The notes under the pieces were generated by a model, which had not been told where the DNA came from, did no database searches, and was given only the letters and a program-made list of their open reading frames with translations. Of a stretch of DNA of 64,000 bases, positions 1 to 64,000 are shown one piece after another. This DNA comes from Myxococcales bacterium. Lineage in GTDB: Bacteria; Myxococcota_A; Polyangia; Polyangiales; Houyiibacteriaceae. Location of the stretch: positions 496,001 through 560,000 of the forward strand of contig JAOTYL010000002.1 in NCBI GenBank assembly GCA_029861865.1, in the 5' to 3' direction. Both the position numbers and the translations under genes were made by a program. The number at the start of each line of letters is the position of its first letter. Position 1 is the stretch's first letter.

Positions 1-1030
1 CGAGGGCGGCGGTGATCAGGTACCGCCTCCGAGCGCGCCGCGAATTCTTCAGATGCTCACGAGCGGCCTGGCTACGCGGAACTTGCCTACGACGCGGTTT
101 GTCATCGAGGCGGCCTCGCAAAGCCTCCACGAATCGCGCCAGCACCGTCCCGCTCCGACGCGTGCTCGCCGCAATCGATGGGATCATGTCGTTCTTGATG
201 GCCCTGCCCATGCTCGCGATTGAGCTCGACAGCCGGTCGGATGCCGCGCGCGCATAGTCGCGAAGGCGCACCGCGATGGTTTTGTCGAGCGACCCCTCGG
301 CGCTGAGGTCGTAGCGGACAATGCGCGGCGTATCGTGGATCCGAGCGCTCGAAGTGCGTCGGTTCGGCCGCGAGGCCCTTGGCGCCTCATCAGGGAGCGT
401 GTCCCTGTCTGAATCTTGGGGCACGGAGTCGGCTGACTCCTCGGTCTCGTAGCCGATGTTGAGTACGAGTTTTGGCGTCCTCTCGTCGAATTTGAGCTCG
501 ACCGCCTCGAGGTGTCCGCGGCGACCTGCGGTCTCGTTTTCTACCGCGCTTCCAATGGCAAGGAAGGGAAGACTCTGCTCGACCGCAAGCTCGGTGTCGG
601 TTTCAGAAGTGAGCTCGGCGACTATCGGCGAACCGACACCGTCTAACCTCAGTCGAACAGACGGTGCCTCAGCCGAGCTGCGACCCCAGCGCTGGATGAG
701 CGCCTCGATCCGAGTTTGATCCTCGTCCGAGAGTCGAGTGAATCGAATTCCGAACTCTCCAACCTGGGGGCCGCTGTCGTGCGCCCAGACGACCCTGCCC
801 ACCATTTGAATCGGTGCCCCACCGATCGGGCTCTCGAGCTGGCACCGAAGCGTCGACCCGACCTGCGGAAGGACCGACGCACGCATCGAGATCCCGCCTG
901 GGCCGACATTGAGGGCGTCCGCTTCGAACTCCTCGTCATGGAAACCTTCCGGGTAGAGCCTGATCAGAACCTCGTCGAGCGGCACGCGCGGAGGTCGAGG
1001 CGCTTGGTAATGACCGACGGATGTATTCAT
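1..1030 (-). CDS. PilZ-domain protein (3' part outside window)
   Basis: An open frame starts at an ATG at 1030 and runs leftward off the window edge for 343 codons without a stop, so the C-terminus is missing. Residues about 10-120 look like a PilZ domain: a basic stretch (PRPPRVPLDE), then NVGPGGISM in place of the usual DxSxxG motif, then a beta-rich stretch ending in FGIRFTRLSDEDQTRIEALI. PilZ domains commonly bind cyclic di-GMP, but neither the RxxxR nor the DxSxxG signature is perfect here, so binding is uncertain. The rest is a variable acidic linker followed by an Arg-rich helical region that I do not recognise. It is divergent from the FHA gene, with about 130 bases between the starts. 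Confidence 0.75.
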   Translation of the reverse strand, partial: MNTSVGHYQAPRPPRVPLDEVLIRLYPEGFHDEEFEADALNVGPGGISMRASVLPQVGSTLRCQLESPIGGAPIQMVGRVVWAHDSGPQVGEFGIRFTRLSDEDQTRIEALIQRWGRSSAEAPSVRLRLDGVGSPIVAELTSETDTELAVEQSLPFLAIGSAVENETAGRRGHLEAVELKFDERTPKLVLNIGYETEESADSVPQDSDRDTLPDEAPRASRPNRRTSSARIHDTPRIVRYDLSAEGSLDKTIAVRLRDYARAASDRLSSSIASMGRAIKNDMIPSIAASTRRSGTVLARFVEALRGRLDDKPRRRQVPRSQAAREHLKNSRRARRRYLITAAL

Positions 1031-1161
1031 CGAATGCCTCTTCGGCGGGACGCAGACGTCGCCCCGTCTCCTCTGGTCCCAAAAGTACGGCGAACCGTCC
1101 ACTTTTCTGCAACCCGGTTCCTTGACCGGCTCGCGCTCCGCCCCCAGCCTTGGCGGCCACG

Positions 1162-1788
1162 ATGGGCGTTCGTATCGCGGTGCAGTCGCTTTGGGCGAAG
1201 GAAGAGCCTTCCACGTTCATCTACGAGTTTGCCCAGTCTCGAATCGTCATCGGGCGCTCGCGCAGCGCGGATGTTCAGCTCCCTCACTTGGCGGTGAGCT
1301 CGACCCACGCGAGCATCCGCATCGAGGACACCGGCTACGTGCTCATCGACGAAGGTTCGACGAATGGAACCCGTGTCAACGAAACTCCCGTGGTCGCGGG
1401 CCGCCCCAAAACCCTACGAACACAAGACACCATCGACATCGGCGGCTACCAGCTCATCATCGACCTCGGTGTTCCCGTGGCACAGACGATATCGGCAAGG
1501 CTCACAACCGAGTACGCGCGAAAGATGCTGGAGGAACAGGACGCCGATCAGCAGACGTCGGTGGAAGCCCAGCTCGAGACGATCCAAAGTGGAGCCGATC
1601 AGTCGGTCGAGCTGCTGCCGATCCCGAAGGCATCTCCGACCAACCCGCCGCCGCGAACGTCAACCCCGCCCCCACAAAGACCGGTTCAGGAACGAACGCC
1701 GATGGGCACGAGCGAATTGGTGGTCTATTTGCTGGCGGGACTCTTGCTTGCGGCAAGCGTCGCGGTGATGTTCTTCCTGACCCGCTGA
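1162..1788 (+). CDS. FHA-domain protein with C-terminal membrane anchor
   Basis: About 208 residues. An FHA phosphothreonine-recognition domain fills residues 1-100, with the signature pieces IGRSRSADVQL, SSTHASI and DEGSTNGTRVN all present. A Pro/Gln-rich linker follows, then a single hydrophobic helix at the very C-terminus (VVYLLAGLLLAASVAVMFFL), which suggests a tail-anchored cytosolic reader of Ser/Thr-kinase phosphorylation. I chose the ATG at 1162; a TTG four codons earlier is possible. A Ser/Thr kinase lies about 22 kb away, but no link is shown. The gene converges on coaX with a five-unit hexamer array between them. Confidence 0.85.
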   Translation: MGVRIAVQSLWAKEEPSTFIYEFAQSRIVIGRSRSADVQLPHLAVSSTHASIRIEDTGYVLIDEGSTNGTRVNETPVVAGRPKTLRTQDTIDIGGYQLIIDLGVPVAQTISARLTTEYARKMLEEQDADQQTSVEAQLETIQSGADQSVELLPIPKASPTNPPPRTSTPPPQRPVQERTPMGTSELVVYLLAGLLLAASVAVMFFLTR

Positions 1789-1789
1789 G

Positions 1790-1819
1790 TCGCTGGCACC
1801 GTCGCTGGCACTGACACTG
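1790..1819 (+). repeat. Hexamer array 1, five units of [ATG]C[AG]CTG
   Basis: Five consecutive hexamers, TCGCTG GCACCG TCGCTG GCACTG ACACTG, fill almost the whole gap between the stop codons of the convergent FHA and coaX genes. It is the smallest of four arrays of the same degenerate hexamer in this window and reads in the same direction as the other three. Confidence 0.8.
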
Positions 1820-1821
1820 TC

Positions 1822-2586
1822 CTACGCGTTGCGCCTGTAGATCAGACGGAGACCTTCGAGCGTCAAGAACTCGTCGACCTCGTCGATGGTTTCGCTGTCC
1901 GGCTCGATGAGGGTCGCCAAGCCACCGGTTGCGATCACCGCGACCTCGGTCCCCATCTCCGACGTGAGTCGTCGGACGAGGCCGTCCACAAGGCCCACAT
2001 AGCCGAAGACGATCCCCGCCTGCATCGAGTGAATGGTATTGCGTCCTATGGCGCGTGGGGGGCGCGCGATTTCACTTCTCGGCAGCTTGGCAGCGCTTGC
2101 GAACAAAGCGTTCGCGCTGATCTGCATCCCGGGGGCGATCGCGCCCCCTAAGTACTCGCCTTTGCCAGAAATACAGTCGAATGTAGTGGCTGTGCCGAAA
2201 TCGACGACTATCACAGCCCCTTTGACTCGCTCATAGGCGGCTACGGAGTTGACGATGCGGTCGGCGCCCACCTCGCGAGGGTTCTCCGCAAGCACCGGCA
2301 TCCCCGTTTTGATACCAGGGCCTACGGTCATGATCTCGTGATCGAAGGCGCGATCCACGGCCTCGATGACGGTGTCGTTGAGCGACGGCACGACGGACGC
2401 CAAGATGCTTGCGCGCACGTCCGAGGGCTCCACCCCGGCCAGCTGCAACAGATTGAGCAGGAGCACGTGATACTCGTCGCTCGTTCGACCCTTGCAAGTC
2501 TCGATGCGGAAGTCGTGGACCAGGCGGTCCCCATCGTACAGACCGAGGACCATGTTCGTATTGCCGACGTCGACGACGAGGAGCAT
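1822..2586 (-). CDS. coaX: Type III pantothenate kinase
   Basis: Phosphorylates pantothenate with ATP, the first step of coenzyme A synthesis, in the cytosol. The 254-residue length is normal for CoaX. The N-terminal DVGNTN is the phosphate-binding motif of the ASKHA fold, GADR carries the catalytic Asp, DFGTATTFD is the second nucleotide-contacting motif, and the C-terminal IATGGLA is also typical. Type III enzymes are insensitive to CoA feedback and depend on a monovalent cation (family knowledge). The start overlaps the stop of the upstream gene by one base, so it is probably the last gene of a three-gene operon. birA, its frequent partner, is not adjacent. Confidence 0.97.
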   Translation of the reverse strand: MLLVVDVGNTNMVLGLYDGDRLVHDFRIETCKGRTSDEYHVLLLNLLQLAGVEPSDVRASILASVVPSLNDTVIEAVDRAFDHEIMTVGPGIKTGMPVLAENPREVGADRIVNSVAAYERVKGAVIVVDFGTATTFDCISGKGEYLGGAIAPGMQISANALFASAAKLPRSEIARPPRAIGRNTIHSMQAGIVFGYVGLVDGLVRRLTSEMGTEVAVIATGGLATLIEPDSETIDEVDEFLTLEGLRLIYRRNA

Positions 2587-3143
2587 TACCGCGGCCGGAG
2601 AGACAGGGTGAGCTCGAGGAGGTCACCAAATGTCTTGGGCCTCGGAAACTCGGGTTCGTCAGTCGCGTAGACGATCGGCTGACCAGTCGGTGCGACGCTC
2701 TGGGTCCGGATGGAATCCGGCCGACGCACCGGCGACGAGCTCGGAGCTCGAGGGGCGCCGGACGAGGGCCTTGGAGGGGCGCTCGAGATCGGCCCTGAGG
2801 GAGCCCCGGAAGCGGGACTGGCCGACCTTGCACGCGGCTCCACCGACAGCGGCCGCTCGACCCGCGGTGGCTGCGACGAATAGCGTGTCGGGCTGTCGAT
2901 CGCCGGCGAAGTGTCGGGTTCGGACAAGGGCGCAGCGGGCAGCTGGGTCGGGAAATCGCTCGAGATCGGCGACTCGATGGCGGCCGGTGGAGGTGTCGCT
3001 GGGGCCGTTTCCACCGCGGGGACCGCGCCTGAGGCCGTGCGGATCCGTTGGAGCACATCCGCGGCCTGGGTCGCCCGCTCGCCGGGGCGCTTTGCGCGTA
3101 CTTTGTCTAGAAGTGACTTCAATCGATCTTCGCGGTCACTCAT
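2586..3143 (-). CDS. Uncharacterised Pro/Ser/Ala-rich protein
   Basis: 185 residues and not recognised. The first 40 residues (MSDREDRLKSLLDKVRAK...) predict a charged amphipathic helix. The middle is a low-complexity Pro/Ser/Ala/Arg linker, probably disordered, and a short conserved-looking tail (PKTFGDLLELTLSLRP) closes it. There is no signal peptide or membrane segment. It overlaps both neighbours by a few bases in ATGA-type junctions, so it is co-translated with the gene upstream and with coaX. A scaffold or interaction protein is plausible, but nothing shows a function. Confidence 0.65.
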   Translation of the reverse strand: MSDREDRLKSLLDKVRAKRPGERATQAADVLQRIRTASGAVPAVETAPATPPPAAIESPISSDFPTQLPAAPLSEPDTSPAIDSPTRYSSQPPRVERPLSVEPRARSASPASGAPSGPISSAPPRPSSGAPRAPSSSPVRRPDSIRTQSVAPTGQPIVYATDEPEFPRPKTFGDLLELTLSLRPR

Positions 3144-3688
3144 GACGCCCTCTTCGGTTGCAACATGCCTACGATAGCAGGCAAGTCAGCACCGTCCTTG
3201 AACCAGCCCCAGACAGTCTCCGCGACCTCGAAGTCGACCATCACGAACTTCGAATCCCCGGTGGGCACGCACGAAACCTGCCGCTGCGAGATCTCGGAGA
3301 ACATACCACCGAGCAGCGCGGCGGCCCCGAGATCGTCCTCGTCGAGCTCGGGCTTGTCTCGAAGGGCGATGACCAGTGCTGCGCCCCAGCGCTCGAAAGT
3401 CAGACGCCCCCAACCGAAGAGTGCTGTAACGGCCGACACGTGGCCCAACACGGCGTCGGGACTGAGAACGGATGCAGGCCGATCGAGACCGCTCAACACG
3501 TGATTTCCCAGGAGCTCGCCCAACCTACGAAGTGGTGTCAGGTCGCCATCGCGAGCTGCCGCCGCCACCAACGAGGAAAGCACTGCCTCGCTGAGGACGA
3601 TGACCCGCTCGCGCGTCCGAGTACGAATGGTTCCCCCACTGAGATTGAACTCGTAGAAGCCGCCGGGATCGAAACGGCCGTCGTGCAT
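3140..3688 (-). CDS. Uncharacterised conserved-looking protein, first gene of the coaX operon
   Basis: 182 residues, soluble, without a recognised motif. The sequence is well structured (alternating helical Ala/Leu-rich segments, then LTFERWGAALVIAL and a C-terminal FEVAETVWGWFKDGADL), unlike a shadow frame. The start has a very strong Shine-Dalgarno sequence, GGGGGGAGGT, five bases before the ATG. A compact sensor-like or V4R-like domain is one guess, but no diagnostic residue supports it. It overlaps the next gene by four bases, which argues for translational coupling with the two genes downstream. Confidence 0.7.
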   Translation of the reverse strand: MHDGRFDPGGFYEFNLSGGTIRTRTRERVIVLSEAVLSSLVAAAARDGDLTPLRRLGELLGNHVLSGLDRPASVLSPDAVLGHVSAVTALFGWGRLTFERWGAALVIALRDKPELDEDDLGAAALLGGMFSEISQRQVSCVPTGDSKFVMVDFEVAETVWGWFKDGADLPAIVGMLQPKRAS

Positions 3689-3734
3689 AGATAACCTCCC
3701 CCCTGATGTAGAAGGTTTAGCTGGATCGTGTCAA

Positions 3735-5078
3735 ATGGCACGGATGAAATCCAAGGTCGTCGTCCTAACCCTGGCGATCGCCTCGTCTCCGGCAGGCGCA
3801 CAGGCGGAAGGCGATCTGCTGGGAGCGGATGACATCGCGGAAGCGATCGTCGCGATGACCGGCCCCGTCTGGACAGGACCGAGAATCCCCGCCCCTATGG
3901 AGGTGATGCGACCGAGCGATGCATCAATCACGATCCGCTCGGCCACGGCGCTCCTAGCGGTCCATGGGGGACCGGGCGTGGCACCCGAGACGATGGGCCG
4001 GGTCATGGCGGCCCTCGAGTACGCCAGCTCCCAGCTCGAGACGATGAATTGGCCCTCTCCCGTGCCCGATGCCGACCTTGGTGGGGGTCCGGAGCTCGAT
4101 CTGTATCTCACCCCGACGCGTCTCCCCAGCGCCGCGCATTCGGATGGCATGGTTTGGTGGACTTATCTCGATCGCGCAACAGCGTTCGCCGTGATCGACC
4201 CCGAGACTCCGAACCAGTCGATCGAGGCTTGTGTGACTGCGGCGTATGCGGAAGCGCTTCTCCTCAGCATGGACCCAGCCGAAGCCAGAGCATGGCGACG
4301 AGCCACGGCTGCGTGGTTGACGTGGGTGCTGACCGGTCGCTTTGGCTGCGAGGACGCAGTTTGGGAGCAACAGGCTCAGCCTCAACGGTCGTGGGTGAGA
4401 GGCGGCGCCGGAGTGGGGGCAGGCGGTGCACTCCTGCTTGCCTATCTATCCGCGAGGCACGACGATGACGATTCGCGGTTCGTCCGAAATGCGTGGGAGC
4501 TCTCGAGCCAACGTACTTGGGAGGGCGAGGGCCTCCGTGCCGAGCCGGACCTTTGGGCGGCCGTCGAGACCTCCGTGGAGCGGAGCGGCGATCGGCTTCT
4601 CGACAACATCGAGGAGCTCGCCGTGCTGCGCTGGTTCGTGGGGCGAGGAAAGACCGAAAGCTCTCTAATCGCCTCGATCGACAGTGACGCCCAAGTCCCG
4701 GCTCTGCGACACCTCAAGCGACTCCCAACCCGGGCGAGCACCTCCATTGCTCTCAGTCCTTTCGGAAGCGCTTACGTGATTCTAGAGGGATCAGCCTGGA
4801 CGCCGGGGGAGAGTCTTCGCGCATGGATGAGGGGAGAATACGGTGTGCGGTGGTCCTTCGTCGCCGTTCAGCTCGACGAAAACGGGACGGAGCTTCGTCG
4901 TCTTGCTACGCCGCACACAGGCCCTACCCCGACCGCCTACCTCCCGATCGAGCTCGACAGTCGAGCGCGCCAGCTGCTTTTCGTGGTCACCAACCTGTCG
5001 AATCGACTCCCAGACGCGGACGAACCAGACGTCAATCAGCGTTCATTCGAGCTGATCGTGGACCGCACGGGAAACTAG
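3735..5078 (+). CDS. Secreted protein resembling an MXAN_6640-type protease without HExxH
   Basis: 447 residues with an N-terminal signal peptide (cut near AGAQAEG). The layout recalls the MXAN_6640 family of putative metalloproteases: a DLYL strand, a repeat-poor region, then a helix pair of the form TAAYAEALLL...WRRATAAWLTWV, then an acidic C-terminal beta domain. In that family the first helix carries HExxH and the second a glutamate of the type W.EGTA. Here both catalytic positions are absent (AYAEA, RATAA). If the resemblance is right, this is an inactive relative. The assignment rests on my reading of the pattern only. Its 3' end overlaps that of pcnB by four bases, convergently. Confidence 0.75.
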   Translation: MARMKSKVVVLTLAIASSPAGAQAEGDLLGADDIAEAIVAMTGPVWTGPRIPAPMEVMRPSDASITIRSATALLAVHGGPGVAPETMGRVMAALEYASSQLETMNWPSPVPDADLGGGPELDLYLTPTRLPSAAHSDGMVWWTYLDRATAFAVIDPETPNQSIEACVTAAYAEALLLSMDPAEARAWRRATAAWLTWVLTGRFGCEDAVWEQQAQPQRSWVRGGAGVGAGGALLLAYLSARHDDDDSRFVRNAWELSSQRTWEGEGLRAEPDLWAAVETSVERSGDRLLDNIEELAVLRWFVGRGKTESSLIASIDSDAQVPALRHLKRLPTRASTSIALSPFGSAYVILEGSAWTPGESLRAWMRGEYGVRWSFVAVQLDENGTELRRLATPHTGPTPTAYLPIELDSRARQLLFVVTNLSNRLPDADEPDVNQRSFELIVDRTGN

Positions 5079-6424
5079 CTGCGACTCCGACGACGACGAC
5101 GACGACGACGACTGCGGGGTTCGGCATCGTATAGCGCTTCGCTTGGCTCGTTCGCCCATGCCGGGAGATCCTCTCCTCGGGCCATTCGATCGAGGGCGAA
5201 CAGAGTTGCCGCGTCCGCGAAGTATTCGCGTCGCGCGATCGACTGAGCGCGTCCGGCGCGAAGGCGGCGTTGCGCCATGGTGAGCAGCCGGATTCGATCT
5301 TTGAGTCGGCGCGGGAGGGAAAGGCGCAGGGAAAACTCTCGAATGAACTCTTCGTAAGCGACAGGTATGTCGGTTGCGCCCTCGAGCGCATCGTCGATTG
5401 ACCCCTGGAAAAGGGCAGCGAGAAGAACGGCGTCGTTCGGGAGCCTATCCTCGGCAGCCAACGTATCGATCGCCTTCAAGCGGCCGAAGGTAAGTGCCGC
5501 GCCTTCGGGATCATCGTCGAGAAACGATGCGACCTCGGGCAGTACTTCGCTCAAGACGCCCACATCCCACGCAAGGAAGACCGATCGCTGCGCAGCTCCA
5601 CCGCGAAGGAACCGAAGCAGTTCTTCGAGCACACGCGGAGCAGCAGCGCGCCGGAGATCAGAGCGGTGTCGGACCATGGCGTCGTAGACCGCCGGATCGA
5701 GGCCCATGTCGAGCCGCGCGCTGAACTTGATCGCGCGAAGGATCCGCACGGGATCCTCACGAAACCGCACGTTAGGATCGCCGATGGTACGAAGGAGATG
5801 TTCCTCCAAGTCGGCGACGCCGCCCACGAAGTCGATGACCTCTCCGCGCTCGAGGTCGTAGAAGAGCCCGTTGATCGTGAAGTCGCGGCGAATCGAGTCT
5901 TCGTGCGGCTCTCCAAACACGTTGTCGTTCGTGATGAGCAGGTCCGCGTCCTCGCCATCGAGCTCGGCGTTACGGGCGGGGATCAATCGAACGGGCTCAG
6001 GCCCCGCACACAGCGGGATCTTCTTGGCGATCTTCGGCTTGATGACCTCGTAGTGTTGTGAGGGGTCACGGCGGAAAGTGGCCACTTCGATGACCTTGCC
6101 ACCCGAGAACAGAACGTGAGCGAGTCGGAAGCGCCGGCCGATCACTCGGCAGTTACGAAAGAGGTCTCGCACCTCGTATGGCCGGGCGCTGGTCGCCAGA
6201 TCGAAGTCTTTGGGCTTGCGCCCGAGCATCAGATCACGCACCCCGCCGCCGACGAGATAGGCCGTGTGACCGTGCCGATTGAGACGCCGTATGACTTTCG
6301 CGGCGTCTGCGTCGAGCAATCGACGTGGAATGGTGTGCGCGTAGACGACAGGTTCCGGGGGCTCCGCATCGAGAGCGCCCGGGTCGTCTCCCCGACGGAA
6401 GTCAGGATCTAGAATTTGGGTCAT
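5075..6424 (-). CDS. pcnB: Poly(A) polymerase I / CCA-adding-type nucleotidyltransferase
   Basis: 449 residues. Adds adenosines to RNA 3' ends, either poly(A) tails or CCA on tRNA. The class II nucleotidyltransferase head is clear: LVGGGVRDLMLGRKPKDFDL supplies the metal-binding DxD, followed by the RRDFTINGLFYD block and the RAIKFSARLD block typical of PcnB. The N-terminal extension and lack of an HD domain favour poly(A) polymerase over tRNA CCA transferase, but the sequence alone does not decide it. The C-terminus ends in an Arg tract (RSRRRRRRRRSRS) encoded by a trinucleotide repeat, a plausible RNA-binding tail. Confidence 0.92.
   Translation of the reverse strand: MTQILDPDFRRGDDPGALDAEPPEPVVYAHTIPRRLLDADAAKVIRRLNRHGHTAYLVGGGVRDLMLGRKPKDFDLATSARPYEVRDLFRNCRVIGRRFRLAHVLFSGGKVIEVATFRRDPSQHYEVIKPKIAKKIPLCAGPEPVRLIPARNAELDGEDADLLITNDNVFGEPHEDSIRRDFTINGLFYDLERGEVIDFVGGVADLEEHLLRTIGDPNVRFREDPVRILRAIKFSARLDMGLDPAVYDAMVRHRSDLRRAAAPRVLEELLRFLRGGAAQRSVFLAWDVGVLSEVLPEVASFLDDDPEGAALTFGRLKAIDTLAAEDRLPNDAVLLAALFQGSIDDALEGATDIPVAYEEFIREFSLRLSLPRRLKDRIRLLTMAQRRLRAGRAQSIARREYFADAATLFALDRMARGEDLPAWANEPSEALYDAEPRSRRRRRRRRSRS
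5088..5111 (-). repeat. Trinucleotide (CGA)8 run encoding a poly-Arg tail of PcnB
   Basis: Eight perfect CGA units on the + strand, read as CGT (Arg) codons by pcnB on the minus strand, lie within 40 bases of its stop. Such runs can slip by whole codons without changing frame. Confidence 0.9.
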
Positions 6425-6534
6425 CGAATACCAGAGGCCACGAAGGCCAAAGAAGTTAGTTATCGTCTTGTAGCAATAACCTAGGCTTACGGCAACGTTC
6501 GCGCAGTGCTAACGTCTTAGCCGGGGCGCGTAGC

Positions 6535-7602
6535 GTGAATGAGCTCGAGCAATTGGCAGGCAGGGTCATCGTTTGCGGCTTTTCCGGGGTAGAGGCGCCG
6601 CCCGACATTCGTTCGTGGTTGGCCGACGAATCCGTAGCGGGAGTGATCCTCTTCAAGCGCAACATCGATGACGTGCAGCAAGCGGCCGAGCTGATCACGT
6701 CGTGCACTCGGACCGAGGATCCCTCGCTGCCGGTCCTGATTTGCGTCGACCAAGAGGGTGGTCGAGTCGCACGATTTGGCGATCCGATCATCAAGTTACC
6801 CGCGATGCGTAAGTTAGCCGAAGCAGCCGACTTGGAGCTCACCACCACGGCCGGCGCCGTCCTAGCACGTCAGCTTCGGGCGCTCGGTTTCAATCTCGAT
6901 TTCGCACCGGTGCTCGATGTGGATACCAACCCTCGAAACCCCGTCATCGGCGACCGGGCTTTTGGCAGCACGCCGCAAGTGGTCATCGATCATTCGTTGG
7001 CCTTCGCCAACGGCCTGCACATTGGCGGCGTCCTTTCGTGCGGCAAGCATTTCCCCGGGCACGGAGACACCGACGTCGATAGTCATCTCGCCCTACCGAT
7101 CTTGCGACACGATCGGGCACGGCTCGAGGAGGTCGAGCTTTATCCGTTTCGAGCCGCCGTCGGCCGGCTCCCCGCCTTGATGACGGCGCATGTAATCTTC
7201 GACGCATTGGATTCGGTACCTGCCACAATCTCACGCAGGGTGATCGCCGAGCTCCTCCGCGACGACCTCGGCTATGATGGCGCAGTGTTCACCGACGACC
7301 TGGAAATGAACGCCGTGAGCACACTCTACCCGATCGAGGAGTCTGGTCTTCTTGCGATCGAGGCAGGCTGCGACATCCTTTTGATCTGCTCTGACGTCGA
7401 AGGGGCAGGAAGGTTGCGCGAAGCCCTTGCTGGGGAGGCCGGCCGACACCAAGCGTTCCGTAGGCGGCTCGAGGAGGCGAGATCCCGGGCCGACGCCCTA
7501 CGCCGACGCGTCACCACGCTGTCGCCTCCCATCCCCCTCGAAAACGCGCTAAGTCACCCCGAAGCCCGTGCTCTCGAAGAGCGACTTCAGCGATTGGCAT
7601 AA
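6535..7602 (+). CDS. nagZ: Beta-N-acetylglucosaminidase, glycoside hydrolase family 3
   Basis: 355 residues, cytosolic, GTG start. Removes N-acetylglucosamine from GlcNAc-anhydro-muropeptides in peptidoglycan recycling. The GH3 signature KHFPGHGDTDVDSH (catalytic Asp/His dyad loop) and the nucleophile motif VFTDDLEM are intact, along with CVDQEGGRVARF near the N-terminus. Length fits NagZ rather than the larger GH3 glucosidases. The stop is followed immediately by the GTG of hflX with no spacer, so the two are co-transcribed. An AmgK-like sugar kinase at about 24.2 kb could belong to the same recycling pathway. Confidence 0.93.
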   Translation: MNELEQLAGRVIVCGFSGVEAPPDIRSWLADESVAGVILFKRNIDDVQQAAELITSCTRTEDPSLPVLICVDQEGGRVARFGDPIIKLPAMRKLAEAADLELTTTAGAVLARQLRALGFNLDFAPVLDVDTNPRNPVIGDRAFGSTPQVVIDHSLAFANGLHIGGVLSCGKHFPGHGDTDVDSHLALPILRHDRARLEEVELYPFRAAVGRLPALMTAHVIFDALDSVPATISRRVIAELLRDDLGYDGAVFTDDLEMNAVSTLYPIEESGLLAIEAGCDILLICSDVEGAGRLREALAGEAGRHQAFRRRLEEARSRADALRRRVTTLSPPIPLENALSHPEARALEERLQRLA

Positions 7603-9273
7603 GTGCAGATCTACGGCGACACAAGCGACCTCAGCCCCTCCGAAACCAAGGCGCTTCAGCGAATCTACCGAAGGCGCGTTCCTTTGGACCGATTGACCAC
7701 TCCGGAGCTCACGAGAGCGCTGGTGGGCGTCTCCCATGCGACTGGTCGGCAAGTGGGGGTGCTGGTCGACCGCCGAGGCACGGTGCATCACGTCATCCTG
7801 GGCGACGCATCGAAGCTGATGTTGCCCGATGTCGGTCGCCTCCGCGCCGGTGCGGGGCGACTCCGTGGGCTGCGCCTGATCCATACGCATCTTCGAAACG
7901 AGCCGCTCAGCCGCGACGACCTGGTCGACCTCACCCGCTTGCGCCTGGATCTCATCGTGGCGATCTGCCTGGCGTCCGGCGAAGAGCGAGCCCTTTGCGT
8001 TTACTACGGACACAACTTTCCCGTGGCCGAGGATTCGAACGAGTCCCCATTTCAAACGTTTGGGCCAATCCCGTACGCCAAGGCACGAGACAACCCCGCC
8101 GAGATCATCGAGACGCTCGAACAAGAGTTCGCCCGAGCCGCAAGAGCGAGGGGGGTCGCGGCCAAGGATGGTCGCGCGATCCTCGTGCACGTATGCGACA
8201 AGCGCAGCGCGGGCCAAGCCGAAGATTCTCTGCGAGAGCTCGAGGAGCTTGCTCGGACGGCGGGAGTCGACGTCGCAGATCGTGTGCTGCAGGTGCGGGA
8301 GCGCGTCGATCCCAGGTACGCACTCGGACGCGGTAAGCTCGAAGACCTCGTGATCCGCGCGATGCAGCTCGATGTCGAGACCTTGATCTTCGATCGCGAC
8401 CTTCGTCCGGCGCAGGCGAATAACATCGCACGCATGACCGATCTCAAAGTCGTGGATCGCACTCAGTTGATTCTCGACATCTTCGCACAACACGCCGAGA
8501 GCAGGGACGGAAAGCTGCAGGTCGAGCTCGCGCAGATGCGGTACATTCTCCCCCGTCTCGGCCAACGCGACGATGCGTTGTCGCGACTGACCGGTGGCAT
8601 CGGAGGACGTGGCCCCGGTGAGACGAAGCTCGAGGTTGGTCGTCGCCGCGCACGGGAGCGAATCACGCGCCTTCAGTCCCAACTCAAACAGCTTGGTCGG
8701 CAGAGACGGCAGCGGCGGTCACGGCGTCAACGGAGCGGCACACCCACCGTCGCCATCGTGGGCTACACCAATGCAGGCAAGAGCACTTTGCTCAACTCCC
8801 TGACAGGAAGCGACGTGATCGCCGAGGACAAGCTGTTTGCCACGCTCGACACTCGATCCCGCCGCCTGCTGCTGCCTTCAGGGCGTACCGTGATCTTCAC
8901 CGACACCGTCGGGTTCATCCGCGATCTTCCGAAAGACTTGTTCGCTGCATTCCGAGCGACATTCGACGAGACTCAGGATGCGGACCTGCTTCTGCACGTG
9001 ATCGACGCCTCCGACCCTTGCAGGAACGAGCACGTGGAGACGACCGAAGAGCTCCTGGTCGACCTCGGCCTCGAGCGGGTTCCGCGAATCCTCGTCTTCA
9101 ACAAATGCGACCGTCTCGAAGCACCCGAAGCGATGATTCAGAACCGCGGCATCGCGATCAGCGCCATCGATCCAAGCTCCCTCGGGGCCCTCAGAGCCGA
9201 GATCGACAAGCGTATTGCGGTCTCGAACCCGATCGCGACGGCGCCCGAGCCTACTTCTTCACCACCGGCTTGA
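7603..9273 (+). CDS. hflX: Ribosome-associated GTPase HflX with long N-terminal extension
   Basis: 556 residues, against about 430 for typical HflX. It splits stalled or hibernating ribosomes. Residues about 185-380 form the HflX N-domain (DPRYALGRGKLEDL, then the glycine-rich linker GGIGGRGPGETKLEVGRR). The G-domain follows with G1 GYTNAGKSTLL, G3 DTVGFIRDLP and G4 NKCD. The first 180 residues are an extra domain, also common in deltaproteobacterial HflX, whose role is unknown to me. GTG start directly abutting nagZ. Its last 23 bases overlap the end of the convergent gene. Confidence 0.95.
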   Translation: MQIYGDTSDLSPSETKALQRIYRRRVPLDRLTTPELTRALVGVSHATGRQVGVLVDRRGTVHHVILGDASKLMLPDVGRLRAGAGRLRGLRLIHTHLRNEPLSRDDLVDLTRLRLDLIVAICLASGEERALCVYYGHNFPVAEDSNESPFQTFGPIPYAKARDNPAEIIETLEQEFARAARARGVAAKDGRAILVHVCDKRSAGQAEDSLRELEELARTAGVDVADRVLQVRERVDPRYALGRGKLEDLVIRAMQLDVETLIFDRDLRPAQANNIARMTDLKVVDRTQLILDIFAQHAESRDGKLQVELAQMRYILPRLGQRDDALSRLTGGIGGRGPGETKLEVGRRRARERITRLQSQLKQLGRQRRQRRSRRQRSGTPTVAIVGYTNAGKSTLLNSLTGSDVIAEDKLFATLDTRSRRLLLPSGRTVIFTDTVGFIRDLPKDLFAAFRATFDETQDADLLLHVIDASDPCRNEHVETTEELLVDLGLERVPRILVFNKCDRLEAPEAMIQNRGIAISAIDPSSLGALRAEIDKRIAVSNPIATAPEPTSSPPA

Positions 9274-10090
9274 TGCCAACCCTGCCATCTTTGACGACGA
9301 CCTTGAAATCGATGCGCTTGCCCTTGTGCTTGCGATCGAGCTTCGGGACCATTTTCCTGAGGCTCTTGGCGACCGTTTCGTAGTCGACCTTGTCGGTGCG
9401 CTCGTTGTTGCGTCGCTTCGCGTCGACATAGCTTTCGTAGATCTGGCGCATGCGAGCGTCCCCGGGGCCTTTGGAGCGCGCGGCGATCGGTGGCGGCGCC
9501 CGTCGGTTCGATGCAATTGCGGGGCTCGACTTGTCGCGTTTGGGCGTAAGGGGCCGTGGCTTGGGCTTGCCGAACGTGGCCGTCGCTGGGCTTTCGGCAG
9601 CCGTTCGTTTCGGTGGCGGCGTGCCCTTGTCTTTGGCAGGCGGCGTCGTGTCCTGAAGCAGCTCGTCCAGGCGGTCACTTGCGTCCTCGATCAGCCTTTC
9701 GACATTGACGTCTTCGTTGGGGTCGAGCTCGACAGGACTCGTGCTTCCCCGGCCATGTTCTCTTTCACGTTCTGCCCGTAGCGCCTCTCGCCGACGTCGG
9801 GCACGAAGCAGATCGCGTCTGTAGGTGCCTTCCTCAATCTGGCGTCCGATCCGCCGCCAGTACGTCTGAAGTGTCGTGTAGCGTTGAATGAGCGTCTGAA
9901 ATCGAAAGCGGAGCGCCGTGTTGCGGGGCTTGATCTTTCGAAGCTCGTGGAGTGCGCGGTCGAATTGTTTGCGAGGGATCTGCGGCTCGATGCGTTCGAT
10001 CCCCTGGAACCATTGCTCGTAGAGGTGCTTGATGCGCGAGAGTTGTACCTCGGCATCCGACAACCTGATCTCAAACTCTTTGGGTGTCAT
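9251..10090 (-). CDS. Protein with MXAN_5187-type C-terminal domain
   Basis: 279 residues, strongly basic, no signal peptide. Residues 1-110 predict a helical bundle or coiled coil (EIRLSDAEVQLSRIKHLYEQ...). The middle is a Pro/Lys-rich linker. The last 75 residues (MRQIYESYVDAKRRNNERT..., FKVVVKDGRVGIKPVVKK) match my memory of the domain at the C-terminus of Myxococcus MXAN_5187, found so far in Myxococcota and of unknown function. Convergent with hflX, overlapping by 23 bases. Ten bases separate its stop from that of no other gene, and the next minus-strand gene starts upstream of it, so an operon with the lipoprotein gene is possible. Confidence 0.75.
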   Translation of the reverse strand: MTPKEFEIRLSDAEVQLSRIKHLYEQWFQGIERIEPQIPRKQFDRALHELRKIKPRNTALRFRFQTLIQRYTTLQTYWRRIGRQIEEGTYRRDLLRARRRREALRAEREREHGRGSTSPVELDPNEDVNVERLIEDASDRLDELLQDTTPPAKDKGTPPPKRTAAESPATATFGKPKPRPLTPKRDKSSPAIASNRRAPPPIAARSKGPGDARMRQIYESYVDAKRRNNERTDKVDYETVAKSLRKMVPKLDRKHKGKRIDFKVVVKDGRVGIKPVVKK

Positions 10091-10100
10091 GGCTTGGCCG

Positions 10101-10718
10101 TCAGAGCGGCGTGATCTTCAAATTGTCGAACCAGAGGTCCGATTGCCAGTTATTGAACCCAAAATGATCGTGTCCGCGCCCGAGTAGCGGGTTGGGATCG
10201 CTCATTTTCAGCAGAACCTCGTCGTCGACCCATACCGAGAGTTTCGCGCCGACGCGCTCGATCCGGAAGTGATAAATCCGTCCGGGCTCGACTTTTCGGG
10301 GCGTGCCCTCCACGCGATCGGCGCCATGCTCATCCATTCGGGCCAAGACGTTCCGGGAATTGTTCCAACCACCAAAGATGATGACGTAACTCGTAGCGGT
10401 GTAGCTGTCGGTTTTTGCGAAGGACGCGCCGTCCCCGAAAATCTCGACCTTGATATCCCCATCTGGAGTCTCGCTGCGAACATCGAATTCGACCCGCACG
10501 TCGCGCGGCAAGGTTCGCAGGAGCCAAAGCGGATGGTTGCGCGCCCCCCGAACGTGCAGCTCACCCCCCTCGATCCGCCAATTGCCCCCCGTCTTCTTCC
10601 AATCCTTGCCGAGCTGAGAGCGCTCAAAGCTGTCAGCGTACCCCGAGCCGATCCCCGGATCGCCCTGGGGCGTGCAACCCATCCACCCAACCCCCACCAA
10701 GAGCATCCACACACACAC
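10101..10718 (-). CDS. Putative lipoprotein with DUF1080/LamG-like fold
   Basis: The mature part (about 190 residues) looks like a beta-jelly-roll carbohydrate-binding or 3-keto-disaccharide hydrolase-like domain: DSFERSQLGKDWKKTGGNWR, GELHVRGARNHPLWL, HFRIERVGAKLSVWVDD, FDNLKI. A cysteine within WMGCTPQ could be the lipidated residue, although the lipobox is imperfect. The start is doubtful. The frame stays open upstream only because it reads into hexamer array 2 as a Thr/Val/Ser/Ala repeat. I used the GTG at 10718, which gives a short hydrophobic leader without a positive charge; an ATG lies at 10706. The array may have replaced the original 5' end. Confidence 0.65.
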   Translation of the reverse strand: MCVWMLLVGVGWMGCTPQGDPGIGSGYADSFERSQLGKDWKKTGGNWRIEGGELHVRGARNHPLWLLRTLPRDVRVEFDVRSETPDGDIKVEIFGDGASFAKTDSYTATSYVIIFGGWNNSRNVLARMDEHGADRVEGTPRKVEPGRIYHFRIERVGAKLSVWVDDEVLLKMSDPNPLLGRGHDHFGFNNWQSDLWFDNLKITPL

Positions 10719-10828
10719 TGTCGCTGACACTGTCGCTGGCACTGACGCTGTCGCTGGCACTGACGCTGGCACTGTCGCTGACACTGTCACTGTCGCTGAC
10801 CCTGGCACTGTCGCTGACACTGTCACGG
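10715..10828 (+). repeat. Hexamer array 2, nineteen units of [ATG]C[AG]CTG
   Basis: Nineteen in-phase hexamers (mostly TCGCTG, ACACTG, GCACTG, ACGCTG, TCACTG) lie between the stop of the barrel protein gene and the start of the lipoprotein gene, both on the minus strand. The last unit, TCACGG, contains the barrel gene's TGA stop on the minus strand, and the first unit touches the likely lipoprotein start. The array therefore replaces the usual intergenic sequence completely. Confidence 0.9.
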
Positions 10829-11923
10829 ATCGGTGCAGCCGTCTTCATTCTCGTCGCGTCCCTCTAGAGCCTCCTCGTTGGGGCATCGGTCATCGGCATC
10901 CGGGACGAAGTCGTTGTCGTTGTCGGGATCCATGCAACCGTCCGCATCCTCGAAGCCGTCGATGTCCTCAGGGAGCCTAGGGCACTCGTCGCGCGAGTCC
11001 GGAATCCCGTCGTTATCCATATCGTTGCTCTTCGGAGACCAAGAAAAGCCGAAGATCGCGCGAAAGTTAGGCTGACCGAGACCGCGCACGAGCCCACCGC
11101 CAAAAGCAGCAGTCATCGTCACGTCTTTCTTCGTGTAGCGAATACCGATGTCACCTTCGAGCGTGTTGGTGCTCCGCCCCCGAAAGCTGGTCGAGCCGCG
11201 AAACTCGAGCAGACCGAACAGATTCTTGGCAGGTGGAATCGGTGGCTTTAGCGAAAAACCGTAGAGCATCTCTTGGCCGAGCGTGTCGACCCCGACCTGT
11301 CGTGCGTTCGCGCGGTACCGCCACCCGACCATGATTCCGACCCCCGCTCCAATGAGATGGAAGTCACCAAGCGCTTGGAGATCGAACGAGAACTGATCCT
11401 CACTCGCGTAGAGGCTCTCGGTGCCAATTGGAACTGGCATGGTCACGAGCAGGCCAACGCCAGGGCCGTCCGGCTTGTTTTGAATTTTTTCGGTCTTCTT
11501 CCCTAGGAGCCGGATCTTGGTGGTCAAGCGCGGGTCCTCGACTCCGAAGCCGGTAAACGACGTCCGACCGTTGAGTGCCATCGAGGTTTCACCCTGCTGG
11601 TAGAGGACGAGTGGCACCTCGAGGGCCAACGACCATCTCCCAAACAGCCCTAGCTGGAAAAGCAGGTCCGAGGTGAGTCTGTGATCGATCACCGTCTCGG
11701 ACGTACCGTCCACGAAGCGAACCCGTAGCGGCTTGTTCGAATACCAAGTCCACAGCGCGAGGTTCCACCGCAAGTGGCCGGGGGTGGCGCTCCCCTGAAT
11801 CCCGAGAAAACCAAAGCGGTCGAGACTCGGGCGAAACCGTTCCACGTCAATCCCTTGGGCGGACGCCATAGCAGTCGAACCGAGTGTCAGGACGAGGACA
11901 AACGCGGAAGCAAACCGGGCCAT
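10823..11923 (-). CDS. Outer-membrane barrel with thrombospondin type-3 repeats, no OmpA domain
   Basis: 366 residues with a signal peptide (cut near ASAQG). Residues 30-300 alternate like a beta-barrel (many aromatic-ended strands such as LRWNLALWTWYS, FSFDLQAL, GVGIMVGWRYR). Residues 305-366 are calcium-binding thrombospondin type-3 repeats: DMDNDGIPDSRDECPRLPED, DGCMDPDNDNDFVPDADDRC. In related Myxococcota proteins these repeats usually link the barrel to a C-terminal OmpA peptidoglycan-binding domain. Here the frame stops right after the repeats, with its TGA inside hexamer array 2, so the protein may be truncated. Five bases upstream is the stop of ttcA... on the same strand, so co-transcription with ttcA and hisD is likely. 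Confidence 0.8.
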   Translation of the reverse strand: MARFASAFVLVLTLGSTAMASAQGIDVERFRPSLDRFGFLGIQGSATPGHLRWNLALWTWYSNKPLRVRFVDGTSETVIDHRLTSDLLFQLGLFGRWSLALEVPLVLYQQGETSMALNGRTSFTGFGVEDPRLTTKIRLLGKKTEKIQNKPDGPGVGLLVTMPVPIGTESLYASEDQFSFDLQALGDFHLIGAGVGIMVGWRYRANARQVGVDTLGQEMLYGFSLKPPIPPAKNLFGLLEFRGSTSFRGRSTNTLEGDIGIRYTKKDVTMTAAFGGGLVRGLGQPNFRAIFGFSWSPKSNDMDNDGIPDSRDECPRLPEDIDGFEDADGCMDPDNDNDFVPDADDRCPNEEALEGRDENEDGCTDP

Positions 11924-11928
11924 GTCAC

Positions 11929-12735
11929 CTAGCTCGGAGCCAACAAGTGAGAGGCGTGGACGTTCTTGAGCGCCGCAAGCATGCTTTGGCGAACCCTCGG
12001 AGCACGCTCCTCGAGATCATCGAGCATCTCCTTGACCTGTTGCCGCCAAAGATTCTCTTGGGAGCCGCAGAGATTGCAAGGCAGGATCGGGAAGCTCATG
12101 TGCTCGGCATAGGCCGCAAGGTCTCGCTCGGCGCAGTAGAGCAATGGCCGAATGACCGTGTTACGGCCGTCACCACTCGCCAACTTGGCGGGCATCGCGC
12201 TCAATGCGCCGTTGAACATGAGATTCAGCATGAGAGTCTCGATCGCGTCGTCCCGATGATGGCCGAGCGCAATCTTGGTGCACCCGAGCTCCTGCGCGAG
12301 GTTGTAGAGAATCCCACGCCGAAGACGCGAGCACATGCTGCAATGGGTCTTCCCTTCAGGTGTTCGCGTGGTCACCAGTTGGTAGGTGTCTTTGTGAATG
12401 ATGCGATGTTCGTAACCACGCGTTCGGAGCCAGGCTTCCAGAGGTGTGCCATCGTAGCCGGGGTGTCCTTGATCGAGATGCACCGCGATGATCTCGAACG
12501 GAACGGGCGCCCGTCGCCGCGAACGCTCGAGCAGATGCAGAAGGGCGTAGCTATCCTTGCCCCCGCTCACTGCCACCATCACTCGGTCGCCCGCCTCGAT
12601 GAGCTCGAAGTCCGCGATGCAGCGCCCCATCTCGTGCGCAAGCCGCCTCTGCAGGGGATCCAGAGCCACGCCGGATGGGTACTCGCCGCGCGGCTCGCCC
12701 GCAAGGCCTTGGTCAGCTTCGCCGGCGAATCGCAA
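11929..12735 (-). CDS. ttcA: tRNA 2-thiocytidine(32) synthetase
   Basis: 268 residues. An iron-sulfur-dependent PP-loop ATPase that thiolates cytidine 32 in certain tRNAs. The PP-loop VSGGKDSYALL, the first Cys pair CSMCSR and the second Cys pair LPCNLCGSQ are all present, as is LGHHRDDAIETLMLN. This pattern fits TtcA rather than TilS or MnmA. The start overlaps the hisD stop by 23 bases; a GTG at 12669 would remove the overlap and 22 poorly conserved residues. Lies between hisD and the barrel gene in one orientation, so probably an operon of unrelated functions. Confidence 0.93.
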   Translation of the reverse strand: MRFAGEADQGLAGEPRGEYPSGVALDPLQRRLAHEMGRCIADFELIEAGDRVMVAVSGGKDSYALLHLLERSRRRAPVPFEIIAVHLDQGHPGYDGTPLEAWLRTRGYEHRIIHKDTYQLVTTRTPEGKTHCSMCSRLRRGILYNLAQELGCTKIALGHHRDDAIETLMLNLMFNGALSAMPAKLASGDGRNTVIRPLLYCAERDLAAYAEHMSFPILPCNLCGSQENLWRQQVKEMLDDLEERAPRVRQSMLAALKNVHASHLLAPS

Positions 12736-13984
12736 CCGCCCGTGCGTGGGCTTCGAGCCCTTCGAGCCGGGCGAGACCCTCGAGAAGGTCGGCCTGATCG
12801 GCGATGGCGGCTGGCGAATAGCGAATGAGCGACGAGCGAATCACGAAATCATAGACGCCCAGCGGCGAGGAAAACCGGACCGCGCCGCCCGTCGGCAACA
12901 CGTGGCTCGGCCCGGCAGCATAGTCACCGGCAGCCTCGGGAGTGTGATAGCCGAGGAATACCGCCCCCGCGGCCCCTACCTGGTCCAGCAGACTGTCCGG
13001 GTCCTCCACCGACAGGCTCAAGTGCTCCGCCGCCAGCACCGTTGCGACGCGACCCGCCTCGGTCAGGTCGCCCGTCACGAAGGCATAGCCGTTCTTTGCG
13101 ATCGCCTCCTTTGCGATCGCCTTCCTCGGAAGCGACTCGAGCTGGCGCTCTAGCGCGGCATCGACCGCCTCGGCCTGGCTTCGGGACAAGGTGATGAGAA
13201 GCGGGTAAGCCGCCTCGTCGTGCTCGGCCTGCGACAGGAGATCGGCAGCTACCACCTCCGGGTCCGCGCCTTCGTCGGCGACCACCAAGATCTCACTCGG
13301 GCCGGCAATCGAATCGATGTCGACCGCGCCGAACACGAGCCGCTTGGCGCATGCCACGTAGATGTTCCCAGGCCCTACGACCTTGTCGACCCGGGCGATC
13401 GACTCTGTGCCGTAGGCGACTGCAGCGATCGCTTGCGCACCCCCCGCGTCGACCACTTCGGTTACACCAGCCACCTCGGCTGCTGCCAAGATCTCCGGGG
13501 ATGGGTTGGGTGTGACGAGAACGATGCGCTTCACGCCCGCCACCGTCGCTGGAATCGCAGTCATCAAGACCGTGGAAGGATATCGAGCCTTCCCGCCGGG
13601 TGCGTAGACCGCAGCGGCAGCGACCGGCCGAACGCGCTGCCCGAGCTCGACGCCGTCCTCCTCGTAACGGAAGCCCGGCTCGCGCTGATGCTCATGGTAA
13701 CGACGAATGCGCTCTGCGGCCTCGGTCAAAGCTTTGCGAACGTCGGGATCGACGCGCCCCGCCTCAGCAAGCCAGGCTTCTCGGTCGAGCACGAGCGCTT
13801 CGGGGCGACGCCGGTCGAATCGTTCGCTGTAATCGAGCACCGCCTCGTCGCCCCGCTCGCGTACCGTTTCGAGAATTTCGCGGACGTCAGGCTCGACGCG
13901 CGCGAGATCTTCGGTGCCGCGATGACTCAAAGAGTCGAGCGTAGCTTGGTAGCTAGCCTGCCCTCGTTCGTGAATCGCGAGCAT
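12713..13984 (-). CDS. hisD: Histidinol dehydrogenase
   Basis: 423 residues. Oxidises L-histidinol to L-histidine in two NAD-dependent steps, the last of histidine synthesis. Clear family motifs: VYAPGGKARYPSTVLMTAIP, IDSIAGPSEILVVAD, the zinc/catalytic block SQAEHDEAAYPLLIT, AEHLSLSVEDP, and GPSHVLPTGG near the C-terminus. No other his gene is nearby, so the histidine pathway is scattered. Divergent from cysS, with the shared upstream region about 80 bases long. Confidence 0.97.
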   Translation of the reverse strand: MLAIHERGQASYQATLDSLSHRGTEDLARVEPDVREILETVRERGDEAVLDYSERFDRRRPEALVLDREAWLAEAGRVDPDVRKALTEAAERIRRYHEHQREPGFRYEEDGVELGQRVRPVAAAAVYAPGGKARYPSTVLMTAIPATVAGVKRIVLVTPNPSPEILAAAEVAGVTEVVDAGGAQAIAAVAYGTESIARVDKVVGPGNIYVACAKRLVFGAVDIDSIAGPSEILVVADEGADPEVVAADLLSQAEHDEAAYPLLITLSRSQAEAVDAALERQLESLPRKAIAKEAIAKNGYAFVTGDLTEAGRVATVLAAEHLSLSVEDPDSLLDQVGAAGAVFLGYHTPEAAGDYAAGPSHVLPTGGAVRFSSPLGVYDFVIRSSLIRYSPAAIADQADLLEGLARLEGLEAHARAVAIRRRS

Positions 13985-14067
13985 TTGCTGTTTCTAGCGG
14001 GCCGGCGGACGGGGTCAACCGCGCGACCTTGCCCTTTGGTCGGGAAAATGCTCAGACTTCGCCGACC

Positions 14068-15567
14068 ATGAGCGTTCGCCTGTACAACACACTGACGGGC
14101 CAAAAGGAGCCGTTCGAGCCTCAAGAGCCAGGCCACGCGCGAATCTACGTCTGCGGTCCGACCGTCTACGACTACGCCCATCTCGGCCACGCCCGCTGTT
14201 ACATCGTCTACGACGTGCTCGTCCGCCACCTCCGAGCCAACGGGATGCACGTCACCTACGTCCGGAACATCACCGATGTCGACGACAAGATTCTCAAGCG
14301 GGCCTCGGAGTCAGGAACGGAGCCGACCACGCTCGCCGCGCGGTTCGCCGAGGCGTACGCCGAGGACATGCACCGTCTCGGCAATCTCGACCCAGACGTC
14401 GAACCGAAGGTAAGCACGCACCTTCGGGACATCATCGATTTGGTGCAACGACTGATCGACCGTGATCACGCCTACGTGTCCGATGGCGACGTGTACTTCT
14501 CCGTCGCGTCCTTCCCCGAGTACGGCAAGCTCAGCCACCGTAATCTCGAGCAGATGAGGCTCGGGGCCAGCGAGCGGGTCGACGAGCAACAGACCGCTAG
14601 AAAGCGCCATCCCGCGGACTTCGCATTGTGGAAGCAAAATGAAGAGAACGCCTGGGGTTGGGATAGTCCATGGGGTCGGGGCAGGCCGGGCTGGCACATC
14701 GAATGCTCCGCCATGTCGATGAAGCACCTGGGCGACACACTCGACCTCCACGGCGGGGGGCTCGACTTGGTGTTCCCTCACCACGAGAACGAAATCGCAC
14801 AAAGCGAGGCCGCGACCGGCAAGCCCTTTTCGCGGTGCTGGATGCACAACGGTTTCGTCGAGGTCGACAAAGAAAAGATGAGTAAGAGCCTCGGGAACTT
14901 TTTCACGGCTCGAGAACTCTTCGATCGCATGGAGCCCGAGGCGATCCGCTACTTCATGATGACCGTCCACTATCGGGCACCTCTCAACTTGGACTGGACG
15001 CTCGACGACGTAGGGAACGTGACCGGCTTTCCGCAGTTCGAAGACGCGGAGCGTCGCGTGACCTATCTCTACAAAACGAAGCAACGGCTCCTCGGGTTGC
15101 CACCGAAGCGAATTGCGGACGCCGGAACACCTGTGCCCGAAGAGATCCACGGTTTCTCGGCGGCCCTAAGCGAGGCGCTCGACGACGACCTCAACATGCC
15201 CGTGGCGCTCGCCAAAGTGGCCGAGTTTCTCAAGGCGGTGAATGAGCTTTGCGACAACGCGGCTCGAAAAAAGGGCAAGGCACCACGACAAGCGGTCGAT
15301 CTCGCCCAAGCGGGCTTTGTGGCGCTCGAGGCCGAGCTCGGGCTGGGGGCGCAGGCCGCGGACGAGGTCCTCCGGCGAATCCGGGACCGTCGAGCACGGG
15401 AACGCGGGCTCGATGCCGCGGAGATCAATCAGCAAATCGCTGCGCGTACCGCCGCACGGCAGTCGAGGGACTTTGCAGAAGCTGACCGGATCCGCGACTC
15501 CCTCGCGGACCGGGGCGTCGAGCTTCTGGACGGCCCCGAGGGGACTGGCTGGACGATCACCGACTGA
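14068..15567 (+). CDS. cysS: Cysteinyl-tRNA synthetase
   Basis: 499 residues, class I synthetase that charges tRNA-Cys. The N-terminal [15 protein letters not shown] contains a zinc cysteine and the HIGH-equivalent, GWHIECSAM holds another zinc ligand, [14 protein letters not shown] is typical of CysRS, and [11 protein letters not shown] is the KMSKS loop. The longer frame beginning at 14029 adds 13 residues that do not look conserved, so I used the ATG at 14068 (MSVRLYNT). Normal family length, no unusual feature. Confidence 0.97.
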
Positions 15568-15677
15568 TGAAACAATCAGGGGTGGACGCCTCGCGCTTCT
15601 GCTAAATGGGGTTTTTTGCGGGTCGGTATCAACCTCGATCTGTCGCTCGCCGCCCGGTTATGTCAATCTATTAGTTC

Positions 15678-17312
15678 TTGGAGCACTCGTTGCCATCCTC
15701 TGTTCCCAAGCCACTCGCTGAAGGGGCGTTGAGCGCGACACCTTTCGGTCACGTTCTCCTGTCGATTCAAAAGAAGGGTCTCTCAGGCACGCTTGCGGTG
15801 TGGCCGGACGACGACCAGCCCGGACAGGATCGTATTCTGTTTCGCAGCGGGGTGCCCGCCATCGGCCGCTTCATCGAGCCGGTGGCGAGCTTGGATAGAG
15901 GGTTGCTCACCATCTTCCCCCGGGAGCGCGGCCCCTACGCATTCTACGAAGCCGATTTGGTCGGTGAGGGCGATGGGACGATGCGTGGTTCGGTCGATGT
16001 GCTCGAAGTCATCGCCACCTCGCTTCGAGGCGATGTCCCAAAGGACGCGATGACTCGGGTCATTCGGAAGCTGGGGGACGAACGTCAACGCATCAAGAAG
16101 AGCGCACCGCTCGCGAGATTCTCTTTGCAGTCCAACGAAAAAGCGTTCGTCGAGCTGATGCGCGCGGAGCCAGCGACGGCCGCGGTCTTGGTCGAACAGT
16201 TCGGCGATCCCAAAATCGCAAGACGTATGCTCTACCTGCTCGCGATCACGGAGAGCCTCGAGGTGTATCGACCGATCTCGCGCCAGAAGTTGAGAGCTGT
16301 GTCGCCTTCATCGCAGGGAGACCGGCCCTCGTCACCCCCCTTTGGGAGACGGGCTTCGTCGGGAAGCACGACGCCGCCGAGGATGCGCCGCTCGTCCCCG
16401 CCGGGCCGTCGCGACTCTGCGCCACCGGCCGGAGATTCGGTACTCCCGACTTCGATCAGCAACCTGCCACCCGCAAAGCGCCTTTCCGGCGAGATTCTCG
16501 CACCGCGCCAGATGCCGCCAATGCCTCCTGAAGGCTTTTCGGAAGAGCACCGGAAGCGCTGGGAAGAGGTGGCCCGCGTGATCGGCATGATGGACCGCCA
16601 GAACTACTTCGAAATGCTCGGCGTGAAAGAGTCGGCTGACGCCAACGACATTCGCGGGAAGTACATGAAGCTAGCCAAGAAGTGGCACCCCGACCGCCTG
16701 CCGAACGAGCTCTCGCCCTTGCGACCGTGGGTAGAGGAGATCTTCCACCTGTTTACGGTGGCGCGCGACACGCTGGCGAACGATAAGTCGCGCATAGAAT
16801 ACCAGAAAACCGTCATGCAAGGCGGCGGCACCCCGGAGTCTGAGCGAAAGCTCAATGTAATGGTCGAGTCCGCGATCAACTTTCAGAAGGTCGATGTGCT
16901 CGTTAAGCGGCGACGGTACGACGAGGCGCTACAGATCTGCGACGAGGTCATGGAAGTCGTTCGCAAGGAAGCCGACTACCCGGCCATGAAGGCGTGGATC
17001 CTGATGCTCAAGCACGGGATCGAGGAAGACGAAGTCGCGAACGAGATCAGGGGGCTGCTCAAACAGACCTTTCGGCTCAACCCCGATCACGTGCATGGCC
17101 ACTTCGTACGGGCCCACTTCCTCAAGCGCATGGGCAAGCACGACAAAGCGTTGAAGCACTTCAAAAAGGTCGCCAAGCTCAACCCGAAGAACCTCGAAGC
17201 GATCCGCGAAGTCCGGATAGGCTCGATGCGCCAATCGAGAGGCCGTTCGAGCGCACCCCCCGGCAAAGGCAGCAAGCGCCCAGGCATCTTCGGCAAGCTG
17301 TTCAAGAAGTAA
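15678..17312 (+). CDS. DUF4388 + DnaJ + TPR protein
   Basis: About 544 residues, cytosolic. Residues 10-120 resemble the N-terminal DUF4388 (PATAN-like) domain seen in many myxobacterial signalling proteins (HVLLSIQKKGLSGTLAV, ILFRSGVPA). Residues 195-275 are a low-complexity Ser/Pro/Arg linker. Residues about 310-375 are a J-domain (NYFEMLGVKESADANDI, KKWHPDRLP with the HPD motif that activates DnaK ATPase). Residues 390-510 are TPR-like helices. The start is TTG; a second TTG twelve bases on is equally possible. This architecture suggests a co-chaperone recruited to a specific complex. Followed by hexamer array 3. Confidence 0.88.
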   Translation: MEHSLPSSVPKPLAEGALSATPFGHVLLSIQKKGLSGTLAVWPDDDQPGQDRILFRSGVPAIGRFIEPVASLDRGLLTIFPRERGPYAFYEADLVGEGDGTMRGSVDVLEVIATSLRGDVPKDAMTRVIRKLGDERQRIKKSAPLARFSLQSNEKAFVELMRAEPATAAVLVEQFGDPKIARRMLYLLAITESLEVYRPISRQKLRAVSPSSQGDRPSSPPFGRRASSGSTTPPRMRRSSPPGRRDSAPPAGDSVLPTSISNLPPAKRLSGEILAPRQMPPMPPEGFSEEHRKRWEEVARVIGMMDRQNYFEMLGVKESADANDIRGKYMKLAKKWHPDRLPNELSPLRPWVEEIFHLFTVARDTLANDKSRIEYQKTVMQGGGTPESERKLNVMVESAINFQKVDVLVKRRRYDEALQICDEVMEVVRKEADYPAMKAWILMLKHGIEEDEVANEIRGLLKQTFRLNPDHVHGHFVRAHFLKRMGKHDKALKHFKKVAKLNPKNLEAIREVRIGSMRQSRGRSSAPPGKGSKRPGIFGKLFKK

Positions 17313-17331
17313 GACTCGCAGCGACGCTAGG

Positions 17332-17451
17332 GCACTGGCACGGACACTGGCGCTGACACTGGCGCTGGCACTGGCACTGGCACCGGCACTGGCACTGACG
17401 CTGGCGCTGACACTGGCGCTGGCACTGGCACTGGCACTGACGCTGACACTG
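17332..17451 (+). repeat. Hexamer array 3, twenty units of [ATG]C[AG]CTG
   Basis: Twenty in-phase hexamers (GCACTG nine times, ACACTG four, GCGCTG four in this copy, plus ACGCTG, GCACGG, GCACCG) occupy the gap between the DnaJ-domain gene and radC, both on the + strand. It differs from the other arrays in using GCGCTG often and TCGCTG not at all, so each array has its own dialect. Confidence 0.9.
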
Positions 17452-17537
17452 ATCTCGGTGTCGGCCGCCGGCGGGATGGCTTCCGTACGCCACTGCCACC
17501 AGGCCAATACCGCGGATCCACGACCCCTTCGATTGGC

Positions 17538-18254
17538 ATGGGGCCTGCAGTACCTGGCCGCATGGAGGGTTCTCGCGAACGACTGGCTCGCCTTGGCGTG
17601 ACGGCGCTCGCTGACGTCGAGCTGCTCGCCGTTCTTCTAGGTACCGGTCGCGCTGGCGAAGACGTCACTTCGCTTGCGGCGAGCGTTCTTCGCCGGACGG
17701 GCGGCCTGCACGCGCTGGCTCGTTTGACCCCGATGGAGCTCGTGCAGATCAACGGCATCGGTCCCGCGAAAGCCTCTCGTCTGGCCGCCGCCTTCGAAGC
17801 AGGCGCCCGCGCCCTTGTTCCGTGCGAGCTTGCCGCGCCACTTACCAACAGCGAGGCCGTCTTCAAACGTTACGGAAACGCGTTGATGAGCAGTCCTGTC
17901 GAGCGCTTCTTGGTCGTCTCAGTCGACGCGAAGAACCGACCGCGGGTTGAGCGGGAGGTGGCCCGCGGGGGTCGAACCAGCTGCCAAGTCGACCCCGCCG
18001 AGGTCTTCCGAATCCTGATCGCGGATTCGGCGTCAGGCGCCATCTTCATCCACAATCACCCGAGCGGCGACCCCGATCCGAGCCCAAACGACCTTGTGCT
18101 GACCGAGCGCCTCGTTGCCGCGGGCTCCCTCCTCGAGATCCGGATTCTCGATCACGTCATCGTCGGGAGCGGCCGATACACGAGCCTTCGAGATGCCGGT
18201 GCCTGGCCAACTACCTCAGCAAATTCCAAGGCTTCCACCGCCCTTTGCCCATAG
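17538..18254 (+). CDS. radC: RadC-family JAB/MPN-domain protein
   Basis: 238 residues. An N-terminal helix-hairpin-helix part ([24 protein letters not shown], then [15 protein letters not shown]) precedes a JAB/MPN metalloprotease-like domain with the metal motif [14 protein letters not shown]. The name comes from a historical repair phenotype; the biochemical role of the family remains unsettled. The ATG at 17538 is used; a second ATG eight codons later is possible. Stands between hexamer array 3 and rpmH. Confidence 0.93.
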
Positions 18255-18315
18255 GAGACGGCTTGACACCCTCCCGGCCCCGTGCTTTCTTCCGGCACTT
18301 TTATTTTCCGGGAGC

Positions 18316-18471
18316 ATGGCCGTGAAGCGGACCTATCAACCACATCGTAAGCGCCGTCTTCGGACACACGGGTTCCGCGCACGCATGAAGACCAAAGGTG
18401 GTCGGAACGTGCTCAACGCCCGCCGCCGCAAGGGTCGAAAGCACTTGACCGTTTCCTGCTACAAGAAGTAG
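18316..18471 (+). CDS. rpmH: 50S ribosomal protein L34
   Basis: 51 residues, strongly basic, and the whole chain matches L34: [11 protein letters not shown] at the N-terminus, THGFRARM, and GRKHLTV near the end. It is the first gene of the conserved rpmH-rnpA-yidD-yidC-jag operon. In many bacteria dnaA and oriC lie just upstream on the opposite strand. Here radC is upstream in the same direction, so this locus does not mark the origin by the usual arrangement. Confidence 0.98.
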
Positions 18472-18487
18472 CCGAATCGGTGAAGAG

Positions 18488-18883
18488 ATGCGTGGTGCAT
18501 CGGGAGCGGGGGGGGATCCGAGCAACGGAGGCCAGGGCCTTCCGCCGGCCGATCGACTGAAGAAGCGTTACGAATTCAGGCAAGTACAACTCACCGGTCG
18601 GCGCATCCACACACCCCACTTCCTCATCATAGTCCAACCAAATGCTCTAGAGAACACGCGACTTGGGATCACCGTGACGAAGAAAGTGGGCAACGCCGTA
18701 CAAAGGAACCGCATCAAGCGTGTGGTCCGCGAGGTCTTTCGGCGAAACCGCCATCTCTTCCCGCCCTCCCACGACGTCGTATTCATCGCGAAGCGGGACG
18801 CGGATGCCCTGAGCTACGACTCGGTGTTGAGCGAGGTCCGTCGCGTCGATACCAAGCTCAGAGAGGGCGGGGCCTCGCGATGA
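18488..18883 (+). CDS. rnpA: Ribonuclease P protein component
   Basis: 131 residues. The protein subunit that helps the catalytic RNA process the 5' ends of tRNA precursors. The RNR signature is clear: TKKVGNAVQRNRIKRVVRE, preceded by LKKRYEFRQVQLTGRR. The first 20 residues (Gly/Ser-rich) are an extension without conservation that I can see. The stop overlaps the yidD start in an ATGA. The RNA subunit gene rnpB is not in this window. Confidence 0.97.
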   Translation: MRGASGAGGDPSNGGQGLPPADRLKKRYEFRQVQLTGRRIHTPHFLIIVQPNALENTRLGITVTKKVGNAVQRNRIKRVVREVFRRNRHLFPPSHDVVFIAKRDADALSYDSVLSEVRRVDTKLREGGASR

Positions 18884-19128
18884 TCAGGGCGTTCCTCCTC
18901 TTCGTGATTCGCCTCTACCAAATGACGCTGTCGCGCCTGCTCGGCCCCACCTGCCGGTTCGAACCTTCGTGCTCCCACTATGCTGCGACGTGTATCGAGC
19001 GCTTCGGGGCGATTCGGGGCTCGTGGTTGGGCGTCAGGCGCATCGCTCGCTGCCACCCTCTCAACCCAGGCGGGCACGACCCACCGCCGCAAGTCGAGCA
19101 TCGCCGCCACGAGGCGCATCATGGCTGA
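18880..19128 (+). CDS. yidD: Membrane protein insertion efficiency factor
   Basis: 82 residues. YidD assists YidC-dependent insertion at the inner membrane. The conserved core is here: LYQMTLSRLLGPTCRFEPSCSHYA with both cysteines, then GVRRIARCHPLNPGGHDP. It overlaps rnpA by four bases and yidC by eight. Confidence 0.97.
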   Translation: MIRAFLLFVIRLYQMTLSRLLGPTCRFEPSCSHYAATCIERFGAIRGSWLGVRRIARCHPLNPGGHDPPPQVEHRRHEAHHG

Positions 19129-20893
19129 TCGCAAACGGCCGCCGATCCTGCTGTTGGCGCTCCCAGTTGCGCTCATGGGCATCATGTTGGGCGTACAGTA
19201 CTTCGCTCCAAGCAGAGTCCAGACCGACGAACCTGCGGTTGAAGCATCCACCGACGAAGCCGAAGATGCGCCCGCTCGAGTCAGCACCGAGCTCTCCCAG
19301 GGCGAGGTTCGGGACCGACTCGAGTCGCAAAAGACTTACCAGCTCGAAGATGATCGTCTCGTCGCTGCGTTCACGAACTTGAACACGGGGCTCGTAAGCC
19401 TTCGTATCAAAGGCGACCGCTACCGAGATGAAAAAGGCAAGCCATTTGAGCTCGTCACGACCGACAAGGAGCAGTACCTACCGCTGAGGCCCAAGATCAC
19501 AGGCATTGCGATCCCACCATCCATCCGGTGGAGCGTAGTCGAGGCGTCCAAACGAAAGATCCACTTCCGCTGGTCGGGCGACGGCGCCACGATCGATCGG
19601 ATCTGGGAGCTTGCCGAGCCGCCGTATCAATTCCGCTCGTCGGTCGAAATACACAACCAACAGGAGACCCCGAGGCAGCTTGGGTTCAGCATTACGTCCG
19701 CTCACTATGTTCGCAGAGAGGACGAAAAGGGAGGGTTTTTCGGGCGCCCTTCCCCCGCGTTGAGCCACGGGATCTGCCAGGTAGCCGACGAGACGATCCG
19801 CGAGGATCGCGATGGTCTCTTGAGCGAAGACGAGTCGCGACCGATGCAGCCGCACACCTACGGCCCGGGCGTCGAGTACGTCGCGCTCAGCAGCGTCTAT
19901 TTCGCGATCATCGCAGCCCCAGAAGGAGAGACCGCGGAACGCTGCGATCTTTTGACGACCGACCGGGGTGGAACGCCCGACGATCCTGACGGGAGCTTGT
20001 TCGAATCCGAGCTCGCCTCCGCACCCATCGAGCTCGGTCCCAACGAGACCGCGACGTTCCGAACGGCGGTCTACGCCGGACCGAAGGACTTCGATGCGCT
20101 TGAGGAGTTCGGTCATCGAGCGACCAACGTCATCGACCTCGGCTGGTTCAGCTTCATCGCTCGTGGGATGAGCTGGCTGCTCCGCACGATCTACGACTTC
20201 ATCGGGAACTGGGGCGTCGCGATCATTCTGCTCACTATTCTCGTCCGGGTTCTGCTCCTGCCATTCGTGATTCCGCAATTTCGAAACATGGCCAAGCAGC
20301 GCGCCCTCAAACCCGAAATCGACAAGATCAACGCGCTCTACAAAGACGATCGCGAGAAGAAGGGCGCCGCAATGATGGAGCTCTGGCGCAAGAACAAGGT
20401 GAACCCCCTCGGCGGCTGTCTGCCCGTACTCCTGCAGATGCCGATTTTCTTCGCCCTCTATCAGACGCTGTCGACGAGCATCGAGCTCTACCATGCCCCA
20501 TTCGTGTGGTGGTGGGCCGACCTCTCGTCTCCAGACCCCTACTACGTCCTTCCGGTCACGCTCGGGGCGCTGATGTTCATCCAACAGAAGCTCACCCCCA
20601 TCCAAATGGACCAAATGCAAGCCAAGGTCATGCTCTACGCGATGCCGTTGATGATGACCTTTTTCATGCTCTTGCTTCCGACCGGCCTCTGCCTGTACAT
20701 GGTTACCAGCTCCGCCATCGGCATCACGCAGCAGCGGTACATGTACTGGAAGATGGACAAAGAACAGCTCACAGTGGTCTCCGCCATCGATGGCGACGAA
20801 CCCGAAGATCACGCGGCCGAGACGGAGCCGGCCGCCGCACCCAAGCGGGCTAAACCCCGTAGAAAGAAGAGGACTCGCCGTGGACGAGCTTAA
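19121..20893 (+). CDS. yidC: Membrane protein insertase YidC
   Basis: 590 residues, the Gram-negative form. TM1 lies at residues 8-26, followed by a large periplasmic P1 domain (about 60-345) and then the five-helix insertase core (from about 355: WGVAIILLTILVRVLLLPFV, NPLGGCLPVLLQMPIFFALY, YVLPVTLGALMFIQQKL, LPTGLCLYMVTSSAIG). The C-terminus is a Lys/Arg tail (KRAKPRRKKRTRRGRA), which can contact the ribosome. The frame is open 47 codons further upstream, inside yidD; I use the ATG at 19121 because MADRKRPPILLL begins the normal N-terminus. Confidence 0.97.
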   Translation: MADRKRPPILLLALPVALMGIMLGVQYFAPSRVQTDEPAVEASTDEAEDAPARVSTELSQGEVRDRLESQKTYQLEDDRLVAAFTNLNTGLVSLRIKGDRYRDEKGKPFELVTTDKEQYLPLRPKITGIAIPPSIRWSVVEASKRKIHFRWSGDGATIDRIWELAEPPYQFRSSVEIHNQQETPRQLGFSITSAHYVRREDEKGGFFGRPSPALSHGICQVADETIREDRDGLLSEDESRPMQPHTYGPGVEYVALSSVYFAIIAAPEGETAERCDLLTTDRGGTPDDPDGSLFESELASAPIELGPNETATFRTAVYAGPKDFDALEEFGHRATNVIDLGWFSFIARGMSWLLRTIYDFIGNWGVAIILLTILVRVLLLPFVIPQFRNMAKQRALKPEIDKINALYKDDREKKGAAMMELWRKNKVNPLGGCLPVLLQMPIFFALYQTLSTSIELYHAPFVWWWADLSSPDPYYVLPVTLGALMFIQQKLTPIQMDQMQAKVMLYAMPLMMTFFMLLLPTGLCLYMVTSSAIGITQQRYMYWKMDKEQLTVVSAIDGDEPEDHAAETEPAAAPKRAKPRRKKRTRRGRA

Positions 20894-21425
20894 GACCAAA
20901 CCAAGAGATGGCGCGCTGATGCTAGGCGATCAGCCACCGCAAGAAGATCCGATGCAGTACGCGGGGGACGGCAAAGCCGAAGAGGCGGCGGAGATTCTCG
21001 AGGAGCTCTTGAATCTGATGGACCTCGATGTCCAAGTCGAGATTCGTTCGGACGCCGAGAGGATCGAGCTCGACGCCACTGGAGCGGACTCGGGGCGGGT
21101 AATCGGAAAGAAGGGCGCGACGCTCGATGCGTTGCAGTTCCTGATCAACAAGATGGTCAACCGCTTTCCCGAGGCGCGACGACACGTGATTGTAGATTCC
21201 GGCGACTACCGGGAGCGGCACGACGACGGGCTCGTGTCACTCGCGAAGCGGCAGGCCCAACGCGCCGTCAGCGAGGGGAAGGTGGTGACACTTCAGCCGA
21301 TGAATGCCCGCGATCGTCGTGTGATCCACATGTCCTTGGCAAAGTTCGACGGCGTGAACACGATGTCCCAAGGCGAAGGTATGAGACGGCGGATCCAAAT
21401 TATTCCCGCGCGTAGACGCCGATAG
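20880..21425 (+). CDS. jag: KhpB/Jag-type RNA-binding protein (KH + R3H)
   Basis: About 181 residues. A KH domain (RVIGKKGATLDALQFLINKM) is followed by an R3H domain (ARDRRVIHMSLAKFDGVNT, SQGEGMRRRI). Members bind RNA and are encoded beside yidC in many phyla. The N-terminal Jag-N domain of Firmicutes is missing, as is usual in proteobacterial forms. GTG start inside the last codons of yidC. The mnmE gene that often comes next is absent: the following genes are on the other strand. Confidence 0.93.
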   Translation: MDELKTKPRDGALMLGDQPPQEDPMQYAGDGKAEEAAEILEELLNLMDLDVQVEIRSDAERIELDATGADSGRVIGKKGATLDALQFLINKMVNRFPEARRHVIVDSGDYRERHDDGLVSLAKRQAQRAVSEGKVVTLQPMNARDRRVIHMSLAKFDGVNTMSQGEGMRRRIQIIPARRRR

Positions 21426-21479
21426 CATCAGCGCCCCCGACAGCGCACGCAACCGACGAGGCTGTGTCCGGTTGGGTTC

Positions 21480-22355
21480 CTAGGCCGCGGCGGCGTTGAC
21501 GTGGTCGCAGGCAGCAATCAACTCAAGGACGAAATCGGTTTGGTCGTTCGCGCAAGCGAAATGATCGCCGTCGACTTCGAACTGCCTGGCACCCGGGATC
21601 GCAGCCGCGAGCGCGTATTGACGGCGGGTGGGTACGATCTTGTCCCGTGTCGTGACGACGACCGCCGTCGGCACCGCAATATTGGAAACCCAGTTGCGGG
21701 ACGAGAAACGAAGGAGGGCGCGCGTTGCCTGCGCGAGCGAAGCGGGGTCAGAGCCTGACATCTCCTTGCGAACGTAGTCTCTGGCCCCCGGTGTCGGAAT
21801 GTCTCTGACCATGGCCTCGATGATCTGGCCAAGCACGAGCTTGGGCGCCACCCGAGCACCGACGACCGCTCCTGGCAAGATCGCTCGCGTAAGAACCGGG
21901 TATTGCTGCGGCGTGAAGTACCTCGCGGTCGCGCAAAGCACCAATCCACGCACACGCCCGGGGTGTCGGCTCCAACAGAGTTTGGCGATTGGGCCCCCCA
22001 TCGAGTATCCGACCGCAATGAACTTGTGGATGCCGAGCTCGTTAGCCACCGCGGCGACATCGTCCGCGCAATCCTTCAATCGAAACCGACGCGTGCGGAT
22101 CCCTTGGCCATGACCGCGGTGATCGACCGCCACGACACGGTAGCGTTCGGCAAGGTCGGAAAAAGCGGTAAACCAATTCAGTGGCCCGGTCGCGGCAAGG
22201 CCATGGAGCAACAGCAGCGTCGGGGCTCCCTCGGGCCCATCGAACTCGACAACCCGGATGCGGCCCCGGTCTTCCAAGTCCAAAAAGAACTCCTTACGCT
22301 GGGCGCTTTGCCTCGTTCGCGTCGAGGTTTGACCTTCTTGCGGTTCTCCTGTCAC
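21480..22355 (-). CDS. Alpha/beta-fold hydrolase
   Basis: 291 residues. The oxyanion motif LLLHGLAATG, the nucleophile elbow GYSMGG, the acid loop VVTTRDKIV and the histidine in DGDHFA form a complete Ser-Asp-His triad. The N-terminal 25 residues are polar and variable. The family includes esterases, lactonases and haloperoxidase-like enzymes, and the sequence gives no substrate. Upstream of it on the same strand, 126 bases away, lies rsmG. Convergent with jag. Confidence 0.85.
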   Translation of the reverse strand: MTGEPQEGQTSTRTRQSAQRKEFFLDLEDRGRIRVVEFDGPEGAPTLLLLHGLAATGPLNWFTAFSDLAERYRVVAVDHRGHGQGIRTRRFRLKDCADDVAAVANELGIHKFIAVGYSMGGPIAKLCWSRHPGRVRGLVLCATARYFTPQQYPVLTRAILPGAVVGARVAPKLVLGQIIEAMVRDIPTPGARDYVRKEMSGSDPASLAQATRALLRFSSRNWVSNIAVPTAVVVTTRDKIVPTRRQYALAAAIPGARQFEVDGDHFACANDQTDFVLELIAACDHVNAAAA

Positions 22356-22481
22356 CGCTTCCGATCGTGCGGGCGGTGTTGGCCAAGCGCAAGCCGCAGA
22401 GGTGGCTGTGTTGAGCGGCTCAAAGATTGTTTGTCAGCGGCGTTCGGCTTTCTGGTCAACCCGCTAGTTCGGAACGCGCTT

Positions 22482-23072
22482 TCAGCGAGCGTAGGCTAGG
22501 ATCGATCGTGGGGCGCCAGTGGATGGGACTTCGTAGTCTATACGTCGAAGCAGGCGCAGATCCGACTCTTCTGGCGCAGTACCGGCGGTAAACACCCAAA
22601 CCTCGCCGGCCAGTCGAGACCCGATCGCGCACCAACGCTCCGGCGAGAATGTGGCGCGCGAAAGCGCCGCATCGAAAGGCGCGCCTTCCACGATGGGGGC
22701 GTCGGGGTCGACGCTGTGCTCGAGCACCTGCACACGATTTGCCAAGTCGAGGGAGCCGATGGCGGACCGGAGGAACGCCGTGCGTTTGCGCCGCGGCTCG
22801 ACCAAGGTGGCGCGCTGAGCTGGACTGGCAAGAAGTAGCGGAATCGTAGGCGCACCCACACCAGCGCCGACGTCGACCAACGAGCCTACCGACTGCAGCC
22901 ACGCGGCTTCGATCAATCTCGCGGCATCGAGAAAGAGAATCTCGGCAAGCTCGGCATCGGTGTCCGCGCCGGTAAGATCGGTGCGGGCTCCCCAGGCTTT
23001 GGCCATGTCGAAATAGGCGGGCCATCCCCGCGGCACGGAAATACCAACCGCCCGGCAAAGCTCATCGATCAC
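22482..23072 (-). CDS. rsmG: 16S rRNA (guanine527-N7)-methyltransferase, divergent
   Basis: 196 residues, slightly short for RsmG. The SAM-binding motif is LVDVGAGVGAPTIPLL (usual form D.GSGAGFPGiPLA), followed by TLVEPRRKRTAFLRS and ALSRATFSPERW, which match the RsmG pattern for motifs I-IV. The frame remains open for another 122 codons upstream only because it reads through hexamer array 4 as a Ser/Asp/Ala/Val repeat, so I set the start at the GTG at 23072 (V/M-IDELCRAVG). In many bacteria rsmG sits with mnmEG and parAB; here it is alone on the minus strand. Confidence 0.75.
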   Translation of the reverse strand: MIDELCRAVGISVPRGWPAYFDMAKAWGARTDLTGADTDAELAEILFLDAARLIEAAWLQSVGSLVDVGAGVGAPTIPLLLASPAQRATLVEPRRKRTAFLRSAIGSLDLANRVQVLEHSVDPDAPIVEGAPFDAALSRATFSPERWCAIGSRLAGEVWVFTAGTAPEESDLRLLRRIDYEVPSTGAPRSILAYAR

Positions 23073-23094
23073 GAGCAAGGAACCCCCAAGACGA

Positions 23095-23292
23095 TCACTG
23101 TCGCTGGCACTGGCACCGACGCTGACACTGTCGCTGACACTGGCACCGACGCTGACACTGTCGCTGACACTGGCACCGACGCTGACACTGGCACTGGCAC
23201 GGTCACTGTCGCTGACACTGGCACTGGCACGGTCACTGTCGCTGACACTGGCACTGGCACTGGCACTGTCGCTGGAACTGTCACTGTCACTG
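23095..23292 (+). repeat. Hexamer array 4, 33 units with 30-base higher-order repeats
   Basis: Thirty-three consecutive in-phase hexamers fill the gap between the Ser/Thr kinase gene and rsmG, both on the minus strand. Units 7-11 and 12-16 (23131-23160 and 23161-23190) are identical 30-base blocks, and units 17-21 and 22-26 (23191-23220, 23221-23250) are a second identical pair. The kinase's TGA stop lies inside unit 33 (TCACTG read on the minus strand). Four variant units (GCACCG, GCACGG, GAACTG) break the CTG. Confidence 0.92.
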
Positions 23293-24129
23293 CCCCGCCC
23301 CCTCGGCTTGCTGCCAGGCTGCCTCGAGCTCCGCCATGGTTCGAAACCTCGCTTCTTTGTCCCGATGCATCGCTCGATGGACGACGTTTGCGATCGCTTC
23401 GGGGATCTCGACGAGGGCGTCGAGCGGCAGTCGGTCACCCGCGTCGATCTTCATCAACAGTCGGCCGATATGTGCATCTTGAAACGGGCGCTTGCCACTC
23501 AGGGCTTCGTAAAGCAGCACGCCGAGACCATAGACGTCGATCCTCTCGTCGACCTCCGCCTTTCCCGTCAGAACCTCGGGCGCCATGTAAGCCGGCGTAC
23601 CAGCGACCTCGCCGGTGGCCGTGAGCCGGTCGAGCCCCAGAACCTTGGACGCTCCGAAATCGACCAGACGCGGCACGGGACGCAACCACAGGATGTTGGC
23701 CGGCTTGAGATCGCCATGGAGGACTCCGTGATCGTGGGCTGCAGTAAGCGCGTCGCAAAGCGCAGTCACCAACTGGCTCGCCGACTCGAGATCGATCGGA
23801 CCTTCGGCGAGCCGCTCGGCGAGGGTTGGGCCCTCGACGAGCTCGGTCACCAAGAAGACGAGACCTGTTTCATCGATCTCGAGATCTAGGAGCCGAACGA
23901 TCGACGGATGGTCGAGGGCCTTGAGCACGGCGCCCTCCCGCCGAAAGCGCCTGCGCATCGCCTCGTCGGTGAGGTATTCCGCGCGGAGTATCTTCACCGC
24001 AACCGTAAGGCCTTCTTGGTTGTCGGTTGCGCGATACACGTCCCCCATGGCGCCACGAGCGATCTCGGAAACCAGCTCATACCGACCTGCCAACTCGGTC
24101 CCAATCCCGATCGATTGCTGCTCACGCAT
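23287..24129 (-). CDS. Serine/threonine protein kinase, soluble
   Basis: 280 residues, almost only the Hanks-type catalytic domain. Glycine loop ARGAMGDVY, ATP-binding Lys in VAVKILRAE, catalytic loop HGDLKPANIL (Gly in place of the Arg of HRD), DFGASK, and the activation segment GTPAYMAPE are visible. The DVYGLGVLLYEALSG and final helices are complete. There is no transmembrane or PASTA region, so it is cytosolic. I chose the ATG at 24129 (MREQQSIG), because the longer frame runs into the divergent gene. It shares a 60-base promoter region with the AmgK-like kinase. Its stop lies in hexamer array 4. Confidence 0.92.
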   Translation of the reverse strand: MREQQSIGIGTELAGRYELVSEIARGAMGDVYRATDNQEGLTVAVKILRAEYLTDEAMRRRFRREGAVLKALDHPSIVRLLDLEIDETGLVFLVTELVEGPTLAERLAEGPIDLESASQLVTALCDALTAAHDHGVLHGDLKPANILWLRPVPRLVDFGASKVLGLDRLTATGEVAGTPAYMAPEVLTGKAEVDERIDVYGLGVLLYEALSGKRPFQDAHIGRLLMKIDAGDRLPLDALVEIPEAIANVVHRAMHRDKEARFRTMAELEAAWQQAEGAGQ

Positions 24130-24189
24130 CTTGCGTCGACGATACCCCTCTTTCGCAAACTCGCCCAAACTGACGTAGGCTCGACGCGC

Positions 24190-25257
24190 ATGATCATGAC
24201 CCCCGACCTCGACGAAGGCCTCGAGAAACTCTACGGGACGCCGCTTCCCCCGGTCGTGGTCGAGAAGCTCAAGGGGGACGCCTCGACGCGCACCTATTTT
24301 CGGGTGCGTTTGACCGAACCCAGAAAAGGCCCACCGACGATCATCGTGATGCAGCTGCCTGAGGACGCTTTCGGGAGCGACGAAGGCGGTGCCCAACTGG
24401 AGACCACAAGGCTGCCGTTCCTCGAGGTCGGAGAGCTCCTCTGCGCCCGGGGGATCCCGGTACCGAACATCTACCTAGAGTACCTCGAGCGCGGACAAAT
24501 CCTGCTCGAAGATCTCGGCGACACGACGTTTGAACGGCAGTTGCTCGAGACCCCCAGAGAACAATGGAAAGGGCCGTACGGCCAAGCGGTCGATCTGCTC
24601 GCCGAGATTCAAGAGCGCTGCGAAGACCTGCCCCCAACCTCGATCGTCACGCGGCGAAATTTCGATCGCGCGCTCCTCGAATGGGAGCTCGAGCATTTTC
24701 GGCGATGGGGGCTCGAGGAATTGTATGGAAGCCTCGATCCCGCATCGGCTCGAGTCGCGTCAGAGGCCTTCTCCGCAATCGTCGCAGAAATAGAAGCCAT
24801 GCCTACGGGGTTCGTGCACCGCGACTATCAATCGCGAAATCTCATGGTTCGCCAAGGAGGCGAGCTCACGATCCTCGACTTCCAAGACGCGCTCATCGGC
24901 CCACGGACGTACGACCTGGTCGCCCTCCTTTGCGATTCGTACGTCTCCCTCGACATCGATTTACAAGAAGCGATGATCGAAAGGTACGCTGTAGCGCGTC
25001 GCATCGATGCCGAGCAGGTTCGTCGAGAATTCTGGGTAGTCACGCTACATCGAAAGCTGAAAGACGCCGGGCGTTTCGTATTCATCGATCGAAAGCGCAA
25101 TGATGCAAGCTTTTTACAGTGGTACGCCCAAAGCTTGGCCTACGTTGGGCGCGCTTTGTCTCAGACCGGACGGTTTGTTCCGCTCAAGGGCCTACTGCGG
25201 GCCCAAATCCCGGGTTTTCCGGACTCGATCGCCAAGCCGGCATCGATCGCGGAATAA
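24190..25257 (+). CDS. Aminoglycoside-phosphotransferase-fold sugar kinase, AmgK-like
   Basis: 355 residues. The APH-type kinase fold is clear: KLKGDASTRTYFRV for the nucleotide loop, QILLEDLGDTTFE, catalytic HRDYQSRNLMV, and the metal motif ILDFQDALIGPRTYDLVAL. This set matches the anomeric MurNAc/GlcNAc kinase AmgK, which acts with the uridylyltransferase MurU in peptidoglycan recycling. No MurU-like gene is adjacent, so the substrate is inferred. NagZ at about 6.5 kb would feed the same pathway. Start at the ATG at 24190 or 24196. Divergent from the Ser/Thr kinase. Confidence 0.85.
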   Translation: MIMTPDLDEGLEKLYGTPLPPVVVEKLKGDASTRTYFRVRLTEPRKGPPTIIVMQLPEDAFGSDEGGAQLETTRLPFLEVGELLCARGIPVPNIYLEYLERGQILLEDLGDTTFERQLLETPREQWKGPYGQAVDLLAEIQERCEDLPPTSIVTRRNFDRALLEWELEHFRRWGLEELYGSLDPASARVASEAFSAIVAEIEAMPTGFVHRDYQSRNLMVRQGGELTILDFQDALIGPRTYDLVALLCDSYVSLDIDLQEAMIERYAVARRIDAEQVRREFWVVTLHRKLKDAGRFVFIDRKRNDASFLQWYAQSLAYVGRALSQTGRFVPLKGLLRAQIPGFPDSIAKPASIAE

Positions 25258-25440
25258 CGCGGTCCCGCCTCGTGTTCACCCTACAAGTTGGGGGGGGGTG
25301 AGGCTGCTCACAAACTGTACTCTCTCCTCTCCCACTATCCCACACCTCGCAGCGCCGTTTCACCCTCCTCACCTCGCGTCTACACCGCTTCCTTGCGACC
25401 GCTGTCTCGAGCGGTAGACTGCGGATTCGGATTCGCCTCC

Positions 25441-25812
25441 ATGAGGAACCTCTTCCCGGCTCTCGCCGTCACCATGATGATGTTGCTGCCTGCGTCCTCT
25501 GCGGACGCAGCCGACTGTTCGTGCGACCGCTCGTCATCGATCGAAACCTGCATCGACACGATCGAAGCCCAGGTCGAAGCTAACGATGGGCTGAGGCTGC
25601 CTCCGATGTGGTGCGAGCGAAGCGACGATCCCCGTTGCATGCCTGCGAGCACCCACGGCGGCGCGTTCCAGACGCTGATCCCGCTGGCCACGGCTTGGAA
25701 CCAACAACTCCGATGGACTACGCCTCCCCGCACGGGATCGCTAGTGGCGATCTTGGTCGACGGGGGCTCGAGATACGCCCACGCGCGACGAGTCGAGCGG
25801 CCGCCTCGCTAG
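25441..25812 (+). CDS. Small secreted Cys-containing protein, unknown
   Basis: 123 residues. A signal peptide (MRNLFPALAV..., cut near ADAADC) precedes a short region with five cysteines (CSCDRSS, CIDTIE, MWCERSDDPRC). The rest is unremarkable and I know no relative. The 180 bases before it hold no gene: they carry a run of nine G (25290-25298), a pyrimidine-rich stretch and a perfect inverted repeat, ACCGCT-6-AGCGGT (25398-25415), which could be an operator. The last third may be out of frame (see findings). Confidence 0.55.
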   Translation: MRNLFPALAVTMMMLLPASSADAADCSCDRSSSIETCIDTIEAQVEANDGLRLPPMWCERSDDPRCMPASTHGGAFQTLIPLATAWNQQLRWTTPPRTGSLVAILVDGGSRYAHARRVERPPR

Positions 25813-25912
25813 CACCGGCCACTCTTGGGGGTGGTCTTCTAGCAATTGGTCTGTTGATTCTAACGTTTGATTTTTTTCACTCGTCGCTCAATGGCGGCGG
25901 AAGGACAGAGAA

Positions 25913-27886
25913 ATGAGTAAAGGTTCATCCATATTATTGGCTGCCGTAGTCGGCATCGCCGTTTTTGCCCTCACATACGTATACTTCGGCCCGAAGTCCG
26001 ATGGCGGCGACACAGCCGCGGTCGAAGCCGCAGACGTCGAGATCGCTAAAGACGTAGAGCGATACAAAGTTCCCGTCAGCGACGCTCAACCTTCTAAGGG
26101 ACCGGCCGACGCGCTGGTGACGATCGTCGAGTTCAGCGAGTTCCAGTGCCCATTCTGCGCGCGGGTGCTTCCGAGCGTGAAGCAGATCAGCGACACCTAC
26201 GGCGACGATGTGCGCATCGTCTGGCGAAATCTGCCACTGGGCTTCCACCAGAACGCGGATCCTGCTGCGCAGTTGGCCATGGAAGCTTACGCGCAGGGTG
26301 GCAACGACAAGTTCTGGGAGGTACACGATTTGCTCTTCGCAAACCAAAAAGCGCTCACACGCGCGGATCTGGAGAATTACGCGAAGCAAGCAGGTCTCGA
26401 CATGAACAAGGTCAAGAAGGCCTTGGACGAGAAGGCTCACTCGAAGCAGATCCAAGAGGACACGACGCTGGCGGGCACCATCGGGGCGCGCGGCACGCCA
26501 AACTTCTTCGTCAACGGACGTAATCTCCGTGGCGCGCAGCCCTTCGCTGCGTTCAAGACGGTGATCGACGAAGAGCTAGCGACCGCCAAGAAGCTCCAAG
26601 AGCAGGGCGTGACGAAGGCGCAAATGTACGCGACCATCACGAAAGACGGCCTGACCAAGGCCGCCCCGCCCAAGCCGCAACAGCGGCCGGGCCAGCCCGA
26701 TCCAACAGCCGTGTACAAGGTTCCCCTACAGGGCAATGAGCCACAGAAGGGACCAGACGACGCGCTGATCACGATCGTCGAGTTCAGTGATTTCGAGTGT
26801 CCGTTCTGCGGGAGGGTCGAGCCGACGCTGAGTGCGATTCAGGACAAATACGGCAAGGATGTGCGCGTGGTGTGGATGAACAATCCTCTTCCGTTCCACA
26901 AAAACGCCAAGCCAGCAGCCAACGCTGCGCTCGAAGCCCATGCGCAGAAGGGCGACAAGGGTTTTTGGGCCATGCATGAGAAGCTCTTCTCGAACCAGCG
27001 GGGGCTCACGACCGAGAATCTCGAGAAGTACGCCAAAGAGCTCGGCCTCAACATGAACAAGTTCAAGGCAGCCATCGAGGGCGACAAGTATGCCTCCACG
27101 ATCCAAAAGCAGCAGGCGCTCTCGACGAGTCTGGGTGCTCGTGGAACCCCAGCCTTCTTCATCAATGGCCGCAACCTCCGTGGCGCTCAGCCGCTTGCTG
27201 CGTTCGAGGCCGTGATCGACGAAGAGCTGAAGAAGGCCAAGGACCTCGTGGCGAAGGGCACGCCGCGTTCCAAGGTTTACGAGAAAGCCATTGCCAACGG
27301 CGAAACCGCACCGAAGACAGCGCCGGCCCCAGCCGCGCCGGACGCAAACAAGGTGTACGACATTCCCAGGCCGAAGAGCGCGCCGAGCAAGGGCTCCCCA
27401 AAGGCCAAGGTGGTCATCCAGGAGTTCAGCGACTTCCAGTGCCCATTCTGCAGCCGCGTAAATCCCACCATGGCTCAGGTGATGGACGAGTACGGCGACA
27501 AGGTCGAGATCATCTGGCGCAACTACCCGCTGCCTTTCCACAAGGAGGCACACCCGGCCGCACAGGCTGCGATCGAGGTATACGAGCAGAAGGGCAACAA
27601 GGGTTTCTGGCAGTACCACGACATTCTCTTTCAGAACCAAAAGGCACTTACACGTGCGAACCTCGAGAAGTACGCAGCACAGATAGGAGGCATCGACATG
27701 AACGCTTTCAAGGCGGCGCTCGACTCGGGCAAGCACAAGGCAGCCGTGGACGCGGACATTCAGGCGATCGCCAAAGCTGGCGCACGCATCGGCACGCCGT
27801 CGTTCTTCATCAATGGCAAGCTGCTCCAAGGCGCGCAGCCGTACGCGGCATTCAAGGCTGCGATCGACAAAGAGCTCAAGAACTAG
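25913..27886 (+). CDS. Protein with three tandem DsbA-like thioredoxin domains
   Basis: 657 residues. An N-terminal anchor helix (residues 6-25) puts the protein in the periplasm. Three DsbA-family domains follow, each with an active-site CPFC (Cys79/82, 296/299, 510/513), a VEFSEFQCPFC-like strand, and a cis-Pro loop (GTPNFFVNGR, GTPAFFINGR, GTPSFFINGK). They are joined by Pro/Ala-rich linkers of about 40 residues. Single-domain relatives oxidise or isomerise disulfides; why three are fused is unknown. A good Shine-Dalgarno (GGAAGGA) precedes the ATG. A strong terminator follows, so it is a one-gene unit. Confidence 0.93.
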   Translation: MSKGSSILLAAVVGIAVFALTYVYFGPKSDGGDTAAVEAADVEIAKDVERYKVPVSDAQPSKGPADALVTIVEFSEFQCPFCARVLPSVKQISDTYGDDVRIVWRNLPLGFHQNADPAAQLAMEAYAQGGNDKFWEVHDLLFANQKALTRADLENYAKQAGLDMNKVKKALDEKAHSKQIQEDTTLAGTIGARGTPNFFVNGRNLRGAQPFAAFKTVIDEELATAKKLQEQGVTKAQMYATITKDGLTKAAPPKPQQRPGQPDPTAVYKVPLQGNEPQKGPDDALITIVEFSDFECPFCGRVEPTLSAIQDKYGKDVRVVWMNNPLPFHKNAKPAANAALEAHAQKGDKGFWAMHEKLFSNQRGLTTENLEKYAKELGLNMNKFKAAIEGDKYASTIQKQQALSTSLGARGTPAFFINGRNLRGAQPLAAFEAVIDEELKKAKDLVAKGTPRSKVYEKAIANGETAPKTAPAPAAPDANKVYDIPRPKSAPSKGSPKAKVVIQEFSDFQCPFCSRVNPTMAQVMDEYGDKVEIIWRNYPLPFHKEAHPAAQAAIEVYEQKGNKGFWQYHDILFQNQKALTRANLEKYAAQIGGIDMNAFKAALDSGKHKAAVDADIQAIAKAGARIGTPSFFINGKLLQGAQPYAAFKAAIDKELKN

Positions 27887-27898
27887 CGTGCGACTAGT

Positions 27899-27936
27899 GG
27901 GGGCGGGTCCATGCGTGGACCTGCCCCAGTCCTTTT
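27899..27936 (+). terminator. Intrinsic terminator after the triple-DsbA gene
   Basis: A 12-base-pair stem (GGGGCGGGTCCA / TGGACCTGCCCC, one G-T pair) with a TGCG tetraloop at 27912-27915 is followed by CCTTTT. It lies 12 bases after the stop codon. Confidence 0.8.
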
Positions 27937-28007
27937 GACAGGGGCGGATCGGCGCATTACATTCCGGACGGTCGCTGAAAACCAAAGTATTTTCGAGGTG
28001 TTGACGC

Positions 28008-28922
28008 ATGGCCACCGCCAAGGCGAAAGTCGCTCCCGCCAAAAAACGAACCAAAAAGAAGCCCACCGTCGAAGAGCTCTATTTCCGAAGTGACAGCGCT
28101 TACCTGTGCCTGCTGTTGAACCGTCGGACGCGCTGCATCCGCGTGATCGACTTTCGGGCTGGTGCGCTTCCCGCGAAACGTCTCTACATACAATCGGTCG
28201 CGACTCAAGAGAGCGTCGACAAAGTCATCACCTTGGTCGAAAAGGACGAGGTTTCTTCTTGGACCCGCGTGGGCTTCGTTCGCGAAGGTACGATCCCCGG
28301 GTTCTACAAGCGTAGCGACGGTCACTTGTGCGGCTGTGTCATCGGCGACAAGACCGCGTCCGTCGAGGTAAGTGACGCTTCCGAAAAATTGACGGATAAG
28401 ACCATCAATGCCGCAAAAAAGGCAGCTAAAGACATCCCGGAAAAGATCCGTGGTGCGTCGGTCCGCAAGGCCAACGAAAAAGACGCCCTCTCAGCCCGTG
28501 ATGTGGCCTGGCGAAAGAATCCAGCGCTTGGTTCTTTCGACATGTTTGGTCGCGACGCCGGACGCATCTACTACGAAGCCAGCGTCAAGCGCAGCAAGGC
28601 CAACTTCATTTCCGCGGAATTCCAAGATTGCTTTGGGCACGCGCTGATTGAAGTGCTTCGTCTGCCGACCACCGAAAACGAAACGCTGGCCATCGCAAGC
28701 GGCCTGACCGCACTCGGTGACGACCTACAAGAACGAGGCATCGTGGCCGCATTTTCCTTTGCGCCGAACGACAACGTAGAGCTTTCCACTGCATTCGTCG
28801 CGGCTGGGTACCGAAAGACCGGCCTTCTCGCACAAGGCATCCTCGATGGGGTAGCTGGCCGAAAAGACGCGATCCTGTGGACTCGGAAGCTCGCCAACCC
28901 GCTCGGCGAAGACTACGAGTGA
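28008..28922 (+). CDS. GNAT-like protein, similar to beta-lysine acetyltransferase AblB
   Basis: 304 residues with a Lys/Ala-rich start. The first half ends in VGFVREGTIPGFYKRSDGHL, close to the AblB and GNAT pattern GF..EG.IPGFF. The second half (GRDAGRIYYEASV ... AAGYRKTGLLAQGILDG) looks like a second GNAT-type fold. I cannot see a full acetyl-CoA loop (Q/RxxGxG/A), so enzymatic activity is open. No lysine 2,3-aminomutase gene, the partner of AblB, is in the window. Start chosen at the ATG at 28008. Confidence 0.6.
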   Translation: MATAKAKVAPAKKRTKKKPTVEELYFRSDSAYLCLLLNRRTRCIRVIDFRAGALPAKRLYIQSVATQESVDKVITLVEKDEVSSWTRVGFVREGTIPGFYKRSDGHLCGCVIGDKTASVEVSDASEKLTDKTINAAKKAAKDIPEKIRGASVRKANEKDALSARDVAWRKNPALGSFDMFGRDAGRIYYEASVKRSKANFISAEFQDCFGHALIEVLRLPTTENETLAIASGLTALGDDLQERGIVAAFSFAPNDNVELSTAFVAAGYRKTGLLAQGILDGVAGRKDAILWTRKLANPLGEDYE

Positions 28923-28969
28923 GCTTGACACGGGCCCGTCGCCGCTTAAGTTGGCGCCCGGATTTTCGC

Positions 28970-29278
28970 ATGCCGACCTACGACTATACCTGCGACAGCT
29001 GTGACCACGAGTTCGAGCGCGAGCAGCGCATCACCGACAAACCGATCAAGAAGTGCCCCAAGTGCGGGAAGTTGAAGGCGCGACGAATGATCGGAGGCGG
29101 TGGGTTTATTTTGAAAGGTGGTGGCTGGGAGTCGGATCTGTACTCGGGCCCTTCGAACCGGTCCAAGAGCAAGAGCGCGGAATCTAGCAGCGCCTCGACC
29201 AGCATTAGCGGCAGCTCGAGCTCGGACAGCAGCCCGAAGAAGGCGAGCACGACGACGAGCAGCAAGTCCGACGATTAG
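28970..29278 (+). CDS. FmdB-family zinc-ribbon protein
   Basis: 102 residues. MPTYDYTCDSCDHEFEREQ and KKCPKCGKLKARRMIGG supply the four cysteines of the FmdB/regulatory zinc ribbon, followed by GGGFILKGGGW. The C-terminal 50 residues are a Ser/Lys-rich disordered tail that is longer than usual. The family's role is not defined; homologues occur beside formamidase, translation and stress genes. ATG at 28970, since the upstream continuation overlaps the preceding gene's stop. Convergent with the helicase gene. Confidence 0.9.
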   Translation: MPTYDYTCDSCDHEFEREQRITDKPIKKCPKCGKLKARRMIGGGGFILKGGGWESDLYSGPSNRSKSKSAESSSASTSISGSSSSDSSPKKASTTTSSKSDD

Positions 29279-29288
29279 ACTCGTACGG

Positions 29289-31457
29289 CTATGCCGGCTC
29301 GAGATAGGACGCGATGATTTTCCGCGTCCCCCACCCCGGAAAGCGAACCGACACGCGCGGCGGTGGACCGTCCATGACCTCGCGCACTTCACCCACCCCA
29401 AACTTCGGGTGGCGGACTTGCATGCCACGCCAAAGCCCCGAGACGTCGGAGCCTTCGCTGTAGTCGACGTAACTATCGGTCGATGCTCGCTCGGGCGCGC
29501 GCGGTTTTGTGGGTCGCGGCGACCGGGCGCTAGACCGCGCGCCGATCCAGCTCGTGTCCTCGGCCGGAAGCTCATGCAAGAACCTCGACGGGATCCCAAC
29601 ACGCTGCTGACCGAAAATCCGCCGGACCGCCGCGAAGCTCAGCACGAGGCGCTCTTTCGCACGCGTGAACGCCACGTAGGCGAGCCGCCGTTCCTCTTCG
29701 AGCTCTTCGGGGTCTTCCCAAGGATCGATCCCCTTGAAGGGGAACACCTGCTCCTCGAGCCCGGTCACCATGACGATTGGGAACTCGAGCCCCTTGGCTG
29801 CGTGTACCGTCATCAAGGTGACGCGATCTCCTTCGACTCGCTCGTCCGCCGACGTTTGAAGGGTCACATTCTCGAGAAAATCGGCGAGTGTGGCATCCGG
29901 ATGCTCTCGCTGAAACTCGTCCATCGAAGCCACGAGCTCCTGCACGTTCTGGAAGCGAGCATCGGCCTCAGGCGTGTCGTCGTGCCTGAGCATTTCGGCG
30001 TATCCAGTCCGCTCGACCAACGCTGCACCGACTTCACCGAGAGGCGCATCGGAGGTCGCTACATCGCGCAAACCTGAAATCAACTTCCGAAACCCCGCTA
30101 GACGCTTCTGCGCTGCATTTCCCAAAGCTCCCAGGCCTTCTTCTTCGACGACACTCCAAAGGCTTCGACCGTGCTGCGCGGCAGCGTCGAGGAGCCGCGT
30201 AATCGTCGTCTTTCCAATCCCGCGTGCAGGGGTATTGACGATGCGAAGCAAATTCATGTCGTCGGCCGGATTGATCGTTACGCGAAGATACGCGAGCAAG
30301 TCTTTCACTTCGGCGCGATCGTAAAAACGCATGCCACCGACAATCCGGTAGCCGATGTTGGCACTCCGTAGCGCCTCTTCGATCACGCGCGACTGGGCAT
30401 GCGTGCGATAAAATACGGCGATGTCGGAGGGATCATAACCCTGAGCCAATAGCTCTTGCACCCCACGCAACACGAGACGTGCCTCATCTCGTTCGTCCAT
30501 CGTACGAACGACGAGGACCGCATCCCCCTCTTCATTTGCAGTCCAGAGCTCCTTGGGCTCCCGGTCTATATTCCGGGCGATGATGGCGTTGGCGGCACGA
30601 AGGATCCGCTGCGTGGATCGGTAGTTCTGTTCGAGCTTCACCAGGGTCGCGTCGGGAAAAGATGCGCGAAAGTCGAGAATGTTGCGGCGATCCGCGCCAC
30701 GCCAACGGTAGATGCTTTGGTCGTCGTCTCCGACGACACAGAGGTTTCGGTGGCCTTCCGAAAGCGATCGGACCAGTCGAAATTGGGCCTGATTGGTGTC
30801 TTGGAACTCATCGACCAAGACGTGCGAAAACCTGCCCGTAAGCGCGTCGTGAAATGATTCATCCGCTTCGAGGCCTCTTACCGTCCGGGAGATCAAGTCA
30901 CCGAAGTCGAGGGCATTGGCTTGATCGAGCCTTTCTTCATAAGCTTGGTACACGCGGCGTACGACCTCGGTCCACGGGTCGGGTGTTTCGATGCTCTCGG
31001 GCCCTTGAACTTCTTGCTTGGCGCGATTGATGCGACCGGCGATCGCCTTCGGCTGGTAGCGCTTTTCGTCCAGTCCGAGGTCTCGCAAGACCCTTTTCAC
31101 CACTGCAAGCTGGTCCTGATCGTCATAGATCGTGAAATTCCTGGAGATGCCGAGCGTCTCTCCGTCGCGGCGCAGGAATCGAGCGCAGGTTGCGTGGAAC
31201 GTTCCGACCTGAACAGCGGTGCCCCGATCGCCGAGAAGCTCGAGGAGCCGTGCCTGCATCTCGCCAGCCGCTTTGTTGGTAAACGTCACCGCCAGGATGC
31301 GCCATGGGGCGACGTCGTGGGCGGAGATCAGGTGCGCCACACGATAGGTGATCACCCGGGTCTTTCCGCTCCCCGCGCCTGCAAACACGACGAGCGGGCC
31401 ACCCTGGTGAACCACTGCGTCCCGCTGACGGGGATTCAGAGACCCGAGGTCGAGCAC
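29289..31457 (-). CDS. pcrA: UvrD/PcrA-type superfamily 1 DNA helicase
   Basis: 722 residues. A 3'-5' helicase for nucleotide-excision and mismatch repair or rolling-circle replication. Motifs in order: LNPRQRDAV (Q), AGAGSGKTRVITYR (I), TFTNKAAGEM (Ia), DEFQDTN (II), GDDDQSIYRWRGA (III), LEQNYRS (IV), VMTVHAAKGLEFPIV (V), RLAYVAFTRAKERL (VI). The C-terminal tail (GMQVRHPKFGVGEVREV ... IIASYLEPA) is the RNA-polymerase-contacting domain seen in PcrA and UvrD. The sequence does not separate the two names. Opposite in direction to the sigma operon. Confidence 0.95.
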   Translation of the reverse strand: MLDLGSLNPRQRDAVVHQGGPLVVFAGAGSGKTRVITYRVAHLISAHDVAPWRILAVTFTNKAAGEMQARLLELLGDRGTAVQVGTFHATCARFLRRDGETLGISRNFTIYDDQDQLAVVKRVLRDLGLDEKRYQPKAIAGRINRAKQEVQGPESIETPDPWTEVVRRVYQAYEERLDQANALDFGDLISRTVRGLEADESFHDALTGRFSHVLVDEFQDTNQAQFRLVRSLSEGHRNLCVVGDDDQSIYRWRGADRRNILDFRASFPDATLVKLEQNYRSTQRILRAANAIIARNIDREPKELWTANEEGDAVLVVRTMDERDEARLVLRGVQELLAQGYDPSDIAVFYRTHAQSRVIEEALRSANIGYRIVGGMRFYDRAEVKDLLAYLRVTINPADDMNLLRIVNTPARGIGKTTITRLLDAAAQHGRSLWSVVEEEGLGALGNAAQKRLAGFRKLISGLRDVATSDAPLGEVGAALVERTGYAEMLRHDDTPEADARFQNVQELVASMDEFQREHPDATLADFLENVTLQTSADERVEGDRVTLMTVHAAKGLEFPIVMVTGLEEQVFPFKGIDPWEDPEELEEERRLAYVAFTRAKERLVLSFAAVRRIFGQQRVGIPSRFLHELPAEDTSWIGARSSARSPRPTKPRAPERASTDSYVDYSEGSDVSGLWRGMQVRHPKFGVGEVREVMDGPPPRVSVRFPGWGTRKIIASYLEPA

Positions 31458-31487
31458 CGCGGGACCCTAGCTGCGGCCGGCCGTGGA

Positions 31488-31552
31488 AACCAGGCAAAAC
31501 CTTGGGTATGCTGATATTGAGAGGGAGAAAGCTGGCCTGGTTCACGTTTTGC
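31488..31552 (+). promoter_or_regulatory. Leader with two interlocking inverted repeats before the ECF sigma gene
   Basis: Arms A (AACCAGGC, 31488-31495) and B (GCAAAAC, 31494-31500) are each matched perfectly by A' (GCCTGGTT, 31535-31542) and B' (GTTTTGC, 31546-31552). The order A-B-A'-B' means the two hairpins compete or form a pseudoknot. The region ends 24 bases before the sigma gene's start codon. No clear promoter boxes were identified. Confidence 0.3.
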
Positions 31553-31576
31553 GCGTAAACGGATGGGAAGTGGGTC

Positions 31577-32275
31577 GTGACGCCGACTAACGTGGCAAAC
31601 GTCAAGGATCTATTGGTGAATCAACCACTGTCGACCGCGTCCAAGGCGAAAGGGGCCTCCGACGGCTCTCCGGGTGAAAACGACCATGAACTCGTCAAAC
31701 GCGTACAAGCAGGCGACTCGAAAGCATTCCGAACGCTTTTCGACAAATACCATCGTCGTGCGTTCGCCGTTGCGATGGGCGTCGTCAAGAACCAGGACGA
31801 TGCCCTCGATGCCGTGCAGGAGGCTTTTGTCAAGGTTCACAAGAACATACACAAGTTCCAAGGCTCCTCGAGCTTTTACACATGGCTCTACCGGATCGTC
31901 ATGAATGTCTCCATCGACCACGTTCGACGCACCAGCAGACGAAAGAATCTCGACTTCGACGAGCGTGCACTTCACGAGCAAAGCGAGGTCGCCGGAGATG
32001 GCGCGCTTTTGCCGAGCATCACCAACTCAAACCCGGGCCGAGCCGCGCTCCGTCGGGAGCTAGGCGGTGCCATCGAAGCCGCGTTGGGAGAGCTCCCGGA
32101 GCATCATCGCGCCGTCATCGTGCTTCGCGAGGTCGAGGGGATGAGCTACGAAGAGATGGCCGAGGTGCTCGGAGTGCCCAAAGGGACGATCATGAGTCGC
32201 CTATTTCACGCCAGAAAGAAGATGCAGGCAGCGCTTGCGCCTTATCTTTCTGGAGAGGAACCTTCCGAAGGATAG
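31577..32275 (+). CDS. ECF (RpoE-like) RNA polymerase sigma factor
   Basis: 232 residues, GTG start. Sigma region 2 is KAFRTLFDKYHRRAFAVAMG ... DALDAVQEAFVKVHKNIHKF ... YTWLYRIVMNVSIDHVRR. Region 4 is LGELPEHHRAVIVLREVEGMSYEEMAEVLGVPKGTIMSRLFHARKKM. The 40-residue N-terminal extension is longer than usual. The anti-sigma gene follows with two bases between stop and ATG, then a periplasmic protein, a standard envelope-stress layout. The promoter it recognises cannot be told from here. Confidence 0.95.
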   Translation: MTPTNVANVKDLLVNQPLSTASKAKGASDGSPGENDHELVKRVQAGDSKAFRTLFDKYHRRAFAVAMGVVKNQDDALDAVQEAFVKVHKNIHKFQGSSSFYTWLYRIVMNVSIDHVRRTSRRKNLDFDERALHEQSEVAGDGALLPSITNSNPGRAALRRELGGAIEAALGELPEHHRAVIVLREVEGMSYEEMAEVLGVPKGTIMSRLFHARKKMQAALAPYLSGEEPSEG

Positions 32276-32277
32276 TC

Positions 32278-32790
32278 ATGGAGAGCTCAAAGACAGAAAA
32301 TGAGAAGCTCCAGATGTTCTTCGACGGGGAGCTCCCCCCCGAAGAAGAGGCTGCGGTGCGTCGAAGCCTCGAGGGTTCACCCGAGAAGACGGCTCAGGTC
32401 GCCGAGTGGGATCAGCTCCGCGCTGCCATGCAAAGCGCATCGGCGGAGTGGACCGGTGACATCGATTCGAACGCGCTGTTTGCCCGGATAGCACAGCAGA
32501 TTCAGGCAACTGAAGATGCGCCGGCCTTGCGCGTCCTTCCAGGGGGTCGTGAGCGCCGGGTGTGGGGTGGCATGGCAGCGGGCTTTGCGGCCGCGGCAGC
32601 GATCCTCTTGGCGGTGCTCGCGTGGCCAGGCGAGCAGTCCCCTACGGAGATGGCGGGGGTGACGCGCGGTTCCGAGGTGCTCGAAGTCGATTTCGGCGAG
32701 TACGCTGGCACGGTCTTCAAGGTGAAAGGCAGCGCGGGGCAGTCGTTGAGCGTCGTCTGGATCAACGATGAGGAGGTTGCGATCCCATGA
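32278..32790 (+). CDS. Anti-sigma factor, single-pass membrane protein
   Basis: 170 residues. The cytosolic N-terminus (EKLQMFFDGELPPEEEAAV) is the typical start of an anti-sigma domain, but the zinc motif HxxxCxxC is lacking, so it is a non-zinc form. One transmembrane helix lies at about residues 99-117 (GMAAGFAAAAAILLAVLAW). The periplasmic tail is short (about 50 residues) and could receive the signal. Start at ATG 32278 directly after the sigma stop. Confidence 0.85.
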   Translation: MESSKTENEKLQMFFDGELPPEEEAAVRRSLEGSPEKTAQVAEWDQLRAAMQSASAEWTGDIDSNALFARIAQQIQATEDAPALRVLPGGRERRVWGGMAAGFAAAAAILLAVLAWPGEQSPTEMAGVTRGSEVLEVDFGEYAGTVFKVKGSAGQSLSVVWINDEEVAIP

Positions 32791-33293
32791 ACGCGGTTCG
32801 GTACATGCTCGTGCTCAGTCTGCTGCTGGGTTCCTCCATCGCTTCGGCGCAAGGCTCCAGGCTCGTGCAGTCCGATCGTGCCATCGCAGGTGGGGTCCCT
32901 GCGGAAGTGCTGGTAGTGCTCGCCGAAGAGAAAGCTGGATCGATCGACCCAGAGCTCAAGAAGCTGACCGCGCTGCGTCGTCCTCCGTTCAATTCATTCC
33001 GCTCGATGCAGATCTTGTCCAAACCCAAGCTGAAGCTCGTCCCCGGAAAGGACGCCGTGGTGTCGTTGCCGAACGGACGTAGGCTGAAGGTAGCCTTGCT
33101 TCAAGTCATGCCCGACGGCCGCTACAAGATGAAGGTTTCGATCAATCGGCCCGAGAAGGTCGACTACCTGCCGCTCTTGCAAGTTGTCGCGTCGGCTGGC
33201 GATCCTTTCTTCGTCGCCGGGCAGACTTATAAAGGTGGAACGCTGGTGGTCGGGGTCACCGTAGACCCCAAAAAGACAGTGCGGGTTCCCTAA
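32787..33293 (+). CDS. Periplasmic protein of the sigma operon, unknown
   Basis: 168 residues with a signal peptide (cut near IASAQG). The mature part is beta-rich and basic (LPNGRRLKVALLQVMPDGRYKMKVSIN ... TLVVGVTVDP). It overlaps the anti-sigma gene by four bases, so the three genes are co-translated. The family is unknown to me. A role as periplasmic partner or target of the anti-sigma pathway is inferred from position only. Confidence 0.75.
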   Translation: MNAVRYMLVLSLLLGSSIASAQGSRLVQSDRAIAGGVPAEVLVVLAEEKAGSIDPELKKLTALRRPPFNSFRSMQILSKPKLKLVPGKDAVVSLPNGRRLKVALLQVMPDGRYKMKVSINRPEKVDYLPLLQVVASAGDPFFVAGQTYKGGTLVVGVTVDPKKTVRVP

Positions 33294-33337
33294 CCCCGTC
33301 GATTCGTGGGCCGATTCGTCCGGCTGAAAGACCGCTC

Positions 33338-34030
33338 ATGCGCGCAGACGATCCCGACGTGATCGAAATTGAAGGTCCTCCCCCGCTCTCTCATCCTGCC
33401 GAGGTGGTGATCCAGGCGCTTTCGCCCGTCGTCACTCCGGAGCGTAGAAGAAGAATCGAGCAAGTCGTTGCGCAGCGAACCGATGATCTCGTCTTGGTGC
33501 TCGACTCGATTTCCGATCCGCACAACGCGAGCGCCGTGCTGCGAAGCGCCGACGCGTTTGGCGTTCAAACGGTGCATGTCATAGTCGGGAGCCACGGCTT
33601 TCGCGCGTCACGGGGAGTTTCGAAGGGAACGCATCGGTGGCTCGACGTGATTCGATACCAAACCGCCCAGCCGTGCGCCGAGCGACTGAAGGATGCCGGT
33701 TATGCGATCTATGTCGCCACGATGGGGGGAGACCACGATCCGGTGGCTCTCCAAAGACAAACGCGATTGGCAGTCGTGTTTGGCAACGAGCATCGAGGGG
33801 CATCGCCAGAGTGGGCTGAGCTGTGTGACGGCACGTTCTGTATACCCATGCGGGGATTCGTCGAGAGCCTGAACGTGTCGGTCGCCGCGGCGATCACGAT
33901 GCAAACCCTCGCTGCAGGAAGCCGCGCGCCATTGAGCGACGCGCGCCGGCGTACGCTAGAGGCGAGATTCTTGATGAATTCCGTGAAGAACGCGGACCAA
34001 ATCATCGATGAATACGTTGGGAATGATTAG
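33338..34030 (+). CDS. trmH: SpoU-family tRNA (Gm18) 2'-O-methyltransferase
   Basis: 230 residues. SPOUT motif 1 VLDSISDPHNASAVLRSADA, motif 2 LAVVFGNEHRGASPE, and motif 3 CIPMRGFVESLNVSVAAAI are complete. The short N-terminal extension and C-terminal helix with an ATP-binding-like region fit TrmH (Gm18 in tRNA) more than RlmB. The shared knot forms a homodimer at the SAM site (family knowledge). It follows the sigma operon by 44 bases but is probably a separate unit. Confidence 0.88.
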   Translation: MRADDPDVIEIEGPPPLSHPAEVVIQALSPVVTPERRRRIEQVVAQRTDDLVLVLDSISDPHNASAVLRSADAFGVQTVHVIVGSHGFRASRGVSKGTHRWLDVIRYQTAQPCAERLKDAGYAIYVATMGGDHDPVALQRQTRLAVVFGNEHRGASPEWAELCDGTFCIPMRGFVESLNVSVAAAITMQTLAAGSRAPLSDARRRTLEARFLMNSVKNADQIIDEYVGND

Positions 34031-34105
34031 GGTCTCCGGGGTGTCATGAATTAGGGGGAAGTCCGGGAACGGGGGATGCTATAGCCCCGCGGACCGTAGG
34101 GACCG

Positions 34106-36508
34106 ATGGCAGGCAAGCAAACGAAGAAGGGGCGAGCGAAGGGTCGCAAGCGCAAGAAGCGGCGGACCGCATCGATACTGCCAAGATTGATTGGCGCGGC
34201 GCTGATTGTGGGCGCGGTCGTAGTGATGGGGACTTATGCGTACTTCAGCCGCGATCTTCCTTCAGTGAGCGCGCTCCGCGACTATAAACCTCCGCAAACG
34301 ACTCGCGTCTACGATCGGCATCGAGAGGTGATCGGTGAGATTTTCACCGAGCGTCGAACGGTCATCCCTCTGTCAGAAGTTCCGCGGCACGTGGTCCTCT
34401 CGGTGCTCGCGGCAGAGGACGCCGATTTCTATGAGCACGAGGGGCTCGACTATGCCGGCATCCTACGCGCGGTGGCTCGCGATGTCATCAGCGGACGGGC
34501 GGCACAGGGGGGAAGCACGATCACCCAGCAGGTCGTCAAGCTGATGCTGCTCACCCCGGAACGCACTCTGTCTAGAAAGATTCGGGAGCTGATCTTGGCT
34601 AGGCGCCTCGAGAACGAGCTGTCAAAAGACGAGATCCTGCACATGTACTTGAACCACGTGAATTTTGGTCGTGGACGCTACGGGATCCAGGAAGCGGCTC
34701 AATACTACTTCGGCAAGAACGCAAGCAAGCTCACGTTGGCCGAGGCAACGATGCTGGCCGGCGTCCCGCAAGCGCCCGCACGCCTCTCGCCTCGGAATAA
34801 CCCCGAAGCCGCTGCGCGGAGGCAGCAGTACGTGCTCAGCCAGCTGGCCTCGAAACGAGAAGTGTACTGGCCCGACCTGAGCGAGGAGGCGATCGAGGCC
34901 GCACGCGAGGAGAAAGTAGAGACGATCCCCCTGCCGGAAGCCTCAGGCAGCGCGCCGGAGATCCTCGCGATTGCGAAACAGGCGCTTCGCACTGCCGCCG
35001 GGGACGAGGCGCTCGACGAAGGCGGTTACGCCGTCCACACGACGATCGACCTCGCATTGCAGAAGCACGCTCGCAGGGCGCTTCAACGCGGCTTGAGCGC
35101 GATAGACGAGCGCCAAGGGTATCAGGGCCCGTACCGTGCCAAGAACCGACGCGGTCGTCCGAAGGCGACGCCACCGACCGACAGGTTGCGGATGGGCCGG
35201 ACATATGTGGCGAAGGTGATCACGACCGACGACGACAAGGATCAACTGCGACTCGAGATCGCGGGTCACCCTGCCCTCCTGCCGATGCAGGACCTCAAAC
35301 GCTTCAATCGCAAAGGGCTGTCGGCGTCGAAGTTCGCCAAGCCAGGCGACATGCTGCCCGTTTCGATTACGCAACTCGGGGGTGAGGAAGACCCTGCGGT
35401 CGCCCGAGCTGAACGAGGGCCTGAAGGATCCATCGTAGTGATCGAACCTCGTTCGAGGGACGTGTTGGCGATGGTGGGCGGGTACGCGGCACGCAGCGGT
35501 TTCAACAGGGCGACCCAGGCGATTCGTCAGCCGGGGAGCGCGTTCAAGCCGATCGTGTACGCGAGGGCAATCCAGTCCCGGCGCTTCACTCCGGCCTCGC
35601 TGGTGATGGATGCCCCGGCGGTGTACGAAGAATGGAAACCCCGCAACTACGAGCAGTGGAACTATCAGGGAGCCGTTCGCCTCCGTGAAGCGCTCGCGAG
35701 GTCGATCAACATGGTGGCAATTCGGGTCATCGAAGACCTCGGAGTGCAAGATGTCGCTGAGTTCGCACGGCAGGATGGGATCACGACCAAGCTCGAAGCA
35801 GACATGGCGCTAGCGCTCGGGGCGAGCGGAGTAAGACCGATCGAGCTGACCAACGCATACGCAACCTTCGCCGCCGGGGGGCGCTGGGCCCCGACACGAA
35901 TCGTGAGCAAGATCGTCAGCCCGGATGGAGCCAGCGTTCCGCTACTACCGCTCGAGCCTGCAACGGACGTGATGACCCCCGACGAGGCGTATGTCATGAC
36001 GAGCATGCTTCGGAGCGTCGTAACCTCGGGCACTGGCACACCTGCGCTACGCCTCGCGCGGGCAGTCGGGGGCAAGACCGGAACGAGCAACGAGGCGCGT
36101 GATGCTTGGTTCATCGGCTATTCACCGTACGTTGTGGCGGGCGTATGGGTCGGCTTCGACGATTCGCGCTCTCTTGGAAAACGGGAGACTGGTACGCGCA
36201 GCGCCCTCCCGATCTGGATCGAGGTCATGGAGGTCGCCGATCAAAGCTCAAAGGAGACCGATTTTGCGATGCCAAGCGGTGTCATCGTCGTGCCGATCGA
36301 CCCAGCGTCCGGGTTGCTTGCTTATGAAGGGCAAGAAGACGCCCTCGACGAGGTCTTTCTCAGGGGAACCGCACCGGTCGACGTCGCGCGTCCGCCTGAC
36401 GTGGCCGATCCCAACATGTTCCTCATGGAGCAGTTCGACGAGGCAGAAGCATCGTCGGAGACGACGCGCCGCGAGGATCGTGTCCTCGGAGGTGTGGCTC
36501 CGCCATGA
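34106..36508 (+). CDS. Class A penicillin-binding protein (PBP1A family)
   Basis: 800 residues. Bifunctional peptidoglycan polymerase. The first 24 residues are very basic and cytosolic, TM 26-48, then the GT51 glycosyltransferase: AAEDADFYEHEG (catalytic Glu), GGSTITQQVVK, ILHMYLNHVNFGRGRYGIQ. The transpeptidase carries SxxK in QPGSAFKPIVY, SxN in ARSINMVAIRV, and KTG in VGGKTGTSNEARDAW. An insert between the two parts (LRMGRTYVAKVITTD ...) resembles the OB-like domain of PBP1A. The stop overlaps the following histidine kinase ATG by four bases, which hints at linked regulation of wall synthesis and signalling. Confidence 0.95.
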   Translation: MAGKQTKKGRAKGRKRKKRRTASILPRLIGAALIVGAVVVMGTYAYFSRDLPSVSALRDYKPPQTTRVYDRHREVIGEIFTERRTVIPLSEVPRHVVLSVLAAEDADFYEHEGLDYAGILRAVARDVISGRAAQGGSTITQQVVKLMLLTPERTLSRKIRELILARRLENELSKDEILHMYLNHVNFGRGRYGIQEAAQYYFGKNASKLTLAEATMLAGVPQAPARLSPRNNPEAAARRQQYVLSQLASKREVYWPDLSEEAIEAAREEKVETIPLPEASGSAPEILAIAKQALRTAAGDEALDEGGYAVHTTIDLALQKHARRALQRGLSAIDERQGYQGPYRAKNRRGRPKATPPTDRLRMGRTYVAKVITTDDDKDQLRLEIAGHPALLPMQDLKRFNRKGLSASKFAKPGDMLPVSITQLGGEEDPAVARAERGPEGSIVVIEPRSRDVLAMVGGYAARSGFNRATQAIRQPGSAFKPIVYARAIQSRRFTPASLVMDAPAVYEEWKPRNYEQWNYQGAVRLREALARSINMVAIRVIEDLGVQDVAEFARQDGITTKLEADMALALGASGVRPIELTNAYATFAAGGRWAPTRIVSKIVSPDGASVPLLPLEPATDVMTPDEAYVMTSMLRSVVTSGTGTPALRLARAVGGKTGTSNEARDAWFIGYSPYVVAGVWVGFDDSRSLGKRETGTRSALPIWIEVMEVADQSSKETDFAMPSGVIVVPIDPASGLLAYEGQEDALDEVFLRGTAPVDVARPPDVADPNMFLMEQFDEAEASSETTRREDRVLGGVAPP

Positions 36509-38097
36509 CCTCGTTGAGCACGCGCGTGGTCGTGCTCTTTGCCCTCGTCGCGATATTTCCGATCGCGTTGACGGTCGTCGTGTGGTTCGCGATGGCGACT
36601 TGGGGCGGGGGCGAGACCAACCGCGAAGCCGAGCTGGCGGGGCGGTATCTCCAGGAGCTCGACGAGCAGCGCAAGGTCGCTGTGACGGCGCTGTGCCGAG
36701 ACGACCTAGTGGTCGATCGCCTGTTGACGAGTCGTAGCGAGGATACGCCCTCGGAGCTCGACTACGATCGATTGTTCCGTGGCGCGATGCGGGGCGCGGG
36801 CCTTCAGGCGTTGTGGATTCTAGACTCGAGATCGGGTGAGGTGATCGCCGCAGGACACGAGAACCAGATCATCGGACGTGACGGGTCTGCCCTGATTCGT
36901 CAAGGCCGGCTGGCGGGGGAGCGGGCCTTCGTCATCACACTCGGTGAGCAAGAACATCAAAAGTTCGTGGGGCGCGCATGTACGATCGAGCGAGGCGGCG
37001 CTGGCGTGACGGTCGTGGGCGCCCACCGCTTCACCGACCTTCGCGCTCTAGATCCGGACCGCATCCTCGTCGTCGACCAAGTGTCCCACCGAGACCTCCC
37101 AATTGCCGAGCTCGTAGACTCCGAGGGTGCTGCCAAGGGGGTGGTGGTTTGGCGTTCCGGGATCGATCAAGCCGCGCCACCGCTTCTTCTGTGGATGGGG
37201 TGCGTTGCCCTCCTGGCCCTCGGGCTTGCGCTCCTGTTCGGCGGCTACCTCAATCGCTGGCTGCAGTCGTCGGTCGACGAGCTCACTGAGGCGGCCACCC
37301 GGATCGGCGCTGGCGACTTCGCTACCACACTGCGCGAAGGGCAACCCGGAGCCTTTCACGCGACCGCTACCGCTTTCAACCGCATGACGCGCGACCTACG
37401 AAACGCCCAAGAACAGCTTCGCCAGACCGAACGGGTTGCCGCCTGGCAGGATATCGCGAAACGCCTGGCGCACGAGCTCAAGAATCCACTATCGCCGATT
37501 CGCCTCTCCATCGAGACACTTCGTAAGGCTCACGCCCGCTCGAAAGACGACTTTGACGTGTTGTTCGACGAATCGACCAAGACCATCCTTCAAGAGGTCG
37601 AGCGTCTTCGGCAGATCGTCGACGAGTTTAGTCGGTTCGCCAGGCTTCCCCCTCCAACGCTGCGCGAAACCGACCTTCGAGAGATCGTGCCCCAGGCCGT
37701 GTCGCTCTACGCATCGGGGGAGGTCGCGGTGAGCGCAGAGCTTCCGGGACACCCCATCCGGGCACAGGTCGATGCTGACCAGATCACGCAGGTTCTACAC
37801 AACCTGTTGCAAAACGCCAATGATGCCGCTCTCAACGCGCATCCGAGTGGCGGCGGTCGTGTGCGTGTCAACTTGGAGGAAGGGCTTCACGAAGTCCGCA
37901 TTCGAGTCGAGGATAACGGCGGGGGGATTCTGGACGACCAAGTCGATCTGATTTTTGAACCTTACTTCACCGACAAGAAGAGAGGCACAGGGCTTGGGCT
38001 CGCCATCACGAGCCGAATCGTGACCGAGCACGGGGGGAGGATCGACGTCGAGTCGAGACCTGGAAAAACCACCTTCACAGTCATTATCCCGCGGTGA
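36505..38097 (+). CDS. NtrY-like sensor histidine kinase
   Basis: 530 residues. TM1 at residues 9-31 and TM2 at about 223-247 flank a 190-residue periplasmic sensor domain without a recognised fold. HAMP follows, then HisKA (DIAKRLAHELKNPLSPIRLS, phospho-His in AHELKNP) and HATPase (N box LLQNANDAAL, DNGGGI, GTGLGLAI). The core matches NtrY-like kinases. No response regulator is adjacent in the same direction, so its partner is unknown. Overlap with the PBP1A gene suggests a cell-wall signal. Confidence 0.92.
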   Translation: MTSLSTRVVVLFALVAIFPIALTVVVWFAMATWGGGETNREAELAGRYLQELDEQRKVAVTALCRDDLVVDRLLTSRSEDTPSELDYDRLFRGAMRGAGLQALWILDSRSGEVIAAGHENQIIGRDGSALIRQGRLAGERAFVITLGEQEHQKFVGRACTIERGGAGVTVVGAHRFTDLRALDPDRILVVDQVSHRDLPIAELVDSEGAAKGVVVWRSGIDQAAPPLLLWMGCVALLALGLALLFGGYLNRWLQSSVDELTEAATRIGAGDFATTLREGQPGAFHATATAFNRMTRDLRNAQEQLRQTERVAAWQDIAKRLAHELKNPLSPIRLSIETLRKAHARSKDDFDVLFDESTKTILQEVERLRQIVDEFSRFARLPPPTLRETDLREIVPQAVSLYASGEVAVSAELPGHPIRAQVDADQITQVLHNLLQNANDAALNAHPSGGGRVRVNLEEGLHEVRIRVEDNGGGILDDQVDLIFEPYFTDKKRGTGLGLAITSRIVTEHGGRIDVESRPGKTTFTVIIPR

Positions 38098-38191
38098 ACG
38101 GGGTCGCGCGAAAATCTTGAACAAATGACGCGCATTCTGATACCCACGTTTCCAGGATGTCACGGCAGCCGAGGACGGAGGAGTTCGAGCG

Positions 38192-38602
38192 ATGAAGAAA
38201 CGACAGTTTCTATGCGCAATCGTGTTTGGCTCGATGTTGGCGATCACGGGTTGCGGGGACGATAATAGTGGTGGTTCAGGTGGCTCTGCGGGCTCAGGTG
38301 GCTCCGCGGGCTCAGGTGGCTCCGCGGGCTCAGGTGGCTCCGCGGGAGCGGGCGGTTCGGGTGGAGGCATGGCGACAGGTTCGTGCCAGACTATCTGCGA
38401 TAGCGTCTGCCAATTGTTTGTGCGTGTCGACCCCGATAGCCCCACGTGCCTCTCGGACTGTATGACAGAAGACTTGGACGGCTGTGTCCCCGAGACGACA
38501 GCGTTAGTGGAATGCGCCGAGCAAGCTCAAGGCGGCGACTGCGATATTGACCCAACGGATTCGTGCCAGGCTGAGCTTGATGCCTGGGGTGCCTGTCCCT
38601 GA
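38192..38602 (+). CDS. Lipoprotein with GSGGSA tandem repeats and Cys-rich tail
   Basis: 136 residues. The lipobox is AITGC after a 20-residue signal. A linker of four to five GGSAGS repeats follows, encoded by 18-base DNA repeats, then a Cys-rich domain with nine or so cysteines (TICDSVCQLF, TCLSDCMTEDLDGC, ECAEQ). This layout is a common myxobacterial surface lipoprotein. Strong Shine-Dalgarno GGAGGAG eight bases before the ATG. Converges on the response regulator gene with a hairpin between. Confidence 0.85.
   Translation: MKKRQFLCAIVFGSMLAITGCGDDNSGGSGGSAGSGGSAGSGGSAGSGGSAGAGGSGGGMATGSCQTICDSVCQLFVRVDPDSPTCLSDCMTEDLDGCVPETTALVECAEQAQGGDCDIDPTDSCQAELDAWGACP
38273..38344 (+). repeat. Four 18-base tandem repeats within the lipoprotein gene
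   Basis: Four 18-base units; units 2-4 are identical (GGCTCAGGTGGCTCCGCG) and the first differs at two bases. They encode the Gly/Ser/Ala linker, so copy-number change would alter linker length in steps of six residues. Confidence 0.93.
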
Positions 38603-38630
38603 CGAACGGCCGAGACGGGTTCGATATTAA

Positions 38631-38658
38631 CCCCTTGTAAAAGGGGACTGTCCCCTTT
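38631..38658. terminator. Bidirectional terminator with three competing arms
   Basis: CCCCTT (38631-38636), AAGGGG (38641-38646) and TCCCCTTT (38651-38658) can pair in two exclusive ways: first with second (loop GTAA) or AAAGGGGA with TCCCCTTT (loop CTG). The second hairpin overlaps the stop codon of the response regulator gene. It sits between two convergent genes. Confidence 0.55.
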
Positions 38659-39982
38659 ACTCGATTCCGTAGGATCTTAGTTTGCGTTGGAGGGTTCGGC
38701 GATCGATTCCGAGGGCCGATGCTGCGCGGGTGATGTTTCCGTCCATCTCCTGCAGCACTCGCTCGATGTGCTCGCGCTCCATCTCGGCGAGATTAGTTTG
38801 ACTGGCGGAGCCCGTGGTCGGGGTGGACTCGCGGGCGCTTCCAAACACGCTAGCGGCGATCATCCGGCGGACCAGGTCTGCGCCGAGCTTGTTGGAGATC
38901 GAAAAGAGAGCCGCCCGCCGGAGCACATTCAAGAGCTCGCGCACGTTGCCAGGCCAGTCGTAGTCTCGCAGCGCGCCAAGGGCCTCGGGCTCGAGCGCAA
39001 TCTCCCCTTTACCCAAGCGTTGGAGCAAATGCCCGGCGAGAGGCTCGACGTCTTCGGGCCGCTCACGAAGCGGACGCACCAGCACGGGAAAGACCTGGAG
39101 TCGGAAATAGAGGTCTTCGCGAAACCGACCAGCCCGGGTCTCGGCCCAGAGGTCGCGGTTGGTTGCCGCCACGATTCGAACGTCGACCTCGACCTCACCC
39201 GATTCACCGACGGGACGAATCATCTTCGTTTCGATCGCCCGGAGCAGCTTGGCCTGGCTCTCGAGAGGAAGCTCGGCAAGCTCATCGATGAACAGTGTTC
39301 CGCTGTCGGCCTCGCGGAACAGTCCCGATCGGTCGCTGTGCGCACCGGTGAAGGCGCCACGCTTGTGACCGAAGAGCTCGCTTTCGAAGAGCTCGCGCGG
39401 CACACAAGCGGCGTTCATCGCGACGAAGGGACCCTCGCTTCGACCGCTCTGGGCATGAATCTGCCTAGCTACGACTTCCTTACCCGTCCCGGTCTCACCA
39501 AACACCAGGACCGTTTCGTTGGTCGGCGCTACGGTCCTGACGAACTGGCGAACCTCCTCCATCATCGCGCTCACACCGATCAGGGGAGCCGGCTCGCCCG
39601 CGTCCCCAGCCGAGGCGGCTCCGCGTTCCAAGAGCGCCTGACGCAGCAGTGGCTGCAGCATGTCGGCGTCGACCGGTTTCTCGAGAAATGAAAAGGCACC
39701 GAGCTGCATGGCCTCGACCGCCGCTTTCACCGTTCCGTGCCCAGTAAGAACGATGACGTTGGTCTGAATCGACCCACAGCGTCGAAGAACCTCAAGGCCA
39801 CCGATCCCCTTCATTTTGAGGTCGAGCAAGGCGACGTCCGGGGGAGAGCTGTTGCATAGAACCTCGACCGCCTCTTCACCGCTACTGGCCTCGGAAACCG
39901 AATAGCCTCCGCGGCGCAGCGCCTTGGCCATCGCGAAGCGAAAAGCTGTATCGTCGTCGATGATGAGGACGCTGCCGTTCAT
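38657..39982 (-). CDS. NtrC-family sigma-54-dependent response regulator
   Basis: 441 residues. Receiver domain 1-120 (DDDTAFRF, phospho-Asp in DVALLDLKMK, TGHGTVKAAV). AAA+ domain with Walker A GETGTGKEVV, the sigma-54 contact loop GAFTGA, Walker B GTLFIDELAEL and the R-finger region. A C-terminal Fis-type helix-turn-helix (NITRAASALGIDRRTLQRKL). All parts for sigma-54 activation are intact. Its start overlaps the stop of the kinase upstream by four bases, so the pair is a two-component system. Confidence 0.96.
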   Translation of the reverse strand: MNGSVLIIDDDTAFRFAMAKALRRGGYSVSEASSGEEAVEVLCNSSPPDVALLDLKMKGIGGLEVLRRCGSIQTNVIVLTGHGTVKAAVEAMQLGAFSFLEKPVDADMLQPLLRQALLERGAASAGDAGEPAPLIGVSAMMEEVRQFVRTVAPTNETVLVFGETGTGKEVVARQIHAQSGRSEGPFVAMNAACVPRELFESELFGHKRGAFTGAHSDRSGLFREADSGTLFIDELAELPLESQAKLLRAIETKMIRPVGESGEVEVDVRIVAATNRDLWAETRAGRFREDLYFRLQVFPVLVRPLRERPEDVEPLAGHLLQRLGKGEIALEPEALGALRDYDWPGNVRELLNVLRRAALFSISNKLGADLVRRMIAASVFGSARESTPTTGSASQTNLAEMEREHIERVLQEMDGNITRAASALGIDRRTLQRKLRSYGIE

Positions 39983-41712
39983 GACAAAGTCGCACCGTGA
40001 GCCAGTCCCGGTTCCTTTGCAAGCATGTCGGCCCCGGCCGCAAGCCGGATGCAGGCACGAGCTCCGCCACGTGGGCGGTTCTCGATCGTCAACTCGCCGC
40101 CCATCGTTTGGACGAGCATGTATGAAGCGTACAGACCGAGGCCGGTCCCTTCGCCGGGGGGCTTCGTGGTCGCAAACGGTTCGAAGACCCGTCCTGCGAT
40201 ATCGGGCTGCAGGCCAGAGCCCTCGTCCTCCACGGTGAGCTCAACCATCTCACCGTCTCGCGCGGCCGAGACCCAGACGGATTTTCGCCCCGTTTCCCGA
40301 TTCGCGTCGAGGGCGTTTTGAAAAAGGTTGACCAAGACCTGCAGAAGTCGGTCCCGGTCTGCCGAAACGCTATGCTGTGCCACACTGGCGTCGACCACGA
40401 GCTCTGGACCATCCCGAACGCCGGCAAACACCAGTGCCCTAGCCCTTTCGACAATCGGGCGTAGATGTGCCGCCGTATCGAGCTGGAGGCGAGGCAAAGT
40501 CCCTCCCGTGAGGAGCGCTTGCGTAATGCGTCCAAGCCGACCGGTCTCGTCGCGGATCAACGCAGCAGATTCCGCGAGGTCCGACTGCAATGTTTCGTCC
40601 GCTCCAAGAGACCGAATCGCTTCGCGCATGTCCGCAGCGAGAGTACGAATTGTCGCAAGCGGCGTATTCAGCTCGTGTGCGACGCCCTGAGCAACGCGGC
40701 CTAAGCTCGCCAAACGCTCTGCTTGCATCAAACGTCGCTCCGCGTGCAGCATCTGGGTTCGGTCGACGTAGAGGTTCATGATGCGGGGCGGTCCTTCATC
40801 GCGAGACGCCAACGGGAACGAGAGCATCTCGTAGGTTCGGTCGCCTGCAGAAAAGCGGCATCGGCCTGGTGTATCTTCGTCACGAGCTCGCCAAACGGGA
40901 CACGGTCCCGCAGGATCGGTTTGGCATGCGCGCGTCTGGCTTGGACACTCCCACGTCCCATCGTGGTTGGGCGTGGGAGCCAGCTTTTCAGCCAAACGAT
41001 TTCGCCACTCGATCCGGCCTTCGGCGTCGACGACCTCGAGACCTGCCTCGATCTCGTCCAGCGTATTGGAGATCACTTGGTATTCGAGCTCGGCCTGGTC
41101 GCGCGCGCCCTCGAGGGCATGCTCGCGATCGCGCAATTCGCGAACTGCATGAAGCACCACGTAGGCCACTGCCCCCATGGTGATCATGAACGCGGTCACA
41201 TCGGCGATCGTGTCCCAGGGCGGAATCGGATCCCACAACCCGATTTTGAGCGCAGGAATCCACTCGGTGAGCGCCAGGAAACCCGTCCCAGCGAAAGCAG
41301 CTCCCGTGGCCACGAACGTCGCCCGGGGACCACCGAGGATTCCGATCAGCGCGAGATGAAAGACGTAAAAACCGAGGAACGGTGACGAGATGCCGCCTGC
41401 TGCCCACAGGACGATGGTCAACATCACCAGGTCGACCAACGCCTGCGACACGGCCGCGCGTCGACCCCCCCGAGACTGTAGAGGCGAGCGAGTGAGCGAA
41501 TAGTTGTACGCACTACCTCCGATGGCCACCAACAACAACACAGACCAGGCAACGCCTGGAAAGAACCCCGCAACGGCGAAACCGGTCGCAACGAGGACCC
41601 CGGCCATCGCAACCCAGCGCAGCGAGATCAACCAACGAATCCGGTCGGCGCTGAAGTCGTCGCGCGTGCGCTGCTCCGCAAACACGGGAGGGCGTGTCTG
41701 ATTCTGGCTCAT
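39979..41712 (-). CDS. RegB-like membrane histidine kinase with Cys-rich PAS region
   Basis: 577 residues. About six transmembrane helices (residues 27-190) contain AGGISSPF (105-112), which resembles the quinone-sensing GGxxNPF box of RegB/PrrB. A PAS-like domain (residues 205-320) carries four cysteines within 30 residues (256, 263, 271, 285). HisKA motif VAQGVAHELNTPLATI (His346) is very close to RegB. HATPase: LFQNALDAN, DEGSGL, GTGLGLYAS. It is encoded with the sigma-54 regulator downstream and starts back to back with a membrane protein gene. Confidence 0.92.
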   Translation of the reverse strand: MSQNQTRPPVFAEQRTRDDFSADRIRWLISLRWVAMAGVLVATGFAVAGFFPGVAWSVLLLVAIGGSAYNYSLTRSPLQSRGGRRAAVSQALVDLVMLTIVLWAAGGISSPFLGFYVFHLALIGILGGPRATFVATGAAFAGTGFLALTEWIPALKIGLWDPIPPWDTIADVTAFMITMGAVAYVVLHAVRELRDREHALEGARDQAELEYQVISNTLDEIEAGLEVVDAEGRIEWRNRLAEKLAPTPNHDGTWECPSQTRACQTDPAGPCPVWRARDEDTPGRCRFSAGDRTYEMLSFPLASRDEGPPRIMNLYVDRTQMLHAERRLMQAERLASLGRVAQGVAHELNTPLATIRTLAADMREAIRSLGADETLQSDLAESAALIRDETGRLGRITQALLTGGTLPRLQLDTAAHLRPIVERARALVFAGVRDGPELVVDASVAQHSVSADRDRLLQVLVNLFQNALDANRETGRKSVWVSAARDGEMVELTVEDEGSGLQPDIAGRVFEPFATTKPPGEGTGLGLYASYMLVQTMGGELTIENRPRGGARACIRLAAGADMLAKEPGLAHGATLS

Positions 41713-41772
41713 ATGCTCTTCTTTTGGGGTCGATCGGCCCCACGCGCCAGGTTACAACAACTGGAGCAAGCG

Positions 41773-42303
41773 ATGGCAAGCGAATCAAGCGATAGACGGG
41801 TGATGATTGCCGTTCTGCTGACCTCGACCTTGCTGACGATGCTCGGCATCGCGGGCGTCTTGCTGGGCACCTATGACCTGCAGTCCAGTCCTCTCCCCGA
41901 GGACCTGCAAGACCTGGCTCCGCTGAAGCTGCAATTTCTAGAGGCGCAGGCCACAAACCCCTACCGACGGCCGATGGCCGCTGCCAACATCGTCGTGTCG
42001 GCGCTGGTTCTGATCGGAAGCTTCATGTTGAGTTGGCGCCGCAAACTGGCTCAATGGTGGATCAGGCAGGCTGTTACCGCCAAGCTCATCTGGATCGTCG
42101 CGTACACCGCAACTATGGTCCACCACCTCAAGCTCGTGTTCCCGTCGCTGCCAGCGCCAAGCCCGAGCGGAGCCACCCTGAACGAGTTGATTTCCAACGT
42201 GGTGTTAGGAAGCATCATAAGCGCGGCTCTCCACGTGGCAGCTGCCTGGCGTGTATCACGACCCGACATTAGGGCGTTCATCAAAGAATCGAGCAAGTCG
42301 TAG
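41773..42303 (+). CDS. Integral membrane protein, unknown
   Basis: 176 residues with four hydrophobic helices (MIAVLLTSTLLTMLGIAGVL, NIVVSALVLIGSFML, LIWIVAYTATMVHHL, VLGSIISAALHVAAAW). No family recognised. The upstream frame begins at 41713, directly abutting the divergent kinase's ATG, but GGAG six bases before the ATG at 41773 favours the shorter protein. A link to the kinase is possible but rests on position only. Confidence 0.7.
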   Translation: MASESSDRRVMIAVLLTSTLLTMLGIAGVLLGTYDLQSSPLPEDLQDLAPLKLQFLEAQATNPYRRPMAAANIVVSALVLIGSFMLSWRRKLAQWWIRQAVTAKLIWIVAYTATMVHHLKLVFPSLPAPSPSGATLNELISNVVLGSIISAALHVAAAWRVSRPDIRAFIKESSKS

Positions 42304-42320
42304 TGTCAAGGTGTGGTGGG

Positions 42321-43058
42321 TCAGAACTCCACACGACGCATGATCGCACGCGGCATCGCTCGAATGATCGCCATGATGTACCGCCACGGTGCCGGCGCAT
42401 AGACGACTGGTGCTCCGCGATCAATGGCCGACAGCACCCGCACGGCGACGGCGTCTGGTTCCCCAGCGAACGGGGGCGGCGATAGCCCGGCCGTCATGCT
42501 GGTATTCACGAAACCCGGCTTGACCGTGATCACACGAAGCCCATCGGCGCGATGTTTGTGATCGAGGCCCTCGAGGTAACGGGTGAGCCCGGCCTTGGCG
42601 GCGCCGTAGATGATGACCGGCTTGCGACCGCGCTCGCCAGCGACGGAGCTGAACACGCACAAGGTTCCGCCGCCCTCGTCTAGCAGAACCTTCTTGGCGG
42701 CCTCGCAGAACATGACCGTATTCGAGAAATTGATGCGTATCAATCGCTCCGCCAAAGCCAGATCGCCTTCGAGCTCCTCTTGCGTCCCAAAGATTCCAGC
42801 CGAGACCACCACGGCATCCAATCCCCCCAAGACTTCGTGGGCCGAAGCGATGGCAGAAGCAAAGGTCTCGGTCTGCTCGAGGTCACACGAGAAGCACCGA
42901 ACCGGCCCCGCGGCGCCTCGTACGACGAGGTCTGCCGCACTACGCTCGAGATCGGCTTCGTTTCGACCGAGCAAGGAGATCATGTCGCCGCGCTCTGCGC
43001 TCAGTCGAGCCAACGCGCGCCCCATTCCTCTGGTCGCCCCCAAGAACGCAACTTTCAT
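42321..43058 (-). CDS. Short-chain dehydrogenase, DprE2-like
   Basis: 245 residues. NAD(P)-binding glycine motif GATRGMGRALA at the N-terminus, NxxG region VVSAGIFG, catalytic Ser in CVFSSVAG and YxxxK in YGAAKAG. It lies directly downstream of the DprE1-like oxidase (one base between), and together such pairs epimerise decaprenylphosphoryl-ribose to arabinose in actinobacteria. The pairing and gene order support a DprE2 role, although many SDRs look alike. Start chosen at ATG 43058 (MKVAFLGATRG). Confidence 0.8.
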   Translation of the reverse strand: MKVAFLGATRGMGRALARLSAERGDMISLLGRNEADLERSAADLVVRGAAGPVRCFSCDLEQTETFASAIASAHEVLGGLDAVVVSAGIFGTQEELEGDLALAERLIRINFSNTVMFCEAAKKVLLDEGGGTLCVFSSVAGERGRKPVIIYGAAKAGLTRYLEGLDHKHRADGLRVITVKPGFVNTSMTAGLSPPPFAGEPDAVAVRVLSAIDRGAPVVYAPAPWRYIMAIIRAMPRAIMRRVEF

Positions 43059-43059
43059 G

Positions 43060-44388
43060 TCAATCCCCCAGCAGCCGCGCCGACAACGCGCTGCGAAACC
43101 TGCGATTTGGATCCCAGCGATCCCTAATGGCGTTGAACTCTTTAAGCCGCGCGCCTTCCATCGCTTCGAAATGCTCACGCCGGGTGAACGAATCCTTGGC
43201 CAGATAGATACGCCCACCCTCGCGCAGGACCTGCTCGTTGAGGGAATCCACCAGCGCTTGGGTGTCGTCGCGCACCGCGATGTCGAGCGCCAACGTGATG
43301 CCGGGGCGCGGAAACGACAAAACACCCCGGCTCTCACGACCGAAATCCTTGATCACACACAGAAACGATGCGCCGCCGCGGGCGGTCAACACCTCGAGGA
43401 CTCTGCGGGCAGAGCCACGACCCACCTCTCTTGGCAGGACGCACTGATACTGAGTGAATCCACGCTTTCCATACATACGGTTCCAAGACCGGATTGCATC
43501 GAGCGGATAGTAAAAGGACTCGTGATTCACGATGCCGCGTGATACGCGTCGCCACTGCTTTCGGTAGTAGAGCTCGTTAAAGATGCGGATCGTCGCGCGG
43601 TTCAAGATCCAGGACGGCCAATCGAACCGGAGCCTCGGTCGGAAGCGAGTCTTGGGCGGGCGGAGCGGCGCTTGGTCTGGGTCTGCCCATCTGCCGCACA
43701 TCAGAGTGCCCCGCCCCATTCGCTTGCCGCGCGCAAGACAATCGATCCAACCCATGGTGTAGGGCCAATCGGGAGCGGCACTCTCGAGCGACTCCTGAAA
43801 CTCGTCGATGTCGTGGATGCGCCGGTTCTCTTGCCAGATCCACTGCGACGGAATGGACTGAAGCCCGAACTCGACTTCGAGAATGTGCCCGGTGAGCCCC
43901 ATGCCGCCAATGGTCGCTTTGAAGAGGTCGGAATGCTGCTCCGGAGAACATTCGAGCACACGGCCGTCGGCCACGCGCATCTTGAAGGACTTGACGTGAT
44001 CACCGAAGTTGCCGTCGCAGTGTTGGTTCTTCCCGTGAACGTCCGCCGCCACCATCCCCCCGAGCGTCACGAACTTGGTTCCGGGCGAAACGGGGGTGAA
44101 CCAACCACGGGGCATGAGAAGCCGATTCAGCTCGCTCAGCGCAAACCCCGACTCGGCACGAAACAACCCGGTGTCTTCGTCGAAACGAAGGATACGATCA
44201 GCAAAAGTCGTGTTGAGCACATCGGGCGCATCCGTGGAGGGCAGCGAGGCATCGCCATAAGACCGCCCGAGGCCTCGCGACAGGCTCACGTCGGCGCTGA
44301 TGCGCTCGAGATCCTCACCAAACCGCTCGCGTCCTGGCGCGGAGTGCCGGCCCCAGCCCGAGAGCATCGAAAGCGGTGGCTCACCCAT
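43060..44388 (-). CDS. FAD-dependent oxidase, DprE1-like
   Basis: 442 residues. VAO-family FAD oxidoreductase. Matches to DprE1: GLGRSYGDAS, TPVSPGTKFVTLGGMVAADVHGKNQH, the GNFGDHV motif, FTQYQCVLP, LSFPRPGITLALDIAVRD, and AKDSFTRREHF near the end. Aligned to the M. tuberculosis enzyme as I remember it, Cys387 corresponds to Ala367 and Lys418 to Lys398 (spacing 31 in both). The substrate here may be another polyprenyl-linked pentose. 48 bases after metK on the same strand. Confidence 0.85.
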   Translation of the reverse strand: MGEPPLSMLSGWGRHSAPGRERFGEDLERISADVSLSRGLGRSYGDASLPSTDAPDVLNTTFADRILRFDEDTGLFRAESGFALSELNRLLMPRGWFTPVSPGTKFVTLGGMVAADVHGKNQHCDGNFGDHVKSFKMRVADGRVLECSPEQHSDLFKATIGGMGLTGHILEVEFGLQSIPSQWIWQENRRIHDIDEFQESLESAAPDWPYTMGWIDCLARGKRMGRGTLMCGRWADPDQAPLRPPKTRFRPRLRFDWPSWILNRATIRIFNELYYRKQWRRVSRGIVNHESFYYPLDAIRSWNRMYGKRGFTQYQCVLPREVGRGSARRVLEVLTARGGASFLCVIKDFGRESRGVLSFPRPGITLALDIAVRDDTQALVDSLNEQVLREGGRIYLAKDSFTRREHFEAMEGARLKEFNAIRDRWDPNRRFRSALSARLLGD

Positions 44389-44436
44389 GGCGCCGGTAGT
44401 GTAGCGTGCCGACCCGCGGAGCCCTAAAAGACACCC

Positions 44437-45690
44437 TTAGCGCGCTGTTGCCCCGCGCCGAGCCGCCTTGCGACGCTTCTTGCTGGAAGGCAGTTTGCTC
44501 GTCGGCTTGCCGTTCGAGCCAGAGTGGCGCGACTTCGGTAGCAGCGCGCTTCGAAGCTCGTCCGCTCGGTCGGTGCGCTCCCAGGTGAACGTCTTTTCGG
44601 TCCGGCCGAAATGCCCATAGGCCGCAGTAGGTGTGTAGATCGGCCGCAACAGATCTAGCGTCTCGACGATCGCACGTGGCCGGAAGTCGAACATCTTGGA
44701 GACAGCCTTGGCGATTTTTGTGTCGTCCACGCGTCCGGTACCGAATGTCGTCACGTAGATACCCATGGGCTTGGCAACGCCGATCGCATACGCCACCTGT
44801 ACCTCACACCGAGACGCGACTTTCGAGGCGACGATGTTCTTGGCGACGTAGCGCGCAAAATACGCTGCGCTCCGGTCCACCTTAGAGGGATCCTTGCCGC
44901 TAAAGGCACCCCCGCCATGCCGGCCCATGCCGCCGTAGGTGTCGACGATGATCTTGCGCCCGGTCAGACCAGCATCCCCGTACGGGCCACCCACCACGAA
45001 TCGTCCGGTTGGGTTGACGTGAAACTTGGTCGACTTGTCGATCATTTTCGTGGGAAGCGTGGGCTTGATGACCTCTTCGATGATCGCCTCTCTCAACGCT
45101 CGATATTTCACTTCCTCGGCATGCTGGGTCGAGACGACGATCGCATCGAACCGGACCGGCCGGCCGTCTTGGTACTCCACGGTGACCTGAGTCTTTCCGT
45201 CGGGACGGAGCCAGGGAAGCACCCCACGCTTGCGAACTTGGGCTAGGCGCCGCGCAAGCTTGTGAGAGAGGTCGATCGGCATCGGCATGAGCTGACGCGT
45301 TTCGTCGACGGCATAGCCGAACATCAAACCTTGGTCCCCAGCCCCTTGCTCCTGACCTCTGGCCCGATCGACCCCTTGCGCAATGTCAGGCGATTGCCGC
45401 TCGACGGCCGTCAAGACACCGCATGTGGCGGCGTCAAAGCCCATCGAGGAGTCGGTATAGCCGATTCCAGCGATCGCTTTCCGAACGATCGCCGGGATAT
45501 CGATGGTGGCTTTTGCGGTGACCTCACCTCCGACGACCACGAAGCCGGTCTTGACCATCGTCTCGAGCGCGACGCGTGACCGTGTGTCTTGGCCTATGTA
45601 GGCATCGAGCAGGGAGTCGCTGATCTTATCGCAAATCTTGTCGGGATGGCCTTCCGTCACCGACTCGGAAGTAAACAGATAACCGCTCAT
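44437..45690 (-). CDS. metK: S-adenosylmethionine synthetase
   Basis: 417 residues. Forms S-adenosylmethionine from methionine and ATP. Motifs: [47 protein letters not shown], and YGHFGR near the end. A basic Ser/Lys tail of about 25 residues ([15 protein letters not shown]) extends the normal C-terminus. Only 48 bases separate its start from the preceding gene, too little for a SAM riboswitch. SAM use is represented nearby by the decarboxylase at 49.5 kb. Confidence 0.97.
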
Positions 45691-45738
45691 GATTGGCGAT
45701 GGCTCTTATCCGCCGTGGCGCCCCTAGTCAAACGGAGC

Positions 45739-47022
45739 CTAGAATGGCGGTTCGGGCGGTTGCGAGGGGCCGAAAGTCGCGAAGACCCGCAACCCGTAGG
45801 CGTCGCAGACTCCGGCGATATCCTTGGAACGCACTCCGACCAACACCGTCCCCGTTGCGGCAACGCCCTCCGAGTCACAGTCGCGCGTGAGTGCCACGAA
45901 ATTGTTGTCGGTTTTGCAGAAGTCGATACCTTCGAGCTGCTCGGTCGACTCGCTGCAATCCACTACCCCGGAGTCACCGTCGGGGCAGATATAGGCGAGA
46001 TGTAGAGTGTATCGACCCGCACCCTCGAAGATCTCGGCGACGAGCGCGGTGTTCGCATCGCGAACCTGGAGCGCGTAGTAGTCGATGTCGTCCTTGTGGT
46101 GCAGTGTGGCCGGGACCTCGATCCCCCAGGCGTCTTGGAAACAGGTTAGGCCCCCGCAGACGATCGACATGTTCTCTAGGTTATCGTTGTATTCGTATAC
46201 ATCATCACAGATACAATTGCCGCCGCTGCACCGGAAGCCGTCTTCGAAGCCATTGTCCTGACAGGTTCCGCACAAGGTCGGCTGATTACAAATGATGGCG
46301 CTTCCGCATTCGACATCCTGAGCCTCGCATGTGCAGTCTCCGAGGCACTCGTACGTCAGGTCCTCGGCGAGCACGCATTGCTCACCATCCCCGCATGGAG
46401 GGCACTGTGCTTTGCCGCCGCAGCCGTCGTCGAGACCCCCTGGCGGGGAGCATTCGTTCCGAGAGCATGGAAAGGTCGGGGCACAGCACGCGCCGTCGAC
46501 GCAGACCTGGCCCTCGGGGCAAGTACCACAACCCTGATCGCAGTTCACCCCCGCCGGGCAGACACACTTGTTGTTCTCGCAGACTTGCTGACCAAAACAT
46601 TCGCCGCAATAGATCGCTGGCGAGGTCCCACCGCACCGAGTCTGTATCGTGCCGCACTCGGCGCCGCCTCCAGCGGTGGCACAGGTGAGCTCCTCGCACC
46701 CACACAAGAAGTTCTGCGCATTAGCGCCGCACTCAGTCCCTTCGGGGCAATTGCCGCACTCGATCGACCCTTCGCAACCGTCGGGAAGGGAGCCGCATTC
46801 GATCGGAATCCCGAGGGACGCGAACTCGGCGATGACTTGTTCGCACGTCTTGGGCTCGCAGCCCGGTTCTTGAGCGTCGTAGCACCGACTATCGCTGTTC
46901 CAACAGAAGTAACCCGAAGGACAGTCCGACTGCTGGCCACAGCCGAAGAGGCCGTTGGGGATGGCAAGGTTGCAACCACCCAGCAGGATGAGACCGAGCG
47001 ACAATACTACGAGATGTTTCAT
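45739..47022 (-). CDS. Cys-rich surface lipoprotein
   Basis: 427 residues. Signal peptide with lipobox LLGGC. About 50 cysteines, mostly in irregular CGxCPEG, CVxxxC and CGGT blocks between residues 20 and 275 (for example NCPEGTEC, TCPEGQVC), followed by a beta-rich C-terminal domain (DVYEYNDNLENM ... DDIDYYALQV ... YTLHLAYICPDGDSG) like a pre-peptidase C-terminal domain. The gene overlaps the TPR gene by one base. Such multi-Cys lipoproteins are common in Myxococcota; functions are mostly unknown, with adhesion or envelope roles suggested. Confidence 0.85.
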   Translation of the reverse strand: MKHLVVLSLGLILLGGCNLAIPNGLFGCGQQSDCPSGYFCWNSDSRCYDAQEPGCEPKTCEQVIAEFASLGIPIECGSLPDGCEGSIECGNCPEGTECGANAQNFLCGCEELTCATAGGGAECGTIQTRCGGTSPAIYCGECFGQQVCENNKCVCPAGVNCDQGCGTCPEGQVCVDGACCAPTFPCSRNECSPPGGLDDGCGGKAQCPPCGDGEQCVLAEDLTYECLGDCTCEAQDVECGSAIICNQPTLCGTCQDNGFEDGFRCSGGNCICDDVYEYNDNLENMSIVCGGLTCFQDAWGIEVPATLHHKDDIDYYALQVRDANTALVAEIFEGAGRYTLHLAYICPDGDSGVVDCSESTEQLEGIDFCKTDNNFVALTRDCDSEGVAATGTVLVGVRSKDIAGVCDAYGLRVFATFGPSQPPEPPF

Positions 47023-47804
47023 CAAAATTTCCCCCTGACGGAGATACCGGTCGGCCCGATGCTGACCTCGGGGACCTCTTCCTCGTGACCTCCCGTGAGC
47101 TGCCAGATGACACCTCCGATGACCCCTGCGGCGCCGACGCCGAGAAGTCCTAGGCCGATTTTCGTCCGGCGCGGCCCGCGATCCGCCATGTCTTGGTATT
47201 CGGCAAAGCTCGATCCAGCCGGTGCACCCGACACGTTCTTCTGATCGCGTTGGCCGAGCCCCACCAAGATCGCTCCCGTCACCATCGATGCGCTGCCCGC
47301 TCCGATCGTGATCCACGGACCTGGACCTGGGCCGACGTGCCGCGTCAGTGGTCTTTCGGCTTTGACCCTCGCCGCCGCCTCGATGGCGGCCTGTCGCGCC
47401 TCGATCTCGGCATCGAGCTCGGCCCGCTGTTGAGCGCGAATTGCCTCGCGAAGAGCTTCGATCCGGCCCTCTACGTGCTCTCGATCGGGCGATTTCGGCC
47501 GTGCCTTGATGTATCCCTCGTAGGCCGCGAGGGCCTCGGCATCGTGGCGCATTCGGTCGGAGACCGTCGCGATGTTGAAGAGTAAGTCAGGGCTCTTCGT
47601 GAGCTGGTAGGCTTGGCGGAAGTGAGCGAGCGCCGTCTCGAAGTCGCCGTTCTGATAGGCGCTCGTGCCCGAGACAAACTCCTTTTTGGCCTGCGCTATT
47701 TGCTCGTCGCGCGAAGCTGAGCTCTGTGCATGCAGACTGCTCGTCGAAACTAAGGATGCGACTGTGATCGCCGCGATAAGAAGGAAACGCATCTCTCCCC
47801 ACAA
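47022..47804 (-). CDS. TPR protein with C-terminal membrane helices
   Basis: 260 residues with a signal peptide (cut near LHAQSS). TPR-like helices (residues 35-110: GTSAYQNGDFETALAHFRQAYQL, LLFNIATVSDR), an Ala/Glu-rich coiled coil to about 155, then two hydrophobic segments (ITIGAGSASMVTGAILVGLG, IGLGLLGVGAAGVIGGVIW). A second ATG four codons later is possible. Overlaps the Cys-rich lipoprotein gene by one base, so the two products probably act together at the envelope. Confidence 0.82.
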   Translation of the reverse strand: MWGEMRFLLIAAITVASLVSTSSLHAQSSASRDEQIAQAKKEFVSGTSAYQNGDFETALAHFRQAYQLTKSPDLLFNIATVSDRMRHDAEALAAYEGYIKARPKSPDREHVEGRIEALREAIRAQQRAELDAEIEARQAAIEAAARVKAERPLTRHVGPGPGPWITIGAGSASMVTGAILVGLGQRDQKNVSGAPAGSSFAEYQDMADRGPRRTKIGLGLLGVGAAGVIGGVIWQLTGGHEEEVPEVSIGPTGISVRGKF

Positions 47805-47860
47805 GTAAGAAGGCCCAAGAGGGGCACCCCTTCACAATAGCAGTCGGGGAAGGCAAAGGC

Positions 47861-49468
47861 CTACTCGTGCGTGATGCGAGGAGGCTTACCTCTTACGATG
47901 CGTGTGTCGCCACGCCACTCTTCGCCCGCATGCGGGTAGTCGAGATTGTAATGTAGCCCACGACTCTCTTTGCGAGCCTCCGCGCAACGGATGATCAGCT
48001 CTGCAACGTCGGCAATGTTGCGGAGCTCCAACATATCGCGATTCACGAGGTGGGCCCAGTAGTACTCACGGATCTCTTCCTGAAGCATTGCAATGCGGCG
48101 GGCCGCTCTGCGCAAGCGCCGATCGGTGCGAACGATCCCTACATAGTTCCACATGAAGCGCCGGAGCTCGTCCCAGTTTTGGGTGACCACGACGGCTTCA
48201 TCGCTCGGGACGGCCTGGCCCACATCCCAGTCCGGAACCGCCTCGAACGCCTCGTCGATCTCAGAAAACCTCGCGCGCGCCGCGATAGCCGTACGGTGAC
48301 CATAGACGAGCCCTTCGAGCAGCGAGTTGGACGCGAGTCGATTCGCGCCGTGGAGGCCCGTGCAAGTCACCTCGCCCACGGCCCACAAGCCCCGCAGCGT
48401 CGTGTGGCCCTCGCCATCGACCACGACTCCACCGCACATGTAGTGCGCCGCAGGGACCACGGGGATCGGTGCACGGGTCATGTCGACGCCGTACTGAAGG
48501 CATCGTGCGTGAATGTTGGGGAACCGTTTGACTAGGTACGACGCTGGCTTGTGCGTCATGTCAAGATAAACACACTCTTCGCCCGTGCGTTTCATCTCAT
48601 AGTCGATAGCGCGGGCAACGACGTCGCGGGGTGCGAGATCCTTCATCTCGTGATGCGAAACCATGAAAGCAGTGCCGTCGCGCAAGCGAAGGATGCCTCC
48701 CTCCCCGCGCAGCGCCTCGCTGATCAAAAAACTCTTTGCCTTTGGGTGGAAAAGACACGTCGGGTGAAACTGAAAGAACTCCATGTTCGCGAGCTCGGCG
48801 CCGGCACGATACGCCATGGCCACACCGTCGCCCGTCGCGACATCGGGGTTGGAAGTATAAAGGTAGACCTTCCCGGCGCCCCCGGTCGCAATGATGGTCT
48901 CCTTGGCAAGGAACGTCTTAACATCGCCGGTGGTCTCGTCGAGGACGTAAGCGCCGACGACTCGAGTCGAACCATCGGGCGTTGGGGTCTGGACGAGGTC
49001 GATGGCCATGTGATCTTCGTAGATTTCGATATTGGGCGATGCGGCTGCTGCTTCGATGAGGACCCGCTGCACCTCTTCACCCGTGATGTCTCCTGCATGA
49101 ACGACGCGCCGTGCGCTGTGCCCGCCCTCGCGCGTCAGATCGAGCGACTTGCTTTGTCCGTCGCGGCTGAATTCAGCCCCGAGCTCCATGAGCTCCTGAA
49201 TCCGGCCCGGCCCGTCTTGAACCACCATTTCGACGATGTCCCGACGCGAGAGGCCACCACCCGTGTTGAGCGTGTCTTCTACATGCGCTTCGAACGAGTC
49301 GGCCGGATCGAGCACAGCCGCAATCCCACCTTGCGCCCAATTTGTGGCGGAATCGCTTCGGCTGCGCTTGGTCACCATCGTGACCTTGCGATGCAGCGCC
49401 GCCTCGAGCGCAAAACTCAAGCCCCCAACACCGCTACCTAGAACCAGATACTCACACTCGGTTCGCAT
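47861..49468 (-). CDS. nadB: L-aspartate oxidase
   Basis: 535 residues. Flavoprotein that makes iminoaspartate for NAD synthesis. FAD site LGSGVGGLSFALEAA; TNWAQGGIAAVL; HSARRVVHAGDITGEEV; FHPTCLF; AAHYMCGGVVVDGEGHT; GLHGANRLASNSLLEGLVYG; C-terminal LHYNLDYPH. This set separates NadB from succinate dehydrogenase flavoproteins. nadA and nadC are not in the window. Confidence 0.97.
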   Translation of the reverse strand: MRTECEYLVLGSGVGGLSFALEAALHRKVTMVTKRSRSDSATNWAQGGIAAVLDPADSFEAHVEDTLNTGGGLSRRDIVEMVVQDGPGRIQELMELGAEFSRDGQSKSLDLTREGGHSARRVVHAGDITGEEVQRVLIEAAAASPNIEIYEDHMAIDLVQTPTPDGSTRVVGAYVLDETTGDVKTFLAKETIIATGGAGKVYLYTSNPDVATGDGVAMAYRAGAELANMEFFQFHPTCLFHPKAKSFLISEALRGEGGILRLRDGTAFMVSHHEMKDLAPRDVVARAIDYEMKRTGEECVYLDMTHKPASYLVKRFPNIHARCLQYGVDMTRAPIPVVPAAHYMCGGVVVDGEGHTTLRGLWAVGEVTCTGLHGANRLASNSLLEGLVYGHRTAIAARARFSEIDEAFEAVPDWDVGQAVPSDEAVVVTQNWDELRRFMWNYVGIVRTDRRLRRAARRIAMLQEEIREYYWAHLVNRDMLELRNIADVAELIIRCAEARKESRGLHYNLDYPHAGEEWRGDTRIVRGKPPRITHE

Positions 49469-49524
49469 CGACGGGGCAGTCTATCAGGGGAACGGGGAGT
49501 GTTGTAGTCGTTGTCCCGAGCGAG

Positions 49525-50475
49525 TTACAGTGGCAACTCGTAGGGAGGGCGAGGCCCACCCGGAGGAATGTAGTACTGGAGATAAGTCACGCGATAGCCC
49601 CCAAGGCTCCTGACTACGTGGTCACCCAACTGGTAACCGGCCAGCTTCAACTTGGGCTCGCCCTGGGGCAAAAACGCGACGACATCGAAAGCCCGAGGTT
49701 GGAAAAGCTCGACGATTGTCCCGACGAACCCAGTCAGATCGCTCCCGAAATCCCGGTTCGTCTCAAAGCTCGCGTAGCTCCCCATCTGTTCGGGGGTCAC
49801 GTGAAGCGTGTAGTATTCTTGGCCCCGAAGCGCATTGAGGGAATAACCCGCGGGGTCGAAGACATGTTCGGATGTGTCGAACCCCGGAAGCACACCATCG
49901 ATGCCGAGCCCAACCGCCAACGAACGATCCTCCGACAACTCGGCACTCGTGAACTGCGCTGCCACACGTTCATCGATGGCGTGCATCAGTATCTCGATGG
50001 TCGGATCAGACGTTTCAGGAACGAACGCACGAGTCGTGTGGAACATCTGTACGTAATGCCCATGCTCATCGCCAAACCGAAGCGCGCGACCCGGAACCAT
50101 GGCCTTCAGGCGTCTAGCATCCTCGCGGAACGTCGTCGGCTGGCGTTCGGGAAAATGCTCGTTCTTTCTCTCGTAGACCAGGAATGCGATCGAATCCGCG
50201 GAGATGGCCTCGAGCAATCGAGCTACCGCATCGACCAGAGTCGTCAAGCCACACGTGATCATCACGCAGTAATCATCGAAGACGAACAAGCTCGACTCGG
50301 AGAGGAGGTAGGCGTCGCAGTGGTCGTTGCGCATCACCGAGATGACGTCTGCCCCTGCCGCGCGCACCACATCTCGCCAAATGTCGTCCCCGAGGGACCG
50401 CAACGATGCCGAATCCGGCGTGACAACCAGCTCGAGCTTCTTCTCTGGGCCCTCGAAAAACGTCAGGGAGGACAT
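49525..50475 (-). CDS. speD: S-adenosylmethionine decarboxylase proenzyme, eukaryotic type
   Basis: 316 residues. Makes decarboxylated SAM, the aminopropyl donor for spermidine. It matches the eukaryotic-type proenzyme, not the short bacterial SpeD: FFEGPEKKLEL at the start, LLSESSLFVFDD with the self-cleavage site Glu60-Ser61 (pyruvoyl from Ser61), ITCGLTT with catalytic Cys75, and AGYSLNALRGQEYYTLHVTPE with Ser212 and His225 that drive processing, then SYASFETN. Start at ATG 50475. No spermidine synthase is nearby. A shifted substrate preference (ornithine or arginine) cannot be excluded. Confidence 0.92.
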   Translation of the reverse strand: MSSLTFFEGPEKKLELVVTPDSASLRSLGDDIWRDVVRAAGADVISVMRNDHCDAYLLSESSLFVFDDYCVMITCGLTTLVDAVARLLEAISADSIAFLVYERKNEHFPERQPTTFREDARRLKAMVPGRALRFGDEHGHYVQMFHTTRAFVPETSDPTIEILMHAIDERVAAQFTSAELSEDRSLAVGLGIDGVLPGFDTSEHVFDPAGYSLNALRGQEYYTLHVTPEQMGSYASFETNRDFGSDLTGFVGTIVELFQPRAFDVVAFLPQGEPKLKLAGYQLGDHVVRSLGGYRVTYLQYYIPPGGPRPPYELPL

Positions 50476-50561
50476 GCGAGGGCCAAGGATGAGCCGAAGA
50501 AAGCTGGGCGCAAGCGCGGGAGGCTGGTTTTGGCGCGTCTCCGCGCTGGGAGATACACTCC

Positions 50562-51218
50562 GTGATGATGCGGTTTTCGTTGCCATTCGCGGTGGTCTTG
50601 GCCAGCTTTGCGCTGGGGACGGCCGCGTCTGCGGGCGCCGACATTTATCGGTGCAAGCGAGCCGATGGCACGCAGCACTATACGAATGTCCGAGAGCAGG
50701 GCCGCCGCTGCCAGGTCGTCGTCCGGGCGAGTAAGAAGTCTAGAGCCAAGAGGAGTGCGAGGAAGTCGCCGAGCACGGCGAGACCGCCCACGAAGAGACA
50801 CCCCAGAGACCCCGAGCGACACACGCGGTACGACAACCTGATCACCGAGGCCGCGCAAGTCTACCAACTCCCCCACTCCTTCATCCGCGCGGTCATGCAT
50901 GTGGAGAGCAATTTCAATCCTACCGTCGTCAGTCGCGCGGGGGCGATGGGTCTGATGCAGCTCATGCCCAAGACCGCGCGCTCCATGGGGGTTTCCGATC
51001 CATTCGATGTTCGACAGAACGTTCTCGGTGGTGCTCGTTACCTGCGCATTCTGGCGAACCGCTTCAAAGGAGACTTGATCCTGACCGTTGCGGCGTACAA
51101 CGCCGGCGAAGCAGCGGTCGATAAGTACGAGGGCATTCCACCCTATCAGGAGACGCAGCGTTACGTGCGCCGAGTGCTGAAGCACTACTATGCCTATCGC
51201 TCCGAGACCTCGCCCTGA
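50562..51218 (+). CDS. Lytic transglycosylase, SLT domain
   Basis: 218 residues with a signal peptide (cut near ASAGAD). A DUF4124-like N-terminal stretch (IYRCKRADGTQHYTN) and a Lys/Arg linker precede the lysozyme-like domain: HVESNFNP (catalytic Glu), RAGAMGLMQLMP, GARYLRIL, VAAYNAGEAAV. Cleaves peptidoglycan glycan strands to 1,6-anhydro products, feeding recycling via NagZ. Start GTG at 50562; ATG codons at 50565 and 50568 are alternatives. Confidence 0.92.
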   Translation: MMMRFSLPFAVVLASFALGTAASAGADIYRCKRADGTQHYTNVREQGRRCQVVVRASKKSRAKRSARKSPSTARPPTKRHPRDPERHTRYDNLITEAAQVYQLPHSFIRAVMHVESNFNPTVVSRAGAMGLMQLMPKTARSMGVSDPFDVRQNVLGGARYLRILANRFKGDLILTVAAYNAGEAAVDKYEGIPPYQETQRYVRRVLKHYYAYRSETSP

Positions 51219-51221
51219 ACG

Positions 51222-52124
51222 ATGACCACGACGTTGATCGCGGCGCTTGTGGTGGGATTGTTGGCGCCGGTGGTACGGGCACTGGTTTGGGGGGTACCCT
51301 TTGGCCTGTTGTCGATCAGCACCGTCCTGGTGTCTTTCGCGGGATCTGTGCTCACGGTCTTGCTGATCGGAGCGACGGCAGGTTTTCTCCTTCGGGCAAC
51401 GGCGCTGACACCGTACCGGGTCGACATCCTAGCGGGGAGCATCGGAGCGTTGGGTGGGTTCGTTCTGTTACTGAGCTCGGCTCGCCGGATGCGACAGGTT
51501 CGCGGCCTCTCCGTCTTGTGCCAACGACTCTCCGAAGAAGATGCACAGGCCACTGCGCTCCGAGCGCTCAGACGACTGCTCGATCGCGCGAAAAGGAGCG
51601 ATGCCGATCGCCACATCGCCCTCGTGCTCATGGCCACGGGCCCCTTGACCCAGGCATCCCTTTGGGAGCAAGCCCGAGCAGGGCTCTTGAGCATAGACGG
51701 GCAAAGCCTGACGCCGGCTCAGTCGGTTCTTCGAAACCAAGCGCTTGCCACCTGCCAGCTGCAGTTCGACGAGCTCAGCGCAGCAGAGGACGCCATCGGC
51801 AACATCCCGAGGCCAGCAGAGCCATCGATCGAAGTTTGGTTGATCGCGATGGAGGCGCTCCTTCTCGCCGTGCGTGGAGACCCTGACCGGGCCCGAGCCA
51901 AACTCCGAGGTCAGGACACCTCGGACAACCCGTCGCTCGAAGCGTCTCATCGACTCGTCAGGGCACACATTCTGGCAGGCCAGAATCAACGGGCGGCCGC
52001 GCTCGAGGAATTGAAGACCCTTCGCCAAGCCGCCGGCCGTGCAGGCCTCGAACGCGTGCTCCACCCAAATGGCCCAGCGAGCCCGCTCGCGCGTGATCTG
52101 ATCGAGGCCGAGGAGCCTGCCTAA
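51222..52124 (+). CDS. Membrane protein with TPR-like C-terminal part
   Basis: 300 residues, three bases after the transglycosylase stop. Three hydrophobic segments in the first 86 residues (TLIAALVVGLLAPV, ISTVLVSFAGSVLTVLLIGA, ILAGSIGALGGFVLLL) precede a helical repeat region of about 200 residues (RALRRLLDRAKR, ALATCQLQFDELSAAEDAI, HRLVRAHILAGQNQRAAALEEL) resembling TPRs. No family recognised. Probably co-transcribed with the transglycosylase. Confidence 0.75.
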   Translation: MTTTLIAALVVGLLAPVVRALVWGVPFGLLSISTVLVSFAGSVLTVLLIGATAGFLLRATALTPYRVDILAGSIGALGGFVLLLSSARRMRQVRGLSVLCQRLSEEDAQATALRALRRLLDRAKRSDADRHIALVLMATGPLTQASLWEQARAGLLSIDGQSLTPAQSVLRNQALATCQLQFDELSAAEDAIGNIPRPAEPSIEVWLIAMEALLLAVRGDPDRARAKLRGQDTSDNPSLEASHRLVRAHILAGQNQRAAALEELKTLRQAAGRAGLERVLHPNGPASPLARDLIEAEEPA

Positions 52125-52173
52125 GACACGGCTCCAATTCATGGTTTGGGGGCTCGTTGGAGACGATGCGCGT

Positions 52174-53484
52174 CTACTTTGGCTTGAAGATCACCTCTTG
52201 GGTGGGATCGGTGTCGTAGAACTGCGGGTAACGATCGAAGGTCACGGCGCCAAAGGTGTTGACGACGATCGAAAACACGGCGCACGCCAAGAACGCGACA
52301 CCAAACCGGCGCCTACAGAGCGCAATGAGCACGAAGACCAGAGGCAGATAGTCGAGGGAGAACCTGTAGCCGAACTGAACCCACCCCGTGTTCTGGTAGA
52401 GCAGCGTGCAGAGGGCTGTTGGGATTACCGCCGCCCATAGAGCGGCAATGGTCGCATCGAAGCGTTTGGGCCAGAAGCTCCACAACAAGTTCGGCGTGGT
52501 GAACCACAAGGCGAGGCCATGCCTGCTGATCCGAACGAAGGGGCTCGATGTGTAGAGCCACGGTAATGACGCGAAGAATACCGTCAGGTTGCGCTCAAGG
52601 TAGTGGAGGTCGAAAAGGCCCCAGGTTTCGATTCTCTGCCGCCATCGAATCTGCAGAAAACGATGGCCGAACTCGAACGGATCGTAGAAGCGCGCAATGT
52701 TGTGCCACATCGCAAACAGGACCAACACGGCAACCGGAAGCGCGAATCGCCCGACTGAGCTCGTCAGCGAGAAAGAGTCTGCGCCCGGGCGTCGCGACGT
52801 GCGAATCGCCTCGAGCACGAAGAATGGCGCGAGCAAGAGGGTTGCCGGTCTGCTGAGGAACGCCAGGCCCAACATGAGACCTGCCGACGCCGGGCGGCGC
52901 GCATCGAACGAAAAGAAGAGATAGAGGCAGATCGCTGCAGTTGCGACGACATGCGCCGCAAACCACACGCTTCCTTGTACGGCCACGAAGAAGTACACCG
53001 ACCCGACCGCGAACAAAGTCGTGACCAGCAGATCATCGCGCACGGTACGCTCGCTTCGGCCAGACTCGCGAACGAGGCGCAACACCAGGAATAGGAAAGC
53101 GGGAGCAAGACCGGCGAACAGCGCCCAGAACAAGCGGTCCCAGGTAGCGAGCCCAAAGATCGCGACGAGTGGCGACAACAGGAGCGCGGGCAATGGTGGA
53201 AACGAGACGTACCAGCGGTAGCGGGCCGTGTCACCGCCAGTGATCGAGAAACGACCTGATGGGCATGCTGTGCGTTCCTCTCGGTCAAAGCACGCCCAAT
53301 CGTTCGGGCCTGGAGGGCTTCCCCCGACATCCAGACGCCCGTCGAGCCACGCTTGTGCAAGATGGACGTAGTGATTGTTGGGGGACGGTGACAACAGGCG
53401 ATCACCAGAGGTGACGCAGTAGACGACCGCAAACGTTGCGAAGATCGCCAATGGAATGGCCCATCGTCTCTCCCAAATCGACAC
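52174..53484 (-). CDS. Polytopic membrane protein, GT-C glycosyltransferase-like
   Basis: 436 residues and about ten transmembrane helices. The first luminal loop (SPNNHYVHLAQAWLDGRLDV ... WYVSFPPLPALLLSPL) has the look of the GT-C fold, in which an acidic residue of that loop is catalytic. It is followed by alternating hydrophobic helices and ends in DRYPQFYDTDPTQEVIFKP. No lipid-linked donor or acceptor can be named. Converges with the TPR-like gene on its left; divergent from mrp on its right. Confidence 0.75.
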   Translation of the reverse strand: MSIWERRWAIPLAIFATFAVVYCVTSGDRLLSPSPNNHYVHLAQAWLDGRLDVGGSPPGPNDWACFDREERTACPSGRFSITGGDTARYRWYVSFPPLPALLLSPLVAIFGLATWDRLFWALFAGLAPAFLFLVLRLVRESGRSERTVRDDLLVTTLFAVGSVYFFVAVQGSVWFAAHVVATAAICLYLFFSFDARRPASAGLMLGLAFLSRPATLLLAPFFVLEAIRTSRRPGADSFSLTSSVGRFALPVAVLVLFAMWHNIARFYDPFEFGHRFLQIRWRQRIETWGLFDLHYLERNLTVFFASLPWLYTSSPFVRISRHGLALWFTTPNLLWSFWPKRFDATIAALWAAVIPTALCTLLYQNTGWVQFGYRFSLDYLPLVFVLIALCRRRFGVAFLACAVFSIVVNTFGAVTFDRYPQFYDTDPTQEVIFKPK

Positions 53485-53589
53485 CCCCGCAGGATAACCG
53501 GCCAGGTCGGGGTACCCGAAGTTTGTCCACCTTGACGGGGCGAAACTGCCGCCCTAGGAGAATCCGGTTTCCCGGACTCGGAGGTTTCC

Positions 53590-54696
53590 ATGGGGTCCCC
53601 CACGCTCGAGGCAGTAACCAAAGCGCTTCGCCAAGTCGAAGATCCAATTTTTCGAAAGCCGCTCGGCGAGCTGGGAACACTCCTCGATGTTCGCGTCGAA
53701 GATGGGCGTGTGTGGACGAAGATCAAGGTGAGCTCTCCATCCGAAGAAGTTCGAAACACGATTCGAAAGCGAGTGGATGAAGCGCTCGAGCCGCTCGAGG
53801 TTGGATTCATCGAAGTCGAGCTGACCGTCGACGTGCCGACGCGCGAGACGACCAGCACGGACCCGATCCCCGACGTTCGGAACGTCATCCTGGTGATGAG
53901 CGGCAAGGGCGGCGTCGGCAAGAGCACTGTCGCCACCAACTTGGCGCTCGCCCTTCGGCGGCTGGGCTCGAGGGTCGGCCTTCTCGACGCGGATATTTAT
54001 GGGCCTTCACTGCCAACCATGCTTGGCATCGAAGGGCACCCGACATCGAAAGACGGCAAGCGAATCCAACCACTTCAGCGGTTCGGCATCAAGCTGATGA
54101 GCATTGGGTTCTTGCTCGAAGACGCGAAGCAGGCGGTCGTCTGGCGTGGCCCGATGCTCCATGGCGCACTCCAACAGTTCGTGAACGACGTCGATTGGGG
54201 TGGGCTGGACTACTTGGTCCTCGACCTGCCGCCCGGAACTGGAGATGTCGCGCTCACGTTGGCCCAACGTCTGCGCATCACGGGCGCGATCATCGTCACG
54301 ACCCCTCAGGAGGTCGCGATTCAGGATGTCTACAAGTCGGTATCGATGTGTCAGAAGCTCAATATCCCCATCTTGGGTGTCGTCGAGAACATGAGCTACT
54401 TCGTCGATAGTGCCGGCGTCACCCATGAGCTGTTTGGACGCGGTGGCGGTCAACGAATCGCAGAGTTCGCCGAGGCGCCGCTGTTCGGGCAGGTGCCGCT
54501 CGACCCTGAAGTGCGTGAGTGGGGAGACCGAGGAACTCCGGTTGTACAAGCAGCGCCCTCCTCTACGTCAGCTCAGGCGTTCGTCAGGATTGCGGATGCC
54601 CTGGCGGAGCGCGTTGCCCATGAGCACTTCGAACGCGGTGGTGGCGAAACGGCGCCCGAAGGCGAAGGGCCGAAGAGACTTCGAATCCTCCGGTGA
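53590..54696 (+). CDS. mrp: Mrp/NBP35-family ATPase lacking the CxxC cluster motif
   Basis: 368 residues. The MIP18-like N-terminal domain (residues 5-85) precedes a deviant Walker A (SGKGGVGKST, 104-113), DADIYGPSLPTMLG, LDLPPGTGD and ENMSYF. In normal Mrp proteins ENMSYF is followed by CPxC, which with its partner subunit holds a 4Fe-4S cluster. Here the residues are FVDSAGVTHE, so the pair is gone (273 Asp, 276 Gly). Good Shine-Dalgarno GGAGG before the ATG. Followed closely by rarA. Confidence 0.93.
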   Translation: MGSPTLEAVTKALRQVEDPIFRKPLGELGTLLDVRVEDGRVWTKIKVSSPSEEVRNTIRKRVDEALEPLEVGFIEVELTVDVPTRETTSTDPIPDVRNVILVMSGKGGVGKSTVATNLALALRRLGSRVGLLDADIYGPSLPTMLGIEGHPTSKDGKRIQPLQRFGIKLMSIGFLLEDAKQAVVWRGPMLHGALQQFVNDVDWGGLDYLVLDLPPGTGDVALTLAQRLRITGAIIVTTPQEVAIQDVYKSVSMCQKLNIPILGVVENMSYFVDSAGVTHELFGRGGGQRIAEFAEAPLFGQVPLDPEVREWGDRGTPVVQAAPSSTSAQAFVRIADALAERVAHEHFERGGGETAPEGEGPKRLRILR

Positions 54697-54711
54697 GCTA
54701 TAAGTAATCGC

Positions 54712-56061
54712 GTGGACCTCTTTGAGCGCCAGTCCGAGTCGAGCTCGCCACTCGCAGACCGAATGCGTCCCAATCGGCTAGAAGATGTCGTGGGTCAAGA
54801 GCACTTGCTCGGAGATGGCCACATTTTGGCTCGCGCGATTCGCTCTGACCGCATTCCCTCGATGATCCTCTGGGGGCCACCTGGTACCGGCAAGACTTCT
54901 CTCGCGCACGTGATCGCGAACGAGACGAACTCGATTTTCGTCCCCTTTAGCGCCGTGCTTGGCGGGGTGCCCGAACTTCGGAAGATCATCGCAGCGGCCA
55001 AGGAACAGAAGAACTACTACGCGAAGACGACGATCCTCTTCATCGACGAAATCCACCGATTCAACAAAGCGCAGCAAGACGCGCTCTTGCCCCACGTCGA
55101 GAACGGCACCGTGACTCTAATCGGGGCAACCACCGAGAATCCGTCCTTCGCAGTCAACTCCGCTCTGTTGTCGCGTACGCGCGTGTTCGATCTAAAGCCG
55201 CTCGAGACCGTTCATTTGCAGACCCTGGTGGAGCGCGCGCTGCAAGATGACGAACACGGCGTCGGGCATGTGCCCCACCAAATCGACGAAGACGCGATCG
55301 CGGCGATCTCGGAAAACGCGCGCGGCGATGCACGCCGGGCTCTATCCGCCCTGGAGCTCGCGACTGACTATGCGAAGTCTGCGGGGGTCGAGCGGGTCAC
55401 GGTGCCGATAGTCCAAGAAGCGCTGGCGACACAAACTCTCCTCTACGACAAATCCGGTGAAGAGCACTACAACGTGATCAGCGCGTTCATCAAATCGATG
55501 CGCGGTAGCGATCCGGATGCGGCGATTTATTGGATGATGCGGATGCTGGAAGCTGGCGAAGACCCTCTATTCATCTTGCGGCGAATGTTGATCTTCGCGA
55601 GTGAAGACATCGGCAATGCGGACCCGCGGGCGCTCGAGCTCGCCGTGAACGCAGACGCTGCATTGCGGAGACTCGGAATGCCCGAAGGCATCTTCGCGAT
55701 GGCACAATGCTGCATCTATCTCGCGAGCGCGCCGAAAAGCAACGCCTCTTACGAGGCGTGGAAGGCGGCTCAAGTCGACGTCCGTGAGCTCGGCGCTTTG
55801 CCGGTACCGCTCAAGCTCCGAAACGCGCCGACCAAGGCGATGGAATCGTGGGGATATGGCGAAGGGTACCGCTACCCTCACGACGAAGGCGGTCACAGCC
55901 CAGGCGAGACTTATTTGCCCGACCGACTCGTCGGGCGTCGCTATTATCGCCCGCACGACATTGGTCTCGAAGCACGCATTAGGCAGCGACTCGAAGAGCT
56001 TCGCGGGCCCCTCAAGTCGAAGGCGGGCGCGTCGGACGGGCCTGACGAAGCCGAATCCTGA
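54712..56061 (+). CDS. rarA: Replication-associated recombination protein A
   Basis: 449 residues, GTG start. AAA+ clamp-loader-like ATPase acting at stalled forks. [19 protein letters not shown], Walker [10 protein letters not shown], Walker [20 protein letters not shown], sensor 1 [12 protein letters not shown], and the C-terminal tetramerisation block ([22 protein letters not shown]). It starts 15 bases after mrp. Its last 50 bases overlap the 3' end of a histidine kinase gene on the opposite strand. Confidence 0.96.
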
Positions 56062-56719
56062 AGACCGCGGCACCCTTCTCACCGTCGGCCTCGATCGAGC
56101 CGCCAACGCCATCAAGAACGACCGCGGCGGCGAATAGGCCGACGAAGCGACCATAGCGCCCATCGAGCCGCCCCTTGAGATCCTTCTGCCCCTCTAGTGT
56201 AAAGGCCTTGGCGCGGAGCTCCGGGGCGATGGCTTCGCCTGAATCCTGGACCTCGATAACCACCCTATGGTTATCTTCGTAGACGCGAACCGTCGCGGTG
56301 GTGTCCGGCGCGTTCGCCCGCGTGTTGTGAAGCAACAGGTCGACGACCTCGACCGCAACTTGTGCCCCTTGCGCATGTAGCTGGCCAGCGTCATCGATTT
56401 CGACCGTGACGGGGGCTGGTGTTTCCTCGCGCTCGAGTCGCCGGATGAAAACACCGACATCGCCGTTGGCCGCCTCGAGAGGAATTTGGCCTGTGAACCA
56501 CCGGCTGATCCACGCGAGGAGATCTAGCCCTCGACGTAACTCCCCAACGGCGAGCTTGACGTCTTGAAGAGCCTCGACCGAGTCGGTGTCCGACACACCC
56601 ACTTCCTGTAGGAAGTCGACGTTGGCGCTAATCGTCGCAGCGGGATTGCGAAGGTCGTGTACGAGGAGACCAAGCGCATGCCCCATTTCGTCTGCACTGA
56701 TCACATCGGGCTTCGCCAC
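56012..56719 (-). CDS. Soluble histidine-kinase-like protein without sensor domain
   Basis: 235 residues. The dimerisation helix has the phospho-His motif LLVHDLRNPAATI, and the ATPase domain carries an N box-like LLLHNTRANAPD and DSGEAI (G1), but the second glycine box is weak (GRFVGLFAAAVV). There is no transmembrane, PAS or HAMP region, so it is a cytosolic module that needs a partner for input. Similar short kinases occur in Myxococcota. Downstream of the Fam20-like gene by 27 bases on the same strand. Confidence 0.8.
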   Translation of the reverse strand: MAKPDVISADEMGHALGLLVHDLRNPAATISANVDFLQEVGVSDTDSVEALQDVKLAVGELRRGLDLLAWISRWFTGQIPLEAANGDVGVFIRRLEREETPAPVTVEIDDAGQLHAQGAQVAVEVVDLLLHNTRANAPDTTATVRVYEDNHRVVIEVQDSGEAIAPELRAKAFTLEGQKDLKGRLDGRYGRFVGLFAAAVVLDGVGGSIEADGEKGAAVFRIRLRQARPTRPPST

Positions 56720-56745
56720 GAGAGGTCCTTACCACGGTGGCCAAC

Positions 56746-57822
56746 TCAAGGAAAGAAGAGCACCTCGTCTTCGCCATGCTCTTGAATCAGAGCGGCGATG
56801 TACGAGAGAATCGTAGCGCGGCGATCCAGAAGCGCGGTGATTTGTGACTCGGTCAACAGCGGCTCGGAGCTGTGACTTGGATCGTGCCCGAGCTCCCGTC
56901 GGATGGAGTCTCGATCGAGGACCACGAGCTGGTCGACCACGCTTTTGGAGAACCGCTGCGTCCGCGTGAGATCCTCGAGGAGCCTTTCGTAGAGCGCTTC
57001 GTTCATGCCCGCGAAGGCGCGGTCATGGTCCATCAAGAAAGCGCGAGTCCGGTGCCGGTCCGTCAAGAGGTTACCCCCGCTGTACCGGTCCCAATTGCCG
57101 ATGACAAAATCAAACAGTGTCATCGTGGACAAGTCCTCGGCGAGCTTCATCTTTCCCGGCGGTGCCGTGCCCCCGATGCGAAGCCAGACCTGCCACTGGC
57201 CCTTCTCGTCCTCCAAACCCCTTCGCGCGCCCTTGACCCAATAAGAAGCAGCACCGACCACGGTTCCGTCATCTTCCCACGAGGTCGAACGTCGCACCGA
57301 GCTCCAGCGGGCAAGCTTCTCTTTGTGGAAGCGGGCCTTGATCTCCTTGCGTGTTGCTCGCCGAAAGATGGTCGGCGGGACGTTGTCCATGAGGAGCAAT
57401 CGGCTCAGTCGATAGGCGGCTATCTCCGATTGGTAGCCACGCTCGAGATTGCGGCTCTTGACTTTGTATCCAGCCGTGACTCGAGACTCCGTGCGCATTC
57501 GAAAGGCCACGGAAGTGCGTCCGATCGGCTTGAACTGACGCGAGGGCGAGTTGGCGAGGGTTTGTAGGAGCGCATCTTGAGAGAGGGTGGTTCCAGCGAA
57601 AGCCGGCAATGAGTCCGGCTCGGCGCTGACACCCGCGCCCGCCAAGACGACCAGCGCGGCAGCTAACGTCGCCGTTCTTGCTCGCGGCGCTCGAGCTCGG
57701 CGCGCACTGCTCGTGCCCCCATGCGAAACCCGAACGCGAAGCCAACCAACAAGATGCCCGGGATGTAGATGAGGTGTGCGATCGAAGGCATTACCGGCCA
57801 CCGGACGCCCTGATCTCGGCAC
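56746..57822 (-). CDS. Fam20-like secreted kinase-fold protein (start uncertain)
   Basis: Up to 358 residues. SEIAAYRLSRLLLMDNVPP (residues 132-150) resembles the EIAAFHLDRIL..RVPP block of Fam20 secretory kinases, and FDFVIGNWDRYSGGN (residues 237-251) with AFLMDHDRAF (261-270) resembles the catalytic IGN.DRHH and metal-binding DNGRGF motifs. The lysine expected to hold ATP may be Arg (VAFRMR, residue 108). A signal-peptide-like stretch (RTATLAAALVVLAGAGVSAE) begins at about residue 50. The only ATG lies at 57822; the first 45 codons overlap the small membrane protein gene and look non-natural, so the real start may be a rare codon near 57700. Confidence 0.7.
   Translation of the reverse strand: MPRSGRPVAGNAFDRTPHLHPGHLVGWLRVRVSHGGTSSARRARAPRARTATLAAALVVLAGAGVSAEPDSLPAFAGTTLSQDALLQTLANSPSRQFKPIGRTSVAFRMRTESRVTAGYKVKSRNLERGYQSEIAAYRLSRLLLMDNVPPTIFRRATRKEIKARFHKEKLARWSSVRRSTSWEDDGTVVGAASYWVKGARRGLEDEKGQWQVWLRIGGTAPPGKMKLAEDLSTMTLFDFVIGNWDRYSGGNLLTDRHRTRAFLMDHDRAFAGMNEALYERLLEDLTRTQRFSKSVVDQLVVLDRDSIRRELGHDPSHSSEPLLTESQITALLDRRATILSYIAALIQEHGEDEVLFFP
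57663..57791 (-). CDS. Small membrane protein of the ccm region
   Basis: 42 residues: one transmembrane helix (HLIYIPGILLVGFAFGF) and a basic tail (RMGARAVRAELERREQERRR). Its ATG overlaps the stop of the CcmD-like gene by one base, so it is co-translated. Similar tiny proteins follow ccmD in other myxobacteria as I recall; function unknown. The frame of the Fam20-like gene overlaps it. Confidence 0.65.
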   Translation of the reverse strand: MPSIAHLIYIPGILLVGFAFGFRMGARAVRAELERREQERRR

Positions 57823-58114
57823 TCAGCCTCTGGAGCTCGTCCGCCGTCTGTCTTTGGAGACCCCGCATCCGGAGGAGAAAGACGAAAAGTAGCGCCCACA
57901 CGACTGCATACGCAGCCAGCAGCAACGCTCCGCCCGGAACTTGCTCGGCGTCCGGACCACGCACCCCCACGAACTGGGCGGCGCGCTCTTCAGCGGGATC
58001 CTCGGTGGCTTGCTTGCTCGTGGAATCACGCTCGGCTCCTCCATCCTGAGCGAGCGCTCTCGGTGCGATGAGCATCGTAGTAACCAACACGAACGCGACG
58101 GTCAGAGCTCGCAT
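57791..58114 (-). CDS. CcmD-family protein
   Basis: 107 residues. A signal peptide or first helix (residues 1-22, cut near ALAQDG), an acidic linker, then the CcmD-like part AAQFVGVRG ... LLLAAYAVVWALLFVFLL and a helical tail. CcmD helps release holo-CcmE during cytochrome c heme transfer. Larger than E. coli CcmD, as is common in this group. Ten bases after ccmC. Confidence 0.78.
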   Translation of the reverse strand: MRALTVAFVLVTTMLIAPRALAQDGGAERDSTSKQATEDPAEERAAQFVGVRGPDAEQVPGGALLLAAYAVVWALLFVFLLRMRGLQRQTADELQRLSAEIRASGGR

Positions 58115-58124
58115 GTCGTCCCCC

Positions 58125-58850
58125 TCATCTGTGTATCAACTCAAAGCGCAAACGCGCGGTCTCGTCGCGCTGTCTTTCGATTGCGGCTCGGGCCCAAATC
58201 AGGAGGACCGCCAAGCCGGTGAATGCCAGGAAGCTCAGCCCAAGGGCCCAATACATCTCCGACTCTAGTCCGCCACCCTTACCGGTGATGACCGTCGGGT
58301 GTACTCCTCTCCAGCGTTGCACGCTGTAGTGGATCAGCGGTAGATCCACCAAACCAAAGATCGCCAGTCCTGCCGCGAATCGTTTCTCGACTTCGCCGGC
58401 GTTTCCCATCGAGCGAAGTGCGAGATAGGCAGCGAAGATCATGCCGGCGAGCAGTGTCGTCGTGAGCCGTGGGTCCCATGTCCACCAGACGCCCCAGGCC
58501 TTGCGTGCCCAAAGCGGGCCCGTGAGCAACACGATTAGACAAAACAACGTGCCGACTTCGGCACCGGCCACGCCGAGGGCATCCCATTTGGGGTCTCGCT
58601 TGATCAGGTAGACCATGCTGCCGAGCGCAGAAACGCCGAATCCGATGTACATCGCATAGGCACTTGGCACGTGGAAGTAGAAGATCTTCTGCACGATGCC
58701 CATCTGCATTTCGACGGGAGCCACGACGAAGACCGTGTAAAGAGTGGCGCCAAATAGCACCAGCGTGCTCAGCAAGATCAGTCCCCATAGAGTGGAGCTG
58801 CCCGACTGTCGTGCACCGTTCATACGCATACTCGACCCGGACGCTAGCAT
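58125..58850 (-). CDS. ccmC: Heme exporter / cytochrome c biogenesis protein CcmC
   Basis: 241 residues with six transmembrane helices. The tryptophan-rich heme-binding motif WGVWWTWDPRLTTTLL and flanking histidines (KIFYFHVPSAY, LPLIHYSVQRW) define CcmC. It loads heme onto CcmE. Only ccmC and ccmD are here; ccmA, ccmB, ccmE and ccmF are not in the window. First gene of the minus-strand operon that continues through the Fam20-like gene. Several ATG codons near the start leave the exact N-terminus open. Confidence 0.95.
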   Translation of the reverse strand: MLASGSSMRMNGARQSGSSTLWGLILLSTLVLFGATLYTVFVVAPVEMQMGIVQKIFYFHVPSAYAMYIGFGVSALGSMVYLIKRDPKWDALGVAGAEVGTLFCLIVLLTGPLWARKAWGVWWTWDPRLTTTLLAGMIFAAYLALRSMGNAGEVEKRFAAGLAIFGLVDLPLIHYSVQRWRGVHPTVITGKGGGLESEMYWALGLSFLAFTGLAVLLIWARAAIERQRDETARLRFELIHR

Positions 58851-58946
58851 GCGACCGCAAGGCCGTCAGCCTTCGGGCAGGCCGAAATTACAGTAACAAC
58901 GGCGTCCGTTTGCCGCGATTCCAGCGCGCCGCTAAAGACGGCGCTG

Positions 58947-59870
58947 ATGGATCTTCTCGACCGGCGCTTCCTGTTCGTGGTCGGCAAGGGCGGCGTCGGC
59001 AAGACCACTGTCGCAACGGCGCTCGCCGTCGAGGCAAGTCGCCGCGAAAAGAAGGTTCTTCTCGCGATGGTCAACTGCAAAGAGCGCGTCAGCCAGCTCC
59101 TGGGTACCGATCCGATCGGCTCGAAGATCGTCAACCTGCGTGAGAATTTGGACGCTGTGAACATGACCCCGGACGCCGCCCTCGAGGAATACGGCTTGAT
59201 GATCCTCAAAGTGCGCGCCGTTTACAACGCGGTGTTCGGCAGTCGCCTTGTCAGAGCGTTCCTGAAGGGGACACCAGGGCTCGAGGCTTGGTCGATGCTC
59301 GGCAAGGCGTTCTATCATGCTTCACCTCCTAGAGGAGAGCCCGACTACGACCTCGTGATCCTCGACGCCCCAGCAACCGGTCACGCACTCGACATGCTTC
59401 GGGTCCCGTTCGTGATCGAAAGCGTAGCGCCTCCGGGCATTCTGCGACGCGACGCTGCACGCGCTGTAGAGCTCTTTCGAGATCCGGTGCAGGCCGGGGC
59501 GGTCGTCGTCACGCTTCCCGAGTACATGCCCGTCAGCGAAACACTCGAGCTCACGAAAGCGCTCACGGAGGAATTGAAGATTCCCGTCCTCCAACTCGTG
59601 ATCAACCGCGTCTTGACTGTGCTCTTCGTCGAGAAAGAACGCTCTGTGCTCGAAAGCCTACCCGCCGAGCTCCCCGAAAATACCGATATCCGCGGGCTTG
59701 CCGTTGCGGGGAAACGACGCGTCCTGCGCGAGACGGTTCAACACCGCGCGATCAGGCGCGTGCGCGGTCACATCGAGGCTCCTTGCAGCGAGTTACCTTA
59801 TCTCAACGGCCTCGAGACAGACCCCGATGCGATCAACATGCTCAGCAAGGCACTGCAAAACCGGGAATGA
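58947..59870 (+). CDS. ArsA/Get3-like P-loop ATPase
   Basis: 307 residues. Deviant Walker A GKGGVGKTTVATAL and a signal-recognition-particle-like DYDLVILDAPATGHALDML. The A-loop metal cysteines of arsenite pumps are not present, so an arsenite role is unlikely; related proteins in Myxococcota are of unknown function and often occur in pairs. Here a second copy is not adjacent. No transmembrane region. Divergent from ccmC, 96 bases between starts. Confidence 0.85.
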   Translation: MDLLDRRFLFVVGKGGVGKTTVATALAVEASRREKKVLLAMVNCKERVSQLLGTDPIGSKIVNLRENLDAVNMTPDAALEEYGLMILKVRAVYNAVFGSRLVRAFLKGTPGLEAWSMLGKAFYHASPPRGEPDYDLVILDAPATGHALDMLRVPFVIESVAPPGILRRDAARAVELFRDPVQAGAVVVTLPEYMPVSETLELTKALTEELKIPVLQLVINRVLTVLFVEKERSVLESLPAELPENTDIRGLAVAGKRRVLRETVQHRAIRRVRGHIEAPCSELPYLNGLETDPDAINMLSKALQNRE

Positions 59871-59915
59871 TCGCTTGCGAGCGGTCACGAATCCAGTAGC
59901 TTCCCTTACAAGCGT

Positions 59916-61451
59916 ATGACGCCTCGTTCTGCTACCTCAGGTCTCTCGTTTCAATCACCGCTGATCTTCGAGCAAGGCTCGCCGGATCGCACGGCCGCGT
60001 CGCTCGCTACAGACGACCTGCCAACTGTCGACCCCAAAGCCATGCTCGGTGCCATGGCCAGAAGGAACCCGCCGATGTTGCCCGAGGTTTCGGAGCCCGA
60101 AGCCGTGCGCCACTACGTGCGACTCAGCCAGCAGAACTTCGCGATCGACACTGGGATGTATCCGCTCGGTTCCTGCACGATGAAGTACAACCCCAAGGTA
60201 AACGAATGGGCGGCGCGTTTACCGGGGTTCGCCGATCTTCATCCGTACATGCCGGAGGATCTCGTGCAGGGTGCACTCGAGCTGATGTGGCGCCTCGAGC
60301 AAGGGCTTGCCGAAGTGTGTGGCATGGATCGCGTTTCGCTCCATCCCGCCGCTGGCGCGCAGGGCGAGCTCACTGGCCTGATGATGATTCGTGCCCACCA
60401 TCGCTCTCAGGGTCGAGATCCGAAGAAGGTGTTGGTCCCGGACACGGCGCACGGAACGAACCCCGCATCGTGCGCGCTCAACGGCCTGCGGGCAGTTCCC
60501 TTCCCCGTTGGCGAAGACGGGATCGTCAGCCCTGAGGCCCTTGCGCCTTTCGTCGACGACGATGTGGCGGCTGTCATGGTGACCAACCCCAATACCGTTG
60601 GTCTCTTCGAAACGCACATGCATGCGATCGCAGAGTTGATCCACGCTAAGGGCGGCTTGGTCTACGGAGATGGGGCCAACTTGAACGCGCTGATGGGCAA
60701 GGCTCGACCGGGCGATCTCGGTATCGACGTGATGCAGTTCAACCTCCACAAGACTTTTACGACACCGCATGGCGGCGGTGGCCCTGGCTGCGGTCCCGTC
60801 GGCTACAAAGCCCTTCTCGATCCTTATGCACCGGTTCCGGTCGTCGACCGACGCGACGGGCGCTTCGTTCTCGATCATGACAGTCGCCCAGCATCGATCG
60901 GGAGGCTCCGTTCCTTTTATGGGAACTTCGGCATGATGGTGCGCGCCTATGCTTACCTACGCGAGATGGGTGCCGAGGGCTTGCGGCGTGCTGCTGAGCT
61001 CGCCGTGTTGAACGCCAACTACCTACGGGTGCGCCTCGGCGAAACTTGGCACGTCCCATACCAGACCGCGTGTATGCATGAGGTCGTGATCAGCGACCGG
61101 CACCTGAAACAGACGGGGGTCACGACCATGGACGTGGCCAAACGGCTCATGGACTATGGTTTTCACCCCCCGACGGTCTACTTCCCACTAGTCGTTAAGG
61201 GCGCCATGCTGATCGAACCCACCGAGACCGAGAGCATGCAAACACTCGACGAATTCGTCGAAGTCATGCAAACGATCAGCGACGAGGCATCGAGCGAGCC
61301 GGCGCGTGTCACGACGGCGCCGCAAGTCACGCGTTTGCGTCGTCTCGACGAGACTCGCGCTGCTCGAAAGCCCGTTCTGCGTTGGACAGCTCCTGAGAAA
61401 CCGCACGAACCATCGTCTGCTTCTGGTGAAACGGCAGGAACGCGGCTTTAA
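59916..61451 (+). CDS. gcvPB: Glycine dehydrogenase (decarboxylating) subunit 2
   Basis: 511 residues. PLP-dependent P-protein half of the glycine cleavage system. The PLP lysine lies in FNLHKTFTTPHGGGGPGCGP; other matches are YPLGSCTMKYNPK, HPAAGAQGELTGLM, VPDTAHGTNPASC and VTNPNTVGLFE. It needs subunit 1 (gcvPA), gcvT and gcvH, none of which is in the window upstream. The C-terminal 45 residues extend past the normal end and overlap the convergent deaminase gene by 125 bases. Confidence 0.96.
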   Translation: MTPRSATSGLSFQSPLIFEQGSPDRTAASLATDDLPTVDPKAMLGAMARRNPPMLPEVSEPEAVRHYVRLSQQNFAIDTGMYPLGSCTMKYNPKVNEWAARLPGFADLHPYMPEDLVQGALELMWRLEQGLAEVCGMDRVSLHPAAGAQGELTGLMMIRAHHRSQGRDPKKVLVPDTAHGTNPASCALNGLRAVPFPVGEDGIVSPEALAPFVDDDVAAVMVTNPNTVGLFETHMHAIAELIHAKGGLVYGDGANLNALMGKARPGDLGIDVMQFNLHKTFTTPHGGGGPGCGPVGYKALLDPYAPVPVVDRRDGRFVLDHDSRPASIGRLRSFYGNFGMMVRAYAYLREMGAEGLRRAAELAVLNANYLRVRLGETWHVPYQTACMHEVVISDRHLKQTGVTTMDVAKRLMDYGFHPPTVYFPLVVKGAMLIEPTETESMQTLDEFVEVMQTISDEASSEPARVTTAPQVTRLRRLDETRAARKPVLRWTAPEKPHEPSSASGETAGTRL

Positions 61452-62406
61452 AACCGTTGACGATCATCCGATGTACGTCGTCCTGATCGAGCCGCATCTG
61501 CGTGTGGCAAAGCCAAAGCTCTCGGGACACGGTCGTGTCGGTGATGAGTCGGTTGTCGGTGTTGATCGTCACACGTAACCCGAGGTCGTGATAGAGCTTG
61601 AGTGGATGGGTCCGAAGGTCCTTGACCGCACCCGTTTGCACGTTGGACGACGGGCAGCACTCTAGCGCGATTCTGTGGTCGTTGACGTAGTGGAGCAGAT
61701 CCCCGTCTTCTCGAAGACGACAACCGTGGCCGATGCGATGCGCGCCGCAAACGTGAATCGCCTGGTGAATCGACGCGGGCCCATAGGCTTCACCAGCATG
61801 AATGGTGACAGCGATGTTGTTGTCTCTGACCAGCTTGAACGCTCGGAGGTGGTGTTTGGCAGGGTTGTCGTACTCGGCCCCAGCCAGATCGAACGCAACG
61901 ACGCCCCGGTTCTTGTAAGCGACCGCGAGCTGAGCCATCTCGAACGAAGACTCCGGCGAGATGTTGCGAATGCCACAGAGGATGACATTGGCTATCACGC
62001 CATGGTCTTTTTGTGCGTCCCAAAGGCCAGCTAGCACCGCTTCGACCACCGTCGTGAGCCGAAGGCCGCCGCGCGTGTGAAGCATCGGCGAGTACCGCAC
62101 CTCCATATAACGGACGTTCTCGGCGGCCGCGTCCTCGGACAGCTCGTATGCAACGCGGTACAAGGCATCGGCGTCCTGTAGAACCTTCAGCGTGGTGTCA
62201 AATGCCTTGAGGTACTCGACCAGCGATCCGGCGTTCTCGCCGCAATGCAGAGCCTTGGCCAAGCCCTCGGGAGTATCGGCCGGAAGCTCCACGCCTTGTT
62301 CGTCGGCAAGCTCGAGCATGGTCGAAAGGCGCAGCGACCCATCCAAGTGAACGTGGAGGTCGGTCTTGGGCAGTCCTTCGATGTAGGAGAGCGTCAGCGC
62401 CATCAT
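61327..62406 (-). CDS. add: Adenosine deaminase
   Basis: 359 residues from the ATG at 62406. Converts adenosine to inosine. Zinc ligands in TDLHVHLDGS; catalytic IHAGEAYGP; RIGHGCRL; NTDNRLI. This is adenosine deaminase rather than an adenine deaminase, which has other spacing. The last 40 residues (QKQTMVRAVSQELSNAERAFEQRESRRDDANA region) overlap the gcvPB 3' end. Confidence 0.93.
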   Translation of the reverse strand: MMALTLSYIEGLPKTDLHVHLDGSLRLSTMLELADEQGVELPADTPEGLAKALHCGENAGSLVEYLKAFDTTLKVLQDADALYRVAYELSEDAAAENVRYMEVRYSPMLHTRGGLRLTTVVEAVLAGLWDAQKDHGVIANVILCGIRNISPESSFEMAQLAVAYKNRGVVAFDLAGAEYDNPAKHHLRAFKLVRDNNIAVTIHAGEAYGPASIHQAIHVCGAHRIGHGCRLREDGDLLHYVNDHRIALECCPSSNVQTGAVKDLRTHPLKLYHDLGLRVTINTDNRLITDTTVSRELWLCHTQMRLDQDDVHRMIVNGFKAAFLPFHQKQTMVRAVSQELSNAERAFEQRESRRDDANA

Positions 62407-62462
62407 GTGTATTATAGCGAACGCCAAGCTCGAGCTCCATGCGAGGCTGTTCGTCTGTTCCG

Positions 62463-63356
62463 TCAGCCGTTTCTGACGAAGTCACCCAAGATCTCGATCA
62501 CCTCTTCGAGGCGCTTGGCCGCGACACTCACGCGAGTCGGCATCCCGCCGCTGAGACCGAGCGCGCCCACCAGATCGATGCCACTATCGAACCTGGCGGC
62601 CACCGTGACCGTGGTTTCGTCATGCACGAGGGAGATCGGCGCCAGCTCTTGGCCGATCAACAGCAGGGCCGTCTTGTCGTAGGGGCCATCGCGACGGGTT
62701 GCGTCGCAAATCGCGAGCTCGCCGCGGATGAAGTACCTCGCGGAAAGGCGCTTGGCCTCGCGCTCCATGGCCTCGAGCCCGCCGGCGGCGGCTTGGAACT
62801 CACGATACATCACCGCATCATTGGCGCCCTGCGCGAGATAGCGAACCATCAACCCGCGAAGGCCCTCGTCCCGCGGCCGCGCTCGGAGCGCGCGATCCAG
62901 TACGCGAGCTCTTTCACTTGGCTGACCAAGGCGCGTGTCGATCGCGCGCGCATCGTCATCCGCACCTTCGTAAGGCTCTATCCCGCCACGGATCCATTTC
63001 GCCGCCGAGCAAAGTCCGTCGAAGTCGACATGGCAGCAGATCGTGTCGACATGCCCTGCGGCCTCGACGCGCTCGGGTGTGACCATTTCGGGACACGCGC
63101 CATGCTCAGCCTTCGTTCGAAGCACGAAGCGCGGGTCATCGGCAAAGTCTGCGTGTCGGTCGTGATCATGATGATCGACCCACATGGCGAGCCGGGACCC
63201 TAGCCCCTCGATGAATGGAAGGGTGGTCTTTTCGTAGCTGGCCCCGCCTGCGTTCGCGGCAAAGGCGACATCCAGCACCACCACACGCCCTGGAAGGCTC
63301 TCGGGCTTTGGCAGCTTTCGAGGTGTTCCGTAGGCCAAATGCGGGAAATCACCCAC
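62463..63356 (-). CDS. DHH-phosphoesterase-like protein
   Basis: 297 residues. The N-terminal part has VVVLDVAF (beta strand plus Asp), WVDHHDHDRH (DHH-like metal motif) and CHVDFDGLCSAAKWIRGG, as in DHH phosphoesterases. The C-terminal GLSGGMPTRVSVAAKRLEEVIEIL resembles the DHHA1 glycine motif. It is shorter than RecJ or NrnA and I cannot name a substrate; a nanoRNase or dinucleotide phosphodiesterase is possible. Divergent from the ammonium transporter, with about 165 bases between the starts. Confidence 0.65.
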   Translation of the reverse strand: MGDFPHLAYGTPRKLPKPESLPGRVVVLDVAFAANAGGASYEKTTLPFIEGLGSRLAMWVDHHDHDRHADFADDPRFVLRTKAEHGACPEMVTPERVEAAGHVDTICCHVDFDGLCSAAKWIRGGIEPYEGADDDARAIDTRLGQPSERARVLDRALRARPRDEGLRGLMVRYLAQGANDAVMYREFQAAAGGLEAMEREAKRLSARYFIRGELAICDATRRDGPYDKTALLLIGQELAPISLVHDETTVTVAARFDSGIDLVGALGLSGGMPTRVSVAAKRLEEVIEILGDFVRNG

Positions 63357-63523
63357 CCGATCAGCATGGGTCCCACCTGAATACAGCGCAACTGCTCACT
63401 TCCACCAGCCGTTTTTCCCAAACCGATGTCTCGACGAAACAAAGTGGAAATCAAGGCCAGCCATAGATCCCCCCGTACCGCTGCCGTGGGTGCTCCGCGG
63501 ACATGACCAAGAGGTGAGAGATC

Positions 63524-64000
63524 ATGGAAGAACAACTTTCAGAACTGACGGCGTCAGCAGAAGAACTGACCATGTATGCGAACGCCTTGTGGGTTCTCGT
63601 CAGCGCCGCGCTCGTTTTCTTCATGCACGCCGGCTTCGCGCTCGTTGAGAGCGGATTCTGCCGCCGGAAAAACGCGGTTATGGTGCTGATGAAGAACTTC
63701 GGCGTCGTTGCTGTTTCATCCCTCATATTTTTCCTCGTCGGGTACGGGGTGATGTTTGGGGAAGGCAATGCCTTCATGGGGCTCGCGAGCTTCTTTCCGA
63801 ACAACGGCGGGGCGGACTCGGATCTCCCGCCATACGTGTTTCTCTTCTTCCAGCTGGTCTTTGCGGCGACCGCCTGCACGATCGTCTCCGGTGCGATCGC
63901 CGAGCGCGCCCGACTGCTGACGTTTTTCATCTTTACGGCCCTGGCCACGATGATGATCTACCCCGTGGTCGGCCACTGGGTCTGGGGCGGCGGCTGGCTC
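63524..64000 (+). CDS. amt: Ammonium transporter (3' end outside window)
   Basis: The frame is open to the window end, 159 codons. The N-terminal Amt/Rh pattern is clear: LVSAALVFFMHAGFALVESGFCRRKNAVMVLMKNFG, then VSSLIFFLVGYGVMFG, VFLFFQLVFAATACTIVSGAIAERARL, and VVGHWVWGGGWL. Ammonium channels work as trimers in the inner membrane and are usually followed by a PII gene glnK, which would lie outside. GAGGTGAGAG precedes the ATG as a ribosome-binding site. Confidence 0.95.
   Translation, partial: MEEQLSELTASAEELTMYANALWVLVSAALVFFMHAGFALVESGFCRRKNAVMVLMKNFGVVAVSSLIFFLVGYGVMFGEGNAFMGLASFFPNNGGADSDLPPYVFLFFQLVFAATACTIVSGAIAERARLLTFFIFTALATMMIYPVVGHWVWGGGWL

Follow-up and report, generated by a model that had tools for sequence, protein, structure and literature searches.

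The window, a 64,000-nucleotide stretch of DNA, lies on contig 8 (648 kb) of a 4.2-Mb host genome that is estimated to be 100% complete and whose closest named relatives are Myxococcales MAGs. Its minus strand carries a reading frame for a predicted eukaryotic-type (class 2) S-adenosylmethionine decarboxylase (AdoMetDC), which runs from an ATG at 50475 through a stop at 49525 and encodes 316 amino acids (N-terminal sequence MSSLTFFEGPEKK). The features of the locus are listed below with the evidence for each.

49525..50475, minus strand: class 2 (eukaryotic-type) S-adenosylmethionine decarboxylase proenzyme, 316 aa (ORF; PF01536, E = 6e-63; active-site map; AlphaFold/Foldseek)
50293..50298, minus strand: codons of Glu60-Ser61, the predicted processing site that would yield the pyruvoyl group (aligned with human E67-S68)
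47861..49468, minus strand: nadB-like FAD enzyme of the L-aspartate oxidase type (PF00890/PF02910 and conserved synteny)
44437..45690, minus strand: metK, S-adenosylmethionine synthetase, the presumed substrate source, downstream of the AdoMetDC gene (PF00438/PF02772/PF02773 and synteny)

The nadB-like gene follows the AdoMetDC gene at a distance of 56 bp and is context only, its product being without a known pathway role. Gene order is fixed across the Myxococcota genus (SLT transglycosylase, AdoMetDC, nadB-like, TPR protein, metK, FAD oxidoreductase), and the GC3 of the AdoMetDC gene equals that of its neighbors. Dozens of other genomes encode homologs with 91 to 42% identity, and the dN/dS ratio relative to the nearest homolog is 0.10 (0.07 for nadB and 0.07 for metK). 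The AdoMetDC gene is under purifying selection, and the range of its homologs together with this ratio places it far beyond chance. Two Myxococcales MAG chromosomes, CP070713 and CP070650 (L092 and L094), have a broken copy in the same gene order with seemingly shifted frames, probably through sequencing errors. Searches of phage, plasmid, and IMG/VR sequences found no relatives of the AdoMetDC.

The encoded protein matches the PF01536 SAM_decarbox profile over residues 6 to 301 (213.4 bits, E = 6.1e-63; curated cutoff, 22.2 bits) and human AMD1 over residues 3 to 272 in a search of PDB sequences (E = 1.5e-31), while PF02675, the profile of class 1 SpeD, is absent from its Pfam matches at E ≤ 1. 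Its score for TIGR00535, the NCBIfam adenosylmethionine decarboxylase equivalog, is 158.6 bits and falls below the cutoff of 233.15; by sequence, we regard it as a diverged homolog outside that equivalog. An AlphaFold model built with 37 bacterial homologs reached a pLDDT of 89.6 and a pTM of 0.90. In a Foldseek search, the model was closest to human AMD1 (1jl0; TM 0.88, rmsd 2.3 Å), followed by the T. brucei and potato AdoMetDCs and lastly by the class 1b enzyme of Thermotoga maritima (single-domain 1tlu; TMt 0.69, 119 aligned columns). As modeled, the protein has the duplicated two-domain class 2 fold. A 7-sequence AlphaFold model was poor (pLDDT 72; TM 0.40, rmsd 19) and was superseded by the 37-sequence model. 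The initial annotation had proposed a eukaryotic-type AdoMetDC in a bacterium, and the profile match and the likeness to human AMD1 in both fold and sequence bear it out. It had also named placement with ordinary bacterial SpeD as evidence against that proposal; without a PF02675 match, the protein is not an ordinary SpeD.

We aligned the AdoMetDC with human AMD1, using a reference sequence checked against PDB entries 1msv and 1jl0; the residue roles given here (catalytic or putrescine site) are those of AMD1. Glu60-Ser61, Cys75, Ser212, His225, and Glu229 align with human E67/S68, C82, S229, H243, and E247, and the motif FFEGPEK occupies residues 6 to 12. The coordinates, the residue numbers, every functional residue, and the FFEGPEK start in the initial annotation are correct. 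In human numbering, E8, E11, K12, E67, S68, C82, S229, H243, and E247 are identical in the two proteins, as are the putrescine-site residues E15, D174, T176, E178, and E256, and the SAM-contacting residues F7, F223, and E247 are retained. The enzyme shares with human AMD1 and the eukaryotic class 2 family (PF01536; PDB 1jl0 and 1msv) its length, two-domain fold, processing site, catalytic Cys/Ser/His/Glu, and most putrescine-site residues, but it has only about 28% identity to human AMD1, carries the substitutions K80I, S113E, E133D, and C226A, and sits on a bacterial branch apart from all sampled eukaryotes. Because human Lys80 and Ser113, which lie near the putrescine site, are replaced by Ile and Glu, activation by putrescine may differ. 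Every bacterial homolog examined has Ile, Leu, or Met at the position of human K80, and T. brucei has Ile there. Glu60-Ser61 is invariant among the 37 aligned bacterial homologs, and self-cleavage at this site is predicted to give a beta chain (residues 1 to 60) and a pyruvoyl alpha chain (residues 61 to 316).

Human Glu247 contacts SAM. At its position, every Elusimicrobia sequence aligned in the first set has Gln, and so do 24 of the 39 Bdellovibrionota sequences (loci L074-L090 and L114-L173).

Only one protein in the host genome matches PF01564, a soluble SpeE of 279 aa encoded on the same contig as the AdoMetDC, about 290 kb away. It scores above both equivalog cutoffs (TIGR00417, 286.7 versus 249.6; NF002010, 335.6 versus 260), and its nearest solved structures are spermidine synthases and aminopropyltransferases. 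The AdoMetDC gene had been described initially as near metK and without a spermidine synthase: metK is indeed nearby, and the absence of a synthase holds for the 64-kb window but not for the genome. Putrescine supply is represented by SpeA (TIGR01273, 749.6 versus a cutoff of 624.1), AguB (TIGR03381, 420.4 versus 410.3), and AguA (PF04371, E = 2.5e-95, full-length match), whose gene adjoins aguB; the AguA fragment, as read, is below its NCBIfam cutoffs. Judged by these matches, speA, aguA, and aguB form a complete arginine-to-putrescine route, and a single genome holds the AdoMetDC, the spermidine synthase, and the supply of putrescine. Class 1 SpeD (PF02675) has no match anywhere in the host genome, which also lacks agmatinase (PF00491) and a deoxyhypusine-synthase-like protein (PF01916), and no ornithine decarboxylase (ODC) or carboxynorspermidine decarboxylase (CASDC) was found in it. 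Its PF02784 matches were rejected as ODC or CASDC, being SpeA, LysA, and a LysA-like protein. SpeE requires decarboxylated SAM, for which the AdoMetDC gene is the sole candidate source in the genome.

We consider it highly probable that the AdoMetDC is a working class 2 enzyme that substitutes for class 1 SpeD in its Myxococcota lineage and plays the ordinary role in spermidine synthesis together with SpeE. We propose that the proenzyme cuts itself at Glu60/Ser61 and retains a pyruvoyl group on Ser61, which would decarboxylate SAM supplied by MetK. SpeA, AguA, and AguB would convert arginine to putrescine, onto which the soluble SpeE would move the aminopropyl group to yield spermidine. Points that count against this reading are the TIGR00535 score below the cutoff, the changed residues near the putrescine site, the lack of an adjacent speE at Myxococcota loci, and the report by Li et al. 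2019 of bacteria that have a functional class 2 AdoMetDC but no spermidine.

It is improbable that the enzyme acts on SAM mainly to feed aminopropyl transfer other than that of spermidine synthesis, a polyamine-independent role that has been put forward for genomes carrying membrane-SpdSyn fusions. Li et al. 2019, cited in PMC10407285, deals with such a role, and the best PF01564 match in two family relatives (G022 and G076) and one phylum relative (G203) is a membrane-fusion-type aminopropyltransferase of about 520 to 540 aa; the genome of the window, however, combines its lone, soluble SpeE with a complete putrescine route.

Very unlikely, too, is a neofunctionalized pyruvoyl decarboxylase that acts on L-ornithine or L-arginine and not on SAM, as the initial annotation had hinted. 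Many SpeD homologs have changed to ornithine or arginine activity (PMC10407285), and the host genome yielded no PLP ornithine decarboxylase, but the activities reported in PMC10407285 belong to class 1b homologs, which were looked for where speE is lacking or an additional speD occurs, and the alternative substrate is therefore not directly transferable to the window enzyme. Class 1b SpeD (Thermotoga maritima 1tlu/1vr7) and SpeDA/SpeDC have pyruvoyl chemistry in common with the AdoMetDC, part of whose fold resembles one class 1b subunit; class 1b SpeD, however, is about 120 aa long, against the 316 aa of a class 2 enzyme that is without a PF02675 match and whose genome encodes speE and no other AdoMetDC. 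In addition, speA, aguA, and aguB already provide putrescine, and the AMD1 contacts to SAM are kept.

The initial annotation considered such homologs uncommon in bacteria, an estimate that our counts do not support. PF01536 is found in 21 of 377 Myxococcota genomes, 19 of 295 Elusimicrobiota genomes, and 91 of 369 genomes in the phylum of a Bdellovibrionales MAG, or about one-quarter of the last phylum (the Elusimicrobiota and Bdellovibrionota labels are those of the MAGs used as sampling centers). Relatives were located in Myxococcota, in Elusimicrobia (including a complete chromosome, CP096137), in one Bdellovibrionales MAG, and in one MAG labeled Planctomycetota. The copy in this last MAG (L068, RFHU01000276.1) groups with Sandaracinaceae (Myxococcota) copies, and the contig is likely misbinned or mislabeled.

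Class 1 SpeD is present in 156 of the 377 Myxococcota genomes, and both classes occur together in one of the 21 Myxococcota genomes with class 2, compared with 8.7 expected (hypergeometric P = 1.5e−4, an indicative value given that the genomes are related). PF02675 was found in none of 15 class 2 genomes from the family of the host, and class 1 is absent from all 13 further class 2 genomes, mostly of Elusimicrobia. Bacterial class 2 AdoMetDC is common in three phyla, with class 1 nearly always missing alongside it. Among loci with enough downstream sequence, the gene that follows on the same strand is speE in 48 of 49 cases from Bdellovibrionota and in 26 of 26 from Elusimicrobia; pooled, the two groups have speE directly downstream at 74 of 75 informative loci, with certain genomes represented twice. 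None of 26 Myxococcota loci has speE beside the AdoMetDC gene.

The only sampled Myxococcota genome with both classes, G144 (L014 and L038), has its class 1 speD adjoining speE and also carries a fusion-sized aminopropyltransferase; it is a candidate natural case for a functional split between the classes. Elsewhere in Myxococcota, the class 2 homologs L019, L020, L021, and L022 are strongly diverged: L020 has E15A, D174F, E178Q, and E247D, and L021 and L022 have E8D and are missing the putrescine site. The best PF01564 match in the genomes of L020 and L019 is a fusion-type aminopropyltransferase of 518 to 542 aa (NF002956). These diverged copies possibly have a role outside spermidine synthesis.

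To place the gene, we built unrooted trees with FastTree and treekit in which eukaryotes were represented by five sequences: those of human, potato, and T. brucei, taken from the PDB, that of Arabidopsis, which was checked by a 387-bit match to potato 1mhm, and a putative yeast sequence. A single branch sets the eukaryotes apart from a deeply diverse bacterial side (99/95 in the careful tree; SH-aLRT of 96 in the wider set and 98 in the smaller set). When Bdellovibrionota are included, 11 of the 13 Myxococcota copies, among them that of the window, group together and join Elusimicrobiota inside the diversity of Bdellovibrionota, with several supports being modest. Because most Myxococcota and Elusimicrobiota copies fall among those of Bdellovibrionota, the gene of the window probably came from other bacteria, and the nearest donors of its lineage look bacterial in these trees. 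We suggest that it probably entered Myxococcota from Bdellovibrionota-like bacteria, where it is paired with an adjacent speE. A recent transfer from a eukaryote, or contamination of the assembly with foreign DNA, is scarcely credible: the AdoMetDC belongs to a eukaryotic sequence family, and PMC10407285 attributes bacterial class 2 genes to a eukaryotic source, but the gene lies on a 648-kb contig, in conserved gene order and with the GC3 of its neighbors, its closest relatives are all bacterial, and the sampled eukaryotes fall outside on one supported branch.

AU tests did not discriminate among attachments of the bacteria to eukaryotic lineages (P = 0.36 and 0.37 for two alternatives). We tentatively raise the idea, which we hold to be doubtful but with which the unrooted tree and its five eukaryotic sequences are compatible, that class 2 AdoMetDCs form an ancient family of bacteria, one that pairs with speE in Bdellovibrionota-like lineages, spread to Elusimicrobiota and Myxococcota, and passed from bacteria to eukaryotes.

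In earlier work by Li and colleagues, bacterial class 2 enzymes are reportedly functional and phylogenetically limited, and certain class 2 genomes are said to carry an MFS-SpdSyn fusion and to lack spermidine. Some members of that set reportedly occur with membrane-SpdSyn fusions, in contrast to the soluble SpeE of the window genome. PMC10407285 notes the presence of class 2 AdoMetDC in some bacteria and, citing Li et al. 2019 (Biochem J 476:2579), states that phylogeny points to a eukaryotic source. The finding of Li et al. 2019 is of the same kind as ours, and class 2 AdoMetDC in bacteria is already published; what is new here is how broad the family is, that it pairs with speE, and that the copy from the window falls among bacteria, points of which a limited text search found no published account.

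On its own, the AdoMetDC gene has little significance, as it would be a routine spermidine enzyme, if one of an unusual type. Taken together, however, the many bacterial class 2 copies, which outside Myxococcota mostly accompany speE and which almost never share a genome with class 1, offer a test of whether the "eukaryotic invention" is really eukaryotic. If true, a bacterial origin of class 2 AdoMetDC would reverse the published inference of a eukaryotic invention lent to bacteria. The origin of the class also matters for models that have bacterial partners supplying polyamine enzymes to eukaryotes.
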